NCBI RefSeq assembly: GCF_024648885.1 | Contig: NZ_JANBBF010000009.1 | Span: 744,001-808,000, forward strand | Direction of reading: 5' to 3' | DNA: 64,000 nt | From: Prauserella salsuginis | GTDB lineage: Bacteria; Actinomycetota; Actinomycetes; Mycobacteriales; Pseudonocardiaceae | In this document: positions 1-64,000 of the stretch, piece after piece | Layout: each line of letters begins with the position of its first letter | How positions within the stretch are numbered: the stretch's first letter is position 1 | The notes under the pieces: model-generated | Database searches by the model: none | Seen by the model: only the letters and a program-made list of their open reading frames with translations | Told to the model about the DNA's origin: nothing | Translations under genes and position numbers: made by a program

Positions 1-1
1 C

Positions 2-436
2 GATCCCGAGTCGAAGACCCGGATGAACGAGAAGGTCAAGCATCGCGAGGCGTTCCGGCCGTTCGCACCGTCCTGTCTCGCCGAACGTGCGGGGGAGTTC
101 TTCGCCAGCGGTTATCCGTCGCCGGTGATGCTGCTGGTGTTCGACGTGCTGGAGCACCAGCGTGAGGTGGTGCCGGCGATCACCCACGTCGACGGCACCG
201 CCCGGGTGCAGACGGTGTCGGAGGAGGACAATCCCCTCTACTACCGCATGATCCAGCACTTCGAGCGGCTGACCGGTGTCCCGATGGTCGTCAACACCTC
301 GTTCAACGACAACGAGGAACCGATCGTCATGACGCCGGCCGACGCCGTGGCGTGCTACCTCAAGACCGATGTGGACGCACTCGCGCTCGGCCCGTTCTGG
401 GTCGAGAAGCCGCGCTTGGAGGACGACGACGCATGA
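2..436 (+). CDS. carbamoyltransferase, C-terminal part (5' end outside window)
   Basis: The reading frame is already open at the left edge, so only the last 144 residues are present. They match the C-terminal domain of NodU/CmcH-type O-carbamoyltransferases: the segment KVKHREAFRPFAPS near the start and the VVNTSFNDNEEPIVMTPADA block are both typical of the family, which moves a carbamoyl group from carbamoyl phosphate to a hydroxyl of a sugar or natural product. The acceptor cannot be judged from this fragment. The stop overlaps the next start by 4 bases (ATGA), so the membrane protein that follows is probably translated with it. This could be the edge of a biosynthetic cluster lying to the left. 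Family assignment is solid; function is open. Confidence 0.85.
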   Translation, partial: DPESKTRMNEKVKHREAFRPFAPSCLAERAGEFFASGYPSPVMLLVFDVLEHQREVVPAITHVDGTARVQTVSEEDNPLYYRMIQHFERLTGVPMVVNTSFNDNEEPIVMTPADAVACYLKTDVDALALGPFWVEKPRLEDDDA

Positions 437-1167
437 CCGCGACGATGCCGGGAGCGGATGCCGCGGCCGGGAGGCCGGGTGGCGACCAGGGCACGGGCTG
501 GGTGGCCGCGCTGTATCGCGCGCGCGGGTGGCTGTGGGTGGTGCCCACGGTTCCCGCGGCGGTACTGGCGCTGCTGATCATGGTGGTGCTGCCGCCCGAC
601 CAGACGCTGGACAACGTGGCGGAATGGGCGTTCAAACTGAGCCCGTTCGCGTTCGCCGTAGTGGCTGTAGCCCTGTTGCCGAAATGGCGCGCCGCCCCGG
701 GACTGCTGTTGCTCGGCGTGATCGGGTACATGGCCTACATCGACACCGAGATGGTCATGCGCATCCAGGAGTTCGGGCGCAACGCCGAGCAGGACGGCTC
801 CTTCGAACCGGTGTACCAGTTCGAGCTGTTCATCACGACCTTCATCGTGCTGTTCATGCTGCTGGCCTACCGGCTGGGCGGGGCCAGAACCGCGAACGTG
901 CTCAAGACCGGTGTGGCGGCGATCCTGGTCGTGGTGTCGGGGCTCAACGACCTGACGTTCTGGGCGCTCAACGACGTGTGGGCGGCGGGATCGCGGCCGT
1001 CGGAACTGCCGTGGGCCTCGCACATCATCGTGTTCACCGGCGTGCCGAGCGTCGCCACTGCGGTCGTGTTCATGGTCGTCCACGTCGTGCTGGCCGCCGT
1101 CGTCATCGCGCTTCCGGTGGGCCGCTGGGTCGACCGGGCGCTGGGAGTCGAACCGGCGCGCGGCTGA
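433..1167 (+). CDS. six-helix integral membrane protein of unknown function
   Basis: The product has 244 residues. I place the start at ATG 433 because it overlaps the carbamoyltransferase stop as ATGA; an upstream in-frame ATG at 352 would lie well inside that gene. About six hydrophobic segments are visible, near residues 30-50, 66-83, 88-104, 128-147, 156-172 and 196-230. The loop around residues 107-127 is polar and acidic. I see no catalytic motif and recognise no family. Its coupling to a carbamoyltransferase suggests a role linked to the modified product, such as anchoring or transport, but this is only inferred from position. Confidence 0.7.
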   Translation: MTATMPGADAAAGRPGGDQGTGWVAALYRARGWLWVVPTVPAAVLALLIMVVLPPDQTLDNVAEWAFKLSPFAFAVVAVALLPKWRAAPGLLLLGVIGYMAYIDTEMVMRIQEFGRNAEQDGSFEPVYQFELFITTFIVLFMLLAYRLGGARTANVLKTGVAAILVVVSGLNDLTFWALNDVWAAGSRPSELPWASHIIVFTGVPSVATAVVFMVVHVVLAAVVIALPVGRWVDRALGVEPARG

Positions 1168-1410
1168 CGATCCGCCCTGCTGCCGGCCTCCTCGCCGGCC
1201 TGCTCACCGGCGAGCAGTGGCGGCGAGCGGCGGCGGTGAGTGGGCGGCGCGGGAGTCCGATGCTCTTGTTCGCCGCGTTGCTCCAGGTCGCGGAGCCGCT
1301 TAAGGTCGTGGACGTTCGCACATCCCGACCGGCCTGCCAGGCCGCCGTCCGCGATCCGCCCCGGCCTCGTGGTGCCGGGTCGCTTCCGCGGCGAAAGGAC
1401 GGTGTTGTCG

Positions 1411-2943
1411 ATGTCCCCGTTGCCTCCGCCCGACCGGTCCCGGTTGGCGTCGCTCGACGAGCATTTCCGGTTCGGACTGTCCGAGGCCGAACTCGACGAG
1501 TTCGGCCCGGCAGTGGCCGGCACCCTCGAACATCCGGAGGCCGTCGAGGAACTGTACCGGCGCACTGCGCCGGCTCCGAAACAGCGGCAGTGGTCCTATC
1601 CGGAGGACAACCCGTGGGGCGCCTGGCACGTGACGACGTCCGTCAGGGAGTCGGAGCAGGGGCCGCTCGCCGGACGGACCGTGGCGATCAAGGACAACGT
1701 CGCCGTGTCCGGGGTGCCGATGATGAACGGTTCGCGCGCCGTCGAGGGCTTCGTCCCGATTCGCGACGCAACGGTCGTCACCCGGCTGCTCGCTGCGGGC
1801 GCGACGATCGCGGGCAAGTCGGTGTGCGAGGACCTGTGCTTCTCCGGCGGGAGTTTCACCTCGAAACCGGGACCGGTGCGCAACCCGTGGGACGGGACAC
1901 GCAACGCGGGCGGCTCCTCCAGCGGGAGCGCCGCGCTCGTCGCCGGCGGCGAAGTGGACCTCGCGCTCGGCGGGGACCAGGGCGGTTCGGTGCGTATGCC
2001 GAGCGCTTTCTGCGGGATCGTCGGGCACAAGCCCACCCACGGGCTCGTGCCCTACACCGGTGCGTTCCCGATCGAGCGGACGATCGACCACCTGGGCCCC
2101 ATGACCCGCACCGTCGAGGACGCGGCCCGCATGCTGACCGTGCTCGCCGGCGTGGACGGGGCCGATCCGCGCCAGCCCACGGAGATCTCCGCCGTCGACT
2201 ACGTGTCGGCGCTCGGCCGGTCCGCGGCGGGCATGCGTGTGGGTGTCGTGACGCAGGGCTTCGACACCCCGGTGTCCGACCCCGCCGTGGACCAGGCGGT
2301 CCGCGCAGGTGTGGACGTGTTGCGCGCGGCGGGGCTGGAGACCGAGGACGTGTCGATCCCGTGGCACGTCGACGTGATGCACGCCTGGAACGTGATCGCC
2401 ACCGAAGGCGCCGCGTACCAGATGCTCGACGGCAACGCCTTCGGCATGAACGTCGAGGACTTCTACGATCCCGAGCTCATCGCGCACTACGGCAGGAACC
2501 GGCTGGAACACGGCGCCGAACTGTCCAAGACGGTCAAACTCGTCGGCCTGTCCGGGCGCTACACGTTCGAGGAAGGCGGTGGCCGGTACTACGCGATGGC
2601 GCGTCACCTGGCGCACCAGGCGCGGGCCGCTTACGACGCCGCGTTGACCCGCTGCGACGTCCTCGTCATGCCGACCGTGCCCTACCCCGCGCGCCCGCTG
2701 CCCGCCGCCGACGTCCCGCTGGGGCAGTACCTGGACACCGCGCTGTCGATGATCGGCAACACCGCGCCGTTCAACACGACCGGCCACCCGGCGTGCAGCG
2801 TGCCCACCGCACCGGTGGACGGCCTGCCCACGGGAATGATGATCGTCGGCAGGCACTTCGAGGACGCGGCGGTGCTGCGGGTGGCACGGACGTTCGAACA
2901 GGCCGTCGGCGGCTTCCCGGCCCCGCCTGCCGGCGACAGGTGA
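1411..2943 (+). CDS. amidase of the amidase-signature family
   Basis: The product has 510 residues and should hydrolyse a carboxamide to the acid and ammonia in the cytoplasm. The Ser-cisSer-Lys triad is visible: Lys94 in AIKDN, the Ser169-171 run in AGGSSSGSA, and Ser193 in GGDQGGSVR. Length, triad positions and the stretch GLVPYTGAFPIERTIDHLGP closely match the enantioselective amidases that follow nitrile hydratase in Rhodococcus. No nitrile hydratase genes lie nearby, so the substrate may be an amide from another source. I chose ATG 1411 because an AAAGGA site lies 11 bases before it; the open frame runs further upstream without a convincing start. It converges on the SDR gene 16 bases downstream. 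The 243 bases before it hold a weak hairpin (1200-1217). Confidence 0.9.
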   Translation: MSPLPPPDRSRLASLDEHFRFGLSEAELDEFGPAVAGTLEHPEAVEELYRRTAPAPKQRQWSYPEDNPWGAWHVTTSVRESEQGPLAGRTVAIKDNVAVSGVPMMNGSRAVEGFVPIRDATVVTRLLAAGATIAGKSVCEDLCFSGGSFTSKPGPVRNPWDGTRNAGGSSSGSAALVAGGEVDLALGGDQGGSVRMPSAFCGIVGHKPTHGLVPYTGAFPIERTIDHLGPMTRTVEDAARMLTVLAGVDGADPRQPTEISAVDYVSALGRSAAGMRVGVVTQGFDTPVSDPAVDQAVRAGVDVLRAAGLETEDVSIPWHVDVMHAWNVIATEGAAYQMLDGNAFGMNVEDFYDPELIAHYGRNRLEHGAELSKTVKLVGLSGRYTFEEGGGRYYAMARHLAHQARAAYDAALTRCDVLVMPTVPYPARPLPAADVPLGQYLDTALSMIGNTAPFNTTGHPACSVPTAPVDGLPTGMMIVGRHFEDAAVLRVARTFEQAVGGFPAPPAGDR

Positions 2944-2959
2944 CCGGTGACCGGCCGGC

Positions 2960-3766
2960 TCAGCCGGGTGCGCAGGTCATGGCCAGGCCGCCGTCGACCG
3001 GCAGGCACACCCCGTTGACGTAGGCGGCCTCGTCGGAGGCCAGGAACAGGCTCGCGTTGGCGACATCCCACGGGGTGCCCATCCGCCCCGTGGGGCTCGC
3101 CGCGTGGCGGTCGGCCATGAGCTCGTCGATCGACCCCGCCTGCGACGCCAGCTGTTGGCGCACGAGGGGCGTCTCGATGAAACCGGGTGCCACGGCGTTG
3201 GCGCGGATACCGCGGGCGGCGTACGTCAGCGCCAGCGACACCGTCGCCTGGTTCACCGCGGCCTTCGCCGACATGTACGCCGGGTACTCGTAACCGACGT
3301 GGCGCAGCGCCGCGAGCGACGAGACGTTGACGATGGCCCCGCTGCCGCGGTCCAGCATGGCCGGCAGCACGTGCTTGCACGCCAGGAACACACCGTCCAC
3401 ATTGAGCGCGAATGCGCGGCGCCATTCCTCCAGGCTCAGCTCCATCGGACCGCCCAACACCGTGACACCCACGTTGTTGTGCAGGATGTCCGCAGGCCCG
3501 AACGCCTCGGCCGCACGGCCGACGGCGTCGGCGACCTGGCCCGCGTCGGTGACGTCCGCGGTGATCGCCGTCGCCGAACCGCCCTCGGCGCGGATCGCAT
3601 CGACGGTGTGGTCCGCCGCCTCCGCGCTGACGTCCACGACGGCGACCGACGCCCCGTGCCGGGCGTAGGTCATCGCGGCGGCCTGGCCGTTGGTCGCTCC
3701 GTCCGGCCCGCCACCGCCGCCGAACACGAGTGCCGTCCGGCCGGCAAGTCGTGGAGTGTCGGTCAT
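2960..3766 (-). CDS. short-chain dehydrogenase/reductase (SDR)
   Basis: The product has 268 residues, a normal length for a classical SDR that oxidises or reduces a hydroxyl/keto group with NAD(P). The catalytic set is present: Ser in IVNVSS, and Tyr and Lys in YPAYMSAKAAV. HNNVG stands for the usual NNAG. The cofactor loop is unusual: GGGGGPDGATNGQA replaces the ordinary TGxxxGxG. It is the last gene of a leftward operon (IclR, thiolase, CoA ligase, PCC protein, SDR), and its ATG overlaps the PCC protein's stop as ATGA. In a CoA-thioester pathway it would fit a 3-hydroxyacyl or alcohol dehydrogenase step. Substrate unknown. Confidence 0.88.
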   Translation of the reverse strand: MTDTPRLAGRTALVFGGGGGPDGATNGQAAAMTYARHGASVAVVDVSAEAADHTVDAIRAEGGSATAITADVTDAGQVADAVGRAAEAFGPADILHNNVGVTVLGGPMELSLEEWRRAFALNVDGVFLACKHVLPAMLDRGSGAIVNVSSLAALRHVGYEYPAYMSAKAAVNQATVSLALTYAARGIRANAVAPGFIETPLVRQQLASQAGSIDELMADRHAASPTGRMGTPWDVANASLFLASDEAAYVNGVCLPVDGGLAMTCAPG

Positions 3767-4674
3767 GCTGGCGCCTCCTCGGCGGTGTTGTCGATGTCGC
3801 GGGATATCGCACCGGAATCGGCGCGCTCGACGTACAGCTCGAACGTCACCGCCACCGGGTTCTGCCCCGGCAGTACGAGGCCCGAGTGCACGTCACCGTT
3901 GCGGTCCACGAGCGACGCGGTGAGCACGGCCTCGCCGTCGGCGACGGTGCCGGTGAGCGAGGTGAACTCGGTGGCGGGCCAGTCTGCCTCCGCGATCCGG
4001 CCGGGACCGGTGCGCAGCCGCGCGCCGACGGTGCTGCCCAGGCTGGCGCGGACCACCGCGGAACGGAAACCCGCCCGTGCCGCCACGTCCGTGACCGCGG
4101 TGTGCAGGTCTTCGCCGGGGCGGATGCGCGCCGCGACGGCCTGCGTGGCCGCCGCCTCCCAGCGCGGGTGCGGGCTGAACGCGGGCATCGCCGTCTCCGG
4201 GCAGGTGTCGCTGACGTACGCGACGTCGTGCAGCAACCGCATCGTCGCTTCGATCGGCACCGCGCCGACCGTCGTGTCCGGCAGCAGATGGCCGCCGCGG
4301 ACACGTCCGTGCTCGTCGAGCCAGGTGGCGTGCACGTGTGCGAACCCCGAACCCTCACGGCTCCCCACGGTCGCGGAACCGCCCAGTACGAAACACGGAC
4401 CGGCGGGTTCGTAGGTCTCACTGAAGTAGGCGGGACGCTCGGCGCCGACGGCCGGGTGCACGTAGCGCAGCGTGCCGAAGCTGCCGTGCACCAGTTCGAC
4501 GCACGCCGCACGGTGACCTGCGGACTCGGTGATCCGCCACAGCTCCGCTGCGACGCGCGCGCCGGGCGGCAGCTCCGTCCGCACGACCGTCACGCCGGTG
4601 GGCACCGACACGATCCGCTCCGCCGAGCGGGGCCCGGGGTGCTGCAGTGGGAACCCGGCCCGGTGCGCGGTCAC
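3763..4674 (-). CDS. protein with two PCC/DUF296-like domains
   Basis: The product has 303 residues. The middle part, HVHATWLDEHGRVRGGHLL followed by a Gly-Ala-hydrophobic strand, is the signature of the PCC (DUF296) fold known from plant AHL proteins and small bacterial proteins of unclear role. The C-terminal third (LTASLVDRNGDVHSGLVL) looks like a second, weaker copy, so this is probably a tandem protein. Start is GTG 4674, which overlaps the CoA-ligase stop as GTGA; longer open frame upstream is a shadow of the ligase. The stop overlaps the SDR start as ATGA. Tight coupling between two metabolic enzymes argues for an enzymatic or ligand-binding role rather than DNA binding. Exact function unknown. 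Confidence 0.75.
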   Translation of the reverse strand: MTAHRAGFPLQHPGPRSAERIVSVPTGVTVVRTELPPGARVAAELWRITESAGHRAACVELVHGSFGTLRYVHPAVGAERPAYFSETYEPAGPCFVLGGSATVGSREGSGFAHVHATWLDEHGRVRGGHLLPDTTVGAVPIEATMRLLHDVAYVSDTCPETAMPAFSPHPRWEAAATQAVAARIRPGEDLHTAVTDVAARAGFRSAVVRASLGSTVGARLRTGPGRIAEADWPATEFTSLTGTVADGEAVLTASLVDRNGDVHSGLVLPGQNPVAVTFELYVERADSGAISRDIDNTAEEAPA

Positions 4675-6224
4675 GACTCCGCCAATCGCTGCTTGATGGT
4701 GCGTTTGACCACCTTGCCGTATCCCGACTTCGGGATCTCGTCCCACCACACGAAGCGTTTCGGGATCTTGTACCGCGCGAGCGAGTCCCCGAGCCACGAC
4801 CGCAACTCCTCGTCGTCGGCGATGGTGCCGTCGGCGGCGACACAGACCGCCACGCCGATCTCGCCCCATTTCGGGTCCGGTACACCCACAACCGCCGCCT
4901 CGGCCACGGCCGGATGGTGCAACAGGCGTTCTTCGATCTCCCGTGGGTACACATTGGACCCACCCGAGATGAACATGTCGGAAGCCCTGCCCGTGACGTA
5001 GACATATCCCTCGTCGTCGACCATGCCGAGATCCCCGGTGCGGAACCATCCGTCGCGGAAGGACTCGGCGTTGGCCTCGTCGTTGCGCAGGTAGCCGGCG
5101 AACACCGCGGGGCCCGCCACACAGATCTCGCCCTGCTCTCCCGTGGCCAGTTCCGTACCGTCGGAGTCCTGGATGCTGACCTGCATTCCGGTGCGCGGAT
5201 GACCACAGGTGCCGTACTCGACGCCGTCCGGCGGCCTGCGGTCGTGCTCGTCCGGTGGCAGCACCGTGATGTTGCCGGTGACCTCGCCCAGTCCGTAGTA
5301 CTGCACGAGCACGTCGCCGAGCACCGCGCGGGCGCGTTGCTGATCGGCGCGGTACATGGGTGCGCCTGCATAGATCACGTAGCGCAGCGAGCCGAGGTCG
5401 TGGTGGGCCGCCTCCGGCGCCTGGGCGAGCGTCGTGAGGATCGTCGGCACGGTGAAGGCGTTGGTCACCCGCTCGGCCTCGACGAGCCGCCAGACCTCCG
5501 CGGGCTCCAGCCGGGTCGACGTGGGCAGCACGGTCTTCGCGCCCCGTGCGACCTGCGGCAGCAGGTGGATCCCGGCGCCGTGGGACAGCGGCGCGACCAC
5601 GATCTGCGCGTCGTCGGCGCCGAGGCCGGGCATCAGGTCGCAGAGATGGTTGTTGACGACGAAGCCCAGCTGGTCGTGGGTCAGCACGACGGCCTTGGGT
5701 CTGCCACTGGTGCCGGACGTGAAGAAGTACCAGGCGTGGTCACCGTTCCACACGGGCTCGTCCGGTTCGCCGGCCTGCGGGATGGGCAGGCCGGCGATCG
5801 CACCGTCGGCACCGGACGCGGCGCCGATCCACAGCGTGCCGCCGGTGAGCTCCGAGGCCGCGGCGACGGCATCGGCATGGTCGGCGTAGTCGGTGTGGCA
5901 GATGAGCGCAGCGGGCGTGGTCAGTTCGGCCAGCCCGGCGACCTCGGACGGGGTGAGGCGGAAGTTGGCGGGGGCGAACACTGCGCCCGCGCGCCACACC
6001 CCGAACATCGCCGCGATGAATTCGACGTGGTTGGGCGAGTGCACGAGCACCGCGTCACCACGGCCGATGCCCCGGCGGCGCAGCTCGACGGCGACCGCGG
6101 ACGCACGCGTGTCCAGGTCCCGCCACGTCAGCCGCGTCGAGCCGGACACGACGGCGTCGCGGCCGGACAGCCGGGTGGCCGTCGCGGTCAGCAGATGGGC
6201 CAGGTTGACGGCACGCAGGGTCAT
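4671..6224 (-). CDS. acyl-CoA synthetase (AMP-forming)
   Basis: The product has 517 residues and belongs to the ANL superfamily: it activates a carboxylic acid with ATP and ligates it to CoA. Visible motifs are the P-loop-like YFFTSGTSGRPKAVVLTH (about residues 165-182), the YYGLGEVTG motif, the hinge-region GWFRTGDLG and GRASDMFISGGSNVYP, and the C-terminal lysine in KSGYGKVVKR. It overlaps the thiolase stop at 6221-6224 (ATGA) and the PCC gene at 4671-4674 (GTGA). With a divergent TRAP transporter importing an organic acid, this enzyme probably makes the first CoA thioester of the pathway. The acid's identity cannot be told from sequence; a medium-chain or aromatic acid is possible. Confidence 0.92.
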   Translation of the reverse strand: MTLRAVNLAHLLTATATRLSGRDAVVSGSTRLTWRDLDTRASAVAVELRRRGIGRGDAVLVHSPNHVEFIAAMFGVWRAGAVFAPANFRLTPSEVAGLAELTTPAALICHTDYADHADAVAAASELTGGTLWIGAASGADGAIAGLPIPQAGEPDEPVWNGDHAWYFFTSGTSGRPKAVVLTHDQLGFVVNNHLCDLMPGLGADDAQIVVAPLSHGAGIHLLPQVARGAKTVLPTSTRLEPAEVWRLVEAERVTNAFTVPTILTTLAQAPEAAHHDLGSLRYVIYAGAPMYRADQQRARAVLGDVLVQYYGLGEVTGNITVLPPDEHDRRPPDGVEYGTCGHPRTGMQVSIQDSDGTELATGEQGEICVAGPAVFAGYLRNDEANAESFRDGWFRTGDLGMVDDEGYVYVTGRASDMFISGGSNVYPREIEERLLHHPAVAEAAVVGVPDPKWGEIGVAVCVAADGTIADDEELRSWLGDSLARYKIPKRFVWWDEIPKSGYGKVVKRTIKQRLAES

Positions 6225-7393
6225 CGCACCCGCTCCAGCACCGAGCAGTAGTTGGCGACCGCGACGCCGCCCATGTTGAACACCGCGGCGAGTTCGGCTC
6301 CGGGGACCTGCATCTCGCCTGCGTCGCCGGTCAGCTGAAGGGCTGCCATGATGTGTTGCGACACCCCGGTTGCGCCGATGGGATGCCCCTTCGACTTGAG
6401 CCCGCCCGACGGGTTCACCGGTAGCTCGCCGTCGCGTTCGGTGCGTCCGGAGTCGATGACGGTGGCACCCTTGCCCGGCTCGGCCAGGCCGAACGCCTCG
6501 TACTGCAGCAGCTCGGCCACGGTGAAGCAGTCGTGCGTCTCGATGAGGTCCAGGTCGGACAGTCCGGCACCGGCCTCGGCCGTGGCCCGGGTGAACGCCG
6601 ACTTCGCGCCCGCGAAGGCGAGCACGTCGTCGCGGCGGCTCAGCGGCAGGTGATCGTTGGCGTGGGCCCTGCCGCGCCAGCCCACGGCGCGCGGTGCGCT
6701 CGCGGCGACGTCCGGGGAGGCCACGACGAGTGCGGCGGCGCCGTCGGAGACCAGTGAGCAGTCCGTGCGGCGGAGCGGATCGGCCACGAGCGGGTTGCGG
6801 TCCGACGCCTCGGCGCAGAACTCGAAGCCGAGGTCCTTGCGCAGGTGCGCGTACGGATTGCCGACACCGTTGCGGTGGTTCTTCGCGGCGATGCGGGCGA
6901 GCGTGTCGCGATGGTCGCCGTATCGCTCGAAGTAGTCACGGGCGATCCCGGCGAACACGCCCGCGAAACTGCCCGCCTGCTCCTCCTCCTTGCGGTAGGA
7001 GGCGGTGAGCAGCGCGTCGCCCACGACCTCGGGCTCGGCCGCCGTCATCTTTTCCGCACCGGCGACCAGTGCGATCCGGCCGCGGCCCGACTGCACGAAG
7101 TCCAGCGCCGTGAACAGTGCCGACGATCCGGTCGCGCAGGCGTTCTCGGTGTGCACCGCGGGCACGGTCGCCAGCTCGGGCCTGCCCGCACCGACCAGGC
7201 CCGCTTCGAAACCCTGCCGGGAGAACCCGCCGTTGAACACGCCGACGAAGATCCCGTCGACGTCTCCGGGTTCGGTGCCCGCGTGGTCGAGGGCGGCGCC
7301 GGTGACACCGGCCAGCAGCGCTTCCACGTCCGGTTCGGACGCCTTACCGAACCGGGAATGCGCCCAGCCGATGATCGCGGGGGTGGTTGTCAT
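6221..7393 (-). CDS. SCP2-thiolase-like acyltransferase
   Basis: The product has 390 residues in the thiolase superfamily, expected to act on an acyl-CoA. The nucleophilic cysteine is Cys86 in TENACATGSS, and the histidine is in NPSGGLKSKGHPIGATG. The C-terminal motif is FNMGGVAVANY instead of the second-cysteine CGGGxG of degradative thiolases. That points to the SCP2-thiolase branch, whose bacterial members include acetyl-CoA acetyltransferase-like proteins of steroid and aromatic side-chain breakdown and some non-thiolase aldolases. The start at ATG 7393 overlaps the IclR regulator's stop (ATGA). It likely performs the C-C cleavage step after the CoA ligase. Without the usual partner DUF35/OB-fold gene its exact reaction is uncertain. 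Confidence 0.85.
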   Translation of the reverse strand: MTTTPAIIGWAHSRFGKASEPDVEALLAGVTGAALDHAGTEPGDVDGIFVGVFNGGFSRQGFEAGLVGAGRPELATVPAVHTENACATGSSALFTALDFVQSGRGRIALVAGAEKMTAAEPEVVGDALLTASYRKEEEQAGSFAGVFAGIARDYFERYGDHRDTLARIAAKNHRNGVGNPYAHLRKDLGFEFCAEASDRNPLVADPLRRTDCSLVSDGAAALVVASPDVAASAPRAVGWRGRAHANDHLPLSRRDDVLAFAGAKSAFTRATAEAGAGLSDLDLIETHDCFTVAELLQYEAFGLAEPGKGATVIDSGRTERDGELPVNPSGGLKSKGHPIGATGVSQHIMAALQLTGDAGEMQVPGAELAAVFNMGGVAVANYCSVLERVR

Positions 7394-8319
7394 GATCGTC
7401 CTCTCGCGGATCGGGACTTCTGAGAATCGGTCAGTGCGGCACGGATGGACCGTGCCTCCGCGTGCAGCAGTGCGGCGAGTTCGTCGCGCCGGGCGCCGTC
7501 GAAGCGTTCGGCGATACTGGCGACGCTCAGCGCGGCGACCGGCCGGTCGGCGGGGTCGCGCACCGCGACGCCGAGTGCCCAGGACCCGGCGATGACGCGG
7601 CCGTCGTTCAGCGCGTACCCGTTCTGACGGGACCGGTGCACGAGGTCGTGCAGCGTGTCGTCGTCGAATCCGGGGTAGTGGTCGCGGGTCGTGGCCGTCG
7701 AGGCCAGCACGTCTTCGACGTCGTCGTCGGACAGTGCGCTGAGAATGGCGAGACTGCCCGCGCCGATGCCCAGCGGGTGCCGGTCGCCGACGGCCAGGGC
7801 GTAGTTGCGGATCGGACCGGGACCCTCCTGTCTGCGCGTGCACACGCCGTAGCTGCCGTGGCGCACGGTCAGGAACGTCGTGTCCGTCGAGGAGTCCGCG
7901 ATCCGGATGAGGCTGTCGGTGCTCGCCTCGCCGAGGTCGTCGGCCCGGTGGCCCGCCAGCTCGCCGAGCACACCCGCCTGCAGCCCGAGGCGGTAGCACG
8001 CCGTGTCGGGATCCTGTTCGACGTATCCCTCGGCGACCAGCGCGACGAGGATCCGGTGCACACTCGCCTTCGGGCGGCCGCTGACGCGCGTGAGCTCGGC
8101 GAGTGACGCGCCGTCCGGGCGGTCACGAGCCAGCACACCGACGAGATTCAGCAGCACGAGTGCCCGCTGGATGCTCTGCGATCCGGACGGCCGGTCGGCG
8201 CCGTCGTCGGCGGTGTGAGCGATGGTCCATGATGCGGACCTACGTGCTGCTTTTCCAAGCTCAGGAGGGGGCGCGGCGGGTCGCGGCGCGTCGGCATCGG
8301 CGCTCACATCAGCCATCAT
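7390..8319 (-). CDS. IclR-family transcriptional regulator, first gene of catabolic operon
   Basis: The product has about 309 residues, with the IclR winged helix near residues 48-112 (SIQRALVLLNLVGVL, LAELTRVSGRPKASVHRIL) and an effector domain behind it. The N-terminal extension of about 45 residues is longer than usual and low in conservation. Two adjacent ATG codons, 8319 and 8316, are possible; I take 8319. The stop overlaps the thiolase ATG, so regulator and enzymes are made from one mRNA, implying autoregulation. A perfect inverted repeat lies 24 bases upstream of the start, and a second weaker copy lies inside the first codons. IclR proteins usually sense the pathway substrate; here this should be the acid carried by the divergent TRAP system. 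Confidence 0.9.
   Translation of the reverse strand: MMADVSADADAPRPAAPPPELGKAARRSASWTIAHTADDGADRPSGSQSIQRALVLLNLVGVLARDRPDGASLAELTRVSGRPKASVHRILVALVAEGYVEQDPDTACYRLGLQAGVLGELAGHRADDLGEASTDSLIRIADSSTDTTFLTVRHGSYGVCTRRQEGPGPIRNYALAVGDRHPLGIGAGSLAILSALSDDDVEDVLASTATTRDHYPGFDDDTLHDLVHRSRQNGYALNDGRVIAGSWALGVAVRDPADRPVAALSVASIAERFDGARRDELAALLHAEARSIRAALTDSQKSRSARGRS
8222..8242. promoter_or_regulatory. secondary operator-like site inside iclR
   Basis: ATGGTCCA, 5 bases, then CGGACCTA. The left arm is identical to the perfect site at 8343-8363, the spacer length is the same, and the right arm keeps 5 of 8 bases. It lies 121 bases from the main site, within the first 35 codons of the regulator. A second IclR contact for looping or autorepression is inferred. 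Confidence 0.4.
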
Positions 8320-8342
8320 GGGTCGATTCGAGCCGGACCGCA

Positions 8343-8363
8343 ATGGTCCATATTGTGGACCAT
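8343..8363. promoter_or_regulatory. IclR operator (perfect inverted repeat)
   Basis: ATGGTCCA-TATTG-TGGACCAT: perfect 8-base arms with a 5-base spacer, in the 128-base gap between the divergent iclR and dctP genes. It stands just upstream of a TTGACA box (8380-8385). Position and symmetry make it the likely binding site of the adjacent IclR protein and a shared switch for both operons. Confidence 0.65.
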
Positions 8364-8379
8364 GGATCGCGAATGTGCA

Positions 8380-8409
8380 TTGACATCGCTGATCGGCTTC
8401 TCTCAATAT
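8380..8409 (+). promoter_or_regulatory. candidate promoter of dctPQM
   Basis: A perfect TTGACA (8380-8385) is followed after about 17-18 bases by a weak AT-rich -10 region (TCAATAT, 8403-8409). The dctP ribosome site GAGGAG (8433-8438) lies just downstream. The -10 match is poor, so this is a suggestion only. Confidence 0.4.
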
Positions 8410-8447
8410 CGGTGTGCCCTTCCGGGGCGGACGAGGAGAAACGGACA

Positions 8448-9455
8448 ATGATGTCGAAGCGCCTTCGGGGCGCCGTCGCGCTGCTGGCCTGCCTGATGCT
8501 CGGTGCATGCGGCTCGGTGACGGCCACACCGGACAGACCGGTCTACACCTGGGACATGACCGTCACGGTCGGCGAGTCCTCCACCTGGTATCAAGCGGCG
8601 GAGAGGTTCGCCGAAACCCTGTCACGCGAGTCCGGTGGCCGGATGAAACTCCGGATCTTCACCGGCGAACAGCTGTCGGCGGGCGATCCTGCTGCCGGGG
8701 TCGAACAGCTGATGAACGGCGACAAGGACTTCTCCTACAACTCCACGATCATCTACGCGGGCATCGACCCGCGGTTCGGCGCGATCAACGCCCCGTTCCT
8801 GTACCGCGATTACGACGAGGCCGACCGCGCACTGCAGGGCGGTGCGACCGCCGCCTACGAGAAGCTGTCCTCCGAGATCGGCGTGAAGATGCTCGGGTTC
8901 GGCGAGAGCGGCTTCCGGCAGCTGACCAACAACGTCCGCCCGGTGAGCAAGCCCGCCGACCTGGCCGGCATCAAGGTGCGCATCCCGGGGATCGGCATGT
9001 TCACCGACATCTTCCGCGGGCTCGGCGCCAACCCGACGACGATGAACTTCTCCGAGGTGTTCACCTCGCTCCAGCAGGGCACGATCGAGGGCCAGGAGAA
9101 CCCGATGGACGTCATCTCGTCGGCCGGGCTCGCCGAGGTGCAGCCGCATCTGACGGTGTGGAACTACGTCTACGACCCGCTGATCCTCGGGATGAACCAG
9201 GACCTGTTCCGATCACTGAGCCCCGCCGACCGGAAGATCGTGGAGAAGGCCGCGGCCGACGCGAACTCCTTCCAGATCGAGACCAACCGGGGGCTCGAAC
9301 AGCAGCAGATCGACGAGCAGTCGAAGCTGATGAAGACGACCGAGCTCACCGATGCGCAGCTCGCCCGCTTCCGCGCGACGGTACGGCCGCTGTACGAATC
9401 CTACGAACCGGTGTGGGGGCCCGCGATGGTCCGCGCCGTGAGCCCGGAGCGCTGA
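8448..9455 (+). CDS. dctP: TRAP transporter solute-binding lipoprotein (DctP family)
   Basis: The product has 335 residues. It begins with a lipoprotein signal; the lipobox LMLGAC puts the lipidated cysteine at residue 21, as expected for a Gram-positive binding protein held on the outer face of the membrane. DctP-family features include GFRQLTNNVRPVSKPADLAG, then KVRIPG and the EVFTSLQQGTIEGQENP segment that carries residues for carboxylate binding in this family. ATG 8448 is preceded at 9 bases by GAGGAG. The genes for the small and large membrane subunits follow at once. TRAP systems use an ion gradient rather than ATP; they are uncommon in actinomycetes. The divergent CoA ligase suggests the cargo is an organic acid. 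Confidence 0.93.
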   Translation: MMSKRLRGAVALLACLMLGACGSVTATPDRPVYTWDMTVTVGESSTWYQAAERFAETLSRESGGRMKLRIFTGEQLSAGDPAAGVEQLMNGDKDFSYNSTIIYAGIDPRFGAINAPFLYRDYDEADRALQGGATAAYEKLSSEIGVKMLGFGESGFRQLTNNVRPVSKPADLAGIKVRIPGIGMFTDIFRGLGANPTTMNFSEVFTSLQQGTIEGQENPMDVISSAGLAEVQPHLTVWNYVYDPLILGMNQDLFRSLSPADRKIVEKAAADANSFQIETNRGLEQQQIDEQSKLMKTTELTDAQLARFRATVRPLYESYEPVWGPAMVRAVSPER

Positions 9456-9458
9456 GCC

Positions 9459-9971
9459 ATGCAGAAGTCGACTTCGGAACGCGTGCTCACAGCCGCGGAG
9501 AACGTGCTGGCAGCCGTCCCGTTCGCGGTGGTGGCTGTGGTCGCGTTCGTCAACGTCATCAGCCGGTACTTCCTCAACGCCTCACTGGCCTTCACCTCGG
9601 AACTCACCGTCAACCTCGCGGTGTGGATGGTGATGATGGGCGCGGTGATCGGGCTCAGGGAAGGCGCCCACCTGGGCTTCAGTGCACTGCACGAGAAGGC
9701 CACCGGGGTGGTGCGGCAGGCCATGACGGTTCTGATCACCATCGCCATCCTGACGTTCCTGGCCGTACTGCTGTACTTCGGTATCGACATGGCGATCGCT
9801 CAGCTCGGCAGTGGCAGGGCGACACCGTCGATCCGGGTTCCGCAGTGGTTGTTCACCGCCGCTCTCCCAGTGGGCGCGATCTTCGGTGTGTACCGCACGT
9901 TGCAGGCGAGTCGGATCGGCTTCCGCAGGTCCACAGTGGATTCTCAGCCGAGTGAGGAGGCCGACCGGTGA
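9459..9971 (+). CDS. dctQ: TRAP transporter small membrane subunit
   Basis: The product has 170 residues and about four hydrophobic segments (near residues 15-35, 45-68, 85-105 and 125-145), the normal form of DctQ. The family motif region around NVISRYFLN and ELTVNLAVWMVMMGA is recognisable. It starts 4 bases after the dctP stop, and its own stop overlaps the GTG start of dctM as GTGA. DctQ forms the membrane complex with DctM and receives the solute from DctP. Confidence 0.9.
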   Translation: MQKSTSERVLTAAENVLAAVPFAVVAVVAFVNVISRYFLNASLAFTSELTVNLAVWMVMMGAVIGLREGAHLGFSALHEKATGVVRQAMTVLITIAILTFLAVLLYFGIDMAIAQLGSGRATPSIRVPQWLFTAALPVGAIFGVYRTLQASRIGFRRSTVDSQPSEEADR

Positions 9972-11362
9972 TCGGTTTCGTGCTGTTCGGCAGCTTCTTC
10001 GTGTTGCTGCTGATGGGTGTTCCCGTGGCGTTCTCGCTCGGGGTGGCGGCCTGCGTCTCGCTGGTGGCCATGGGCGGTTTCGGGGAACTGTCGATCGTGC
10101 CGAACGTCTTCACCGCCTCCGTCGCGTCGGAGACGTTGCTGGCGATCCCGTTCTTCATCCTCGCCGGCGTGATCATGGAGTACGCCGGTATCTCGCGCAG
10201 GCTCGTGGACTTCGCACACGCCTGTGTGGGCAGGCGCAAGCACGGCTTGGCGATCGTCGTCATCATCGCCGCGTTCTTCTTCTCGGCCATCTCGGGATCG
10301 GGCCCCGCCACGGTGGCGGCCATCGGGTCGATCCTCATTCCGGCGCTGATCCGCCAGGGTTACGCAGCCCGGCACGCGACGTCCCTGCTCGCCAGTGCCG
10401 GTTCGATGGGCATCATCGTGCCGCCCAGCGTCGCGTTCATCATCTTCGCGGTGGTCGTGAGCGATTACGCCGGTGTGTCGATCGTGCGGCTGTTCGTGGC
10501 GGGCATCGTGCCCGGCATTCTGTTGGCCGCCGCGCTCGTGGTGGCCAGCCTGCTGCTGCCGCGGACCCAACCCGTCACGGTCGCGGCGGGCGCCGCAGGT
10601 GGCAGCGGCGGCAATGGTGGCAGTGGTGGTAACGGCGGTCGCAGCGGCGGCGACGCGGATGCGCCTGCTGCCGGCGACGGTGCCGAGGTGATCGCGTCGC
10701 ACGGGTTCGCCGCCTCCTTCGGCAAGGCGATCCCGGGTCTGCTGGTCCCGTTGATCATCCTCGGCGGCATCTACGGCGGCATCGTCACACCGACCGAGTC
10801 GGCCGTGGTCGCGGCGGTCTACGCGCTGCTGGTCGGCCTGTTCGTATACCGGGAGATCAGCCCGCGGCAGCTGTACCGCATCCTCGTGACCGCTTCGGCG
10901 CAGTCGGCCGTGGTGATGTTGATCGTGGGTTCGGCCTCGGTGTTCGCCTACGTGGTCACCGTCAACGAGATCGCGGAGAACATCTCGGAGGCACTGCTGG
11001 GGCTGACCGGCAACACGGTGCTGATCGTGCTGATGGCCATCGTGGTGCTGTTGATCGTCGGCGCGTTCATCGACGCGGTGTCCGCGCTGTACCTCTTCGT
11101 GCCGATCATCGCGCCGGTGCTGCTCGAAGCGGGCGTCGACGTGACGACCATCGGCGTGATGATGGTCGTGAACCTGGCGCTCGGGCTGGTCACCCCGCCG
11201 GTCGGCGTCAACCTGTTCGTGGCCGCGGGTATCGCGAAGGTTCCGCTTGCCGAAGTCGTCAAGGGCATCCGGCCGTTCTTCGCCGCCGGCCTGGTCGTGC
11301 TGCTGCTCGTCGCGTACGTACCGGCGCTGTCCAACTGGCTTCCCGATCTGCTGGGCTTCTAG
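9968..11362 (+). CDS. dctM: TRAP transporter large permease subunit
   Basis: The product has 464 residues with about a dozen hydrophobic segments. Family landmarks are AIPFFILAG, ISGSGPATVAAIGSI, GSMGIIVPPSVAFI and GLVTPPVGVNLFVAAG. GTG 9968 overlaps the dctQ stop. A cytoplasmic or periplasmic loop at about residues 203-240 is extended by a glycine-rich stretch (repeats of GGSGGNGG) that I do not expect in ordinary DctM proteins. The frame is intact on both sides, so this is an insertion of flexible sequence, not a frameshift. It supplies the transport channel driven by a Na+ or H+ gradient. Confidence 0.92.
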   Translation: MIGFVLFGSFFVLLLMGVPVAFSLGVAACVSLVAMGGFGELSIVPNVFTASVASETLLAIPFFILAGVIMEYAGISRRLVDFAHACVGRRKHGLAIVVIIAAFFFSAISGSGPATVAAIGSILIPALIRQGYAARHATSLLASAGSMGIIVPPSVAFIIFAVVVSDYAGVSIVRLFVAGIVPGILLAAALVVASLLLPRTQPVTVAAGAAGGSGGNGGSGGNGGRSGGDADAPAAGDGAEVIASHGFAASFGKAIPGLLVPLIILGGIYGGIVTPTESAVVAAVYALLVGLFVYREISPRQLYRILVTASAQSAVVMLIVGSASVFAYVVTVNEIAENISEALLGLTGNTVLIVLMAIVVLLIVGAFIDAVSALYLFVPIIAPVLLEAGVDVTTIGVMMVVNLALGLVTPPVGVNLFVAAGIAKVPLAEVVKGIRPFFAAGLVVLLLVAYVPALSNWLPDLLGF

Positions 11363-11376
11363 AAGGGAACGTGGAA

Positions 11377-12141
11377 GTGAATCCGTTCGACCTCACCGGC
11401 CGGGTCGCCCTGGTCACCGGCGCCGCGCGCGGTATCGGACTGGCCGTCGCACGGGGCCTGGCGGGACAGGGCGCGCACGTGGTGGCCGTCGACCTGGCCG
11501 ACGAGTCGGCCGAGGTGACGTCTCTCGCCGCGGACTTCCCGGAGCAGCACGTGCGGTACCGGAAAGTGGATGTGCGTGACGAGGAGGCCGTGCGCGCCTC
11601 GGTCGATGCCACGGTCGACGAACTCGGTTCGCTCGACGTCCTGGTCAACAACGCGGGCACGGCCAGCAGGAACGGCCTGGACACGCTCACCGACGACGAG
11701 TGGTACCGCGACCTGGACACCAACCTGCGCGGGATGTTCCTGTACTGCCGCGCCGCCGAACCCCACATGAAGGAACGGGGAGACGGGCGGATCATCAACG
11801 TCAGCTCGATCTCCGGGATCATGGGCGGCCCGCGGTCGGGAGGTGCCGGCGGCGGTCGGTCCGGTCCCGCGTACGCGGCGTCGAAGGGCGGCGTGATCGC
11901 GTTGACGAAGTGGCTCGCCAAGGAGCTCGGCGCGGACGGGATCACCTGTAATTCGGTAGCTCCCGGCCCGATCGCGACGGCGCTGACCGCCGACGTCGCC
12001 TACGCACTGGACGACCAGGTGATCAAACGTATGGGCACGCCGGAGGAGGTGGCCGCGGCCGTGGGCTATCTGGCAGGACCGGGCGCGGGATACGTGACGG
12101 GTCAGGTGCTCAAGGTCTGCGGCGGTGCTGCCATCGGCTGA
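11377..12141 (+). CDS. short-chain dehydrogenase/reductase (SDR)
   Basis: The product has 254 residues and is a classical SDR: the nucleotide loop TGAARGIG near residue 15, NNAG near 90, Ser in NVSSISG, and the Tyr-Lys pair in AYAASKGG. A glycine-rich insert (GGPRSGGAGGGRSGP) sits between the catalytic Ser and Tyr. I prefer GTG 11377, 8 bases after AGAAGGGA; GTG 11371 in the same frame is only 2 bases from that site. It is the last gene of the dctPQM operon, 14 bases behind dctM, so it probably oxidises or reduces the imported acid or an intermediate. A strong hairpin follows. Confidence 0.88.
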   Translation: MNPFDLTGRVALVTGAARGIGLAVARGLAGQGAHVVAVDLADESAEVTSLAADFPEQHVRYRKVDVRDEEAVRASVDATVDELGSLDVLVNNAGTASRNGLDTLTDDEWYRDLDTNLRGMFLYCRAAEPHMKERGDGRIINVSSISGIMGGPRSGGAGGGRSGPAYAASKGGVIALTKWLAKELGADGITCNSVAPGPIATALTADVAYALDDQVIKRMGTPEEVAAAVGYLAGPGAGYVTGQVLKVCGGAAIG

Positions 12142-12147
12142 AACCGT

Positions 12148-12192
12148 GGCCCGGCCGCTGCCACGCACCGATACGTGGGCAGCAGCCGGGCC
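12148..12192. terminator. bidirectional hairpin terminator between convergent genes
   Basis: The arms GGCCCGGC-CGCTGCC and GGGCAGC-A-GCCGGGCC pair over about 15 positions with one mismatch and a short bulge around an 11-base loop. It sits between the SDR stop at 12141 and the MHS transporter stop at 12206. There is no T-run, as is usual in actinomycetes. Confidence 0.65.
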
Positions 12193-12205
12193 GTCGCCGC
12201 GGGTG

Positions 12206-13567
12206 CTAGGAGATGCGCTCGCCGGTCGTCTCCGGCCGGTCGGCGGTCTCGGCGGCGGAGTCGGCGGCGGCGCCCGCGGGGCGATGTGCCACCAGCAGCA
12301 CACAGGCCGTCGTCACCAGGCACACCACTGCGAACACCGCGGCCACCAGCCACGGTTCACCACCGCCCGCGACCAGCAGGGAGGTGGCGACGGCAGGGAC
12401 GTACCCGCCCGCGATCGCCGACACCTGATAGGCCAGCGACAGTCCGGTGTAGCGGACGTCGGCACCGAACAGCTCCGAGAAGAACGTCGACTGCACGGCG
12501 AACATCATGGTCGGTACGAACACGTATGCGATCACGAACGCGAGCGTGATTATCGGTATCGACCCCGAGTCGAGCATCAGGAAGAACGGGACGGCGAACA
12601 CGACGCCGAACACCGAGCCCGCGAGATAGATCCTGCGTCTGCCGATCCGGTCGGACAGCGCTCCGATGATCGGCACGGTCACCAGCCCGATGACCGAGGC
12701 CAACAGCATGCCGTTCAGCGCCGTCGACTCCGCGACGCCGACGTGGGTCGAGACGTAGTAGATACCGAAGGCGTTGATCGCGTTCGAGGTGACCGTCTCG
12801 CCGAGCCGAGCGCCGAAGGCGAGCAGCAGGTTACGGGGATGCTTGCGGAACACCTGCAACAGCGGGATCGGCTGCTTGCCGCTGTTGTTCCGCTTCCGTT
12901 CCGCCGCGGTTCGCTCGAACTCGGGACTTTCGCTCACCTTCAGCCGGATGACCAGACCGACCCCGAGCAGCATGATGCTGACGAGGAACGGCAGCCGCCA
13001 ACCCCAGGACAGCAGCTCCGCCCTGTCCAGTTGGCTGACCAGTGCGAAAGCGCCGGTGGACAACAGGATGCCCCCGGACGCGGCAGCCTGGGGGAGACTG
13101 CCCCAGAACCCGCGCCGGGCCTCGGGTGCGTGTTCGATGGTCATCAGGGCCGCGCCCGCGTACTCGCCCCCGAGCCCGAGTCCCTGCGCGAGGCGGAACA
13201 CGACCAGCAGGATCGGAGCGGCGATGCCGATCTGTTCGTAGTCGGGCAGACACCCGATCGCGAACGTACCGACGCCCATGATCATCAGCGTGATCACGAG
13301 CATCGATTTGCGTCCCACCCGGTCGCCGAAGTGTCCGAACACGACACCGCCGAGCGGACGTGCGACGAACCCGACGCCGAACGTCGCGAACGCGGCCAGT
13401 GTGCCGACGGTGGGTTCCGCATCGGGGAAGAACACGGGGCCGAACACCAGCGCCGAGGCTGTACCGAAGAGGAAGAAGTCGTACCACTCCATGAGAGCGC
13501 CGATGAAACTGGCGATGGCGACGGTGCGCATGCGTTTCCGCTCGCCACGCTGCGAGACGGGGGTCAT
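12206..13567 (-). CDS. MFS transporter, metabolite:H+ symporter (MHS) type
   Basis: The product has 453 residues and 12 expected membrane helices. MHS features are the first-helix SFIGALMEWYDFFLFG, the loop-2 motif GDRVGRKSMLV, RLAQGLGLGGEYAGA, and the second-half GALSDRIGRRRIYL. Family members carry organic acids, sugar acids, betaines or related small polar solutes with protons. Its start is preceded by GAAGGAG and lies 10 bases from the alcohol dehydrogenase stop. It is thus the last gene of a leftward kinase-aldolase-dehydrogenase-transporter operon and probably imports the sugar or polyol, or exports the end product, of that pathway. Confidence 0.9.
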   Translation of the reverse strand: MTPVSQRGERKRMRTVAIASFIGALMEWYDFFLFGTASALVFGPVFFPDAEPTVGTLAAFATFGVGFVARPLGGVVFGHFGDRVGRKSMLVITLMIMGVGTFAIGCLPDYEQIGIAAPILLVVFRLAQGLGLGGEYAGAALMTIEHAPEARRGFWGSLPQAAASGGILLSTGAFALVSQLDRAELLSWGWRLPFLVSIMLLGVGLVIRLKVSESPEFERTAAERKRNNSGKQPIPLLQVFRKHPRNLLLAFGARLGETVTSNAINAFGIYYVSTHVGVAESTALNGMLLASVIGLVTVPIIGALSDRIGRRRIYLAGSVFGVVFAVPFFLMLDSGSIPIITLAFVIAYVFVPTMMFAVQSTFFSELFGADVRYTGLSLAYQVSAIAGGYVPAVATSLLVAGGGEPWLVAAVFAVVCLVTTACVLLVAHRPAGAAADSAAETADRPETTGERIS

Positions 13568-13577
13568 GTGTGCTCCT

Positions 13578-14588
13578 TCAGTCGGAGAGTCGAACGAGAA
13601 CCTTCACGGTGTCCGGGTCGGCCGCCGCCGGGTAGGCGGACGAGGCGTCGGCGAGCGGGAAACATCGGGAGATGAGGGGCCGTGGGTCGATGGATCCGTC
13701 GGCGATGAGCGACAGCGCGGAGTCGATGTCGGCGGGCAGGTACATACCGCTGCCGACGAGGTCGACCTCGAAGCGCTGCATCCGTGGCAACGGCAGGTCG
13801 AGCTCGGTCCGTGACGGCACGCCGACGACCACGACCCGTCCGCCACCGCGAGTGCCGGCCACGGCAGCGCGGAGCGTGTCCGCACCGGCCACGCAGTCGA
13901 ATGCCGTCGTGAATCCGGCGAGCTCGCCGAGGCGCTCGGGTTCCACCACCCGGTCGGCGCCCAGTCGGGAAGCCAGGTCACGTTTCGCCGCGACGGGTTC
14001 GACGAGAGTGATCCTGCCGGCACCGTGGGCGCGAGCGGCCAGCAGTACGGCCAGGCCGATGCAGCCGCCGCCGATCACCAACACGTTCTCCAGGGCCGGC
14101 GGCCCGTGGGTGCGGCCCACCGCATGGACTGCGGTGGCCAGTGGCTCGGCCAGGCAGGCGACATCCGTGGCCACCGCGTCGGGAACGCGATGCAGGCGGG
14201 ACGCGTCCTGGACGGTTCGGGTGCGCGCCGTGCCGGGCAGTTTGAACCCGAGAACCCGCGCGGACTCGCACGTGTTGAGGGCACCGGCCGCACACGCCGC
14301 ACACTGTCCGCAATGGACCAGCGGATTGATCAGCACCCGCTCGCCGCGGTCGATCCCGGTGACGCCGTCGCCGATCGCGAGTACTTCGCCGATGCTCTCG
14401 TGCCCGGTCACCACGGGAGGACGGACGAACGGATGCCGTCCGGCATAAACGTGCAGATCCGAGCCGCATATGCCGACATACGAGGGCGCCACCAGTGCTT
14501 CTCCCGGCCCGGGACGAGGATTGTCGGCGACCTCGCCCACTTCGACCTCGCCGACGCCGGGGAAGCGGATCTCCTTGACCAACACCAT
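13578..14588 (-). CDS. zinc-dependent medium-chain alcohol/polyol dehydrogenase
   Basis: The product has 336 residues. Catalytic-zinc residues are in GICGSDLHVY and GHES; the four-cysteine structural-zinc lobe (CGQCAACAAGALNTC) is complete; the NAD loop is IGGGCIGLAV. It resembles sorbitol, galactitol-phosphate and threonine dehydrogenases. The start ATG 14588 is 8 bases past the aldolase stop, with GAAGGAGG overlapping that stop. In the operon it could oxidise a polyol to the ketose used by the kinase, or reduce the aldehyde released by the aldolase. I cannot choose between these from sequence. Confidence 0.9.
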   Translation of the reverse strand: MVLVKEIRFPGVGEVEVGEVADNPRPGPGEALVAPSYVGICGSDLHVYAGRHPFVRPPVVTGHESIGEVLAIGDGVTGIDRGERVLINPLVHCGQCAACAAGALNTCESARVLGFKLPGTARTRTVQDASRLHRVPDAVATDVACLAEPLATAVHAVGRTHGPPALENVLVIGGGCIGLAVLLAARAHGAGRITLVEPVAAKRDLASRLGADRVVEPERLGELAGFTTAFDCVAGADTLRAAVAGTRGGGRVVVVGVPSRTELDLPLPRMQRFEVDLVGSGMYLPADIDSALSLIADGSIDPRPLISRCFPLADASSAYPAAADPDTVKVLVRLSD

Positions 14589-14596
14589 GTCCTCCT

Positions 14597-15517
14597 TCAG
14601 CGAGTGGGGGCGCTCACGGCGCGATCGACCAGATCCGCCAGCCGCTGCAACCGCGGGACGGCGTCCGCCTCGAGCGCGTCGGGCAGGTTCGCGGCTCCGA
14701 CGCAGGCCCGCCATACCGCACGGCCGGCGAGGAACCCGGACGCTCCTGCCGCGCAGGCGACCTCGACCGCGCGGGGAAAATCGTCGGCATCCACCCCGGA
14801 GGACAGCACCACCCACGGTGACGCGATCCGTGCGCCGAGCCGGGTGCATTCGCGGTGCAGGACGTCGGCGTCGGCCTTGCCGCGCAAGGGAACCTCGGAC
14901 TTGTACAGGTCGGCGCCGAGTCCGCCGAGCTCGTCGGCCGCCGCGTGGACGCCGGCGTTCCAGTCCCAGTGGCCTCCGCGGCGAGGGGCTTTCGACACCG
15001 GTTCGATGATGCTGACGAGGCCGGCGGCGCGGCACCTGGCAACGAAGCGTTCGACCATGGCGACTCGGCGGTGTGCGTCCTCATCGGGCCGCCACACGAC
15101 GAGGAGTTTCATCGCCACGGCGCCCTGGGTTCGCACCGTGTGCGGGTCGACGGTGTCGTCCAGCACCGAGTCGGTGACGGCCTCGCCGTTCCCGGGCACG
15201 AACCGGTCGGCGGCGGCGATGAGCCCGCAGCCGGGGGCGACCGCTCCCGAGTCGACAGCGGTGTCGAAGACGAACTGCTTGTCCAGCAGAACACCGGAGG
15301 CATGCGGAGTGAGGGCGCGGGTGGCGGCGAGCTTGAACTCCGTGAGGGTCGCGTCGTCGACGCGGCGAAGCACCTCGTCGGGCGTCGTGCCGTCCGCGGC
15401 GGGCTCCGCTCCCGCGAACATCAGTCGCAGAGCCTCGCGCTGGTCCACCGCCAGCATCGCGAAGCCGCCCGACGGTCGTGCCAGGTCGGTCAGGTCGTAT
15501 GGCGTAGGGGAGGTCAC
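14597..15517 (-). CDS. class I ketose-phosphate aldolase, YihT (sulfofructose-phosphate aldolase)-like
   Basis: The product has 306 residues. ASGGFAMLAVDQREA-type sequence near the start, LVVWRPDEDA, SIIEP, the Schiff-base lysine Lys206 in DLYKSEVPL, and PWVVLSSGVD with GASGFLAGRAVW all match E. coli YihT as I remember it, more closely than LacD tagatose-bisphosphate aldolase. YihT splits 6-deoxy-6-sulfofructose-1-phosphate into DHAP and sulfolactaldehyde. GTG 15517 overlaps the stop of the PfkB kinase gene (GTGA), so kinase and aldolase are translationally coupled, as successive steps would be. The sulfonated substrate is inferred from homology only; another 6-deoxy or 6-substituted ketose phosphate is possible. 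Confidence 0.85.
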   Translation of the reverse strand: MTSPTPYDLTDLARPSGGFAMLAVDQREALRLMFAGAEPAADGTTPDEVLRRVDDATLTEFKLAATRALTPHASGVLLDKQFVFDTAVDSGAVAPGCGLIAAADRFVPGNGEAVTDSVLDDTVDPHTVRTQGAVAMKLLVVWRPDEDAHRRVAMVERFVARCRAAGLVSIIEPVSKAPRRGGHWDWNAGVHAAADELGGLGADLYKSEVPLRGKADADVLHRECTRLGARIASPWVVLSSGVDADDFPRAVEVACAAGASGFLAGRAVWRACVGAANLPDALEADAVPRLQRLADLVDRAVSAPTR

Positions 15518-16413
15518 GCGTACTCCTTCAGTTCGCTCAGGTGGGTCTCGATCTCGTGGTCGGTGGGGATGGCGGAACGGCCGTCGACGGCCCGGCACGA
15601 GAGAGCCGCCGCGATACCCGCGTATGCCATCGCCTCGTGCAGCGGACGTTCGCGAACGACGGCGGTGAGCAGGGCGCCGTGGAAGACATCGCCTGCGCCC
15701 AGAGTGCTGACCGGCTCGATCGGCAGTCCGGGCACGCGGCGTAGTCGGCCGCGGTGGTCGCGGCCGATCGAACCGTTCGCGCCGTCGGTGGCCACCACGG
15801 TGTGGGCCGTGCAGGCAGCGAGTGCCGCGTCGAGATCGGTCGATCCGTACTCGGCTCGCAATCGGTCCGCAGTGGGCACGTAGAGGGTGACCTCGTCGGG
15901 ACGGCATCGGAGATCATCGACCGCGTAGCCCGCATCGACCGACAGTCGGGGACGGTCCGATGGCGGTATGTCCGCGAGCAGGCGGGCGACCGGTGGCCAC
16001 CCATGGTGGTCGACGTGGACCCAGTCGGCGGAACGCACGGCTTCCGCGGCGGCCTCGTCGAGTTCGACGGGTGGTGCCGCGGTGGTACAGATCGCGCGGG
16101 TGGCGTCGCTGCGGCTGCAGATGACGACGACCGACTGGGTGCCGGCGTGCGGGGTCACCCGCACGTGGCGCGTGTCGACTCCTGCGGCGTCGAGGCCGTC
16201 GATGACGTCGTGCCCGGGCCGGTCGTCTCCCACGGCCGCGATGACCTGGGCGGGTACTCCGAGGCGCGCGGCTGTGACGGCCGCGGTGGCGGCGGGGCCA
16301 CCGCCGCTGCGGACCAGGTCGTCGACGACGACGCGTTCGTCAGGGGATGGGTGATGCGCGGTGACGGCGATGGCGTCCTCGGTCGCCGCACCAACGAAGA
16401 CAACGGTTTCCAC
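15514..16413 (-). CDS. PfkB-family sugar kinase, YihV-like
   Basis: The product has 299 residues. The N-terminal GGGPAATAAVTAARLG and C-terminal STLGAGDVFHGALL (catalytic Asp near residue 248) define a PfkB/ribokinase fold; both blocks are very like E. coli YihV, the sulfofructose kinase. It should phosphorylate C1 of a ketose for the coupled aldolase. I choose GTG 16413, with GAGGAGG 4 bases before it, over ATG 16440, which has no ribosome site. It is the first gene of the operon. Two tandem ATGTT-N8-AACAT-type sites lie 42-80 bases upstream and match the palindrome before the deoR gene. No isomerase (YihS) or sulfoquinovosidase (YihQ) is nearby. Confidence 0.87.
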   Translation of the reverse strand: METVVFVGAATEDAIAVTAHHPSPDERVVVDDLVRSGGGPAATAAVTAARLGVPAQVIAAVGDDRPGHDVIDGLDAAGVDTRHVRVTPHAGTQSVVVICSRSDATRAICTTAAPPVELDEAAAEAVRSADWVHVDHHGWPPVARLLADIPPSDRPRLSVDAGYAVDDLRCRPDEVTLYVPTADRLRAEYGSTDLDAALAACTAHTVVATDGANGSIGRDHRGRLRRVPGLPIEPVSTLGAGDVFHGALLTAVVRERPLHEAMAYAGIAAALSCRAVDGRSAIPTDHEIETHLSELKEYA

Positions 16414-16454
16414 GGTTCCTCCTCGCCCGATGGCGCCCATAGTGTCGGCCGGGG

Positions 16455-16493
16455 ATGTTCATAAGTCAACATTCGCTGTCGAAAATAGAACAT
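16455..16493. promoter_or_regulatory. tandem DeoR operator upstream of the kinase operon
   Basis: ATGTT-N8-AACAT at 16455-16472 is followed exactly 21 bases later by the weaker CTGTC-N8-AACAT at 16476-16493. The same ATGTT-N8-AACAT pattern forms the palindrome at 17511-17528 in front of the deoR gene. Two-helical-turn spacing and a shared motif at both promoters suggest one regulator, the DeoR protein between them. Confidence 0.55.
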
Positions 16494-16495
16494 TG

Positions 16496-16603
16496 AGCGG
16501 AGAAGATTCAGCGGAGAAGATTCAGCGGAAAAGATTGAACTGAGAGGGCTCAGTGGGGAGGGCTCAGCGTTGGGAGGGCTCAGCGTTGGGAGGACTCAGC
16601 GGG
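16496..16603. repeat. two short direct tandem repeat arrays
   Basis: A 14-base unit AGCGGAGAAGATTC occurs three times (16496-16537, last copy imperfect). It is followed by a 16-base unit GGGAGGGCTCAGCGTT, also three times (16556-16603, last copy imperfect), with a partial copy before it. Both fill the intergenic region between the kinase start and the deoR stop. Units are contiguous without spacers, so this is not a CRISPR array. Function unknown; slipped-strand expansion is likely. Confidence 0.8.
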
Positions 16604-16649
16604 GCGGTTCGGTGGACACACCGGTGCCCCGAGGCCGGTGCGGACCGAG

Positions 16650-17438
16650 TCAGGAGGTGGCGAGATCGAGCTGGACGCCGGCGCCGTCGAAGAGGTCGGC
16701 GAGTGCGGGTCTGCGATCAGTGACCACGGTGTCGAGTCGGCTCAGCGGGCACAGCAGGACCGCCGCGGCGGCGTCGAACTTGCTGTGGTCGGCGAGCAGC
16801 ACCACGCGGTCGGCGATGTCCATCAGCGCGAGCTTGGTCGGACGTTCCCGGTCGGTGGCGACGTACACGCCGCGCTCGTCGACGGCCGCGGCGCCGAGGA
16901 AGAACGTCTTCACCCGCAGCTGGGCCGCGGTGTCCACGGTGATGGGCCCGACGAAGGCCTGGCTGTCGTGGTTGAGGTCGCCGCCGAGTGCGACCGTTCG
17001 TGCGGCCGGCAGGCTCAGCATGCGTTGCAGCACGGGCACCGAGTGCGAGACGACGGAACCGGCGAAGTCGTCGGGGAGGGCGAGTGCGAGTTCGTACGGC
17101 GTCGTACCGGCGTCGACGGCGATCGTGTCGGATCCGGCGAGCAGGCCGGCCGCGTGGGCGCCGATTCGCTGTTTGGCCTCGTGCCGGGCGCGAACTCGGC
17201 CCTCGAACGCCGGTGGCTGGTCGGCAGGGGGGAGGCTGACGCCGCCGTGCACGACCCGCACCTTGCCGTCCCGTTCGAGCCGGCGCACGTCGCGGCGCAC
17301 GGTCATGTCCGACACGCCGAGCTGTTTGCTGAGGTCGCTGATCGCGAGGAATCCCGCGGTGTGGAGTTGTTCGAGGATCACACCGCGGCGCGCGGGGGCG
17401 TCGTCGTAGCGCAGCAGTCCGGCAGATGCACTGTCCAC
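16650..17438 (-). CDS. DeoR-family sugar-phosphate-responsive regulator
   Basis: The product has 262 residues. The helix-turn-helix is LGVSDMTVRRDVRRLE followed by GKVRVVHGGVSLP, and the effector domain carries DAGTTPYELA and LLADHSKFD, the usual sugar-phosphate-binding blocks of DeoR repressors. GTG 17438 has GGGGAGG 7-8 bases upstream; a longer frame starting at 17528 would begin inside the palindromic operator. It is transcribed towards the kinase operon, separated by the repeat-filled region. The shared operator motif suggests it represses both itself and the kinase-aldolase genes until the ketose phosphate accumulates. Confidence 0.9.
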   Translation of the reverse strand: MDSASAGLLRYDDAPARRGVILEQLHTAGFLAISDLSKQLGVSDMTVRRDVRRLERDGKVRVVHGGVSLPPADQPPAFEGRVRARHEAKQRIGAHAAGLLAGSDTIAVDAGTTPYELALALPDDFAGSVVSHSVPVLQRMLSLPAARTVALGGDLNHDSQAFVGPITVDTAAQLRVKTFFLGAAAVDERGVYVATDRERPTKLALMDIADRVVLLADHSKFDAAAAVLLCPLSRLDTVVTDRRPALADLFDGAGVQLDLATS

Positions 17439-17510
17439 GCCACGTCCTCCCCTCGTAGTTGTTCGAAATGATACACGGGCGGCGTCGCCGGGTCGGGGGC
17501 GAGGACGATT

Positions 17511-17528
17511 ATGTTGGAAATCCAACAT
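17511..17528. promoter_or_regulatory. palindromic operator in front of deoR
   Basis: ATGTTGGA-AA-TCCAACAT is a perfect 8-base inverted repeat with a 2-base centre, 73 bases upstream of the deoR start and 52 bases downstream of the iclR stop. It fits the ATGTT-N8-AACAT pattern seen upstream of the kinase operon. Confidence 0.6.
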
Positions 17529-17579
17529 CGTCGCGGTGGTCGCTGTCCGGCGGTGCGAGCCTCCGTGTTGCCGAGACGC

Positions 17580-18371
17580 TCACCCGGTGGCCGGCGCCAG
17601 CGTGTACTCCTCCGGTGCGAGTTTGCCTGCGAGCTCCCGCATCAGTGCGCCGACGTCGGCCAGCCGGTCGGTGGTCATGCGGTCCGCGGGGCCGGTGACG
17701 CTGATCGCGACGTCCTGTCCGGTCCCCGAGGTGAGGGCGACACCGACACATGCGATTCCGGGCTCGTTCTCCTCGTTCTCGACCGCCCAGCCGAGCGTGC
17801 GCGCCGACTCGACGGCGTGGCGGAACCGGTCCGCGAGTGTCGGGTGCTGCCCGTCGGGGTCGGCCTCGTCGGCGTAGCCGGTCAGCAGAGCGTCGCTCGG
17901 GGGAGCGGTTGCGATGAGCGCGCGCCCCAGCGCCGTGCTCGCGATGTGCGCACGCCTGCCGACGCGTGACCACACGCGGACGGAACGTTCGGGCTCGATC
18001 TTGTCGAGGTAGACGACGCGGCGTCCGTCGAGCATGCCGAGGTGGACGAGTTCCTCCGTGCGGCGGGACAGTTCGAGCAGCAGTGGGCGGAACAGCAGCG
18101 GCAGGTTCTCCTCGGCGCCGAACGTGCGCACGATCCGCCGGAGTGCCTCGCCGAGGATGTAGTTGCGGTCGTCATCGTCGCGCGTCACGTACTCGCGGTG
18201 CGCAAGCCCGCGGAGCAGCCGGTGGACCGATCCCTTGTTGATCCCGGTGTGCGCCGCGATCTCGCCGAGTGCCATGCCCTCCGGGCCGGCGGCGGCGACC
18301 GTCTCGAGCACGACGAGCGCACGATCGAGGCTCGTCACGGGTGGCGTTTCCGATGTGGGTTCGGTCTCCAT
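17580..18371 (-). CDS. IclR-family regulator of the gulonate/fructuronate operon
   Basis: The product has 263 residues, the usual IclR length. Winged-helix sequence near residues 13-75 (SLDRALVVLETVAA, LGEIAAHTGINKGSVHRLL) is followed by the effector domain (ELVHLGMLDGRRVVYLDKIE, SRVGRRAHIASTALGRALIA). It is divergent from the fructuronate reductase gene across a 149-base gap that contains two phased copies of GGTYC-N7-RAAAC. Related IclR regulators such as KdgR respond to KDG, the central intermediate of this pathway; that role here is an inference. Confidence 0.9.
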   Translation of the reverse strand: METEPTSETPPVTSLDRALVVLETVAAAGPEGMALGEIAAHTGINKGSVHRLLRGLAHREYVTRDDDDRNYILGEALRRIVRTFGAEENLPLLFRPLLLELSRRTEELVHLGMLDGRRVVYLDKIEPERSVRVWSRVGRRAHIASTALGRALIATAPPSDALLTGYADEADPDGQHPTLADRFRHAVESARTLGWAVENEENEPGIACVGVALTSGTGQDVAISVTGPADRMTTDRLADVGALMRELAGKLAPEEYTLAPATG

Positions 18372-18427
18372 GGCTCCATTGTCGCCGGGGTCGGTATTGC
18401 GTCGCGTTCAGTGCGAGTTTAACTTAT

Positions 18428-18465
18428 GGTCCGACATACAAAACGACCGGTTCGCGATATGAAAC
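18428..18465. promoter_or_regulatory. tandem IclR operator sites
   Basis: GGTCC-N7-AAAAC (18428-18444) and GGTTC-N7-GAAAC (18449-18465) start exactly 21 bases apart. They sit between the divergent iclR gene and the catabolic operon. Two sites on the same face of the helix are typical of tetrameric IclR proteins. Seen by eye; binding is inferred. Confidence 0.5.
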
Positions 18466-18520
18466 GCACACGGTTGGTGCCGGCAGCGCCCGCCGCGCGT
18501 CGCGGAAGGACAAGGACGTC

Positions 18521-19999
18521 ATGACACAGGGACTCGGGCGCAGTAGCGTGCCCGCGGGAACGCTCATCGGAGCATCAGCGCCCGACCGGACCGGCATCGT
18601 GCACCTCGGTCTGGGCAACTTCCACCGCGCGCACGGTGCCGTCTACACGGCGCAGGCGATGGCCGCGGCCGGAGGCGACTGGGGCATCCGCGGCTTCGCT
18701 CACTCGTCGGACCGTGTCGTCGCGCCGATGCGCGCCCAGGACAACCTGTATTCGATCCTGCAGCTGACCGAGGGCGGCACCAAGGCCGGTGTCGTCGACG
18801 TCCACCGCGACACCGGCGTAGCGGCGCACGACCCCGCGGCCGTCGTGGCCGCGATCGCGGATCCGGCGCATCGCATCGTCTCGCTCACGGTGTCCGAGGT
18901 CGGTTACACGCGCGATCCGGCGACCGGCCGCCTGGCTCTCGACCACCCCGAGGTCGCCGCGGACCTCGTCGCCGGCTCGACGCCGCGCACCGCGATGGGC
19001 ATGATCGCGCGGGGCCTCGAACTGCGGGCCGCCTCCGGTGCGCCGGTCGCCGTGCTCTCGTGCGACAACCTCCAGTCCAACGGCGACGTCACGCGCGCCG
19101 TGGTCGAGGAGTTCCTCAACGCGGCGGGCGTGAACGACGACGTACTGTCCTTTGTGTCCTCGTCGGTGTCGTTCCCGAACGCGATGGTCGACCGCATCGT
19201 GCCGAAGACGACGGCCGAGCACTCGCAGCGTGTCGAGGACCTGCTCGGGGTGACCGACCGGTGTCCCGTGCCGGCCGAGGACTTCAGCATGTGGGTGCTC
19301 GAGGACGACTTCGCGGGCGGCCGTCCCGCATGGGATCTTGCGGGTGCGACGTTCTCGACCGAGCTCGAGGCCTACGAGATGGTCAAGTTGCGCCTGCTCA
19401 ACGGGTCGCACTCGCTCATCGCCTACCTCGGCGTCCTCGCCGGTGCACCCACGATCGACACCGCATGGGGGCTGGACTTCGTGCGCGAAGCGGTCCTCGG
19501 CGGGATCGCCGAGGACTACCTGCCCACGTTCACCCCGCCCACCGGGTTCGATGCCGACGGGTACGTGTCCGAACTGGACGCCCGGTGGCGCAACCCGCTG
19601 ATCGGCCACGCCACCACGCAGGTCGGCTCCGACGGTTCGGTCAAGTTGCTCCAGCGCATCCCCGACGCGGCGTTGTTCCACCTCCGGCGCGGCCGCATAC
19701 CGCACCGTCTCGCGCTGTGCACCGCCGCGTGGATCGCGTGCGTCGCCCCGCCCGCGGGCTTCGACCCGGACCCGCTGGCGGAGCGCATCGCCGAACCCGC
19801 CCGGGAACGGCTCGCCGAGACGGTCGACGGCGCCGTGACCGTGAGTGACCACGTGCGCCGGATCATGACCGGCGGCTTCTTCCCCGCGGCGCTCGCCGAC
19901 CAGGACGTCTTCACCGCCCGTGTCGCCGAGCTGCTGACGCTCATCACCCGAGACGGGGTGCGCACCGCGGCCGCCGACGTGGCCGCAGCCTCCCGTTGA
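18521..19999 (+). CDS. mannitol dehydrogenase family protein, probable D-fructuronate reductase
   Basis: The product has 492 residues, the standard size for the mannitol dehydrogenase/UxuB family. The nucleotide-binding start GIVHLGLGNFHRAH and the active-site block VKLRLLNGSHSLIAYLG, with its conserved lysine, are clear. The enzyme should interconvert D-fructuronate and D-mannonate with NAD(H). That step fits the operon: a gulonate-type dehydrogenase makes fructuronate, this enzyme makes mannonate, ManD dehydrates it. ATG 18521 is preceded by AAGGACAAGGA. Mannitol or tagaturonate as substrate is possible by family alone, but the ManD, KDG kinase and KDPG aldolase genes behind it make fructuronate the best guess. 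Confidence 0.88.
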   Translation: MTQGLGRSSVPAGTLIGASAPDRTGIVHLGLGNFHRAHGAVYTAQAMAAAGGDWGIRGFAHSSDRVVAPMRAQDNLYSILQLTEGGTKAGVVDVHRDTGVAAHDPAAVVAAIADPAHRIVSLTVSEVGYTRDPATGRLALDHPEVAADLVAGSTPRTAMGMIARGLELRAASGAPVAVLSCDNLQSNGDVTRAVVEEFLNAAGVNDDVLSFVSSSVSFPNAMVDRIVPKTTAEHSQRVEDLLGVTDRCPVPAEDFSMWVLEDDFAGGRPAWDLAGATFSTELEAYEMVKLRLLNGSHSLIAYLGVLAGAPTIDTAWGLDFVREAVLGGIAEDYLPTFTPPTGFDADGYVSELDARWRNPLIGHATTQVGSDGSVKLLQRIPDAALFHLRRGRIPHRLALCTAAWIACVAPPAGFDPDPLAERIAEPARERLAETVDGAVTVSDHVRRIMTGGFFPAALADQDVFTARVAELLTLITRDGVRTAAADVAAASR

Positions 20000-20051
20000 G
20001 CCCGCCCCGCCCTCCCCGGAGCCCCGCCCCGACCCCTGGAGCTGATCACCG

Positions 20052-21056
20052 ATGAAAGGTCTGTTCATCCACGGCGCCGAGGACATGCGCCTCGACGACG
20101 TCGCCGTGCCCGAACCCGGCGAGGGCGAGGTGCTGCTGCGCGTGCGCTACGTCGGCATCTGCGGTTCGGACCTGCACTACTACTTCCACGGCAAGAACGG
20201 TGAGAACCTCGTCCGCGAGCCGTTCGCTCCCGGCCACGAGTTCTCGGCGACCGTCGAGTCCGATCCGTCCGGCGAATGGGCTACCGGCACGCCGGTGACC
20301 GTGCACCCCGCTCGGTACGGCTGCCCGGTGACGGGCCTCGACGACCGGCCGCACCTCTGGCCCGGCGGCGACTACCTCGGCAGCGCCGCGGACTTCCCCC
20401 ACCGGCAGGGCGCGGCGGCGGAGTACGTGCTCGTCGAGAAACCCATGCTCCGCAGGCTGCCCGACGGGTTGTCGCTGCGGGACGCCGCGCTCGCCGAACC
20501 GCTCGGCGTGGCGTTGCACGCTCTCACGGTCGCAGGTGGCGACCTGGGCGACCGCGCCCTCGTGCTGGGTGCGGGGCCCGTCGGCCTGCTGACCGTCGCG
20601 GCGCTCGCCGCGCGGGGCGTCGGTCACGTGGCGGTCGGCGACGTCCAGCAGTCCGCCCTCGACCGTGCCCGCGACCTCGGAGCCCACGAGACGTTCCTCA
20701 TCGGACGCGACGAGGTGCCCGCGACCTCGTATCCCGTCGTGTTCGAATGCTCCGGAGCGCCGGCCTCGCTGACCCAGTCGGTCGCATCCGCGGCCAGGGC
20801 AGGCGTCGTGGTCCAGGTCGGCATGCTCGCCGACGCCGCGATCGGTGTGAACCTCGCGCCGCTCGTGTCGAAGGAACTGCAGCTGCGCGGCACCTTCCGC
20901 TTCTCGACGGAGATCGACGAGGCCGTCGAGTTGCTCGCCGCCCACCCCACCATCGCCCGGGTCGTCACGCACGTCCTGCCCGCGGCCGACGCGGTCGAGG
21001 CGTTCGCGACGGCGAAGGACTCCGCCGCCTCCGGCAAGGTCCTCATCGAGTTCTGA
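20052..21056 (+). CDS. L-idonate/L-gulonate 5-dehydrogenase-like medium-chain dehydrogenase
   Basis: The product has 334 residues and aligns by eye with L-idonate 5-dehydrogenase: GICGSDLHYY, GHEF, the GSAADFPHRQGA turn, LGAGPVGLLT, GVVVQVGM and KELQLRGTFRFSTEIDEAVELL. It should oxidise L-gulonate or L-idonate at C5, giving D-fructuronate or 5-ketogluconate. The structural-zinc lobe is odd: the four cysteines are missing (one Cys remains in RYGCPVTG), so only the catalytic zinc is expected. It follows the fructuronate reductase by 52 bases. Together the two would turn L-gulonate into D-mannonate for ManD. Confidence 0.85.
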   Translation: MKGLFIHGAEDMRLDDVAVPEPGEGEVLLRVRYVGICGSDLHYYFHGKNGENLVREPFAPGHEFSATVESDPSGEWATGTPVTVHPARYGCPVTGLDDRPHLWPGGDYLGSAADFPHRQGAAAEYVLVEKPMLRRLPDGLSLRDAALAEPLGVALHALTVAGGDLGDRALVLGAGPVGLLTVAALAARGVGHVAVGDVQQSALDRARDLGAHETFLIGRDEVPATSYPVVFECSGAPASLTQSVASAARAGVVVQVGMLADAAIGVNLAPLVSKELQLRGTFRFSTEIDEAVELLAAHPTIARVVTHVLPAADAVEAFATAKDSAASGKVLIEF

Positions 21057-21104
21057 CCCCCACCCGCCCTCACGTCCCCATCCGACACCGCAGAAGGAAC
21101 AACG

Positions 21105-22505
21105 ATGTCCACTTCAGCACCGCCGCCCGACACGGGCACCGCCGAAGCAGGCCAGGCCGAACGCAGCACCAGTGACCTCACACGCGCCGCGATGTCCGGC
21201 TGGCTGGGCACCGCGCTCGAGTTCATGGACTTCCAGCTGTACTCGCTCGCGGCCGGGCTCGTCTTCGGCCAGCTCTTCTTCGTGGGCGACAGCGCCGCGC
21301 TCGCCGTCGTCGCCGCGATGGCCACGTACGCCGTCGGTTACGTCGCCCGCCCCGTGGGTGCCTGGTACTTCGGACGCCTCGGCGACCGGGTGGGACGCAC
21401 GAAGGTCCTGTTCATCACGATCGCGCTGATGGGCGGTTCGACGACGCTCATCGGCGCGCTGCCCACGGCCCACGACATCGGCATCCTCGCGCCGATCCTG
21501 CTCGTGGTGTTGCGGCTCGGGCAGGGCTTCGGCGCCGGTGCGGAGATCTCCGGTGCCGGTGTCATGCTCGCCGAGTACGCGCCGAGGCGGCGGCGCGGCG
21601 TGATCGCCTCGCTCGTGGCGCTGGGCACCAACTGCGGCACGCTCGGTGCGTCCGCCATCTGGGGCATTCTCGTGGCGGTCATGTCCGAGGAGCAGCTGCT
21701 CTCGTGGGGCTGGCGCATTCCGTTCCTCGGCAGCGCCGTGATCCTGCTGGTGGCCGTGTGGATCCGGTTCCGGCTCAAGGAGAGCCCGGTGTTCGAGGAG
21801 AGCTCCCACGTCTCCGACGGGGTGGCGCTGTCGACCGCCGAGGTCAGGGCGAAGGCCGAGCGGGAGAACGACACGCAGATGCTCGAGGCGCTCGAGCAGA
21901 AGAAGTGGCGCGCACTCGTGCCGGCGTTCCTGCTCCGCTTCGGGCAGGCAGGCAACTCGGGCATCCTGCAGACCTACATGGTCTCGTTCATCACGGTGAC
22001 GCTGGCGATGTCGGCGTCGGTGGGTACGACCGTCGTGATCGTCTCGTCGTTGTGCGCGTTCGTCACGGTGCCCGTCGTGGGTGCGCTCGGCGACAGGTTC
22101 GGCAGGCGCCGCATGTACCAGGTGATGAGCGTGATCTCGCTCGTGCTCATCGTGCCGACCATGATGCTGATCGCGGGAGCGGACGTGCCGAAGGTGTTCG
22201 TCGGCTACATCGTCATGCACAACGTGTCGGTGATGGCGCTGGCCTCGCTCGAGAACCTCACGCTGCCGGAGATCTTCGGCTCCCGGCACCGCTACGCCGC
22301 GACCGGTGTCATCCGGGAGATCGCCGCGATGATCGCCACCGGCATCGGCCCTGTGGTCGCCGCCGCCTGGGTCGCCGCCACCACCGGCTCGTGGATCCCG
22401 GTCGCGGTCCTGCTCGGGTTCTTCACCCTGTGCCCGCTCATCGGGACGCTGTTCATGCCGGAGGTCGCGGGCCGCGACCTGAGGGATCCGCGCAACGCGG
22501 TCTGA
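21105..22505 (+). CDS. MFS transporter, metabolite:H+ symporter (MHS) type, probable sugar-acid uptake
   Basis: The product has 466 residues with 12 expected membrane helices. MHS-type motifs are WLGTALEFMDFQLYSLAAG, GDRVGRTKVL, RLGQGFGAGAEISGAGV and GALGDRFGRRRMY. A charged central loop (about residues 225-260) separates the halves. It lies inside the gulonate operon, 48 bases behind the dehydrogenase, and probably brings in the sugar acid (gulonate, idonate, mannonate or a hexuronate) with protons. A perfect 16-bp stem-loop directly follows its stop. Confidence 0.88.
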   Translation: MSTSAPPPDTGTAEAGQAERSTSDLTRAAMSGWLGTALEFMDFQLYSLAAGLVFGQLFFVGDSAALAVVAAMATYAVGYVARPVGAWYFGRLGDRVGRTKVLFITIALMGGSTTLIGALPTAHDIGILAPILLVVLRLGQGFGAGAEISGAGVMLAEYAPRRRRGVIASLVALGTNCGTLGASAIWGILVAVMSEEQLLSWGWRIPFLGSAVILLVAVWIRFRLKESPVFEESSHVSDGVALSTAEVRAKAERENDTQMLEALEQKKWRALVPAFLLRFGQAGNSGILQTYMVSFITVTLAMSASVGTTVVIVSSLCAFVTVPVVGALGDRFGRRRMYQVMSVISLVLIVPTMMLIAGADVPKVFVGYIVMHNVSVMALASLENLTLPEIFGSRHRYAATGVIREIAAMIATGIGPVVAAAWVAATTGSWIPVAVLLGFFTLCPLIGTLFMPEVAGRDLRDPRNAV

Positions 22506-22507
22506 AC

Positions 22508-22545
22508 CGGTCCCGGGTGCGGCCGCCGCGCCGCACCCGGGACCG
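22508..22545 (+). terminator. perfect 16-bp stem-loop inside the operon
   Basis: CGGTCCCGGGTGCGGC pairs perfectly with GCCGCACCCGGGACCG around the 6-base loop CGCCGC. It begins 2 bases after the transporter stop and ends 47 bases before manD. It may terminate part of the transcripts or protect the upstream message from decay, giving more transporter than downstream enzymes. No T-run. Confidence 0.6.
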
Positions 22546-22592
22546 CCCCACCGTCCACCATCGACACATCAGCCCGGAAGGAAACACCCGCC

Positions 22593-23837
22593 GTGAGCAT
22601 CTCGACCGCCGAGGTCATCGTCACCAGCCCCGGACGCAACTTCGTCACCCTCAAGGTCGTCACCTCCGACGGGGTCGTCGGCTGGGGCGACGCGACGCTC
22701 AACGGGCGGGAACTGGCCGTGGCCTCGTACCTGCGGGACCACCTGGCGAGCACGCTCATCGGCCGCGACGAGGACCGCATCGAGGACACGTGGCAGTACC
22801 TCTACCGCGGGGCCTACTGGCGGCGCGGACCCGTGACGATGGCCGCGATCGCCGCCGTCGACATGGCGCTGTGGGACATCAAGGCCAAGAAGGCGGGCGT
22901 TCCGCTGTACCAGCTGCTCGGCGGGGCGAGCCGGGACAAGCTCCGCGTGTACGCCCACGCCTCGGGCAACGACTACCCGGCGCTGGCGCGCGCGATCCGT
23001 GGATATGTCGACGAGGGCTACACGGCGGTGCGCATCCAGACGGGCGTTCCCGGTCTCGAGCGGGTGTACGGCGTGTCCGACACCGCGGAGCCGGGACAGC
23101 GCTACGACTACGAACCCGCACACCGCGGTGCCGACGGCGGCGCCGCGACGCGTCCCGAGGAAGAGGACTGGGACACGCCCGCCTACCTGCGGCACGTACC
23201 CGCGATCTTCGAGAAGGTGCGGGAGGAGTTCGGCCCCGAGCTGCGGCTGCTCCACGACGCGCATCACCGGATGTCGCCGATCGAGGCGGCGCGGCTTGCC
23301 AAGTCGCTCGAACCCTACGACCTGTTCTGGCTCGAGGACGTGACGCCCGGCGAGGACCAGGAGGCGTTCCGGCTGGTCCGGCAGCACAGCACGACACCGC
23401 TGGCCACCGGCGAGGTGTTCAACTCCGTGCATGACTACCGGACGCTGATCACCGAGCGGCTTATCGACTACGTGCGATCGGCGCCCACCCACACCGGCGG
23501 TGTCACCGGGATGAAGAAGCTGCTCGACTTCGCGGCGATCTACGGCATCCGCTCCGGCATCCACGGCCCGACCGACGTCTCGCCGGTCGGTATGGCCGCC
23601 GCGCTGCACCTCGACCTGGCGATCCACAACTTCGGTATCCAGGAGTACATGCCGCACAGCGAGCTGACCCTCGAGGCGTTCCGCACCTCGTACACGTTCG
23701 ACCGCGGCTTCCTGCACCCGGGCGAGACCCCGGGTCTCGGCGTGGAACTCGACGAGGAGGTCGCGGCGCGCCACCCCTACACGGCTGCCTATCTACCGGT
23801 GAACCGCCTGCTCGACGGCACCGTGCACGACTGGTGA
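22593..23837 (+). CDS. D-mannonate dehydratase, enolase superfamily (ManD type)
   Basis: The product has 414 residues, the ManD length. It begins with the capping domain ([27 protein letters not shown]) and shows the barrel motifs [56 protein letters not shown] and GIQEYMPH characteristic of ManD/RspA proteins. These enzymes remove water from D-mannonate to give 2-keto-3-deoxy-D-gluconate; weaker members are promiscuous or non-catalytic. The neighbouring KDG kinase and KDPG aldolase argue for a real mannonate dehydratase. Start is GTG 22593 with GGAAGGAAA about 10 bases upstream. Confidence 0.9.
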
Positions 23838-23857
23838 GTCGGGAGAGGACACACGTC

Positions 23858-24505
23858 ATGAGCCAGCGACAGGCTTTGCCTCGGTGGACCGCCGAAACGC
23901 GGCTCGTCGTCGTCATCCGCGGTGAACACGCCGACGACTACGTGCCGGTGATCGACACCATGGTCGAAGCGGGAGTGCGCAGTTTCGAGCTCACGCTCAC
24001 CACGCCCGGTACGGCCGCCGCACTGCCCGGACTCGTCGAACGGTACGGCGACACCGCGGACATCGGCGTCGGCACCGTGACCCGTCCCGGCGAGGTCGAC
24101 GCCGCCGCCGACGGGGGAGCGCGCTACCTGGTCACCCCGATCTCGGACGTCACGGTCGTCGATCGGGCCCTGGCTCGCGACGTCCCCGTCGTCCCCGGCG
24201 GGCTCACCCCGACGGAGGTGTGGTCCACCTGGAGCAGGGGAGTGCCTGCGGTGAAGGTGTTCCCGGCGGGCCAGGTGGGGCCGGGGTATCTGAAGGACCT
24301 GCGCGGTCCGTTCCCCGAGCTTGCCGTGGTTCCGTCCGGAGGCGTCGATCTCGATGCGGCGGGGGCGTGGCTCGCGGCCGGCGCCGCGGCCGTCAGCGTC
24401 GGCGGACCGCTCCTCGGCGACGCGCTCGCAGGCGGCGAGCTGACTGCGCTCGCCGCGCGGGCGCGGCGATTCGTCGAGGTGTGTGCGGGGAGTGGAGCGG
24501 CATGA
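23858..24505 (+). CDS. KDPG aldolase (bifunctional KDPG/KHG aldolase family)
   Basis: The product has 215 residues. The Schiff-base lysine is Lys133 in VKVFPAG and the general-base glutamate is Glu44 in FELTLTTP; IGVGTVTRPGEV and VPSGGVDLDAAGAWLAAGA complete the family pattern. It splits 2-keto-3-deoxy-6-phosphogluconate into pyruvate and glyceraldehyde-3-phosphate. I choose ATG 23858, preceded at 8 bases by GGGAGAGGA; an upstream GTG 23834 overlapping the manD stop is an alternative. Its stop overlaps the kinase ATG (ATGA). It provides the last step of the sugar-acid pathway. Confidence 0.92.
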   Translation: MSQRQALPRWTAETRLVVVIRGEHADDYVPVIDTMVEAGVRSFELTLTTPGTAAALPGLVERYGDTADIGVGTVTRPGEVDAAADGGARYLVTPISDVTVVDRALARDVPVVPGGLTPTEVWSTWSRGVPAVKVFPAGQVGPGYLKDLRGPFPELAVVPSGGVDLDAAGAWLAAGAAAVSVGGPLLGDALAGGELTALAARARRFVEVCAGSGAA

Positions 24506-25488
24506 CCGACTCCCCGGTTCTGACTCTGGGCGAGACGATGGGCCTGATCACGGGCGGCCGCATCGGATCGCTCGCGCACGTGTCCGACGCGCACGTGGGC
24601 ATCGGCGGCTCCGAGACGAACGTCGCCGTGAGCCTGAGCAGGCTCGGCGTGCCCGTCACGTGGATCGGGCGGGTCGGCGACGACTCGCTCGGCAGGCGGA
24701 TCGTGCGTGAGGTCCGCGGTGAGGGCGTCGACGTGCGTGCGCAGGTCGACGTCGACGCGGCAACGGGACTCATGCTCAAGGAACTCACGGGCCAGGGGAC
24801 CGCGCGGGTGTATTACTACCGTGCGGGCTCGGCCGGTTCCCGGCTGGCCGCGGCGGACGTTCCTGCGGGTCTGGTCGAGAACGCCGCGCTCGTGCATCTG
24901 ACGGGCATCACGCCGCTGCTGTCGGACTCGGCTCGGGAGACGTGCCGGTCGGTGGTGGGGCGCGCGCGGGCTGCGGGCGTGCGCTTGAGCGTCGACGTGA
25001 ACTACCGGTCGACGCTCGCGCCGGCGCACGTGGCCGCCGAGGTGCTCGGCGAACTGGCCGGGCAGGCCGACCTCATGTTCGGCTCACCCGACGAGCTCGC
25101 CCATGTCGCCCCCGGCGGTACTGCCCCCACCGACGACCGGGCGGCCGCTGCGGACATCGGCGCGCTGGTACGCGCGCTCGATCCCGGCGGGACGCGCGAG
25201 ATCGTCGTCAAGCGCGGTGCCGACGGAGCGACGGTCTACCGCGACGGCGTCCTCGTCGACGCCCCCGGTCACCGGGTCGACGTGGTCGACACCGTCGGTG
25301 CGGGGGACGCGTTCGTGGCCGGCTATCTCAGTGGTGACGTGCACGGATGGAGCGTCGAGAAGAAGCTCGCCCGCGCGAACGCCTGCGGTGCGGTGATGTG
25401 CACGATGCCCGGCGACTGGGAGGCGGCGCCCACCCCTGCCGAACTCGACGCGTTCCTGGCGTCGGGAGGCGATCCGGTCCAGCGTTGA
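24502..25488 (+). CDS. kdgK: 2-keto-3-deoxygluconate kinase, PfkB family
   Basis: The product has 328 residues with the PfkB glycine pair in VGIGGSETNVAVSLSRLG and the catalytic DTVGAGDAFVAGY near the C-terminus. YYYRAGSAGSRL and DVNYRSTL are typical of KDG kinases. It phosphorylates KDG from ManD to KDPG for the aldolase, whose gene it overlaps (ATGA at 24502-24505). It ends the operon. Confidence in the substrate comes from the complete set of adjacent pathway genes. Confidence 0.9.
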   Translation: MTDSPVLTLGETMGLITGGRIGSLAHVSDAHVGIGGSETNVAVSLSRLGVPVTWIGRVGDDSLGRRIVREVRGEGVDVRAQVDVDAATGLMLKELTGQGTARVYYYRAGSAGSRLAAADVPAGLVENAALVHLTGITPLLSDSARETCRSVVGRARAAGVRLSVDVNYRSTLAPAHVAAEVLGELAGQADLMFGSPDELAHVAPGGTAPTDDRAAAADIGALVRALDPGGTREIVVKRGADGATVYRDGVLVDAPGHRVDVVDTVGAGDAFVAGYLSGDVHGWSVEKKLARANACGAVMCTMPGDWEAAPTPAELDAFLASGGDPVQR

Positions 25489-25538
25489 GCAGCCGGTGGG
25501 CGGGTGGGTGCCGACCGGCGCGGCGCCGGTAGTCGCCG

Positions 25539-26270
25539 GTGTGGGTGCTGTTGTCGACGCGGGCGACGTGGCAGGCGGCGGCGGTGCTGCTGGCGTTCGC
25601 CGCGGCCGCGGTGGTCGTGGTGGCACTGCCCGCCAGGATTCTGCGCCGGGTGCCGCTGCTGGGACGTGCGGTGATGCGGGCGTCGAACACGACGATGCAG
25701 ACCACGGCGCGGATCACCGTCCTGGTGCTGGTGACGTTGATGCTGCTGACGGCCGTCCTGGAGCTGGACGTCGCGCTCGGGGCGTTCTCCGCGGGCCTGC
25801 TGTCGAACGCGGTGCTGCGGGCGGTCGCGGCCGATCACGCGGAGGAGATCGCGCACAAACTGGAGATCGTCGGATTCAGCCTGCTCATCCCCGTGTTCTT
25901 CGTGACGAGCGGAATGACCATCGACCTTGGTGCCGTCGCGTCGAAGTGGCCGCTGCTGCTCGCGTTCGTCGGGGCGATCCTCGTCGTGCGCGGATTCCCG
26001 GTGTTCGCCCGCGAGATGTGGACGAGCACCCATTCGGGCGTCACGACGACCCGCGACCGGCTCGCGCTCGGCCTCTACGCGGCGACCGGGTTGCCCATCA
26101 TCGTGGCGGTCACGCAGATCGCGGCCTCGTCGCAGCTGATCACTGCGGCCACCGCCTCGGTGATGGTGACGGCCGGTGCCGTCACGGTGCTGGCCTTCCC
26201 GCTGGCGGCGAACAGGATCGTCGCCGGCGGGAAGGCCGGGTCTTCGAGGACGGCACGCCGCTCGCGATGA
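25539..26270 (+). pseudogene. 5'-truncated cation:proton antiporter (CPA2 type)
   Basis: The frame encodes 243 residues resembling only the C-terminal half of a KefB/NapA-like antiporter: LELDVALGAFSAGLL, GFSLLIPVFFVTSGMTIDL and ATGLPIIVAVTQIA are its typical membrane segments. The N-terminal half, normally another 180 or so residues, is absent; an in-frame stop (TAG 25530) lies 9 bases before the only possible start, GTG 25539. It abuts the kinase stop by 50 bases, so the missing half was probably lost when the sugar-acid operon was placed here. Likely non-functional, although a short membrane protein could still be made. Confidence 0.7.
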
Positions 26271-26374
26271 ACGCCGTGGCTCCTGAGACGGGCGGCACGG
26301 CGCGTGCCCGCCGGCCCGGTACTCGCCGTCGCAGGAACGGGGCCGCCGACCGGAAGTCGTGATGTGGGAGGTCG

Positions 26375-26412
26375 CCGGTGCCGCCCCGCTGCCCGGTGCG
26401 GGGCGGCACCGG
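26375..26412. terminator. bidirectional hairpin terminator, perfect 15-bp stem
   Basis: CCGGTGCCGCCCCGC pairs perfectly with GCGGGGCGGCACCGG around the 8-base loop TGCCCGGT. It lies between the convergent antiporter fragment and the GH32 gene, 4 bases from the latter's stop. No T-run. Confidence 0.75.
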
Positions 26413-26415
26413 ACC

Positions 26416-28005
26416 TCACGCGTCCAGGTCGAAGACTTCGAGCGACTGCACGGTGACCTCACCACCGGTGGCGAACGTGCTCGCCCTGGTGCTGCCCTCG
26501 TCCGGGAAGACGAGGTCGGTGATCACGGCCTGACCCCGGTCGCCGAACACCTGCACGTTGGCCCGGTCGAGCACGATGCGGAGCCGGAGGACGCCGTCGG
26601 TCGGTGGCAGCGCGACGGTGTGGCGTGCCGGGAAGCTCGAGTGGACGGTCGTCCGGCCCGAACTGCGCCGGTCGACGAACAGTTCCTGCGTCGTGACGTC
26701 GTACCCGATGCGGGTGCGGTAGGAGCCACCCGCGAAGACGTCGAATCCGAACGAGGTCGCCGTCGCACCGGCGAGCCGGAACTCGGCGACGATGTCGAGC
26801 GCCGTTCCCGCGGTGTCCGGAGCTCCGCCCTGCTCGGAGACGGTTCCGCTCCAGGCTCGCCGGTTGCGGCGTACTCGCTCCAGCTCCCTGACCGGCTGCT
26901 GCGCGAGCCGCGTTCCGGCTGCGGTGGAGACCAGTTCCAGTTCGCGCGGGACGGACATGCCACCTCGCCACGGCGAGGTGGGGACGTCGGCCGCATACGA
27001 CCAGTTGCTCATCCAGCCCAGCCACAGTCGGCGGCCGTCGGGAACATCCGACCAGGACACCGCGGCGTAGAAGTCCGAGCCCTCATCGGCCCACAGGACG
27101 TCGTCGGGAGCTGCGTCGGGGGTGAACGTGGTGCCGTCGAAGTCGCCCAGGAAGTACTGCATTCCCGAGCCACCTGCCGGTCCACCCGGATTGATGCTCA
27201 CGATGAGGACCCACTTGCCACGGCGGTCGTCGCCATCCACGGGCAGCCGGAACAGGTCGGGACACTCCCACACGCCGCCGTGTGCGCCGTGGTTCGCGCC
27301 GAACTCGCTGAGCTGTTCCCACTGCAGCAGGTTCGGCGAGCCGTAGAAGCGGATCCGGTCGCCCACGGCTATCGACATCACCCACCGGTTCGTCGCTGCG
27401 TGCCAGAAGACCTTGGGATCACGGAAATCGGCCTCGCCGGAGTTGGGGATCACCGGATTGCCGGAGTATTTGGTCCAGCTGCGACCGCGGTCGCTGCTGT
27501 AGGCCAGGCTCTGCTGCTGTGTGTCGCCCGCGCTGGTGTAGAGCGCGACCAGGCCGGGCCCGCCGCCGAAGAGACCACTGGTGTCGTGTTGGTCCACGAC
27601 TGCGCAGCCGGAGAAGATGTCGCCCAGCTCGTCGGGTTCGAGTGCCACCGGCAGCTGCTTCCAGTGCACGAGGTCGGTGCTCACCGCGTGCCCCCAGGAC
27701 ATGTTGCCCCACTGGTCGCCGTACGGGTTGTGCTGGAAGAACAGGTGGTACTCGCCCTTGAAGTAGACCATCCCGTTCGGATCGTTCATCCAGTTGCGTT
27801 CCGGGGTGAAGCACACCGAGGGACGCCACTGCGACGTTTCCGAGGCGGAGCCGGTCGTTCCGGCACGGGCGGTCGGTGAACCGGGCAGCGTCGCCGTCAA
27901 CCCCAGCCCGGCCAGCGCGCCGGCCCCGGCCAGGAAGTTGCGGCGTCCGAATCCCCGTGTCAGTGGATGCCGGGAAGCGGCGGTGCCGTCAGCGGAGTTT
28001 TCCAT
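26416..28005 (-). CDS. secreted GH32 beta-fructosidase (levanase/inulinase/invertase type)
   Basis: The product has 529 residues. A twin-arginine signal (GRRNFLAGAGALAGLGLTA, residues 20-38) directs folded export. Catalytic motifs are complete: nucleophile Asp75 in WMNDPNG, transition-state Asp196 in FRDPKVF, and acid/base Glu247 in WECPDLF. A beta-sandwich domain follows from about residue 390. It should release fructose from levan, inulin or sucrose outside the cell. Start is ATG 28005 with GAGGAGG (28014-28020) 8 bases upstream. A DeoR regulator and a sugar porter lie divergently 760 bases away and probably take up and control use of the released sugar. Confidence 0.93.
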   Translation of the reverse strand: MENSADGTAASRHPLTRGFGRRNFLAGAGALAGLGLTATLPGSPTARAGTTGSASETSQWRPSVCFTPERNWMNDPNGMVYFKGEYHLFFQHNPYGDQWGNMSWGHAVSTDLVHWKQLPVALEPDELGDIFSGCAVVDQHDTSGLFGGGPGLVALYTSAGDTQQQSLAYSSDRGRSWTKYSGNPVIPNSGEADFRDPKVFWHAATNRWVMSIAVGDRIRFYGSPNLLQWEQLSEFGANHGAHGGVWECPDLFRLPVDGDDRRGKWVLIVSINPGGPAGGSGMQYFLGDFDGTTFTPDAAPDDVLWADEGSDFYAAVSWSDVPDGRRLWLGWMSNWSYAADVPTSPWRGGMSVPRELELVSTAAGTRLAQQPVRELERVRRNRRAWSGTVSEQGGAPDTAGTALDIVAEFRLAGATATSFGFDVFAGGSYRTRIGYDVTTQELFVDRRSSGRTTVHSSFPARHTVALPPTDGVLRLRIVLDRANVQVFGDRGQAVITDLVFPDEGSTRASTFATGGEVTVQSLEVFDLDA

Positions 28006-28768
28006 CGTTGCCTCCTCGTCTGTTCCTGCCGCCCGGTGGGCACGCGGCAGTGCATGGTGGGGTTCTGCGGATGTCGAAACGGGGCGGTACCGGTGTTCAC
28101 GAACCGGAGCAGGGGACGGAGCGGGGGCCAGGACCGGAACCGGAGCGGGGGCCGGGTCGCCGTGCTCGAGCTCCGGACATGGGGAATCGCTCGGTTGCCG
28201 GAGCGGGAACGGGCGGGGTCGATGGCGGCGAGCCTGGGGTCACGCGATCCTCCTTGATCGGGAAGTGACGACGCTGCGGAGAGCGGCCGCTCCGCAGTCC
28301 TCCGGCGAGTTCGGCGAGGGGTTCGGAGCTGCCGGAGGGAGCTCCGCGTCCCCGGTCCACGCGCCGGGACTTTCGGCGACCGACCGTCTCGCGGTGTCCG
28401 ATTGATCCGGTGCCCGATTGGGTCCGGTTTCTCTCTGGTGCCGACTGATTGTGCTTGTTGTTGCGGGGTTGTCAATCCTCGGAATCGGCGGACTCGGCTG
28501 GGCGGGGCTCGTGCGGCTCGGGGTGCGGCGCCGTGCGGGGTTCGAACCTTCCGTGCGCTGTCCGAGGTCGTGGCCGTCGGCCGGAAGTGCAGATGCGGCC
28601 GACGGTCCTCGGTGTTCGGTGTGATTCCCCGACGATGTCCGCGTCCGGGGTGTAGACGGGCGCCACGCCGGGTGGCGGTCCGTCCTGCGGTTAGGGCTGC
28701 GAGGGTTGACAAGAACGCAACAACCGTCAGAATCAGGCAATACCAAAACGCACCGGAGGGAAACGGGC
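28006..28768. other. 763-bp intergenic region between divergent GH32 and deoR
   Basis: No frame here reads as a believable protein. It holds an imperfect 36-base direct repeat starting at 28101 and 28137 (GAACCGGAGC then CGGAGCGGGGGCC, the latter at 28117 and 28141), and a candidate promoter near its right end. The unusual length between divergent genes suggests a lost gene or a long regulatory region. Confidence 0.5.
28706..28733 (+). promoter_or_regulatory. candidate promoter of deoR
   Basis: A perfect TTGACA (28706-28711) is followed after 16 bases by CAGAAT (28728-28733), 4 of 6 to the -10 consensus. The deoR ribosome site GGAGGG (28755-28760) lies just downstream. Confidence 0.45.
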
Positions 28769-29530
28769 ATGTATGGTGCGGAGCGCCAACAGCTGCTGGC
28801 ACAGCAGGTGCGCACGGACGGGCGGATCGACGTCACCGCCACGTCCGAGCAGTTGGGGGTCGCGCCCGAAACCATCCGGCGAGACCTCGCAGCCCTGGAA
28901 CGCCAGGGCCTCGTCCGCCGGGTCTACGGCGGCGCGATCCTGCTGGAACGGCTGGATTTCGAACCCGCGGTCAACGAACGCGATCGGACACGTTCGGCCG
29001 AGAAGGACCGGATCGCGCGCGCCGCGCTCGATCTGGTGCCGCAGCGCGGAACCGTGCTCTTCGACGCCGGTACCACCAGCAGCCGCCTTGCGGCACTGCT
29101 GCCACAGGGGCGGGACCTGACGATCGTCACGAACTCGCTGCCCGTCGCCTCCCAGCTCGCCACCCGCACCGACGTCACCGTGCACATGCTGGGCGGCCGG
29201 ATTCGGCCTGCGACGTTGGCGACGGTCGAGTCCTGGGCGCTCGCCGTCCTGGCCGGGTTGACCGTGGACATCGGCTTCTTCGGGACGAACGGATTCTCCG
29301 CCGCGCGCGGGTGTACGACACCGGACACCGCCGAATCCGCGGTGAAGGCGGCGATGGTCGGGGCCTGCCGTCGTCGCGTGCTGCTCAGCGATCACAGCAA
29401 GTACGGCGACGATCAGTTCGCCCGGTTCGCCACGCTCGGCGAGATCGACGTCGTGGTGACCGACTCCGGTCTCGACGAACAGGCCGTGGCCGAACTCAAC
29501 GAGGCCGCGATCGAGGTGGTGATCGCATGA
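28769..29530 (+). CDS. DeoR-family regulator of fructose/fructan use
   Basis: The product has 253 residues: YGAERQQLLAQQVRTDGRI at the start, a helix-turn-helix LGVAPETIRRDLAALE with RRVYGGAILLE, and effector blocks DAGTTSSRLAALLP, TNSLPVA and LLSDHSKYGDDQF. This form matches the FruR-like DeoR repressors that sit in front of fructose operons. In those operons the next gene is 1-phosphofructokinase overlapping the stop as ATGA. Here an ATGA is present (29527-29530) but opens only a 28-codon frame, so the kinase is missing. A sugar porter follows after 189 bases. ATG 28769 has GGAGGG 8 bases upstream. Confidence 0.9.
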   Translation: MYGAERQQLLAQQVRTDGRIDVTATSEQLGVAPETIRRDLAALERQGLVRRVYGGAILLERLDFEPAVNERDRTRSAEKDRIARAALDLVPQRGTVLFDAGTTSSRLAALLPQGRDLTIVTNSLPVASQLATRTDVTVHMLGGRIRPATLATVESWALAVLAGLTVDIGFFGTNGFSAARGCTTPDTAESAVKAAMVGACRRRVLLSDHSKYGDDQFARFATLGEIDVVVTDSGLDEQAVAELNEAAIEVVIA

Positions 29531-29719
29531 CCGCGACACGCGCCGGTCCGGCAGCGACGCCCATCAGGAGGGCGGGTTCCTTCGAACCGCTCCGCTGTGC
29601 GGCGACCCGTTAGCAGCGCAGCAGGTCCGCCGGGGGCGGCGTAACGAACCCGGACGACCCTCCGGCGCCGCACCACGATCCCCGTTTTCCGTCTCCTTCA
29701 ACGAGGAAGGTTCCCCGCC

Positions 29720-31141
29720 ATGCAGAACGCACCGACCCGGGCAGGTACGTCCGGGAGCCGACTGGCCATGCGGAGCGCTGTCATCGCCGCGCTCGGCGGG
29801 CTGCTGTTCGGTTTCGATACCGCCGTGATCTCCGGTACCACCGACGCGCTGCAGGACGTGTTCTCGCTGAGCGCAGGCGGGCTGGGGTTCACCGTCGCGA
29901 CCGCGCTGATCGGCACCATCGTGGGTGCCGCCGTGACCGGTCTCTGGAAGCCGGCCGATCTGTTCGGGCGCAAGAAAGTCCTCTACGCGATCGGCATTCT
30001 CTACTTCGTATCCGCCGTCGGTTCGGCCCTCGCGCCGGACTGGATGACGTTCATGGTGTTCCGGTTCGTCGGAGGCATCGGGGTCGGCGCGGCGGCCGCG
30101 GTCGCGCCGATCTACAACGCCGAGGTGGCACCGCCGAAGCTCCGCGGTCGCATGGTGGGACTGTTCCAGTTCAACATCGTGCTCGGCATTCTGCTGGCGT
30201 ATCTGTCGAACTACGTCATGCTGCAACTGGCGCCGGAAGCGACGGCGTGGCGGTGGATGTTCGGCGTCGAGGCGTTGCCGGCGCTCGCGTTCGTGCTCCT
30301 GCTCTTCCTGGTGCCGGAGAGCCCGCGCTGGCTGATGAAGGTGGGCCGGGTGAACGAGGCCGACCGCGTGATCGAAGCTCTCGCATCCGATCCGGACGAG
30401 GCACGCCTCGCCCACCAGGAGATCACCGAGGCACTCGAGACCGACGGCGCGCAGCAGCGCGGCACGTTCTTCACACGCCGCCACCGGAAGGTCATCTTCC
30501 TCGCGTTCGCGATCGCCGCGTTCAACCAACTTTCCGGGATCAACGCGGTGCTCTATTACGCCCCGTCGATCTTCGCCTCGGCGGGGATGGGCGAGAGCGC
30601 GTCGTTCCTCAGCAGCGGTGGTGTCGGGCTGATCAACCTGATCTCGACGATGCTCGCCCTGTTCGTGATCGACCGGCTCGGGCGGCGCAAGCTGATGCTC
30701 ATCGGGTCGATCGGATACCTGATCACGCTGGGCCTCCTCTCGGCGATCTTCTTCGGCCAGGGGCAGGATTTCTCCGGCACGGCCAGCATGTTCGTCGTCG
30801 TCCTGGTGATGCTGTTCGTCGCGGCGCACGCGTTCGGTCAGGGCGCGGTCATCTGGGTCTTCATCTCGGAGATCTTCCCGATCTCGGTCCGGGCCCGCGG
30901 GCAGGCGTTCGGCTCGCTGGTCCACTGGGGGTTCGCGGCCGCCATCTCCTGGGTCTTCCCGCTGCTGGCCGAGGTCGTCGGCGGGGGTACGGCGTTCGCG
31001 TTCTTCTTCGTGTGCATGGTCGCCCAGCTCGTCTGGGTGCTGGTGTTGATGCCGGAGACCAAGGGCGTCCCGCTGGAGAAGCTGCAAAGCGTGCTCGGCG
31101 TCGGCGACAACCGGCAGGTTCGTTCGGACTCGGGCCGGTAG
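29720..31141 (+). CDS. sugar porter (MFS, SP family)
   Basis: The product has 473 residues and 12 helices. Signature motifs of the SP family are all present: GGLLFGFDTAVISG in helix 1, PADLFGRKKVL in loop 2, VPESPRWL in the centre, FNQLSGINAVLYYAPSIF in helix 7, DRLGRRKLML and the C-terminal MPETKG. It should bring in a monosaccharide with protons or by facilitated diffusion. Beside a secreted fructanase and a fructose-type DeoR regulator, fructose is the likely cargo, though xylose, glucose or polyols fit the family. No sugar kinase is linked. Transcription probably ends at the strong hairpin after the stop. Confidence 0.92.
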   Translation: MQNAPTRAGTSGSRLAMRSAVIAALGGLLFGFDTAVISGTTDALQDVFSLSAGGLGFTVATALIGTIVGAAVTGLWKPADLFGRKKVLYAIGILYFVSAVGSALAPDWMTFMVFRFVGGIGVGAAAAVAPIYNAEVAPPKLRGRMVGLFQFNIVLGILLAYLSNYVMLQLAPEATAWRWMFGVEALPALAFVLLLFLVPESPRWLMKVGRVNEADRVIEALASDPDEARLAHQEITEALETDGAQQRGTFFTRRHRKVIFLAFAIAAFNQLSGINAVLYYAPSIFASAGMGESASFLSSGGVGLINLISTMLALFVIDRLGRRKLMLIGSIGYLITLGLLSAIFFGQGQDFSGTASMFVVVLVMLFVAAHAFGQGAVIWVFISEIFPISVRARGQAFGSLVHWGFAAAISWVFPLLAEVVGGGTAFAFFFVCMVAQLVWVLVLMPETKGVPLEKLQSVLGVGDNRQVRSDSGR

Positions 31142-31149
31142 CGGCCCGG

Positions 31150-31196
31150 CGGGCACGGCTTTCCGGCGCCGATGCGGTGCCGGGAAGCCGTGCCCG
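31150..31196. terminator. bidirectional hairpin terminator, 18-bp stem
   Basis: CGGGCACGGCTTTCCGGC (31150-31167) pairs with GCCGGGAAGCCGTGCCCG (31179-31196), with one T-G position and an 11-base loop. It begins 8 bases after the sugar porter stop and ends 29 bases before the convergent Lrp gene's stop. Confidence 0.8.
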
Positions 31197-31225
31197 TATT
31201 CGTGCTCCCGCCGCCCGACCCGTCC

Positions 31226-32227
31226 TCAGCGCACGGTCGTCCGATCCCGCCAGTAGCGCTTGCGGACATCCAGCAGTACCGACACGTCGAACGACAACAC
31301 TCCGGGCAGCGCGCCGAGATCGCTGGTGAGGAACTCCGCGAGCCCGTCCTCGTCGCGGAACACTCCCTGGTGGATCACCGACGAGTTGCCGGCGACGATG
31401 GAGACGTAACGCGCCGAGGTGTGACGGGCGAGGGATTCGCTGACGGTGCGGATGGATCCCGGTGCGACGGTCAGCGCGATCACCGCTTCCAGGCCGTAGC
31501 CGAGTAGCCGGGGCTCGATCTCGACGCGCGGCCGCACGATCCCGCGGTCCAGCAGGGTGTGCAGCAGGCGGTAGGCGGTGGACTGGGTGCTGCCGAGTTC
31601 CCTGGCCAGCTGTGCGGCGGTGATTCTGCCGTGTTCGCGCAGCAGCCTCGCCACGCGCAGTGCGTCCTCGGTGAGCTCGCCGGGCGGCTCGGTCCTGACG
31701 TCGTCGGCCTCCGCGTGCGCGCGCAGCGCGGCGAGCTGATCGTCGGAAAGCCTCGGCAGCCGCCACGAGTCGGCCAGTGCGACCCCGCGCAGCACCAGTT
31801 CGCTGTGCGCCGAGTCGACTCCGGGGATAGCGGCGATCCGCTCACCGAGCAGGTCCTGCACGGCGTCCTGGCTCGCGGCCTGCACCGCACAGTAGACGTC
31901 GGCACGGCCCGCGGTGGTGGCCACGAGCTGCGATTCCGGCAGCTCCGCGATGGTGGCGGCCACCTTCCTGGCACTGCCCGCACCCGCGTTGACCCACACG
32001 TGCCACGGGTTGCCGTGCCCGGTCACCGACCAGTCGAGCTGCCCGATGACACGGAGCACACCGTCGGCCTCCAGCCGTGCCATCCGCCTGCTGACGGTGC
32101 TGGACGAGACACCGAGTGTCGAGGCGATCGCGGCCAGCGGTGCACGCGGCGCGACCTGCAGCGCGGCGACGAGATCGAGATCCCCGGACTCCAGCTTTCC
32201 GGCGCTCGCCAACTCCCCAGTGCTCAC
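31226..32227 (-). CDS. Lrp/AsnC-type regulator with two tandem modules
   Basis: The product has 333 residues, about twice the usual 150, because two Lrp units are joined. The first helix-turn-helix is LAAIASTLGVSSSTVSRRMARLE (residues 31-53) with RAM-like sequence to about 150; the second is AAQLARELGSTQSTAYRLLHTLL with a second effector domain to the end. Double-length Lrp proteins are common in actinomycetes. GTG 32227 is the only reasonable start. It is divergent from the AbgT transporter gene across 128 AT-richer bases, so it probably regulates that transporter and the peptidase according to an amino acid or related ligand. Confidence 0.88.
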   Translation of the reverse strand: MSTGELASAGKLESGDLDLVAALQVAPRAPLAAIASTLGVSSSTVSRRMARLEADGVLRVIGQLDWSVTGHGNPWHVWVNAGAGSARKVAATIAELPESQLVATTAGRADVYCAVQAASQDAVQDLLGERIAAIPGVDSAHSELVLRGVALADSWRLPRLSDDQLAALRAHAEADDVRTEPPGELTEDALRVARLLREHGRITAAQLARELGSTQSTAYRLLHTLLDRGIVRPRVEIEPRLLGYGLEAVIALTVAPGSIRTVSESLARHTSARYVSIVAGNSSVIHQGVFRDEDGLAEFLTSDLGALPGVLSFDVSVLLDVRKRYWRDRTTVR

Positions 32228-32288
32228 CGAATGAAACTAGCACTCAAGCGGGTTGCTGCGCGTGAAACATGCGACACCAACTCGTAAC

Positions 32289-32318
32289 TTGACTAGACCG
32301 TTCGTTAGGTTCTCTAAT
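32289..32318 (+). promoter_or_regulatory. candidate promoter of the abgT-like gene
   Basis: TTGACT (32289-32294), an 18-base spacer and TCTAAT (32313-32318): five of six in each box. It lies in the gap between the divergent Lrp gene and the transporter, which starts 38 bases downstream. Confidence 0.55.
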
Positions 32319-32355
32319 CAGGCAACTTCCCACCTACGGCGATCGGGGGCCCTCG

Positions 32356-33912
32356 TTGACTTCCACGGAGACGAACGCGGGGCCGCCGGAGACCTCGCGG
32401 CCGCTGCGGTGGCTGTTGCGACTGCTCGGTGTCATCGAGCGCGTCGGCAACAAGCTGCCGCACCCGTTCTGGCTGTTCGTGTTGATGGCGGGTGTCGTCA
32501 TCGTGCTCAGCGGCATCCTGGATGCCCTCGGCGTGTTCGCCGTGTCGCCCGCCGACGGCGAGCGGGTCGAGATCACCAGCCTGTTGTCCCGGGACGGCCT
32601 GCACATGATGCTCGGCGAGGCCGTCGACAACTTCGCGTCGTTCCCGCCGCTGGCGCTGATCGTCGCGGTGATGCTCGGCGTCGCGGTCGCCGAACGCAGC
32701 GGCATGCTTACGGCGTTGCTGCGGCGCACGGTGACGCGGGTGCAGCCGAAGTACCTGACCTTCGCGCTGTCGCTCGCCGGGATCTCGGCGAGCGTGGCCT
32801 CGGACGCCGCCTACGTCGTACTCGTGCCGCTGGGTGCGCTCGTGTTCAAAGCGGCGGGGCGCAGCCCGATCCTCGGTCTCGTCGTCGCGTACGCGTCGAT
32901 CGCCGCGGGCTACGACGCATCGGTGTTCATCACGGCGGGCGACGTGCTCTTCGCCGGAATCACGACCAGTGCCGCCGAGCTCGTCCAGCCGGGTCACGTC
33001 GTCAGCCCGCTGGCGAACTACTTCTTCACCGCGTCCTCGGCGATCGTGCTCGCGCTGGTGATCACCGCCGTGACCGAGTTCGTGCTCACGCGGCGAGCGC
33101 AGAGCATCGAGGTCGACGGTGACGGGGTCGACGAGGAACTCGGCTCGATGACGCTGTCCGACGCGGAGCGCAAGGGGCTGCGCAACGCGGGCTGGGTGCT
33201 GCTGGGCATCGTCGTCGTGGTGGCGGCCGCGCTGATCCCGCCGTCCTCGCCGGCGCGCGGCGAGGACGGCGGGGTGCTCGACTCCGCCGTGGTCACCGGT
33301 ATCGCCGTCGTGCTCGGGCTGACGTTCCTGCTCACGGGGTACGTCTACGGCCGCACGACCGGCAGCCTGACGAGGGCTCGCGAGATCCCCGTCGCCATGG
33401 CGCAGGGCGTGCGGGACCTGGCGCCGGTGATCGTGCTGTTCTTCGCGGCGAGCCAGTTCATCGCCTACTTCAACTGGACGAACATGGGCGAGGTCGTCGC
33501 GATCCGCGGGGCGGAGCTGCTCGACCACGCCGACGTGCCGACGGTCGTGATGTTCCTCGGCATGCTGGTCGCGGCGTGCGTCATGGGCGTGCTGCTGACC
33601 AGCGGGTCCGCATTGTGGACGCTGATCGCGCCCGTGTTCGTGCCGATGTTCCTGCTGCTGAACGTCCCGGCCGAGACGACGCTCGCGCTGTACCGCATCG
33701 CCGACTCGGGCACGAACCTGATCAGCCCGATGAGCCCGTACTTCGCCATGGCGCTCGGATTCCTGCAGCGGTACCGCAAGCAGGCGGGCATCGGGACGCT
33801 GATGTCACTGACGTTGCCGATCGCGCTGAGCGTGCTGACGGCGTGGACGTTGTTGTTCCTGGTCTGGTGGGGGATCGGCATCCCGCTCGGACCCGGCGCA
33901 CCCGTGCGCTGA
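32356..33912 (+). CDS. AbgT-family transporter (p-aminobenzoyl-glutamate type)
   Basis: The product has 518 residues, the family length, with many hydrophobic segments. AbgT hallmarks include VGNKLPHPFWLFVLMA near the N-terminus, ASVASDAAYVVLVPLGALVF, AYASIAAGYDASVF and TLALYRIADSGTNLISPMSPYF near the C-terminus. Characterised members import p-aminobenzoyl-glutamate (E. coli AbgT) or export sulfonamides (MtrF, YdaH). The start is TTG 32356, the only start codon near a GGGGGC ribosome site. It lies 17 bases upstream of an M20 peptidase of glutamate carboxypeptidase type, so import of an acyl-glutamate that is then hydrolysed is the natural reading. Confidence 0.9.
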   Translation: MTSTETNAGPPETSRPLRWLLRLLGVIERVGNKLPHPFWLFVLMAGVVIVLSGILDALGVFAVSPADGERVEITSLLSRDGLHMMLGEAVDNFASFPPLALIVAVMLGVAVAERSGMLTALLRRTVTRVQPKYLTFALSLAGISASVASDAAYVVLVPLGALVFKAAGRSPILGLVVAYASIAAGYDASVFITAGDVLFAGITTSAAELVQPGHVVSPLANYFFTASSAIVLALVITAVTEFVLTRRAQSIEVDGDGVDEELGSMTLSDAERKGLRNAGWVLLGIVVVVAAALIPPSSPARGEDGGVLDSAVVTGIAVVLGLTFLLTGYVYGRTTGSLTRAREIPVAMAQGVRDLAPVIVLFFAASQFIAYFNWTNMGEVVAIRGAELLDHADVPTVVMFLGMLVAACVMGVLLTSGSALWTLIAPVFVPMFLLLNVPAETTLALYRIADSGTNLISPMSPYFAMALGFLQRYRKQAGIGTLMSLTLPIALSVLTAWTLLFLVWWGIGIPLGPGAPVR

Positions 33913-33929
33913 CGAGGAGGGGAGAGACC

Positions 33930-35078
33930 GTGTCGGAGTTGACCATTCAGGGCTGGACGGAGCGCGCGCTGGCCGACATGACCGCCGACCTGCGCACGCT
34001 CGTCGAGCTGGAGACGCCCAGCGACGACAAGACGTTGCTGGGCGCAGGGATCGCGGCGATCGAGCGGTGGCTCGCCGAACGGCTCGGCGAGCCGGGCGAG
34101 CGGCGGCTGCACGACGGCGGCAAGTACGGGGACGCACTGGAGGTCGCCTATCCCGGAACCGCACCGGGGACCGTGCTCGTGCTGTGCCACTACGACACCG
34201 TCTGGCCGGTGGGGACGCTGACCGAGTGGCCGTTCACGGTGGAGGGCGACCGGGTGAGCGGGCCCGGTGCGTTCGACATGAAGCTCGGTCTCGTGCAGGC
34301 GGTGTGGGCGTTGCGGTGCCTCAGTGAGCTCGGCATGCCGCGTCCGACGGTGCGGCTGTTGCTGAACGGTGACGAGGAGATCGGCAGTCCGGTCGCACGG
34401 CCGCTCATCGAACGGCTCAGTGAGGACGCGCGTGCGACGCTGGTGTGCGAGGCGTCGGCGGACGGCGACCTGAAGACCGTGCGCAAGGGGGTCGGGCTGT
34501 TCGAGGTCACGGTCACCGGTGTGGAATCGCATGCGGGGCTCGATCCCGACGCCGGCGTCAGTGCGATCCACGAGCTCGCGCGGCTGGTCGGGCAGATCGC
34601 GACGTTCGGGGACCGGGAGCGGGGCACCACCGTGAACGTCGGTCTCATCGAGGGCGGCACCGGCTGCAATGTCGTCGCGGGGTCCGCGACGTGCGGCATC
34701 GACGTGCGAGTGTCGGAGCCCGACGAGATGGCGAGGATCGACGCGGCGTTCGCGGCGCTGCGGACGTCCGACGGCCGGGCGAGCGTGACGGTCGAGGGTG
34801 AATGGAACCGGCCGCCGATGGTGCGCAATCCGGGTTCCGACGAACTGTTCGAGATCGCGGAGAGCATCGCGGCCGAGGCCGGCTGGCAGCTCGGGCAGGT
34901 CGGTGTCGGTGGTGCGAGTGACGGTAACTTCGTGTCGGCTCTTGGCAGGCCGGTGCTGGACGGGCTCGGCGCGGTGGGCGGCGGCGCCCATGCGCGGCAC
35001 GAGCACGTGCTGCTCGACCACGTCCCGGGCCGCACCGCGTTGATCGCAGAACTGCTCATGGCACTGGCCGACCGGTGA
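33930..35078 (+). CDS. M20 metallopeptidase, glutamate carboxypeptidase (CPG2)-like
   Basis: The product has 382 residues. Metal-binding motifs of the M20 family are complete: LCHYDTVWPVG, GPGAFDMKLGLV, LLNGDEEIGSP and the C-terminal GGGAHARHEHV. The dimerisation/lid domain starts near KGVGLFEVTVTGVESHAG. The pattern is closest to carboxypeptidase G2, a zinc enzyme that cuts C-terminal glutamate from folate, methotrexate or p-aminobenzoyl-glutamate; no signal peptide is seen, so it acts inside the cell. GTG 33930 has GAGGAGGGGAGA a few bases upstream. Coupling to an AbgT transporter suggests salvage of folate fragments. Confidence 0.88.
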   Translation: MSELTIQGWTERALADMTADLRTLVELETPSDDKTLLGAGIAAIERWLAERLGEPGERRLHDGGKYGDALEVAYPGTAPGTVLVLCHYDTVWPVGTLTEWPFTVEGDRVSGPGAFDMKLGLVQAVWALRCLSELGMPRPTVRLLLNGDEEIGSPVARPLIERLSEDARATLVCEASADGDLKTVRKGVGLFEVTVTGVESHAGLDPDAGVSAIHELARLVGQIATFGDRERGTTVNVGLIEGGTGCNVVAGSATCGIDVRVSEPDEMARIDAAFAALRTSDGRASVTVEGEWNRPPMVRNPGSDELFEIAESIAAEAGWQLGQVGVGGASDGNFVSALGRPVLDGLGAVGGGAHARHEHVLLDHVPGRTALIAELLMALADR

Positions 35079-35218
35079 TCGGGTAGGACCGGACCAGTCA
35101 CCTCCGCCGTCCGCGGCGCCGTTCCACTCGACGATGGCTACGAGGTGCGTGTGCGATGCGCTGGTGCCCGGCGCGGCGGCGGGAGTGTGCTGCGCCCGGT
35201 GCCGGGTATCCGGCGAGC

Positions 35219-36485
35219 ATGGCCGGAAACATCTTCGTGCTCGGACTCGACGAGCAGAACCTGAGCACATTGCACGATGTCGCGGGCTTCGCCGACTATC
35301 GGTTCCGGCCGCTGTTGTCGGCCGAGGAATTGGTGGAGGCTGATCGGCTGCCGATGCAGTCGTTGCTCGACAAGGCGCGGCGGCAGCTGTCCGAGTTCGA
35401 CGGCAGCGTGGACGCGATCGTGGGGTACTGGGACTTCCCGGTGAGTTCGATGGTGCCCATCCTGTGCCGGGAGCGCGGGTTGCGGGCGGCGACGCTGGAG
35501 TCGGTACTCAAGTGCGAACACAAGTACTGGAGCCGCGTGGTCCAGTCCGAGGTGATCGACGAGTATCCGGTTCGCCGCCGTGCCGCTGGACGCGGCCGAG
35601 CTGCCCGCTGACGTCGGGTTCCCGTTCTGGCTCAAACCTGTGAAGGCGTTCTCGTCGGAGCTGGCTTTCCGGATCGAGGACACGGCCGGCTTCACGGATG
35701 CGCTGGCCCGCATCCGTGAGGGCATCGACCGCGTCGGTAAGCCGTTCGACGTCGTCCTCGATCACGCCGAGCTGCCCGAACAGATCGCACGGCTCGGTGG
35801 GCAGACATGTCTGGCGGAGGAGGCCGTCGGGGGCAGGCAGGTCACCGTCGAGGGCTACGACGCGGGCGACGGCGTGCACGTCTACGGCATCGTCGATTCG
35901 CACGACTATCCCGGGACGCCCAGCTTCCAGCGCTATCAGTACCCGTCGTCACTGCCGGAGCAGGTGCAGACCCACCTGGCCGACCTCTCGCGGCGCGTGG
36001 TCGAGCACATCGGGCTGCGTTCGGTGCCGTTCAACATCGAGTACTTCTGGGACCCCGACACCGGTGCGATCACCCTACTGGAGATCAACCCGCGGCACTC
36101 GCAGTCGCACGCCATCCTCTTCGACCTGGTCGACGGCGTACCGAATCACCAGTGCGTGCTGCGTCTCGCGGTCGGCGCCGACCCCGACCTGCCGTACCGG
36201 CAGGGTCCGTACCGGGTTGCGGCGAAGTGGTTCGTCCGGCGGTTCTCGGACGGACTCGCACGGCGGGTGCCGACGGCGGAGGAACTGGCGAACGTGGAGC
36301 GCGCGCTGCCCGGCTGCAGGGCCGAGCTCATGGTCGATGAAGGCGAACGGCTCTCCGAGCTGCGCGAGCAGGACAGCTACAGCTACGCCTACGCCACCGT
36401 CCACGTCGGTGCCGCCGACGAACGGGAGCTGAAGGATAAGTACGAGCGCTGCCTCGAGCTCCTCCCGTTCGAATTCGACGATTGA
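35219..36485 (+). pseudogene. ATP-grasp ligase gene interrupted by one frameshift
   Basis: Two consecutive frames belong together. The first (from ATG 35219) gives MAGNIFVLGLDEQNL to SEVIDEYP; the second, one frame over from about 35568, continues RFAAVPLDAAELP to the end. Joining them makes the usual PRFA turn of ATP-grasp enzymes, so a single base seems lost near 35567-35570. The second part has the catalytic-domain pattern FPFWLKPVKAF, GGRQVTVEGY and TLLEINPRHSQSH. The restored protein would be about 422 residues and ligate a carboxylate to an amine or thiol using ATP. Either a recent mutation or a sequencing error explains the break. Confidence 0.75.
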
Positions 36486-36572
36486 CAGCGGCATGCACGG
36501 GAAGTGACCAGCGTCCGCGAAGACCGGCCCGCCGAAGCGACATCGCACCCGACCGAAGGGGAGTGCCTTGCG

Positions 36573-38606
36573 ATGCACGAAGTGACCAGTCTTCCCCACA
36601 CGGTGACCGAGGAAAAGCACTTCTGGATCCCGGTCTCGGACGGGACACGGCTGGCAGGACGACTGTGGCGGCCGTTGTCCTCGAACGACGACCCGGTCCC
36701 CGCGATTCTGGAGTTCATTCCGTATCGCAAGAGGGACGGAACGGCCAAACGCGATTCGATCCACCATCCCTACCTGGCGGGCCACGGTTACGCGGCCGTG
36801 CGGGTGGACCTGCGCGGCAGCGGCGACTCCGAGGGCGTGCTCACCGGCGAGTACCTGGAACAGGAACTCGTGGACGCGGAGGACGTGCTGGCCTGGCTGG
36901 CGGCGCAGCCCTGGTGCGACGGCAACACCGGCATGATGGGCATCTCCTGGGGAGGCTTCAACGCGCTGCAGGTCGCCGCGCGCAGACCGGAGAGTCTCGG
37001 CGCCGTCGTCACGGTGTGTTCGACCGACGACCGCTACGCCGACGACGTGCACTACATGGGCGGGTGTCTGCTCGGGGACAACCTGTCGTGGGCCTCGACC
37101 ATGTTCGCCCAGACCTCTACGCCGCCGGATCCGGAGCTGGTGGGGGATCGCTGGTTCGACATGTGGCAGCAGCGCCTGCACGGCAGCGGCCTGTGGCTCG
37201 AGGACTGGATGCGTCACCAGCGGCGGGACGAGTTCTGGCGTCATGGCTCGATCTGCGAGGACCCCGGTTCACTGCGGTGTCCGGTCCTCGCCGTCAGCGG
37301 TTGGGCCGACGGCTATTCGAACGCGGTGTTCCGGCTGATGGAGCACCTCGAAGTTCCCCGCAAAGGACTGATCGGACCCTGGTCGCACAAGTATCCGCAC
37401 CTGGGTGATCCCGGCCCGGCCATCGGCTTCCTGCAGGAGCTGGTGCGCTGGTGGGACCACTGGCTCAAAGGTGAGGACAACGCGGTGATGGACGAGCCGA
37501 TGCTGCGCGTGTGGATGCAAGACAGCGTGCCGCCGTCCACCGCGTACGAGGAGCGGCCCGGCCGGTGGGTCGGCGAGCCTTCGTGGCCGTCGACGCACGT
37601 GCAACCGCAACGGCTTCCACTGCGCCGCCACGGGATCCTCACCGACGACGACAGCGGTGGGCCGACCTCACCGGACGGTCTGGTCCTGCAGTCGCCGCTG
37701 TCGGTCGGCCAGTTCGCCGGGAAGTGGTGCTCCTACAGCGCGCCGCCGGACCTGCCCTACGACCAGCGCGAGGAGGACGGCGGTTCGCTGGTGTTCGACA
37801 CCGAGACTCTGACCGAACCGTGGGAGATCCTCGGCGCCGCCGAGGTGGAGCTGGAGATCTCCGTGGACCGTCCCGTGGCGATGCTCGCGGCGCGGTTGTC
37901 CGATGTGGCCGAGGACGGCAGGGCGACCCGGGTGACCTACGGACTGCTGAACCTGACACACCGTGATTCGCACGCGCGGCCGGAGAAGCTCGAACCCGGC
38001 AAGCGGTACCGGCTGTCGCTGGCGCTCAACGGAGTGGCCCAGACCTTCCCCACGGGACACCGCATCCGGCTGTCACTGTCCACATCGTACTGGCCGTTGG
38101 CGTGGCCACCACCGAAACCGGTGCAGCTGACCGTGTACCCCGACACGAGCACGCTGATCCTGCCGACGCGGCCGGTCGAGGAATCCGATGAGGTCACGCT
38201 CCGGCCGTTCGACCCGCCGGAAGGGGCGCCGCGTCGCGGCACGACGGCCCTGCGGCCTGGCGAGCACCGGTGGCAGGTGTCGCGGGATCTCGTCGACTAC
38301 GCGTCGCAGCTCGAGGTCGTCAAGGATTCCGGTACCGAGCGGTTCGAGGACATCGACCTGGAGGTGTCGCAACGCGGCGAGGAACGCTACCGGTGGGTCG
38401 GCGACGACTTCACCACGGTGCGCGGCGAAACCGTCTGGCGGGTCGCCTTCGCCAGGGGCGGCTGGCACGTGCGTACGGACACGCGCACGATCCTGACCTC
38501 CACTCCGGAGCATTTCGTGCTGCACGCCCAGCTCGACGCGTATCACAACGGTGAACGTGTCACGTCGCTGAACTGGAGCTCGACTATTCCACGAGACCAC
38601 GTGTGA
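36573..38606 (+). CDS. CocE/NonD-type serine hydrolase (X-Pro dipeptidyl-peptidase S15 family)
   Basis: The product has 677 residues. The alpha/beta-hydrolase part has RVDLRGSGDSEG, the nucleophile Ser125 in GISWGG and SGWADGYSN around the acid residue; the jelly-roll domain typical of CocE and PepX follows from about residue 400 (SVDRPVAMLAARLSDV). Members hydrolyse esters (cocaine esterase), acyl-amides or X-Pro peptides. I choose ATG 36573, 9 bases after AAGGGGAG; GTG 36504 is a weaker in-frame start. There is no signal peptide. It follows the ATP-grasp gene by 87 bases, and the pair may make and break the same amide bond, but that is only a suggestion. Confidence 0.88.
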   Translation: MHEVTSLPHTVTEEKHFWIPVSDGTRLAGRLWRPLSSNDDPVPAILEFIPYRKRDGTAKRDSIHHPYLAGHGYAAVRVDLRGSGDSEGVLTGEYLEQELVDAEDVLAWLAAQPWCDGNTGMMGISWGGFNALQVAARRPESLGAVVTVCSTDDRYADDVHYMGGCLLGDNLSWASTMFAQTSTPPDPELVGDRWFDMWQQRLHGSGLWLEDWMRHQRRDEFWRHGSICEDPGSLRCPVLAVSGWADGYSNAVFRLMEHLEVPRKGLIGPWSHKYPHLGDPGPAIGFLQELVRWWDHWLKGEDNAVMDEPMLRVWMQDSVPPSTAYEERPGRWVGEPSWPSTHVQPQRLPLRRHGILTDDDSGGPTSPDGLVLQSPLSVGQFAGKWCSYSAPPDLPYDQREEDGGSLVFDTETLTEPWEILGAAEVELEISVDRPVAMLAARLSDVAEDGRATRVTYGLLNLTHRDSHARPEKLEPGKRYRLSLALNGVAQTFPTGHRIRLSLSTSYWPLAWPPPKPVQLTVYPDTSTLILPTRPVEESDEVTLRPFDPPEGAPRRGTTALRPGEHRWQVSRDLVDYASQLEVVKDSGTERFEDIDLEVSQRGEERYRWVGDDFTTVRGETVWRVAFARGGWHVRTDTRTILTSTPEHFVLHAQLDAYHNGERVTSLNWSSTIPRDHV

Positions 38607-38639
38607 GCGTGCCATCCTGTCGCTGCGCCGCCACGGCAG

Positions 38640-38740
38640 GGCGTCATGGTGAGGTCGAGCCACGGCGAGATGAGTACGAGCTTGTCGCTGTCATCGCTCA
38701 CGGTGTACCCGGCAGCTCGCCGGCGATGACACTGGCAGGC
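38640..38740 (-). pseudogene. relic of an alpha/beta hydrolase (HSL/lipase-like)
   Basis: Reading leftward, one frame gives PASVIAGELPG and the next SDKLVLISPWLDLTMT. In intact HSL-type esterases these pieces follow one another shortly after the nucleophile elbow. Here they are in different frames with a stop between, and the rest of the gene is missing. The surrounding 406 bases (38607-39012) contain nothing else I can recognise. Confidence 0.55.
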
Positions 38741-39012
38741 ATGTGGTCGGCAGCCGGGTGCGCGGACTGCGTATCCGATATGGTTGGCCGAGCTGTGCAG
38801 CTGCGCGGTCTCCGAGCTGCCGGCCATCGCGCTCCCGTCGGGCGGTGGGACGAGGGAGATGTGACAGTTCGGGTGGCAGGTTGACTTCGAGCCGCGGGGA
38901 CGTGCCGGCCGTCGTCGGACGGATGGCGGTGGTGCGCAGCGTGTCAACGGGCCAGGATGGCGACGTGGGCAGGGTCGTGGAACAACCCCAACGAGCTGAG
39001 GGAGCCCGAATC

Positions 39013-39594
39013 ATGACTGGCACCGAGCAGACCGCTGTAAGCCGGTTTCCTGTCCCTGAGCTCGATACCCTGCCCGACGACGTTCGGGCGCGAATCCTCG
39101 AGGTGCAGGAGAAGTCCGGCTTCGTCCCCAACGTCTTCCTCGTGCTGGCGCGCCGGCCGGAGGAGTTCCGCGCATTCTTCAGATATCACGATGCGCTGAT
39201 GGAGAAGGAAGGGAACCTGACGAAGGCGGAACGCGAGATGATCGTTGTCGCCACGTCCAGCCTCAACCAGTGCCAGTACTGCGTGGTCGCTCACGGCGCG
39301 ATACTTCGGATCCGAGCCAAGGATCCCCTCATCGCCGACCAAGTGGCTGCCAACTACCGCAAGGCCGACATCACCGAGCGGCAACTGGCCATGCTCGACT
39401 TCGCGATCAAGGTTTCGGCTGAGGCCTACGCGGTGTCCGAAGCAGATTTCGCTACCTTGGCTTCGCACGGCTTCACCGAGGAGGACGTCTGGGATATCGC
39501 CGCCATATCCGCCTTCTTCAGTCTTTCCAACCGCATCGCGAATGTCACCGACATGCGGCCGAACCCCGAGTTCTACGGTATGGGCCGCGACTGA
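39013..39594 (+). CDS. peroxidase-related protein, carboxymuconolactone decarboxylase/AhpD family
   Basis: The product has 193 residues. The AhpD-like active site is SSLNQCQYCVVAHG, with Cys87, Cys90 and His94, the redox CxxC plus histidine of alkylhydroperoxidase D-like proteins. The overall form, with FVPNVFLVLARRPEEFRAF before and DVWDIAAISAFFSLSNRIAN after, matches the uncharacterised peroxidase-related subfamily. It probably reduces peroxides or acts as a thiol-disulfide partner. ATG 39013 follows a weak GAGGGAG. It stands alone on the plus strand, convergent with the flavin-monooxygenase operon; a protective role against peroxide from uncoupled flavin chemistry is conceivable. Confidence 0.85.
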   Translation: MTGTEQTAVSRFPVPELDTLPDDVRARILEVQEKSGFVPNVFLVLARRPEEFRAFFRYHDALMEKEGNLTKAEREMIVVATSSLNQCQYCVVAHGAILRIRAKDPLIADQVAANYRKADITERQLAMLDFAIKVSAEAYAVSEADFATLASHGFTEEDVWDIAAISAFFSLSNRIANVTDMRPNPEFYGMGRD

Positions 39595-39774
39595 CAACAG
39601 GTGCGCGCCGTCCGCTCGGTACGACGGCGGGCTCGATGGCAGAGCCGCCGCAGCCGCCGGGCGGCGCCCCGGACCAGCCGTATCGGCCACCCCCCCCGTG
39701 GAGACCACGTCCCTGATCGGCTCTGCCGGGCTGGCGGCCGTGTTCGAGTAGCTCGGACCGAACGGCTGGCCGGG

Positions 39775-40866
39775 TCAGGCGGCCACGACCTCGATGCCCC
39801 GCGTCATCAGATACCGCGGAGAGATCGGGGCATCGCGGTCCAGCTGGATCCGGGATACCCCGAGATCGGCCAGGACAGTCGCGACGAGCGGGGTAGGAGC
39901 GCTGGCAGCACCAGAGGCGCGGCCGCAGAGTCCAGGGTCGGTTCCGGCGCGCAGGTACACCAGCAGGCCGCCGTATCGAGCGGTCGCGGCGACTGCGTCG
40001 TCGAGACGCGCGCGGCACGCACACGCGCTGCTGCCGAAAAGGTCCCCGACCGCGCATCCGATGTGTACCGCCAAGCGGGGCGGTGCGGCCGCGAGGTCGC
40101 GGTGGATCGCGAGGTGCTCGACGCCGACTAACTCGTCCCGGTACTCCACGACCGACACGGCTCCGTGCGCCGTGGTGAGCGTCCCGCATGGTCGGGCTGT
40201 GAGCGATGCGCCAGGTGCGGCTTCGGCACCGTGGCTGGTGAACCACACGTCGTCGACGTCGACAAGGGGCAGACCGTGCCGGTCTGCCAGCGCGACGACC
40301 TCCCACTGTCCCGGCCCGTTGGTGGTCACAGCGTTGTCCTCTCCGGCGACCAGTCCCGCGGTCACGGCAACCGGGGGAAGCCCGGCCTCCCGGCACAGTG
40401 CGACCGCCGCTCCATGCGGGGTGGACGACGCGGCAGTTCCCACGCGGACGGGGAGCACGTGTCCGGGACGGCACAGCGCATCCGGGCTGGAATCAGGGTC
40501 GGCGAGCACCCGTGCTGTGCGAGCGCGGTCGCGAGCGCTGATCCCGGTGCCGATCCCGTCCGCCGCGTCCACGGATACCGCGTATGCCGCCGTATCCGGC
40601 GCCTGAACGGACCCGACCATCGGGGGAAGGTGGAGCGCGTCGGCACGGTCGGCGGGCATCGGGGTGCTCAGCAGCCCGGACGTGTGCCTGACGATCCACG
40701 CGACCTGGTCGGCTTCGGCCAGCGCGGCAGGCAGCAGGACGTCGGCTACCTCGGGCCGTTCGCGGCTCACCAGCAGCACGGGGCTGCCTGAGCGCAACGC
40801 GGAGAGCGCGGACGGAACGTCGGATGCGTCGGGCGCTTGAGTCACCCGGTCGATCTGTGTGGTCAC
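39775..40866 (-). CDS. RibBA-like protein with degenerate active sites
   Basis: The product has 363 residues with the layout of RibBA: an N-terminal DHBP-synthase-like half (IVRHTSGLLSTPMP, VDAADGIGTGISARDRA, RPGHVLPVRV) and a C-terminal GTP-cyclohydrolase-II-like half (GDLFGSSACACRARLDDAV, keeping the zinc-type cysteines). Key motifs are altered: the acidic DRENEGD-type loop near the start reads SRERPEVAD, the RAGHTEA block reads SSTPHGAA, and the EGRGIGL segment of GTP cyclohydrolase II is AGTDPGLCG. It may be a flavin-related enzyme with changed chemistry or a non-catalytic protein. GTG 40866 overlaps the flavin reductase stop. It is the last gene of the monooxygenase operon. Confidence 0.7.
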   Translation of the reverse strand: MTTQIDRVTQAPDASDVPSALSALRSGSPVLLVSRERPEVADVLLPAALAEADQVAWIVRHTSGLLSTPMPADRADALHLPPMVGSVQAPDTAAYAVSVDAADGIGTGISARDRARTARVLADPDSSPDALCRPGHVLPVRVGTAASSTPHGAAVALCREAGLPPVAVTAGLVAGEDNAVTTNGPGQWEVVALADRHGLPLVDVDDVWFTSHGAEAAPGASLTARPCGTLTTAHGAVSVVEYRDELVGVEHLAIHRDLAAAPPRLAVHIGCAVGDLFGSSACACRARLDDAVAATARYGGLLVYLRAGTDPGLCGRASGAASAPTPLVATVLADLGVSRIQLDRDAPISPRYLMTRGIEVVAA

Positions 40867-41387
40867 GATGCGTGTTCCAGTCGGGACAGGGTGTGGAATC
40901 CGCTTGCGTGGAACACGAGTGGGCCGCGCTGCGGCTGGCTGCCATGTTCGTGCACCCGGAAAAGCACGAACTCGTGATCTCCGGCGGGAACGGTTCGTTC
41001 GATCGAGCAGTCCAGCCATGCGGTCGCGCCCTGCAGCAGGAGCGCGCCGTCGTCGGTGGCATGCCAGTCCAGTCCTGCGAATCGGTCGCCGGTTTTTGCG
41101 GCGAGTTGGCGGCACGTCCGGTCCTGTGAAGCGGCGAGCACCGACAGTCCCAACCGAGGCCTGTGCGCCAGCCGCGGCCACGTCGTGGACGTGTACTGCA
41201 CGCACACGCCGACCAGTGGCGGATCAAGCGAGACACCCACGAACGAACTGGCAGCCAACCCGGTCGGAGTTCCGTCGGCGTCAAGCGCACAGACGGCTGT
41301 CACACCGCTGGGAAACCGGGCGAACGTGGCGCGCACGGCATCGGTGTCGACCGTTCCGTTCGGTGCGACGGTCGTGCTCAGACTCAT
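40863..41387 (-). CDS. flavin reductase, HpaC/NTAB family
   Basis: The product has 174 residues, the standard size for the small reductase of two-component flavin monooxygenases. Family sequence includes FARFPSGVTAVCALDADG, GLAASSFVGVSLDPPLVGVCV and GDHEFVLFRVHEH. It reduces FMN or FAD with NAD(P)H and releases reduced flavin for the luciferase-like oxygenase encoded at the head of the operon. ATG 41387 follows GGGAGG. It lies 11 bases from the aldehyde dehydrogenase stop and overlaps the RibBA-like start. Confidence 0.9.
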   Translation of the reverse strand: MSLSTTVAPNGTVDTDAVRATFARFPSGVTAVCALDADGTPTGLAASSFVGVSLDPPLVGVCVQYTSTTWPRLAHRPRLGLSVLAASQDRTCRQLAAKTGDRFAGLDWHATDDGALLLQGATAWLDCSIERTVPAGDHEFVLFRVHEHGSQPQRGPLVFHASGFHTLSRLEHAS

Positions 41388-41398
41388 GAGTCCTCCCT

Positions 41399-42925
41399 TC
41401 AGGAGCGCAGGACGAACGGGTCGCCGGCGGGTTCGTCGCTGGTGTTGATCCAGACGCTCTTCAACCGTGTGTACTCCCGAATCACCTCGGTGCCGTGCTC
41501 GACGCCGAGTCCGGAAGCCTTGAACCCGGACCGCGGCGACATCGGCGACATGGCGCGGTACATGTTGACCCAGACGGTCCCTGCGTCGAGTGCGGCTGCG
41601 GCACGGTGTGCGCGTGAGAGATCCGTGGTCCAGACACCCGCGGCCAGGCCGTAGGCCGTGTCGTTCGCGAGCTGCAGAGCCTCTGCGTCGTCGTCGAAAG
41701 GCATGATCGCGACGACCGGGCCGAAGATCTCTTCCCGGCACATTCGGGCGTCGTTCGGCAGGTCGGTGAACACGGTGGGCTCGTGGAACCAGCCGCCGAG
41801 CCCGATCTCGGGACGCCTGCCGCCGTGCGCGACCTGACCACCCTCGGCGCGCCCTGCAGCGACGTAATCCTCCACCTTGGCCAGTTGCGCACGCATGGCG
41901 AGTGGTCCCAGCTCGGTCTCGGGCGCCAAGGGGTCGCCGATCCGGATGGTCCGTGCTCTGCCGACGACCCGTTCGACGAGTTCGTCGTAGACACTGCGGT
42001 GGGCGAACACCCGGCTACCGGCAATGCAGGTCTGACCGGCCGCGGCGAAGATCCCCGCGATCACCCCGTTCGCGGCACTCGCCACATCGGCGTCGCCGAA
42101 CACCAGCTGCGGCGATTTGCCTCCCAGCTCCAGACCCGCACGGATCAACCGCCTGCCGGCGCGTTCGGCGATCCACGCTCCGGTCGCGGTGCTGCCGGTG
42201 AAGGACAGCTTCGCGACGTCGGGGTGATCCACCAGCCGCGCTCCCGCCTCGTCACCCATGCCGGTCACGACGTTGACGACGCCCGGTGGAAAGCCCGCCT
42301 CCTCGAACAGTGGCGCAAGCGCCAGCATCGAGGCACTGGTGTGTTCCGACGGTTTCACCACGGCCGTGTTGCCCGCGGCCAGCAGTGGGGCGAGTTTCGC
42401 CACCGTCAGCGTCAGCGGTGAGTTCCACGGCGTGATCGCGCCGACGACGCCCACCGGTTCCCGGCTCGTGTAATTGAGGACGTCGACGTTGCTCGCGGGA
42501 ATCGTTTCGCCGTGAATCTTGTCCGCGAGACCGGCGTAGTAATGGAAATACTCGGGCAAGCCCGCCAGCTGCGCCGTCATCTCGCGGAGCAGCTTGCCGT
42601 TGTCGGTCGACTCCATGCGCGCGAGACGATCGGCGTGTTGGCCGACCAGCTCACCGACGCGGCGCAGCAGGGCGCCGCGCGTCGTCTGCGACATTCTGCG
42701 CCAGTGCGGCGACTCGAATGCACTCCGCGCGGCTGCTACGGCACGGTCAACGTCGGCGGCTGTGCCGCGCGCGGCCTCGTACCAGGCCTCGCCGGTAGTG
42801 GGGTTGTCGCTGGTGAAGTAGCGGCCGTCGGCCGGTGCGGTTTCCTTTCCCGCAATATGGTGCTCCCACCGTGGCAGGCGCGCGGAACCGGTGGACGACG
42901 ACTGGGCAGCAGCTGTGGTGCTCAT
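41399..42925 (-). CDS. NAD(P)-dependent aldehyde dehydrogenase
   Basis: The product has 508 residues with the complete ALDH set: PWNSPLTLTVAKLAPLLAAG, KPSEHT, FTGSTATG, general base Glu266 in LELGGKSP and nucleophile Cys300 in GQTCIAG. It should oxidise the aldehyde or lactol released by the monooxygenase/hydrolase steps to a carboxylic acid. In the remembered trigonelline pathway of Acinetobacter an enzyme of this class oxidises the ring-opened hydroxybutyrolactone, and a second one oxidises succinate semialdehyde; only one is present here. ATG 42925 overlaps the hydrolase stop (ATGA). Confidence 0.92.
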   Translation of the reverse strand: MSTTAAAQSSSTGSARLPRWEHHIAGKETAPADGRYFTSDNPTTGEAWYEAARGTAADVDRAVAAARSAFESPHWRRMSQTTRGALLRRVGELVGQHADRLARMESTDNGKLLREMTAQLAGLPEYFHYYAGLADKIHGETIPASNVDVLNYTSREPVGVVGAITPWNSPLTLTVAKLAPLLAAGNTAVVKPSEHTSASMLALAPLFEEAGFPPGVVNVVTGMGDEAGARLVDHPDVAKLSFTGSTATGAWIAERAGRRLIRAGLELGGKSPQLVFGDADVASAANGVIAGIFAAAGQTCIAGSRVFAHRSVYDELVERVVGRARTIRIGDPLAPETELGPLAMRAQLAKVEDYVAAGRAEGGQVAHGGRRPEIGLGGWFHEPTVFTDLPNDARMCREEIFGPVVAIMPFDDDAEALQLANDTAYGLAAGVWTTDLSRAHRAAAALDAGTVWVNMYRAMSPMSPRSGFKASGLGVEHGTEVIREYTRLKSVWINTSDEPAGDPFVLRS

Positions 42926-43695
42926 GATGTTGTCTCTCCAGCAACGGCGAAGGTTCGGGTTTCGATCTGGGCGAGGACGGCTGCGGTGACCATGTCCGGA
43001 CGTTCCAACGGCAGGAGGTGGCGCGCTCCCGGAACGGTCGCGGAGCGGCCGTTCGGTACGCGAGAGGCCACGGCTGCGGACATGCGAGGTGTCGATCCCG
43101 GATCGTCGGCTCCGGTGATGGCCAGCACCGGCGGAACCAGGTCCGGTAACTCCGGCCACACCTCGGCGTCCGCTTCGGCGAAAATCCGGTAGCAGGCGAG
43201 GTAGCTCGCCGGCCGGTTGGCCGCGAGTACCGCACGGGTCTCCGCCGCCAACCGCGGTTCGGCTCGGCGCCACCGCGGCGAGAACCAGCGATCGATCGCG
43301 GCGTCGAACGTCGCGGCCAGGTCGGATTCGGCGGCGGCCAGGCGTCGGTCCACGGCGGCGCGTTCCTCGGGGCGTCGGTCGGCGACCCCGCTGACGAGTG
43401 TCAACGACGCCACCTCGTCCGGGCGGTCGAGTGCCACGCGGGTGGCCACGAGTGCGCCCAGTGAGAATCCGACCAGGTGGGCCGGACTAGGCAGCGAGCC
43501 GACTAGGCCCGTGATCGGTGCGGCGAGATCCGCGAGCGTGGTGCCGTCGTCGGCGTCGGACGCGGTTCCGTGCCCCAGCAGGTCCGGAGTGTGCACTCGC
43601 TGCGCGGAGGCTGACAGGGGGCCGGCGACACGCCGCCACATCGTGTGGTCGAGCCCCACACCGTGCAGCAGGACGACATCGGCCGGCATGCTCAC
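42922..43695 (-). CDS. alpha/beta hydrolase
   Basis: The product has 257 residues. The nucleophile is Ser78 in GFSLGA, the oxyanion region is LLHGVGLDHTMW near the start, the acid is in TGADDPGS, and the histidine is in PGARHLLPLERP. The fold is that of ring-cleavage and lactone hydrolases (MhpC, PcaD-like). In the operon it would split the amide or enamide product made by flavin-dependent ring opening. GTG 43695 overlaps the preceding AA_synth stop as GTGA; ATG 43689 is an in-frame alternative. Confidence 0.88.
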   Translation of the reverse strand: MSMPADVVLLHGVGLDHTMWRRVAGPLSASAQRVHTPDLLGHGTASDADDGTTLADLAAPITGLVGSLPSPAHLVGFSLGALVATRVALDRPDEVASLTLVSGVADRRPEERAAVDRRLAAAESDLAATFDAAIDRWFSPRWRRAEPRLAAETRAVLAANRPASYLACYRIFAEADAEVWPELPDLVPPVLAITGADDPGSTPRMSAAVASRVPNGRSATVPGARHLLPLERPDMVTAAVLAQIETRTFAVAGETTS

Positions 43696-44246
43696 TGCTC
43701 CGAGGTCAGCGGGGCAAGCCGGGCCTGCGGACGGCCCTGCGCGGCGGCGGCGAGCCCGATGACGATCTCGTTCGCACGGGGCCCGTCCGGCATCCGTGCC
43801 TCGACCGTCTGGTGGTGCGAGCGGATCGTCGCATCGGTGACGTGCTTGAGGGGGATGTCGAACGTCGAGCCTGCGGCGGCACGCTTTTCCACCGCGGGCA
43901 GCAGCGTCGTCGCCTGTGCGGCGTCGCGGAAGTGGTTGCCGAACTTGAGTGTGTGGATCAGACCGGAGCCGTGCTCGATCTCGCCGTCCAACCCGACGAT
44001 CGCGGCCTTTCCGTAGGCTTCGACCGGAGCGCCGAGAGCGCCGACCACGCGGTCGCTCAGCAGTTTGCCCAGCTGTGGTGCGACTTCGTCGATGAGGGGC
44101 TGGAGATCCTGGACGAAGCCCTTACCGGCCCAGGGATTCTCGACGGCGGCGAGCACGACCGCGACCCTGGCGGGCGGGTCGACCTGCTTGCCCCCTTCGA
44201 TGTGGGTTTCGTCGACGATCGTGTGGATGGCGCGGACGGTGCTCAT
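43692..44246 (-). CDS. AA_synth (PF06684-type) protein, copy 2
   Basis: The product has 184 residues and is paralogous to its upstream neighbour: both share VxNPWxGxGxxxDL, a hydrophobic Leu-Ser-Asp-Arg-Val segment, EAYGKAAIVGLDGEIEHGSGLIHT and a C-terminal RSHHQTVEARMPDGPRANEI block. I recognise this as the amino acid synthesis family named in Pfam, whose biochemical role is not established to my knowledge. It starts by ATGA overlap with copy 1 and ends by GTGA overlap with the hydrolase. Two unequal copies side by side suggest a hetero-oligomer. Confidence 0.75.
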   Translation of the reverse strand: MSTVRAIHTIVDETHIEGGKQVDPPARVAVVLAAVENPWAGKGFVQDLQPLIDEVAPQLGKLLSDRVVGALGAPVEAYGKAAIVGLDGEIEHGSGLIHTLKFGNHFRDAAQATTLLPAVEKRAAAGSTFDIPLKHVTDATIRSHHQTVEARMPDGPRANEIVIGLAAAAQGRPQARLAPLTSEQ

Positions 44247-44866
44247 GGCAGTGGCTCCTTCTCAGCAGCGACGGGATGACCGGTCAGGATGTGATCGGCG
44301 AGCGCGGTGTCGGTGCGCCGGTCGCCGATGCGCGCGTTCGGACGAGGTCCGTCCGACGCCGCGGCGATCACCGCGATCTCGTCGGGCCGCGGCGCATCGG
44401 GAACCCGCACCGGAACGGTCTGGTAGTGCGACCGGGTGGACGCGTGGTTCTTGTGCCAGATCGGCACCGGCAGGGAAGTTCCGGCCCCGGCTCGTTGATC
44501 GGCGAAGACGATGATCGATTCGCCGTCCGTGCGCCTCCGCAGCACGTCGCCGAAGTACGGTGTGTGGATCAGTGCGCCGGCATGCTCGATTTCTCCGTTC
44601 ACACCGACCAGGGCGGCCTTCCCGAACGCCTCGACGTGTTCGGCGCCGCCCAGCGCCGAGACCAGTCGGTCCGACAGGGCGTGTGCGATCTCCGGGGCGA
44701 GCGCCGACACCTCTGCGGACAGGTCGTTCAGGACCCCGCGGCCGACCCATGGGTTGGAAACGACGGCGACGGCTGCGACGCGGCGCACCGGCACTCGGAC
44801 CGGCTCTCCCGCCTCGTGCAGCGGTTCGTCGGTCACCGTGACGATCCGGCGGATACTCCTACTCAC
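44243..44866 (-). CDS. AA_synth (PF06684-type) protein, copy 1
   Basis: The product has 207 residues. Shared features with copy 2 are VVSNPWVGRGVLNDLS, the LSDRLVSALGG segment, EAFGKAALVGVNGEIEHAGALIHT, and RSHYQTVPVRVPDAPRPDEIA. The His-Ala/Gly and conserved Lys in the KAALVG-EHAG region could be functional residues, but nothing is known to me. GTG 44866 overlaps the luciferase-like gene's stop (GTGA). Placement directly behind the oxygenase suggests action on, or channelling of, its unstable product. Confidence 0.75.
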   Translation of the reverse strand: MSRSIRRIVTVTDEPLHEAGEPVRVPVRRVAAVAVVSNPWVGRGVLNDLSAEVSALAPEIAHALSDRLVSALGGAEHVEAFGKAALVGVNGEIEHAGALIHTPYFGDVLRRRTDGESIIVFADQRAGAGTSLPVPIWHKNHASTRSHYQTVPVRVPDAPRPDEIAVIAAASDGPRPNARIGDRRTDTALADHILTGHPVAAEKEPLP

Positions 44867-45996
44867 GCCGGGTTCTCCGCGAACTGGGGCATGACCTTCT
44901 CGGTGAACAGCTCGAAACTGCGCATCACCTTGCCGTGGTCCATGCCGGGGTGCGTAGTCCACAACAGCAGGTCCTGCAGGTTCAGTTCCTGCTGCAGCTC
45001 GTGAACCTTCTCGGCCACGTAGTCGGGCGTGCCCACGAGAAGGTTGCGCTCGGCGAGGAAATCGTAGTCCAGCTCGCGACCCGCGATGTCCTCGCCGACC
45101 TCACGCAGATTGCCGAGCCCTCGCCAGTGACACACCCAACGATACGAGGTGAGGAGCGCTTCCTCGAAGTCCGCGCGGGCCTGTTCCATCGTGTCCGCCA
45201 CGTAGACGTCGCGGACGAGCGACAGCCCGGTGCCCAGGTCCTGTTCGACGCCGGTGGCCTCCGACAGCGTGTCGCGGTAGAGCTCGAACCGGCCCTTCAG
45301 CTCGGAGACGGGTGGCATCCAGAACATGCCGTTCATGCCGGCTCTGGCCGCACTCTGGATCGACCGAGGGCTGTCGATGACCTGGGACAGCGGCGGGTGA
45401 GGGTCCTGGAACGTGTTCGGCACGACCTTCATGGCGGAGATCGTGCCGTCGTCGCCGACGAATTCCGGGGAGGCTGGGGAGAGTGGATGGTCCCAGGACA
45501 CACCCGGCGCTGGGTACTGGTGGAACTGTCCGTTGTGGGAGAAGAAGTCGCCGCTCCACGCCTTGCGGAGGATGTCGATCGTCTCCTCGAACAGCTCGCG
45601 GTTCTGTTCCTGGTCTCGAGGGTCGGCGAGCGGGTTGAGGTTCATCGCCTCCCGGCCGTACAGACCGCGTCCGACACCGACCTCGACGCGGCCGCGGGAG
45701 AGCTCGTCGAGCATCGCGATGTCCTCGGCGAGGCGCATCGGATTCCAGAACGTGACGATGTTGGCCGCTTGTCCGATGCGGATGCGGGAGGTGCGCGCCG
45801 CGATGTCGGCTCCGACCATCAGCGGATTCGGGACGAGTTCGAAGCCCTCGTGTCCGAAGTGGTGCTCGGTGTACCAGATGGAGTGGTAGCCCGCGTTGTC
45901 GGCGAACGTCGCGACCTCTCGGACCTCGTCGAGGACTGTCGCGACGTCGTCGAGCCGACCCGGCGCTCCGATGTTGTGAAAGATCGAGAACCGCAT
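44863..45996 (-). CDS. luciferase-like flavin-dependent monooxygenase, probable N-heterocycle oxygenase
   Basis: The product has 377 residues of the bacterial-luciferase superfamily: MRFSIFHNIG at the first strand, WYTEHHFGHEGFELVPNP, RTSRIRIGQAANIVTFWNP, RLAEDIAMLDELSRGRVEVG VGRG and GTPDYVAEKV near the end. It needs reduced flavin, which the reductase in the same operon can supply. With the ALDH, hydrolase, AA_synth pair and a divergent betaine transporter, it resembles the oxygenase of the two-component trigonelline and pyridine ring-opening systems. ATG 45996 lies 1 base from the GntR stop. Alternative substrates (alkanes, sulfonates, other amines) remain possible for this broad family. 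Confidence 0.85.
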   Translation of the reverse strand: MRFSIFHNIGAPGRLDDVATVLDEVREVATFADNAGYHSIWYTEHHFGHEGFELVPNPLMVGADIAARTSRIRIGQAANIVTFWNPMRLAEDIAMLDELSRGRVEVGVGRGLYGREAMNLNPLADPRDQEQNRELFEETIDILRKAWSGDFFSHNGQFHQYPAPGVSWDHPLSPASPEFVGDDGTISAMKVVPNTFQDPHPPLSQVIDSPRSIQSAARAGMNGMFWMPPVSELKGRFELYRDTLSEATGVEQDLGTGLSLVRDVYVADTMEQARADFEEALLTSYRWVCHWRGLGNLREVGEDIAGRELDYDFLAERNLLVGTPDYVAEKVHELQQELNLQDLLLWTTHPGMDHGKVMRSFELFTEKVMPQFAENPA

Positions 45997-45997
45997 G

Positions 45998-46699
45998 TCA
46001 CACTTCCTTCCGCAGCGGCGTGCCTCCGGCGAGAGGGTCGTCGGCGGCGAGGGTCGCCCGTTCACTGGAACGGACGTGGTCACGCATGGCGAATTCGGCT
46101 CCGAAGCCGTCCTTCTCCTGAATCAGCTCCAGCACGTTCCGGTGCTCTGCCAGCGATGCGCCGAGTCGGCCGGGCCGGGTCAGCGATGCGGATACCAGCC
46201 GGTGGTAGGCGAGCTGGTTCATGAGCGTCCGGTAGTGCGATTCCAGTTGTGAGTTGTCGGCCCCGACGACGAGCAGTTCGTGGAAGCCGTGTACGAGGCG
46301 CGCGTAGTCCTCGGTGTCGCCCTGTGCCACGGCCCGCCCGGAGCGCTCGAGGTTGTCCTCGATCTCGTCCAGGACGGGCACCGGCCCGCGGGCGGCCAAC
46401 AGTCGTGCGGCCATGCCTTCGAGCATCTCCTTGAGCTCGAACAGCTCCACGACTTCGCGCCGACTCGGGGAACGGACGAACGTGCCGACTCGTGCGCGGA
46501 CCTCGACCAGTCCTTCGATCTGGAGCTGCTTGAGCGCTTCTCGAACCGGAGTCCGCGACACGTCGTACTCGGCGGCGAGGGCGAGTTCGGAGAGTGGCTC
46601 GCCGGGAGCGTGCCGACCTTCGATGATCGCGCTCCGCACACCGGCCAGAACCCGCGCCTGCGCCCCGTTCCGCCCGACAACCTCGGTAGGTTCTTGCAT
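45998..46699 (-). CDS. GntR-family regulator, FadR/FCD subfamily
   Basis: The product has 233 residues. N-terminal winged helix: VLAGVRSAIIEGRHAPGEPLSELALAAEYDVSRTPVREALKQL, then GTFVRSPSRREVVELFELKEMLEGMAARLLA opens the all-helical FCD ligand domain, with the metal-type residues in HGFHELLV and H near AEHRNVLE. It heads the leftward monooxygenase operon and is divergent from the BCCT transporter. Its ATG sits in the middle of a perfect CTTGCATGCAAG palindrome, so binding there should block its own expression and that of the operon. Confidence 0.9.
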   Translation of the reverse strand: MQEPTEVVGRNGAQARVLAGVRSAIIEGRHAPGEPLSELALAAEYDVSRTPVREALKQLQIEGLVEVRARVGTFVRSPSRREVVELFELKEMLEGMAARLLAARGPVPVLDEIEDNLERSGRAVAQGDTEDYARLVHGFHELLVVGADNSQLESHYRTLMNQLAYHRLVSASLTRPGRLGASLAEHRNVLELIQEKDGFGAEFAMRDHVRSSERATLAADDPLAGGTPLRKEV

Positions 46700-46704
46700 G
46701 CAAG
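46693..46704. promoter_or_regulatory. GntR operator palindrome covering the gntR start codon
   Basis: CTTGCATGCAAG is a perfect 12-base palindrome, and its central CAT is the start codon of the leftward gntR gene. The core CTTGCATGC recurs at 46835-46843. Position and repetition suggest autoregulation. Confidence 0.55.
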
Positions 46705-46834
46705 AGAAGCTACGGCGGATCCCTGTACGGCGTCAAGACGTCTACCTTCCTACGCTTGTCACCGCTGAAAACTCCCAATTTCCGGGTAATGAGGGTCTTT
46801 CGTACTTTCCGGGTTGGCATTGACCAGTCGTCTT

Positions 46835-46846
46835 CTTGCATGCCAC
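46835..46846. promoter_or_regulatory. second GntR operator-like site
   Basis: CTTGCATGCCAC repeats the first nine bases of the palindrome at 46693-46704 and lies 142 bases from it, 88 bases before the BCCT start. The region 46725-46845 is AT-richer than its surroundings, as expected for a promoter zone. Confidence 0.4.
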
Positions 46847-46934
46847 ATTGACGCGTCATGCGCACTCCCGGAACCGGGATGCGGCGCGGACGCTCCTTCC
46901 CGCGGTCCCACGGAGAATCTCGACGGAGACAACG

Positions 46935-48536
46935 ATGTCCGATTTCTTGACCGTGCCGCCGGTTCGCCGGCGTCCCGGACCTGTCCTGTACGTCTCGCTC
47001 ACGCTGGCCCTGGCGATCGTCGTCTGGGGCGCTGTCGCGAGTGACTCGCTTGCGGTAGCGGGTGCCACGGCTCTCGACGGGATCACGCGCGGGCTCGGGT
47101 GGGCCTACTTGGCGGCGTCGCTCGGCTTCCTCGTGTTCCTTCTCGTGCTGGCATGCAGCCGGTATGGCCGGTTGCGTTTGGGAAAGGACGACGATCGACC
47201 GGCGTTCCGTCGTGTCACCTGGTACGCGATGATCGTCTCAGCCGTCATGGGGATCGGCCTGGTCTCCTACGGGGTGGCGGAACCGATCAGCCACCTCGCT
47301 GCCCCGCCTCACGGGCTCGCAGCACCGATGACCTCCGGCGCGGCGGTCACGGCGATGCAGTTCTCGTTCTTCGACTGGGGGTTGCATGCCTGGGGCATCT
47401 TCGCCGTCGTCGGGCTGGCTATGGCGTGGTCGATGTTCCGCCGGGGGCGGCCCGGGCTCGTCAGCGCGCTGTTGCGCCCGTTACTGGGGCGCCGTGTGGA
47501 GGGAGCTGCGGGTAAAGGAGTCGACGTGTTCGCCGTCATCGCGACGTTGTTCGGCACCACGACTTCCCTCGGCCTCGGGGCTCTGCAGATCAACGGAGGG
47601 CTGACGAGTCTGTTCGGCATCCCGAACTCGCTGCCGGTGCAGTTCGCCATCATCGCGGTCATCACGTTGTTGTTCACCGCGTCGGCCTTGACCGGTGTCG
47701 CCAAGGGGATTCGCTATCTGTCCGAGGCGAGCATGGGGCTCGGTGGGGCCTTGTTCGTGTTCGTCCTCATCGTCGGCCCGACCATCTACTTGGCGAACCT
47801 GTACGTGGAGTCGGTCGGCCGGTACCTCAGCGAGCTCGTCGCGACCAGCCTCATCACGCCGGCGAGCGGAGACCTGGGCTTCATGCAGAACTGGACGTAC
47901 TTCATGCTCGCGTGGTGGCTGTCGTGGGCGGCCTTCGTCGGGGTCTTTCTGGCCCGTATCTCGCGGGGACGGACAGTGCGCGAGTTCGTTACCGGGGTGC
48001 TGCTCGTGCCGACTGTGGTGTTCACGGCGTGGTTCACGGCCTTCGGTGGTACGGCGATCAATCGCGACATGGGTGGCGAGACGGCGATCGGGGCCGCAGC
48101 CGCGGAGGACACGAACGCTGCATTCTTTGCGACTCTCGACTCGCTGCCGCTGACCGCCATCACATCGATCGTGACGATCGTGCTGGTGATCCTGTTCTTC
48201 ATCTCCGGCGCCGACGCGAACACGTACGTGCTGGGAATGCTCACCAGTCACGGTACGGAGCAACCGTCGCGCGGGGTGCTGGCGCTGTGGGGTGCCGTGA
48301 CCGGCGCGGCGGCCATTGCCCTGTTGGCGGCTGGTGGGCTGGAGTCGCTCCAGCAGATGGTGATCGTCAGTTCGGCACCGTTCCTCGTCATCGTGATCGC
48401 CGTCGCGGTCGCCTTCGCGAAAGACGTGATGTCGGAGCGACCGCAGACAGGTCCGCCGGCGGCGGCCAATGAGCACACAGTGCGAGCTGAGCGATCCGGA
48501 CTCGAGCTGAACGAGGCGGCGGCATCCCGGGAATGA
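46935..48536 (+). CDS. BCCT-family betaine/carnitine/choline transporter
   Basis: The product has 533 residues and 12 expected helices. The BCCT signature region is present: GIGLVSYGVAEPISHLAAPP in helix 3, QFSFFDWGLHAWGIFAVVGLAMAW, and WTYFMLAWWLSWAAFVGVFLARISRGR in the helix-8 aromatic box. BCCT carriers take up quaternary ammonium or betaine compounds with Na+ or H+, using the tryptophan-rich box to hold the cationic group. I choose ATG 46935 (GGAG 8 bases upstream); the frame is open further back. Divergence from the monooxygenase operon suggests the imported solute is that pathway's substrate, such as trigonelline or another pyridinium betaine. Confidence 0.92.
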   Translation: MSDFLTVPPVRRRPGPVLYVSLTLALAIVVWGAVASDSLAVAGATALDGITRGLGWAYLAASLGFLVFLLVLACSRYGRLRLGKDDDRPAFRRVTWYAMIVSAVMGIGLVSYGVAEPISHLAAPPHGLAAPMTSGAAVTAMQFSFFDWGLHAWGIFAVVGLAMAWSMFRRGRPGLVSALLRPLLGRRVEGAAGKGVDVFAVIATLFGTTTSLGLGALQINGGLTSLFGIPNSLPVQFAIIAVITLLFTASALTGVAKGIRYLSEASMGLGGALFVFVLIVGPTIYLANLYVESVGRYLSELVATSLITPASGDLGFMQNWTYFMLAWWLSWAAFVGVFLARISRGRTVREFVTGVLLVPTVVFTAWFTAFGGTAINRDMGGETAIGAAAAEDTNAAFFATLDSLPLTAITSIVTIVLVILFFISGADANTYVLGMLTSHGTEQPSRGVLALWGAVTGAAAIALLAAGGLESLQQMVIVSSAPFLVIVIAVAVAFAKDVMSERPQTGPPAAANEHTVRAERSGLELNEAAASRE

Positions 48537-48593
48537 GGAGTGGGCCGCTCGAGTGGTTCGAAACGAATGCCGAGCGGGCGGATGCGCTCGCTG

Positions 48594-48722
48594 ATGGTGA
48601 GCATCGCTGGCGCACACGCCGGTTGCGACAATCCTCACGGCTACCTCGCCGGCTGCGGGTTGGTCGAGCGTGCGAGTGCGCAGCCGTAGGGGAGCGCGGG
48701 CCTCCTCGAGAACGGCGGCAAG
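48594..48722 (-). pseudogene. N-terminal fragment of a zinc alcohol dehydrogenase
   Basis: Leftward translation gives LAAVLEEARAPLRLRT, then QPAAGEVAVRIVATGVCASD and H, the start of a medium-chain alcohol dehydrogenase up to its first zinc cysteine. After about 43 residues the homology ends and the rest is missing. The 568 bases between the BCCT stop and the next gene otherwise hold only the promoter and leader described below. Confidence 0.6.
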
Positions 48723-48953
48723 AACCCCCAAACGGGCAACCCCTCGTGAGCAGATTCGGACAGCCACCCCCAACGGCCTTTTGTTCCGGTCTTGGAACGC
48801 GTTCCTGTCGGGCTGAGTACCGAGCACGGGAGTATTTTTCGGGGTGTCAATACGTGCCGGCAAGCCATCCAGGGCGATCCGTCGTCTTGTGGCGACCGTC
48901 CCATCGACTGCGGGATCGATGTGGGCACGGGTAAACCTGCAGGTGGATGGGTG

Positions 48954-48983
48954 TTGACGCGGTCGGATTCCTATGGTTAGAAT
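48954..48983 (+). promoter_or_regulatory. promoter of the ygc-like operon
   Basis: TTGACG (48954-48959), an 18-base spacer and TAGAAT (48978-48983), five of six in each box. Transcription should start near 48990 and make a leader of about 115 bases before the first start codon. Local sequence is notably AT-rich. Confidence 0.65.
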
Positions 48984-49008
48984 CCTACTCGCTCATAATC
49001 GAATAAAC

Positions 49009-49035
49009 GTTGCTAAAGATGCAGAGAACAGCAAC
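49009..49035 (+). promoter_or_regulatory. antiterminator hairpin in the leader
   Basis: GTTGCT (49009-49014) pairs with AGCAAC (49030-49035) over a 15-base loop. The right arm uses bases 49030-49033, which are also needed in the 5' arm of the terminator stem, so the two hairpins exclude each other. This is the arrangement expected for protein-controlled antitermination. Confidence 0.55.
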
Positions 49036-49073
49036 CCGGATTTTGACCCCGGGCTATGCTGTTCTCTTTTTTT
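49023..49073 (+). terminator. intrinsic terminator/attenuator in the operon leader
   Basis: AGAGAACAGCA (49023-49033) pairs perfectly with TGCTGTTCTCT (49057-49067). An inner CCCGG/CCGGG stem (49035-49039 with 49049-49053) extends it, and seven consecutive T (49067-49073) follow. It ends 31 bases before the transporter start, so it must be bypassed for expression. Canonical T-run terminators are rare in GC-rich actinomycete DNA. Confidence 0.8.
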
Positions 49074-49104
49074 GTGTCCTAATACCCACAGTGAGGTGGT
49101 CCGG

Positions 49105-50385
49105 GTGAACGATGCGCGGAGGCGGTTCAGCTATCTGCTGCTGTGCATTTCTGGTGGTGTTGTTTTCCAGGTCGCCTACATTCGTTTCGTTTTCCTGGAG
49201 CCGACTTACCACGCACTCGGCCTCACCGCGCAGGAATACGGCGACATCATGTCCGTGTTCGGCGCCGTGGCCGCGGTCATGTACTTCGTCGGAGGTTGGT
49301 TCGCCGACCGCTTCGCCCCGCGCACGCTGGTTGTCGCCGCGCTGGTGATCACCGGCCTCGCAGACATGGCACTGACCACCATCCCAGGCTACGCCGCGGT
49401 GCTGCTCGCGCACGTCGCGATGGCATTCGCCGGAATGGCGCTCTACTGGCCCGCACTGGTGAAGGTGATCGGCTCGTGCGGTCCCGCCGAACAGCAAGGC
49501 AGGTTGTTCGGTTTCCTGGAGGCGATCCGCGGTGTCACGTCGACGCTGATCAGCGGGTTTGGCGCGTACCTGGTCGGTGTCGCACTGGCCCCGACCGTCG
49601 GGGTGCTCGTGCTCATCGCGATCTACGGCGGCCTGTGCCTTGTGCTCGCCGCATTGATCTGGTTCGCACTGCGCGGCCAGGCGGACCGCGTCTCGGACGG
49701 TGAACGCTCGGCCCTGTCGATTCGCCAGCTGATTTCGGCTGCGCGGAACAAGTACACCTGGCTGCTCGGCGGCACGATCATGCTGATGTACTGCTTCTAC
49801 ACCACGCTCGGCTACTTCTCGCCCATGCTGCAACACGACTTCGGCGTCACGGCCGGGCTGATCGGCATCCTCGGTGTGGTGCGCAGCTACGTCTTCCAGT
49901 TCGTCGCCGGTCCACTCGGCGGATTCTGCGTGGACAAGGTGACGCGGTCCACGCCGCGGTTCCTGCGGTTCACTTTCGCCGGCGCGACGCTGTGCGTCGT
50001 GGTGCTGCTGATACTGCCCAGTTCGGCCGCGCTGCAGTGGGCGGCGGTGACTCTGATGTTCATGCTGTCGTTGATGGTGTTCGCCAGTCGCGGTGTGTAC
50101 TGGGCGAGCATCACCGAGGCGCGCATCCCGGAGGATCAGCGCGGCGGCGTGATCGGTCTGGCTTCGGGGCTTGCCTACCTGCCGGATGCGTTCCTGCCCG
50201 GTCTCGTGGCCAGCTGGATCGGCGATCCGACCGCCGGCACGGCTCCGAACGGGGGCTACACCGCGCTGTTCGGCTTCCTAGCGGTCGTTGGCGTGCTGGG
50301 CCTGGTCCTGACCTCGGTCACCCTGTGGGTGCAGCGGCGGGAACCGGTTGCCGAGCCGGATCGGCTCACCCCAACCCTGACCTGA
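49105..50385 (+). CDS. MFS transporter, YgcS-like
   Basis: The product has 426 residues with 12 expected helices (for example ISGGVVFQVAYIRFVFLEPTY, YGDIMSVFGAVAAVMYFVGGWFADR, YTTLGYFSPMLQHDFGV). It is the first gene of the four-gene operon. I choose GTG 49105 with a GAGGT site about 9 bases before it. The frame stays open back to ATG 48973, but that codon precedes the -10 box and the extension would be translated through the terminator hairpin. By position and partners it corresponds to the transporter of the E. coli ygc cluster. Substrate unknown; a sugar, polyol or sugar acid is likely given the kinase and dehydrogenases. Confidence 0.85.
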   Translation: MNDARRRFSYLLLCISGGVVFQVAYIRFVFLEPTYHALGLTAQEYGDIMSVFGAVAAVMYFVGGWFADRFAPRTLVVAALVITGLADMALTTIPGYAAVLLAHVAMAFAGMALYWPALVKVIGSCGPAEQQGRLFGFLEAIRGVTSTLISGFGAYLVGVALAPTVGVLVLIAIYGGLCLVLAALIWFALRGQADRVSDGERSALSIRQLISAARNKYTWLLGGTIMLMYCFYTTLGYFSPMLQHDFGVTAGLIGILGVVRSYVFQFVAGPLGGFCVDKVTRSTPRFLRFTFAGATLCVVVLLILPSSAALQWAAVTLMFMLSLMVFASRGVYWASITEARIPEDQRGGVIGLASGLAYLPDAFLPGLVASWIGDPTAGTAPNGGYTALFGFLAVVGVLGLVLTSVTLWVQRREPVAEPDRLTPTLT

Positions 50386-50396
50386 CCGACCATGCG

Positions 50397-51188
50397 ATGA
50401 AAGGCTTCTCGTTGGAAATCCGAGACTTCTCCCTCGATCTCTTCTCGCTGCGCGGGTGGAACGCGATCGTCACCGGTGGCAACACCGGTCTCGGGCAAGC
50501 GTTCACCGTTGCCCTGGCCAAGGCAGGTGCGAACGTGTACGTGCCGAGCGTGATCGATGACGACGGCGAGACCAGACGGCTGGTGGAGGACGCAGGTTCC
50601 CGGTTCGAGACGCTGCAGATCGACCTTACCGAGCAAGGTGCGCCCGGTAGGGTCGTGAAGTCCTGCGTGGACGTTCTCGGATCGGTCGACATCCTGGTGA
50701 ACTCCGCGGGCATCTCCAAGCTGGCACCTGTGGCGGAGTTCGGCCGCGACGAGTGGGATCCGATGGTGGCGCTCAATCTGACCGCACCGTTCGAGCTCGG
50801 GTGGGTGGCTGCACGGCAGATGGTGGAGCAGGGTCACGGCAAGATCATCAACGTTGCCTCCCTGTTCTCCTTCCTCGGCGGCCAGATGTCGCCCGCGTAC
50901 GCGGCGGCCAAACACGGCATCGTCGGCTTCACGAAGGCCTACTGTGACGAGCTCGGCGCGCACAACATTCAGTGCAACGCCATCGCCCCCGGTTATTTCG
51001 CCACGCCGATCACTGCGCAGACCCGCGCGAACCCGGTCACCAACCAGCGCGTGCTCGACCACATTCCGGCCGGGCGCTGGGGCGAGCTGGGAGACTTGAT
51101 GGGCGCACTGGTCTTCTTGGCGAGCCGGGCATCCGACTACGTGAACGGGCACGTCCTCACCGTCGACGGCGGCTACCTCACCCGATGA
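50397..51188 (+). CDS. SDR dehydrogenase, YgcW-like
   Basis: The product has 263 residues. Beyond the SDR basics (TGGNTGLG, NSAG, Ser in NVASLFSFLGG, Tyr-Lys in AYAAAKHG), long stretches match remembered E. coli YgcW: GFTKAYCDELG, IAPGYFATPIT, NPVTNQRVLDHIPAGRWG and DLMGALVFLAS. YgcW belongs to the KduD/IdnO-like sugar-acid dehydrogenase group. It begins 11 bases after the transporter stop at ATG 50397 with no clear ribosome site; TTG 50412 (AAAGG 7 bases upstream) is an alternative. The stop overlaps an ATG of the next gene (ATGA). Confidence 0.9.
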   Translation: MKGFSLEIRDFSLDLFSLRGWNAIVTGGNTGLGQAFTVALAKAGANVYVPSVIDDDGETRRLVEDAGSRFETLQIDLTEQGAPGRVVKSCVDVLGSVDILVNSAGISKLAPVAEFGRDEWDPMVALNLTAPFELGWVAARQMVEQGHGKIINVASLFSFLGGQMSPAYAAAKHGIVGFTKAYCDELGAHNIQCNAIAPGYFATPITAQTRANPVTNQRVLDHIPAGRWGELGDLMGALVFLASRASDYVNGHVLTVDGGYLTR

Positions 51189-51217
51189 ACCTCAATTGGA
51201 ACGGAGCGAAGGAAACC

Positions 51218-52663
51218 ATGGACACCACCGCCATCATCGAACGGCTGCGAGAGATCGCCGGGCCCGAGCGCGTGGACACCGACGAGCGGCTGCTGCGCGA
51301 GGCCAGTGTCGACCGGTTCAAGAAGTACACGGCAGTGCATGGCATCTACGACGGGCCGTTCCCGATCGCCATCGTGCGCGCCGGCAGCACGGAGCAGGTC
51401 GCCGCAGTGCTGGCTTTCGCGAACGAACACGGTGTCAACATCGTCCCGCGTACCGGACGTACCGGCACTGAGGGCGGACTCGAGACCAGTTTCGAGCGCA
51501 CCGTGGTGCTCGATGGGTCCGAAATGGACGAGATTGTGCACGTCGACCCGGTCGACATGCAGGTCACCGTGCAGTGCGGGGTGTCGCTCGAACTGCTGGA
51601 GGAACGCGTGCGGGAACTGGGTCTGACCACCGGCCATTCGCCGCAATCCAAGCCGCTCGCGCAGATGGGAGGGCTGGTCGCCACGCGTTCGATCGGGCAG
51701 TTCTCCACGCTCTACGGCGGCATCGAGGACATGGTCGTCGGCTTGGAAGCAGTGTTCCCGGACGGGACCGTCGGCCGCATCAAGAACGTGCCGCGCCGTG
51801 CCGCCGGCCCGGACATCCGGCACGTCGTGATCGGCAACGAGGGCGCGCTGTGCTTCGTCACCGAAGTCACGGTGAAGTTGTTCAAGTACCAGCCGGAGAA
51901 CAATCGCTTCCACGGCTACCTGCTCGATGACGTGCGCACCGGCATCGAGATCCTGCGTGAGATCGTGACGAACGGCTTCCGCCCCTCGGTCGCGCGGGTC
52001 TACTCCGAGCAGGACGCCGCGCAGCACTTCTCCCACTTCGCCGGGGGCAAATGCGTAGCAGTGTTCCTCGCAGAGGGGCCCGCCGGACTGGTGGAGGCGA
52101 CAAGCGCGGAGATCGAACGAGTGGTGGGCAGGCAACCGCACGAGCGGGTGGCGCCGGAGCTGATCCGCGAATGGTTCGACAACCTGAACTGGGGCCCGGA
52201 CAAGATCCGCGCCGAGCACGAGACGATGCTCGCTGAGCGCCACCTCGGTTACACCACCGAGGTGGCGGCGAACTGGTCTGTGATCGGCGACATCTACGAG
52301 GCCGTGATTGCCCGTATCACCAAGGAGTACCCCCACTTCCAGGACATCACGATGCTGGGCGGGCATTCCTCGCACAGCTATCAGACCGGTACGAACATGT
52401 ACTTCGTCTACGACTATGACATCGACTGCGAGCCGCGCGAGGAAATCACGAAGTACCACATCCCGCTCAACGCGATCATCGTTGAGGAGACGCTGGCGCG
52501 CGGCGGATCGATGGTGCACCACCACGGCATCGGCAAGTACCGCGCGCAGTGGACCGAGGAAGAACACGGCAGCGCATATCCGATCCTGCGCAAGCTCAAA
52601 GAAGTGTACGATCCCAACGGCATCATGAATCCGGGCACCATCTTCCCTGCTGGAAACCGCTGA
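51218..52663 (+). CDS. FAD-linked oxidase, YgcU-like (alkylglycerone-phosphate synthase-type fold)
   Basis: The product has 481 residues. An FAD-binding PCMH domain (VPRTGRTGTEGGLETSFERTVV-type loop, then TTGHSPQSKPLAQMGG LVATRS, STLYGGIEDMVVGLEAV, PRRAAGPDIRHVVIGNEGALC) is followed by a C-terminal domain with GGHSSHSYQTGTNMYFVYDY and GSMVHHHGIGKYR ending PNGIMNPGTI. These blocks match remembered E. coli YgcU almost word for word. Related enzymes oxidise 2-hydroxyacids or rearrange alkylglycerone phosphates. I choose ATG 51218, which aligns with the YgcU start and has GAAGGAAA nearby; ATG 51185 is also in frame. TGATG overlap joins it to the kinase. Confidence 0.9.
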   Translation: MDTTAIIERLREIAGPERVDTDERLLREASVDRFKKYTAVHGIYDGPFPIAIVRAGSTEQVAAVLAFANEHGVNIVPRTGRTGTEGGLETSFERTVVLDGSEMDEIVHVDPVDMQVTVQCGVSLELLEERVRELGLTTGHSPQSKPLAQMGGLVATRSIGQFSTLYGGIEDMVVGLEAVFPDGTVGRIKNVPRRAAGPDIRHVVIGNEGALCFVTEVTVKLFKYQPENNRFHGYLLDDVRTGIEILREIVTNGFRPSVARVYSEQDAAQHFSHFAGGKCVAVFLAEGPAGLVEATSAEIERVVGRQPHERVAPELIREWFDNLNWGPDKIRAEHETMLAERHLGYTTEVAANWSVIGDIYEAVIARITKEYPHFQDITMLGGHSSHSYQTGTNMYFVYDYDIDCEPREEITKYHIPLNAIIVEETLARGGSMVHHHGIGKYRAQWTEEEHGSAYPILRKLKEVYDPNGIMNPGTIFPAGNR

Positions 52664-54027
52664 TGACCGGATACCTGATCGGCATCGATAACGGTTCGCA
52701 AAGCACCAAGGTCACCGTGTTCGACGAACGCGGCGTGGTGCACTCGCGCGCCCGCGTTCCGCTGCGCCCCAACGACACACCCCGGCCTGGCGTAGTCGAG
52801 CATCCCGATGACGATCTGTGGGACTCGATCGGCGCGGCCACGCGCGCGGCGCTGGTGGCCTTCAACGGTGAGCCCGAAGACATCATCGGCGTCGGACTGT
52901 GCACGATCAGGTTCTGCCGTGCACTGCTGCGCCCCGACGCTACACTCGCCCAGCCGGTGCTGAGCTGGATGGACGAGCGCGTCTCTCGGCCGTATGTGCA
53001 CGTGAACCCCGACGTCCACTACGTCACCGCGTCCTCGGGCTACATCACAGCCCGGATGACCGGGCAGTTCCGCGACACTGCCGCGAATTACCAGGGAATG
53101 TGGCCGATCGACACCGACACGTGGGCGTGGGAAGACCAACCCGACATCCCGCGCGAGATGCTGTTCGAGCTGGTCCACCCCGGCGACGAGCTCGGGACGG
53201 TGACGGCGGAGGCGGCGGCACACACCGGCCTGCCGGAGGGGGTGCCGGTGTTCGCCACCGCCAACGACAAGGCGGTGGAAGCGCTCGGCGGTGGCCTCGG
53301 CGACGAGCGTACGCTGCTGCTGTCGCTCGGCACCTACATCGCGGGCATGACCACCGGTACGAGGAACATCCACGACGCCGACGCGTTCTGGACCAACTTC
53401 GCATGCCGCCCGAAGAAGTACCTCTACGAGAGTCATGGCATCCGCCGCGGCATGTGGACGGTCAGCTGGTTGCGCGACATGCTGGGAGAAGAAGCCTGGC
53501 TCAACGAGGGAGCCGGTACCGTGCCGCCCGGGTGCGACGGCCTCATCGCGGTTCTCGACTGGCTTGCTCCGGTGGGAGCGCCTTTCCGCAGGGGAGCGTT
53601 CCTCGGGTTCGACGGCACGCAGGGCCCGTTTCACATGTACCGAGCCGTGCTCGAAGCGATCGCGTTGACCATGTGCGGCAACGGGAATGCGATGGCTGCG
53701 GAGCTGGACACGGAGTTCGAACAGCTACTGGTGTCCGGTGGCGGTGCCGGATCCGATGTGCTCATGCAGATCATCGCCGACGCGTTCGACCGGCCGGCGC
53801 GACGTGCGCAGGGCGGCGCGGCATTGGGATCGGCGATCTGCGCAGGTGTGGGTTTGGGCCTATTCGGCGGCTTCGACGAGGCGGTGGCGGCGATGGTGCG
53901 ACCGGGCGAGGAGTTCACGCCTTCCCGCGAGGCCCACGAACACTACCGGCGGTTGCAGGAGGTTTACCGTGAGCTGCCAACCTACACCGATCCGCTGTTC
54001 AACTGGCTGGCGTCGGCGGGAGGGTGA
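52663..54027 (+). CDS. FGGY-family carbohydrate kinase, YgcE-like
   Basis: The product has 454 residues. The phosphate-1 loop is LIGIDNGSQSTKVTVFDERG; the adenosine/phosphate-2 loop is LLVSGGGAGSDVLMQIIADAFDRP, followed by GGAALGSAICAGVGLG. The family includes glycerol, xylulose, gluconate and ribulose kinases. The catalytic-base region lies near LSWMDERVS. The start codon overlaps the oxidase stop (TGATG). Within the operon it should phosphorylate the keto product of the dehydrogenases, and that phosphate could be the ligand of the convergent GlpP-type protein, whose stop lies only 3 bases away. Confidence 0.88.
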   Translation: MTGYLIGIDNGSQSTKVTVFDERGVVHSRARVPLRPNDTPRPGVVEHPDDDLWDSIGAATRAALVAFNGEPEDIIGVGLCTIRFCRALLRPDATLAQPVLSWMDERVSRPYVHVNPDVHYVTASSGYITARMTGQFRDTAANYQGMWPIDTDTWAWEDQPDIPREMLFELVHPGDELGTVTAEAAAHTGLPEGVPVFATANDKAVEALGGGLGDERTLLLSLGTYIAGMTTGTRNIHDADAFWTNFACRPKKYLYESHGIRRGMWTVSWLRDMLGEEAWLNEGAGTVPPGCDGLIAVLDWLAPVGAPFRRGAFLGFDGTQGPFHMYRAVLEAIALTMCGNGNAMAAELDTEFEQLLVSGGGAGSDVLMQIIADAFDRPARRAQGGAALGSAICAGVGLGLFGGFDEAVAAMVRPGEEFTPSREAHEHYRRLQEVYRELPTYTDPLFNWLASAGG

Positions 54028-54030
54028 GCG

Positions 54031-54585
54031 TCACATAGCCCAAACGCCCACATTGGACGACGCGATGGCAGTGGCTCCCGCACGCAGTGCCGCAACCACG
54101 TCATCCTTGTCGCACACGAGCCCGCCCGCGATGATCGGGACGTCGGTCTCTTCCCGTATCCAAGTAATCACGCGCGGTACGCAGCCAGGAAGGATCTCGA
54201 TGTAATCGGGCTTAGAGATCGCCAGCTGTTTGCCGAGGTTGTGGTAGGAGAACGAGTCGACAAGAAAGAAGCGGTGAACGGCAAGTAGCCCGCGTGCCTT
54301 GGCAGCCCGCACGATGCTCGCCTTGCTGCTGAGTACGCCGTCGGCCCGCGTCCGCTCAGCGACGAAGTCGACGGCGACGTCCCGATTCACCAGTCCCTCG
54401 ACCAAGTCCACGTTGACCAGCACGGTCTTACCGGTGGCGCGCAGTTGCTCAACCAGATCAGGCAGCGTCAGAACCGACCCGTACAGCAGGAAAGTGACCT
54501 GCGGATCGGCCGTGGCGACAGCCTGAAGTCCGGACTCGTCCTTAATGCTGGCAATGACGGGCTGGTCCAGCAAAAGTTCGTGCAT
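54031..54585 (-). CDS. GlpP-family transcription antiterminator, YgcP-like
   Basis: The product has 184 residues. It matches Bacillus GlpP by eye: VNVDLVEGLVNRDVAVDFV, ADGVLSSKASIVRAAKARG, HRFFLVDSFSYHNL, KPDYIEILPGCVPRVI and IIAGGLVCDKDDVVAALRAGA. GlpP is a TIM-barrel protein that binds glycerol-3-phosphate and the leader mRNA of glp genes, preventing termination; E. coli YgcP is its enterobacterial relative. Here the gene is convergent with the kinase gene of an operon whose leader contains a terminator. I infer it binds that leader when a phosphorylated intermediate is present. Single start ATG 54585. Confidence 0.88.
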   Translation of the reverse strand: MHELLLDQPVIASIKDESGLQAVATADPQVTFLLYGSVLTLPDLVEQLRATGKTVLVNVDLVEGLVNRDVAVDFVAERTRADGVLSSKASIVRAAKARGLLAVHRFFLVDSFSYHNLGKQLAISKPDYIEILPGCVPRVITWIREETDVPIIAGGLVCDKDDVVAALRAGATAIASSNVGVWAM

Positions 54586-55186
54586 GGTTCAACTATGACA
54601 CAGGATCGCGATGCTCCGAACGAGATGGAGGGCGATCCGCGTACTCGATCCCGATATCGGCGCGCGTATCACTGCAGCGGTGAGCGTTTCGACGGGCCCG
54701 AACCTGCGGAAAGGCGAGGCCGATGCGCAGGATCTAGCGACGGCGTTGTCCCACGACTGCGCCAGGGTCCGGGGCGCCACCCCGACGCGGGTGGCAGTCG
54801 TCAGCAGCCCGCGGGCGCCGTATCAGTGATGGTTACGAACCCGCCCGGAGTCGTTGGTTTCCGGTGAACACATGTGGGCGACTACAGGTAGGGCCAGGTC
54901 ATCTCCTGCGACGTCCTCCCTGAAACAGGTGGTGCGCGATGCCGGGATCGAACCAGTGGCCGTTACCGGGGCCGGGTAGTCGATGACGATCGCCTGAGTC
55001 GAAACGGATACTCCGCAAGTGGTGGCGGTGTCGTTCCTGCCGCAACCCCAGGGCGCGGAGTCGTGGCGGTGCTCTCCGGCGTGCGTCGCGCGTGTTTCCA
55101 AGCCGCTCATGAGCCTCTTGTCGGACTTTTTCGGGGACATGTAAAGAATCCCGACTTCGGTTTCGCCGACGTCAAGCCGTGGCGTC
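54586..55186. other. 601 bp without a recognisable gene
   Basis: Short open frames occur on both strands (for example 54611-54829 plus, 72 codons) but none resembles a protein I know, and codon third-position GC is lower and less regular than in neighbouring genes. I take it as decayed DNA, the left part of a degenerate zone that reaches the tRNA gene at 56675. Confidence 0.5.
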
Positions 55187-55526
55187 GTGCTCATGATGCG
55201 CCGACTCGACGACGGGCTGGCCCCGGACCGCGCGGGCGGCGTGGTCCGGCACCTGCTGCCCGGTACGGAGTCGCCCGCTGGTCTGGTCGCGGGTGTGAAC
55301 GGCGCCGTCGGGTGCCTGACGTGGGAGGCCGAGGACGGTACGGAGTATGTACCCGCGAACGGGTCCAACGAAAGCGAGGTCGACTACTTCACGTGGCACG
55401 GTCACCACTTCGTTCAGCCCGTCGGTGCCGAGGTGGCCGTCAAGGGCCGCGCTCGATGCGGTCCGGGAGTTTGTCGCAACCGGTCAGCGCCCCACGTGTG
55501 GGCAACGGCAGCCCTGCGCTGAGTGA
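55187..55526 (+). pseudogene. Imm1-like immunity protein gene with a frameshift
   Basis: Frame one reads GCLTWEAEDGTEYVPANG and EVDYFTWHGHHFVQPVGAEVAVK; one extra base near 55443-55446 shifts it, and the next frame continues AALDAVREFVATGQRPTC to a stop at 55524-55526. Joined, this is the pattern of actinomycete Imm1 immunity proteins, which protect against deaminase and nuclease toxins of polymorphic secretion systems. No toxin gene is nearby. Orphan immunity genes of this sort often decay. Confidence 0.55.
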
Positions 55527-55531
55527 TACCG

Positions 55532-55645
55532 ATGCGAGCGCTGGCAGCGTGGTGCGAGCACCGCGGCTCAGCAGTCGCTGAGAGCGCGGCGGACCTCGAC
55601 GCACTGCTCAACACCCTGGCCGGGTGGCGGGGCAACATGGTGTGA
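55532..55645 (+). pseudogene. truncated N-terminus of a second Imm1-like gene
   Basis: A 37-codon frame, with LAAWCEHRGSAVAESAADLDALLNTLAGW-type sequence, looks like the first part of an Imm1 protein (a basic start, then an acidic DLDALL helix). It stops where the beta-sheet core should begin. It lies directly behind the first relic, so a tandem immunity-gene array has probably collapsed here. Confidence 0.4.
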
Positions 55646-55767
55646 TGCGGCGCCATTCGTCGGCCTGCTCAGCGACCTGCAGCCGGTGGCGCGCTCTCGC
55701 TCAGCTGCCTGACATCTTGGTAAGATGCTGGTCAAGTCGCGACAAGCCCTTCGTGGATGTGATCAGG

Positions 55768-56256
55768 ATGCCTGAATCCGAACGGCGCGACCTCCTTCGT
55801 GCCGGCGACCGGGATCGTGAGCAGGTCGCGCAGCAGCTCCGCGACGGTTACGCGGAGGGCAGGCTGAGCACGGACGAGCTCGACACGCGACTTCAGAAGG
55901 CGTACAGCGCCACCACCTACGGTGAGCTGCATACGCTCACCGCCGACTTGCCCCAGAGGCCACCAACGCCGGCCGGGGAAACAGAACTACTCCCCGAGAA
56001 TGCACGGGCCGAGACCGCGATGGGACCGCCGTGGATGCTCGACGCCGTCCGCGCCTGGTTCATCGTGAGCTTCTTGAGCTTCGGTGTGTGGATCGTGCTC
56101 GGACTCGACCAGGGCTTCGAGGCCGTCCACCCCTGGTGGATCTGGGTCGCTGGGGGCTGGGGCGGGACCCTCATGATCGTGCAGTCAGTGAGACACAGGA
56201 AGGAGCGCCGGCGGCTCGCTGACGACTCCGCCCCGCAGCTCGGGGGCAATGACTAG
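55768..56256 (+). CDS. DUF1707 protein with C-terminal 2TM domain
   Basis: The product has 162 residues. Residues 1-55 (ESERRDLLRAGDRDREQVAQ, AEGRLSTDELDTRLQKAYSA) form the DUF1707 domain, a short actinobacterial helix-turn module often at the N-terminus of membrane proteins. Two hydrophobic segments follow, near residues 93-112 and 117-138, then a basic tail. I take ATG 55768; GTG 55759 and 55753 are in-frame alternatives and there is no clear ribosome site. Function unknown; such proteins are common and possibly involved in envelope stress or protein targeting. Confidence 0.75.
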   Translation: MPESERRDLLRAGDRDREQVAQQLRDGYAEGRLSTDELDTRLQKAYSATTYGELHTLTADLPQRPPTPAGETELLPENARAETAMGPPWMLDAVRAWFIVSFLSFGVWIVLGLDQGFEAVHPWWIWVAGGWGGTLMIVQSVRHRKERRRLADDSAPQLGGND

Positions 56257-56332
56257 CTGGTGCGGGCAGGAGGCTGTTGACTCCCACCGCCGTTTCAGGC
56301 GTGGCGGGTGGGATCCCACAGCCCGTCGACGG

Positions 56333-56609
56333 TCACTGTTGCAAGCTGCGGTAGTTGGCCGCGACGTAGGCGGCTTGGCCTGTTCGCCCTCCCGCCCGTT
56401 GCTGCGGGTGCGGCGCTGGGCAGGCTCGGCGAAATAGGTCTCGGCGGTCGGCCGGCCGGGTCGCGCGGCCGATCGGTCTCGGCGAGCCAGGTATCGACGT
56501 AACGCACGTGGCCCAGGTACAGCTACACGGTGCCCTTGGCCCTGCCGGCGGCCGGGGAGCGTTCCCAGTCGTCGGCGAGGTCGCGCAGGGGAGAGGCATC
56601 GGCGGACAT
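56333..56609 (-). pseudogene. relic of a tyrosine recombinase (integrase) N-terminal domain
   Basis: From ATG 56609 leftward: ASPLRDLADDWERS, AKGTV, a stop, then LYLGHVRYVDTWLAE, and in other frames ETYFAEPAQRRTRS and AYVAANYRSLQQ. Together these are the core-binding (SAM-like) domain of XerC/phage-type integrases, broken by a stop and at least two frame changes; the catalytic domain is missing. It lies 65 bases beyond the 3' end of the tRNA-Arg gene, the usual place for the integrase of an element inserted at a tRNA. Confidence 0.6.
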
Positions 56610-56674
56610 ACGCCGAATCGTCGCTCGCCACTTTCTTGCTCTACTTGCAACGATTCCAGCGTTTCCGCTGGTAG

Positions 56675-56748
56675 CGCCCCCGGCAGGACTCGAACCTGCG
56701 ACCTAGAGATTAGAAGGCTCTTGCTCTATCCAGCTGAGCTACGGAGGC
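56675..56748 (-). tRNA. tRNA-Arg (anticodon TCT)
   Basis: The minus strand folds as a cloverleaf: acceptor GCCTCCG with CGGGGGC (one G-T pair), D-arm GCTC/GAGC, anticodon arm with loop CTTCTAA giving anticodon TCT (reads AGA), a 5-base variable loop, and T-arm GCAGG-TTCGAGT-CCTGC. The anticodon stem has one C-T mismatch at the loop end. CCA is not encoded. tRNA 3' ends are common integration sites, and an integrase relic lies just beyond this one. Confidence 0.93.
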
Positions 56749-57148
56749 TCGGCGCGACCGTGCCGGCCGCGGTGAGCCAGCTTAGTCATCGCCGTATGGG
56801 TGATCGTGCAATGTGCCCGATTCGTTTCACTCGTGTCTCATGGTGCTACGTGGATCACACTTGCACCGCGGGCGGGCCGCCCGTGTCCGCATCGCGGTGG
56901 CCGGCGAACCTGGGGTCACCGGGAGTGGCCCCAGGATACGGCGCGGCATGCTGCCTGCGAGTGAGGAGGTGCCGTGGGGGCGCCGGGCGCGGGACGGAGC
57001 GCGGGGAGCACGCTCCCTCGAACGGCGCCCCCACGGCGCGGTCACGGTCGGGGCTCCGTGACCGCATCCTGACCGGCCGTCGTGACGTCACGGGTTCCCC
57101 AGCCGTGACGTCCCGACGTACCGGCCTGGCCGGTGGGATGACGCGCTG
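56749..57148. other. 400 bp without a recognisable gene
   Basis: Between the tRNA-Arg gene and the secreted I36-type protein I find no convincing coding frame, repeat or terminator. Short frames here are shadows of GC-rich sequence. Confidence 0.5.
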
Positions 57149-57625
57149 TCACTCCCAGACCTGGATCGCACGCACCACGTACGGCGCCTGCGGAACGTAC
57201 GTGCCCGGGCCCGGATAAGTGCTGAAATCGGCCTGCGTAGCGCATTTGTCGTCCTGATAGACCGTCACGTGCCGCTCCATTCTGGTAGCGAACGAGTGTG
57301 CCTCCATCTCATTGTCGAGTGTCACGCATTGTTCCGTCTGGGTATTCCGGAGGTCGAACCGCTGGAGCTTTCCGTCGTAGAACTCCTCCTGCCAGGCGCA
57401 GAACTCTCCCGAGTTGCAGGCCGACTCCGGATGGTGCGGCTGCGGTGACGCCGCCGAACCCGATGCCGAGGTCGACCCCGACGGTGCGGTCGAGGTCGTG
57501 CGGTGCGGGGACGCGCCGTCGGCGGTTCCCGCGGCGGCCGGCGCCGCGAAGCCGGCCACCGTTGCGACGGCACTGAGCAGAACGGCGGGCAGGGCGGTAC
57601 GGAAGGTGACGGGACGTCGGGTCAT
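57149..57625 (-). CDS. secreted small protein, peptidase inhibitor I36-like
   Basis: The product has 158 residues. A signal peptide (hydrophobic LPAVLLSAVATVAGFAAPAA, residues 12-31) is followed by a Ser/Thr/Pro-rich linker of about 40 residues. Next comes a domain with CNSGEFCAWQEEFYDGKLQ and conserved cysteines, typical of the small beta/gamma-crystallin-like peptidase inhibitor I36 family of streptomycetes. Four cysteines in the mature domain could form two disulfides. It is probably released outside the cell; inhibitor activity is a family inference only. ATG 57625 has GGGGGAGA about 8 bases upstream. It stands alone. Confidence 0.8.
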   Translation of the reverse strand: MTRRPVTFRTALPAVLLSAVATVAGFAAPAAAGTADGASPHRTTSTAPSGSTSASGSAASPQPHHPESACNSGEFCAWQEEFYDGKLQRFDLRNTQTEQCVTLDNEMEAHSFATRMERHVTVYQDDKCATQADFSTYPGPGTYVPQAPYVVRAIQVWE

Positions 57626-57716
57626 CGGTTTTCTCCCCCATGGTCGATTCGTCGTGTTCGGGTCTGATCCAACGATGGCGAAGGTTGACCGGAATGTCAG
57701 CACGGAAACGCGATTC

Positions 57717-57785
57717 TGTGGACAACTCGCGATGAAAGACTCGTTCGAGTTACGGGTACCTACTCACGTTCGACGGTTGTCCACA
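57717..57785. promoter_or_regulatory. inverted pair of DnaA-box-like sequences
   Basis: TGTGGACAAC (57717-57726) and GTTGTCCACA (57776-57785) form a 10-base inverted repeat with 49 bases between. Each contains TTGTCCACA in opposite orientation, the form of DnaA box preferred in high-GC actinomycetes. They lie in the gap between the divergent I36-type gene and the CopD-CtaG gene. A DnaA-binding or regulatory role is inferred. Confidence 0.45.
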
Positions 57786-57907
57786 TTTTCCGGGGAACCG
57801 CTTGTGGCGGGTGTCGAACGCTGCTACGGCGAGGCGGTCGCGGCGTGCCCGGCGTCACGCGCCGACCGGCGGCCCTGGCCGATGGTCGGCGGCCTACCCT
57901 CGTAACC

Positions 57908-59923
57908 GTGTCCACCGAAGCCGACCCCGAATCCGACGTCCGCGTGCCACGCGGGGCGGGCATTGCACCCCTCCTGACCGTCGGCGCGCTCCTCGGCATC
58001 GTCGTCGCGGTCGGCCTGGTAGCGCTGACGGGCGGACTCGGCGAGGTCGCCGGCATCTCCGACCCCGGCCCGCTCACCACCTACGGCATCACGGTCGTCC
58101 GGGTCGCCGCCGACCTCGCATCGGCCGTGTGCATCGGATCGCTTTTGCTCGCCGCGTTCCTCGTGCCGCCCCAGCGGTCCGGCACGCTCGCCGCCGACGG
58201 CTACGCGGCAGTCCGCACCGCCGGTCACGCCGCGTGGGCCTGGTTCGTCCTCGCGCTGACCTCGGTGTTCTTCGTCGCTGCCGACGGTGCCGGCCGCCCG
58301 GTCACCGAGCTGCTCGAGCCCGAAGTCTTCCTCAACTTCGTCGGCGCCATCGAACAGCCGAAGGCCTGGCTCATGACGTCGGGCATCGCACTGCTGCTCG
58401 TCCTCGGCTGCCGACTGGTGCTGACGTGGGGCTGGACGACGGTGCTGTTCTTCGTCGCCGTCGCGGGCCTGCTGCCCGTCGCCATGACCGGTCACTCCGC
58501 CAGCGGCGGATCCCACGACCTGGCCACGAACAGCCTGCTGTTCCACCTGCTCGGCGCCGCACTGTGGGTCGGCGGGCTCATCGCGCTCCTCGCGCACGGA
58601 CGCAGACGCGGCGCGCACCTGACGCTCGCTGCCACCCGGTTCTCGAAGATCGCGCTGGTCGCCTGGATCGTCATGGCCGCGTCCGGAGTCGTCAACGCGC
58701 TCGTGCGGGTGGAGCCGGGAGACCTGCTCACCACCGACTACGGCCTGCTCGTGCTGGCGAAGGTGGTCCTGCTGCTGATGCTCGGCGTGTTCGGGCACCA
58801 GCAGCGCAGTCGCAGCATCGCGGGGCTGCGCGACGGTGCGGGCGGAGGGCAGCTGCTGCGCCTCGCCGGCGTCGAAGTGCTGATCATGCTCGTCACGATC
58901 GGGCTCGCGGCCGCGCTCGCACGGACCCCGCCGCCCTCGGAGATCGCCGCTCAGCCGTCGACGACCGAGCTGCTGCTCGGCTACGAACTCTCCGGCGCTC
59001 CCACGTTCTGGACGCTGCTCACCGCATGGCGGTTCGATCTCGTCTACGGCACGGCGGCGATCGTGCTTGCGGGGCTCTACCTGGCCGGGGTGCGCAGGTT
59101 GCGCCGCCGAGGTGACCCGTGGCCCGTCGGCCGGACCTGGGCGTGGGTGCTCGGCTGCGCCATGTTGCTGGTGGCGACCTCGTCCGGCATCGGGCGCTAC
59201 TCGCCGTCGATGTTCAGCATGCACATGGTCAGCCACATGTTCCTGTCGATGGGCGTGCCTGTACTCCTCGTACTCGGCGGCCCGGTCACGTTGGCGCTGC
59301 GTGCGTTGCCGACCGCGGGCAGGAACGCGCCCCCGGGGCCGCGGGAGTGGCTGCTGGCGTTCGTCCACTCGCCCGTGACGCGGGTGCTGACCAACCCGGT
59401 GGTGGCGACGACGCTGTTCGTCGGTTCCTTCTACGGCCTCTACTACTCGGGGATGTTCGACGCCGCGCTGAACTACCACTGGGCGCATCTGGCGATGAAG
59501 GCCCACTTCCTGCTGGCGGGGTACGTCTTCTACTGGCCCGTGATCGGCATCGATCCGTCACCGCGGCGACTGCCGCACCTGGTCAAGCTCGGCATGGTGT
59601 TCGTGTCGATGCCGTTCCACGCGTTCTTCGGCGTGACGCTCATGAACATGCAGACGGTGATCGGCGAGGCGTTCTACCGGGGGCTCGGGTTGCCCTGGGT
59701 CGAGGACCTGCTGCTCGACCAGCAGACCGGCGGCGGCATCGCATGGGCGACGGGTGAGATTCCCGTGGTGATCGTGATGGTCGCGCTGCTCGTCCAGTGG
59801 GCCAGGGCCGACGACCGCGAGGCACGCCGCCGTGACCGGCGGGAGGACGCCACTGGTGAACAGGACCTGGCCGCCTACAACACGATGCTCAAGGAGCTCG
59901 CGAGCGGCACCCGGCGCGAGTAG
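57908..59923 (+). CDS. fused copper-resistance CopD / cytochrome c oxidase assembly CtaG membrane protein
   Basis: The product has 671 residues and about 16 membrane helices. The first half (to about residue 330) is CopD/YcnJ-like, with MTGHSASGGSHDLATNSLLFHLLGAALWVGGL carrying its conserved histidines. The second half is CtaG (caa3_CtaG)-like: SPSMFSMHMVSHMFLSMGVPVLLVLGGPV, MFDAALNYHWAHLAMKAHFLLAGYVFYWPVIGIDP and MPFHAFFGVTLM. This fusion is standard in actinobacteria and is thought to handle copper for the oxidase CuB site. GTG 57908 is taken as start. A 9-bp hairpin follows the stop. Confidence 0.92.
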   Translation: MSTEADPESDVRVPRGAGIAPLLTVGALLGIVVAVGLVALTGGLGEVAGISDPGPLTTYGITVVRVAADLASAVCIGSLLLAAFLVPPQRSGTLAADGYAAVRTAGHAAWAWFVLALTSVFFVAADGAGRPVTELLEPEVFLNFVGAIEQPKAWLMTSGIALLLVLGCRLVLTWGWTTVLFFVAVAGLLPVAMTGHSASGGSHDLATNSLLFHLLGAALWVGGLIALLAHGRRRGAHLTLAATRFSKIALVAWIVMAASGVVNALVRVEPGDLLTTDYGLLVLAKVVLLLMLGVFGHQQRSRSIAGLRDGAGGGQLLRLAGVEVLIMLVTIGLAAALARTPPPSEIAAQPSTTELLLGYELSGAPTFWTLLTAWRFDLVYGTAAIVLAGLYLAGVRRLRRRGDPWPVGRTWAWVLGCAMLLVATSSGIGRYSPSMFSMHMVSHMFLSMGVPVLLVLGGPVTLALRALPTAGRNAPPGPREWLLAFVHSPVTRVLTNPVVATTLFVGSFYGLYYSGMFDAALNYHWAHLAMKAHFLLAGYVFYWPVIGIDPSPRRLPHLVKLGMVFVSMPFHAFFGVTLMNMQTVIGEAFYRGLGLPWVEDLLLDQQTGGGIAWATGEIPVVIVMVALLVQWARADDREARRRDRREDATGEQDLAAYNTMLKELASGTRRE

Positions 59924-59945
59924 CACGCCCCACCGACGATTTCGG

Positions 59946-59966
59946 CCGGGACCGGCCCGGTCCCGG
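59946..59966 (+). terminator. hairpin terminator after copD-ctaG
   Basis: CCGGGACCG-GCC-CGGTCCCGG: a perfect 9-bp stem with a 3-base loop, 22 bases past the stop codon. No T-run. Confidence 0.6.
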
Positions 59967-59971
59967 CCGGG

Positions 59972-59999
59972 TTGTCCACGTCGCCGACAGCTGTCCACA
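59972..59999. promoter_or_regulatory. two DnaA-box-like sequences upstream of ssb
   Basis: TTGTCCACG (59972-59980) and CTGTCCACA (59991-59999), each one base away from TTGTCCACA, in the same orientation and 19 bases apart, about 80 bases before the ssb start. Regulation of a replication gene by DnaA would be sensible but is inferred. Confidence 0.35.
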
Positions 60000-60077
60000 G
60001 ATTCGCCGCGACGGCCTTGCCGGCCCACGTCGCCGGGCACGGTGGAGACACCGAACAACCCGGCGAGAGGAATGGCA

Positions 60078-60518
60078 ATGGCGATCGGTGAGACCACGGT
60101 GACCGTGGTGGGCAACATCTCCAGCGAGGTGTTCATGAAGGACACCCACAGCGGCTCGGTGGCCGGATTCTGGCTGCGCAGCAACGAACGGCGCTACGAC
60201 AAGGAATCGGGGGAGTGGTGCAACGGCCGGTCCCTCGCGGTGCGCGTCTCCTGCTGGCGGCGGCTCGCGGAGAACGTGCGCGACTCGCTGTCGAAGGGCG
60301 ATCCCGTCGTGGTGAGCGGGCGGTTGTACACAACCGAGTTCGTCACGGACGGGCAGTCGCGCACGGTGACCGAGTTGGAGGCACAGGCCGTCGGCCCGAA
60401 TCTTTCGTGGTGCACCAGTGGGGTTCAGCGAAACCCCCGGGGTAGGAATCGTCCCGACCCTGGGCACGGCGTCGGGGAAACGGCGGAGCCGGCGATGGCG
60501 ACCGCCTCGGCGGCCTGA
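60078..60518 (+). CDS. ssb: single-stranded DNA-binding protein
   Basis: The product has 146 residues with an OB-fold SSB core: ETTVTVVGNISSEV at strand 1, LRSNERRYDKESGEWCNGRSLAVRVSCWRRLAENV, and GDPVVVSGRLYTTEF. The C-terminal tail is short and lacks the acidic DDDIPF-type end of the essential SSB, so this is probably the second, accessory SSB of actinomycetes rather than the replicative one. ATG 60078 is preceded at 6 bases by GAGAGGA; ATG 60072 is immediately next to that site. It lies 95 bases upstream of ettA. Confidence 0.9.
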   Translation: MAIGETTVTVVGNISSEVFMKDTHSGSVAGFWLRSNERRYDKESGEWCNGRSLAVRVSCWRRLAENVRDSLSKGDPVVVSGRLYTTEFVTDGQSRTVTELEAQAVGPNLSWCTSGVQRNPRGRNRPDPGHGVGETAEPAMATASAA

Positions 60519-60613
60519 CGTGTCCGTGACCGTCGAGGGCCGAGCCGCGGACCTTCAGGGCGACAAGGCGAGGCGCCGTCAGCCGGCTCGCGGCTCGGCT
60601 CTACGATCGCGGT

Positions 60614-62290
<1,677 letters not shown>

Positions 62291-62447
62291 TCACCCGGAC
62301 CAGGGACCGCTGCGACGTTGGATAGGGTCGGTCTCTCACGAGTCGGCGGCCGGGCCGGGTAACCCGAGCACGGGAACCGGCCCCGGACCGCCGGCTCGTC
62401 GGCACGCCCATCTGCAGGAATGGAAGGCCTCACAGAGCGGAGTCCCC

Positions 62448-64000
62448 GTGGTTGCCACTGAGTCGGCCGGTACGCACGCGGTCAACGGCCGCGACACCGC
62501 GGTTCCTCGTGGTGTGCACCGAGACGACGTCACGGCGGGCGGCGTCGGCGACCTGTCCGCAGTGGAGCAGCTCCTGGATCGCGCCGACACGATGGAGTGG
62601 CGGGCGCCCGAGCTCGCCGCGATTCTCGGTGAACGGGCGGCGAGCCTGGCGGAGGCCTCCGGCGCGAACGCGCTGTGGGTGCGGGCCGAGGCCACGGTCG
62701 TTCACGCACACGTCCTGCTCGGGCATCGGGCCTCCACTGTCGGGCGGGCGGTCGCGGCCCTGCGCGCGGCGGAGGACGCCGAACTCCCGGTGATCGCCGC
62801 GCAGGTCCGTACCGACCTGGCCGTGTGCGCGCGCAGTGTCGGTGCGCCCCTCACCGGACTGGCCATCCTGCGGCCGGTGCTCACCGTGAGCGGCCTGTCG
62901 ACAGTGCGGCGCGCGACCGCGCTGTGTCACCTCGTGGGCTGCCTTGGCACGCTGGGACGCAAGGCCGAGCTCGATCGGGTGCTCCTCGAAGGCGACCGTC
63001 TCGTGGCCGCCGACGCCACACTCGACGAGGACGACAAGCTCATGGCGCGCGGCATGATCAGGCTCGGGGTGTCGGCGCACCGCAGGCGCCACGGCGACAC
63101 GATGGGCGCCGCCGATGCAGCCCGCACGGGCATCGGCTTCCTCGATCGGATGGCCGACCCGTCCCGGGACGGCGGGGTCGCCAGGGTCCGACTCGTCCTG
63201 GAGCTCGTGTGCTCGCTGCTGGACCGCGGGGACGGTGAGCCCGCGTTGGAAGCGGCGCAGTCACTGTTCGACGAACCGGAGCGTGCCGCGGCCGTCGCGC
63301 CGACCGCGTGGCTCCGTGCCGCGCTGGCCACGCGCGTCCTGCTGAGCAACGGCGCGGCCGAATCCGCCGCCACGATGCTGCGTGACGCGCTGTACGGCGT
63401 GGTGCGCCACGACCTCGACGCCGTGGTCGCGCGGCTCTGGCTGGAACTGGCGAACGTCGAGGAACGCATCGGCAATCCCGCCGAAGCCGTCACGTGTCTG
63501 CACAACGCCCGGGCAGCCGAGCAGCGGTACGCGCGTGCTCGCAGTCAGGCGCGTGCCGTCCTGCACGGTGAATTCGGTTCGGGTGAGCAGGCGCCGGTGG
63601 ATCTGGCCGAGATCGTCACCTCGGCGCGTCCGCAGCAGTCGGTCCCGGCTCCGGCCGCGGGGGTGCCCTCGGCCGTCGGACCGGCGTCCGCGCATCCCGC
63701 CGCATCACAGGTCGCGGCCGATGCCCAGCGTGCCGGAGCGGTCAACGGAGCCCCCGCGGGCGGCAGGTCCCCGAAGAGCGACGTCTCCACCCGCGCCGAC
63801 AGTGCGGCCGTGAACGGGCATCAGCCGGTCAACGGCCACGGCCCGCAGGCCCGGAACGGAGCAACCGTCGCCGGTGGCGCGTCGTCGGCAGCGGGCAGTG
63901 AGACGTCCCGGTCGAGCGATGCGACTACCGCTGCGGCCGACCGGGCCTCCACGAACGAACCGGCTGAGGCGGCAGCCGAAGCCACCATGGTGATGCCCGC
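62448..64000 (+). CDS. TPR-like helical protein with low-complexity linker (3' end outside window)
   Basis: The frame opens at GTG 62448 (GCGGAG upstream) and runs unbroken to the window edge, giving at least 517 residues. Residues about 40-370 form repeated alpha-helical pairs of alternating Ala/Leu/Arg (for example ALRAAEDAELPVIAAQVRTDLAV, LARLWLELANVEERIGNPAEAV-like units) that look like TPR repeats. From about residue 390 the sequence becomes Ala/Ser/Gly/Pro-rich with recurring VNGH/VNG motifs, a disordered linker. The C-terminal domain is not visible, so function cannot be assigned; a signalling or enzymatic output domain after the linker would be usual for this layout. Confidence 0.75.
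   Translation, partial: MVATESAGTHAVNGRDTAVPRGVHRDDVTAGGVGDLSAVEQLLDRADTMEWRAPELAAILGERAASLAEASGANALWVRAEATVVHAHVLLGHRASTVGRAVAALRAAEDAELPVIAAQVRTDLAVCARSVGAPLTGLAILRPVLTVSGLSTVRRATALCHLVGCLGTLGRKAELDRVLLEGDRLVAADATLDEDDKLMARGMIRLGVSAHRRRHGDTMGAADAARTGIGFLDRMADPSRDGGVARVRLVLELVCSLLDRGDGEPALEAAQSLFDEPERAAAVAPTAWLRAALATRVLLSNGAAESAATMLRDALYGVVRHDLDAVVARLWLELANVEERIGNPAEAVTCLHNARAAEQRYARARSQARAVLHGEFGSGEQAPVDLAEIVTSARPQQSVPAPAAGVPSAVGPASAHPAASQVAADAQRAGAVNGAPAGGRSPKSDVSTRADSAAVNGHQPVNGHGPQARNGATVAGGASSAAGSETSRSSDATTAAADRASTNEPAEAAAEATMVMP

Follow-up and report, generated by a model that had tools for sequence, protein, structure and literature searches.

The leader RNA upstream of a catabolic operon in Prauserella salsuginis is probably (about 0.86 by our estimate) a protein-dependent transcription-antitermination switch served by the GlpP-type protein encoded at 54031-54585. 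Coordinates refer to the window, the 64,000-nucleotide stretch of contig NZ_JANBBF010000009.1 that was analyzed. The initial annotation had proposed such a GlpP-type switch from the leader sequence, and sequence comparison now supports it through covariation of both stems, the tracking of the element with close GlpP genes, and matches to classical glp leaders.

Leader anatomy and the downstream operon

A consensus scan placed a sigma-70-type promoter (TTGACG-18-TAGAAT) at 48954-48983 on the plus strand, as first annotated; it was the sole match between 47 and 60 kb, a region in which about one match would be expected by chance. Promoters of the form TTGACR-18-TACGYT, with equal spacing and at almost equal distance, were found in four relatives (L014, L015, L016 and L019) and were absent from the remaining 12 of the 16 relatives returned by the genome scan and from Streptomyces clavuligerus. 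Early in the predicted transcript lies a 5' box, ATAATCGAATA (48995-49005, plus strand; most frequent form ACAACCGAATA). A regular expression for this ACAAYCGAATA-like box, written after the leaders had been inspected, matches 0.33% of random 55-nt stretches; it located the box ahead of the hairpin in 15 of the 18 leaders from actinobacteria and in 0 of the 4 others. The actinobacterial box resembles ACAAGTTAATA of the Cytobacillus and Paenibacillus glp leaders. In L017, L018, L020-L024 and L026-L029, inspection by eye showed a further hairpin after the 5' box and immediately before the GTTACT arm; its sequence varies and is GC-rich in several cases. No counterpart was evident in the window.

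The antiterminator hairpin (49009-49035, plus strand) pairs GTTGCT (49009-49014) with AGCAAC (49030-49035) around a 15-nt loop. The intrinsic terminator (49023-49073, plus strand) consists of an 11-bp stem, in which AGAGAACAGCA (49023-49033) pairs with TGCTGTTCTCT (49057-49067), an inner 5-bp stem (CCCGG/CCGGG), and a run of seven T (49067-49073). Both hairpins had been described in the initial annotation and were confirmed here. Bases 49030-49033 are common to the two stems, so that only one can form, as had been stated. The terminator folds at -25.8 kcal/mol (z -7.75 against shuffles), and the 6-bp antiterminator at -4.1 kcal/mol (z -1.0), an energy that by itself is not beyond chance; it is by conservation and covariation that this hairpin exceeds chance. 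When folding of the growing transcript was followed, the antiterminator was part of the best structure up to 49056 and the terminator prevailed from about 49060. The loop (49015-49029) holds the proposed GlpP site, composed of AAAGAT, which deviates from the usual AGAGAC, and AGAGAAC.

The first gene after the leader encodes an MFS transporter (49105-50385, plus strand; PF07690) that is 27% identical to E. coli YqcE. Its likely start, GTG at 49105, is preceded by GAGGTGG and lies 31 bases past the T run, in keeping with the earlier claim of at least 31 bases between the hairpins and the first start codon; translation might instead begin at an in-frame GTG at 49096. The MFS gene that follows the leader in Saccharopolyspora endophytica (L028:14424-15682) matches in two separate pieces, perhaps reflecting a broken gene or a sequencing error. 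Next on the plus strand, by profile and comparison, are a KduD-like SDR dehydrogenase (50397-51188; 63% identical to its E. coli homologue YgcW), a GlcD-like FAD-linked oxidase (51218-52663; 63% identical to YgcU) and an FGGY sugar kinase (52663-54027; 46% identical to YgcE). A GlpP-family gene had been noted at the other end of the operon. One does lie there (54031-54585; PF04309; 45% identical to E. coli YgcP), but it is encoded on the minus strand and runs towards the operon, convergently, rather than belonging to it. Its product matches PF04309 with E = 1.8e-58 over the full length, positions 1-173 of 173; its relatives in the PDB are 3kts and 1vkf, and it is the sole GlpP-family match in its own genome. 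Since only one of seven genomes of the genus has GlpP, we infer that the cluster of GlpP, MFS, SDR, oxidase and kinase genes was probably acquired by the host. The leader is immediately preceded, on its own strand, by a gene for a BCCT betaine/choline-type transporter (46836-48536); next to that gene is one for a GntR-like regulator (45998-46699, minus strand) that scores below the NCBIfam cut-offs.

The window combines the parts expected of a GlpP-dependent leader, namely a promoter, a leader terminator before the first gene, and a cognate GlpP in the genome. The operon is not a glycerol (glp) regulon: its genes encode the MFS transporter, SDR, GlcD-like oxidase and FGGY kinase and include none of glpF, glpK, glpD or glpT, and the kinase scores 82.6 bits against a cut-off of 590 for GlpK (TIGR01311). 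Because the enzymes match those of the E. coli ygc cluster and not those of a glycerol operon, our guess is that the operon may be induced by what its own kinase produces instead of by glycerol-3-phosphate.

In the mechanism that we propose, RNA polymerase would start near 48990, as judged from the promoter, and the weak hairpin at 49009-49035 would form first during transcription. By default, the strong terminator at 49023-49073 would then form and keep the operon off. A GlpP-type protein carrying a phosphorylated ligand would bind the loop at its tandem AGAGA boxes and hold the hairpin, which would remove the 5' arm of the terminator and permit read-through into the MFS, SDR, FAD oxidase and kinase genes. 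GlpP binding, this direction of control, and a ligand that would be the kinase product or a related phosphate are presumed.

Conservation and covariation of the competing stems

A genome scan with the window GlpP protein returned 16 close loci, all actinobacterial and 56-82% identical, in Saccharopolyspora, Prauserella, Amycolatopsis, Sciscionella, Streptomyces, Arthrobacter and Leucobacter. The element, a terminator with a nearly identical stem together with the sequence preceding it, was found in all 16. It was also found in a Streptomyces clavuligerus plasmid and two Enterococcus plasmids (15 stretches from 14 of 39 plasmid records with GlpP were examined), and twice in E. coli K-12, before ygcW and before yqcE in their shared intergenic region. 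The gene right after the element varies, being the MFS, SDR or FAD oxidase gene, whichever heads the cluster. Comparison of homologous operons for competing stems, a check suggested in the initial annotation, thus recovered both stems in each of the 16 close loci, and both covary.

Pairing and covariation were counted in an alignment of 22 leaders (A1). The antiterminator stem was paired in 99.2% of 132 cells (131/132), and 4 of its 6 pairs had changed on both sides, a number reached by 1 of 500 shuffles; two of these four changes depend on one E. coli row each. For the terminator stem, 95.3% of 236 cells were paired and 5 of 11 pairs showed two-sided changes, again reached by 1 of 500 shuffles. 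Slid versions of the stems were paired in 20-69% (antiterminator) and 39-83% (terminator) of cells, a control that is biased towards the tested stems, since these were defined from the window. Further pair types were no more numerous than in shuffles, which reached the same level in 207 of 500 cases for the antiterminator and 381 of 500 for the terminator. At the four doubly used columns, both partners pair in 21, 22, 20 and 13 of the 22 rows; gapped rows were scored as unpaired, and six such rows fall in the last column. At one of these columns, all three letters are altered in the leader of E. coli ygcW.

Mean identity in A1 was 0.95 and 0.94 for the loop boxes, compared with 0.92 and 0.89 for the arms. 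That the loop boxes are the best-kept segments fits the expectation for a protein site. The consensus reads GTTACT-AGAGAC-N2-4-AGAGAAC-AGTAAC, and the second box opens the terminator stem. The leaders of E. raffinosus and E. gilvus have identical hairpins, and the former was left out of alignment A3 and model R1.

GlpP might instead bind the leader and mainly stabilize the mRNA or modulate a constitutive attenuator, with termination itself unswitched. Stabilization has a precedent, in that excerpts of PMC7430163 describe B. subtilis GlpP as also stabilizing glpD mRNA. Two mutually exclusive stems kept by covariation would be superfluous under such an arrangement, and we regard it as very unlikely.

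Control of the hairpins by another RNA-binding antiterminator, of the BglG/LicT type, or by a leader peptide is more improbable still. BglG/LicT proteins and their RAT hairpins resemble the proposed switch in that a protein holds a weak hairpin overlapping a terminator, as excerpts of PMC7430163 describe for LicT-type proteins; however, they belong to an unrelated family, defined by CAT_RBD rather than PF04309. No CAT_RBD protein was found in the window's own genome, whereas 4 of 14 control genomes gave matches, and no conserved short reading frame was noticed by eye in the 22-leader alignment.

Linkage to GlpP genes and to classical glp leaders

Model R2 was run over 397 genomes of the order. 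Six of them gave the element at E < 1e-13, and these same six, and no others, have a close GlpP (74-100% identical to that of the window). Four genomes of the order with a distant GlpP (26-32%) had no element, and one further genome gave a weak match (E = 0.007) and has no GlpP. In a scan of 394 genomes of the class, the element was found in the window's own genome only and was absent from the three others with GlpP over the cut-off. Both scans were run with stricter filters, and G622 is probably the L019 genome, so the 397-genome scans add absences more than new presences. Within the window's own genome, R1 and R2 gave one good match each, the next matches having E = 1.8 (R1) and 0.016 (R2).

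Two genomes that carry the SDR, FAD oxidase (88% and 70%) and kinase genes without GlpP had no element; both clusters also lack the MFS gene. A FAD oxidase homologue at G653:C10:123465-124895 contains one in-frame TGA. The co-occurrence of element and GlpP may reflect parts of one gene cluster travelling together. Among more distant GlpP loci, R1 gave no match at eight (L030-L032 and L037-L041), one of which encodes a protein 42% identical, and terminator and motif scans found no element of this type. A regular-expression scan of L046-L050, with R2 on L047, gave one match, in L050 downstream of glpP and without a clear terminator.

These distributions bear on whether the leader might be a metabolite riboswitch that binds a ligand itself while GlpP acts elsewhere. 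Small riboswitches, too, can be built from competing stems and a conserved loop, and since no Rfam family matched the leader at gathering score (the only match in the window being a tRNA elsewhere), a new class is conceivable. We consider a riboswitch improbable: what is conserved is a 15-nt loop carrying two AGAGA repeats, and no junction or pseudoknot was seen by eye; strong matches among the 397 genomes occurred only with a close GlpP, and neither GlpP-less enzyme cluster had the element; and leaders of the known GlpP class match model R2.

For B. subtilis, excerpts of PMC9604022 (which cites older work) describe a GlpP binding site in three glp promoters, and excerpts of PMC9604022 and PMC7430163 state that GlpP with glycerol-3-phosphate prevents termination for glp genes. 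The window leader is like those of B. subtilis glpD, glpFK and glpT in having a GlpP-family protein, a promoter, a GlpP site (putative in the window) and a 5'-UTR terminator, a likeness to their description in excerpts of PMC9604022 rather than to the B. subtilis sequence itself. It differs from the classical leaders in controlling a ygc-like operon, in its clear 6-bp antiterminator, and in its actinomycete host. The window GlpP is only 30-31% identical to the GlpP of Cytobacillus, Listeria and Paenibacillus.

Model R2, which contains no classical glp leader, was run over 15 sources and recovered four of five glpF, glpD and glpP leaders, relating the element to the classical leaders at modest and rough E-values: Acetoanaerobium glpF (5e-4), Cytobacillus glpD (0.0016), Paenibacillus glpP (0.006; kinase next) and Paenibacillus glpD (0.66). 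The Cytobacillus glpF leader gave no match at E ≤ 1, although the box pair is present. The other R2 matches either lay antisense to the hairpins of the window and of E. coli or had E ≥ 0.25; one antisense E. coli hairpin, at 0.0018, scored about the same as the Cytobacillus glpD leader. R1 with filters off found nothing at the classical leaders.

Inspection by eye showed RGAGA-N-RGAGA in all five leaders from Cytobacillus, Paenibacillus and Acetoanaerobium; in each, it is the second box that opens the terminator stem. Upstream of this motif, (A/G)CAAGTTAATA occurs in the four Cytobacillus and Paenibacillus leaders and resembles the actinomycete 5' box. Bare AGAGA-N2-6-AGAGA is common, occurring 19 times in the 690-kb Cytobacillus record, with two of these in the glpF and glpD leaders, and is therefore no proof by itself. 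Two AGAGA pairs in the Listeria record were rejected as glpD and glpF leaders; the adjoining genes are others. None of the classical leaders examined has a clean 6-bp antiterminator, and for this reason binding of the protein to the second box may suffice in them. In Paenibacillus cellulosilyticus (L051:5854-5932), glpP has an element-like leader of its own, which suggests autoregulation by GlpP in this species. The GlpP box of Bacillus glp leaders may already have been described in Glatz 1996/1998 and in Holmberg and Rutberg 1991/1992.

Relation to the E. coli ygc cluster

Like the window, the E. coli ygc cluster (ygcP, ygcS, ygcU, ygcW, yqcE and ygcE) encodes a homologous SDR, FAD oxidase, kinase and GlpP-type protein, and both of its divergent units have the same leader as the window operon. 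It differs in that its two leaders share one intergenic region, ygcP lies elsewhere in the cluster, the flavoprotein genes ygcQR are additional, and the MFS proteins are 27% identical. Between ygcW and yqcE in E. coli K-12 (L033:20296-20571), the two leaders flank a palindrome, TGTGATCGTAATCACA, which we take to be of CRP type. The ygcW-yqcE region was matched in 5018 of 5426 complete genomes, and in 4999 of these the match covered 80% or more of the query. The intergenic region is listed as a CRP target in an excerpt of PMC3105977. Among the literature matches listed, there was no account of YgcP as a regulator or of this leader. By sequence, the ygcW-yqcE region appears to be an antitermination locus of a model organism that has so far escaped description.

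We would give even odds to a broader proposal, taken jointly: that members of the YgcP branch of GlpP act as RNA-binding antiterminators that read a tandem AGAGAC/AGAGAA loop; that this branch and its RNA target have moved as a pair among Actinomycetota, Enterobacterales and Enterococcus; that it senses the product of an uncharacterized sugar kinase and not glycerol-3-phosphate; that in most E. coli both divergent ygc units are under its control; and that one box-pair code serves the whole GlpP family, including the classical glp leaders. The switch proposed here would bring a catabolic operon of actinomycetes within the range of protein-dependent antitermination. It predicts the same control at the uncharacterized ygc locus of E. 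coli K-12.
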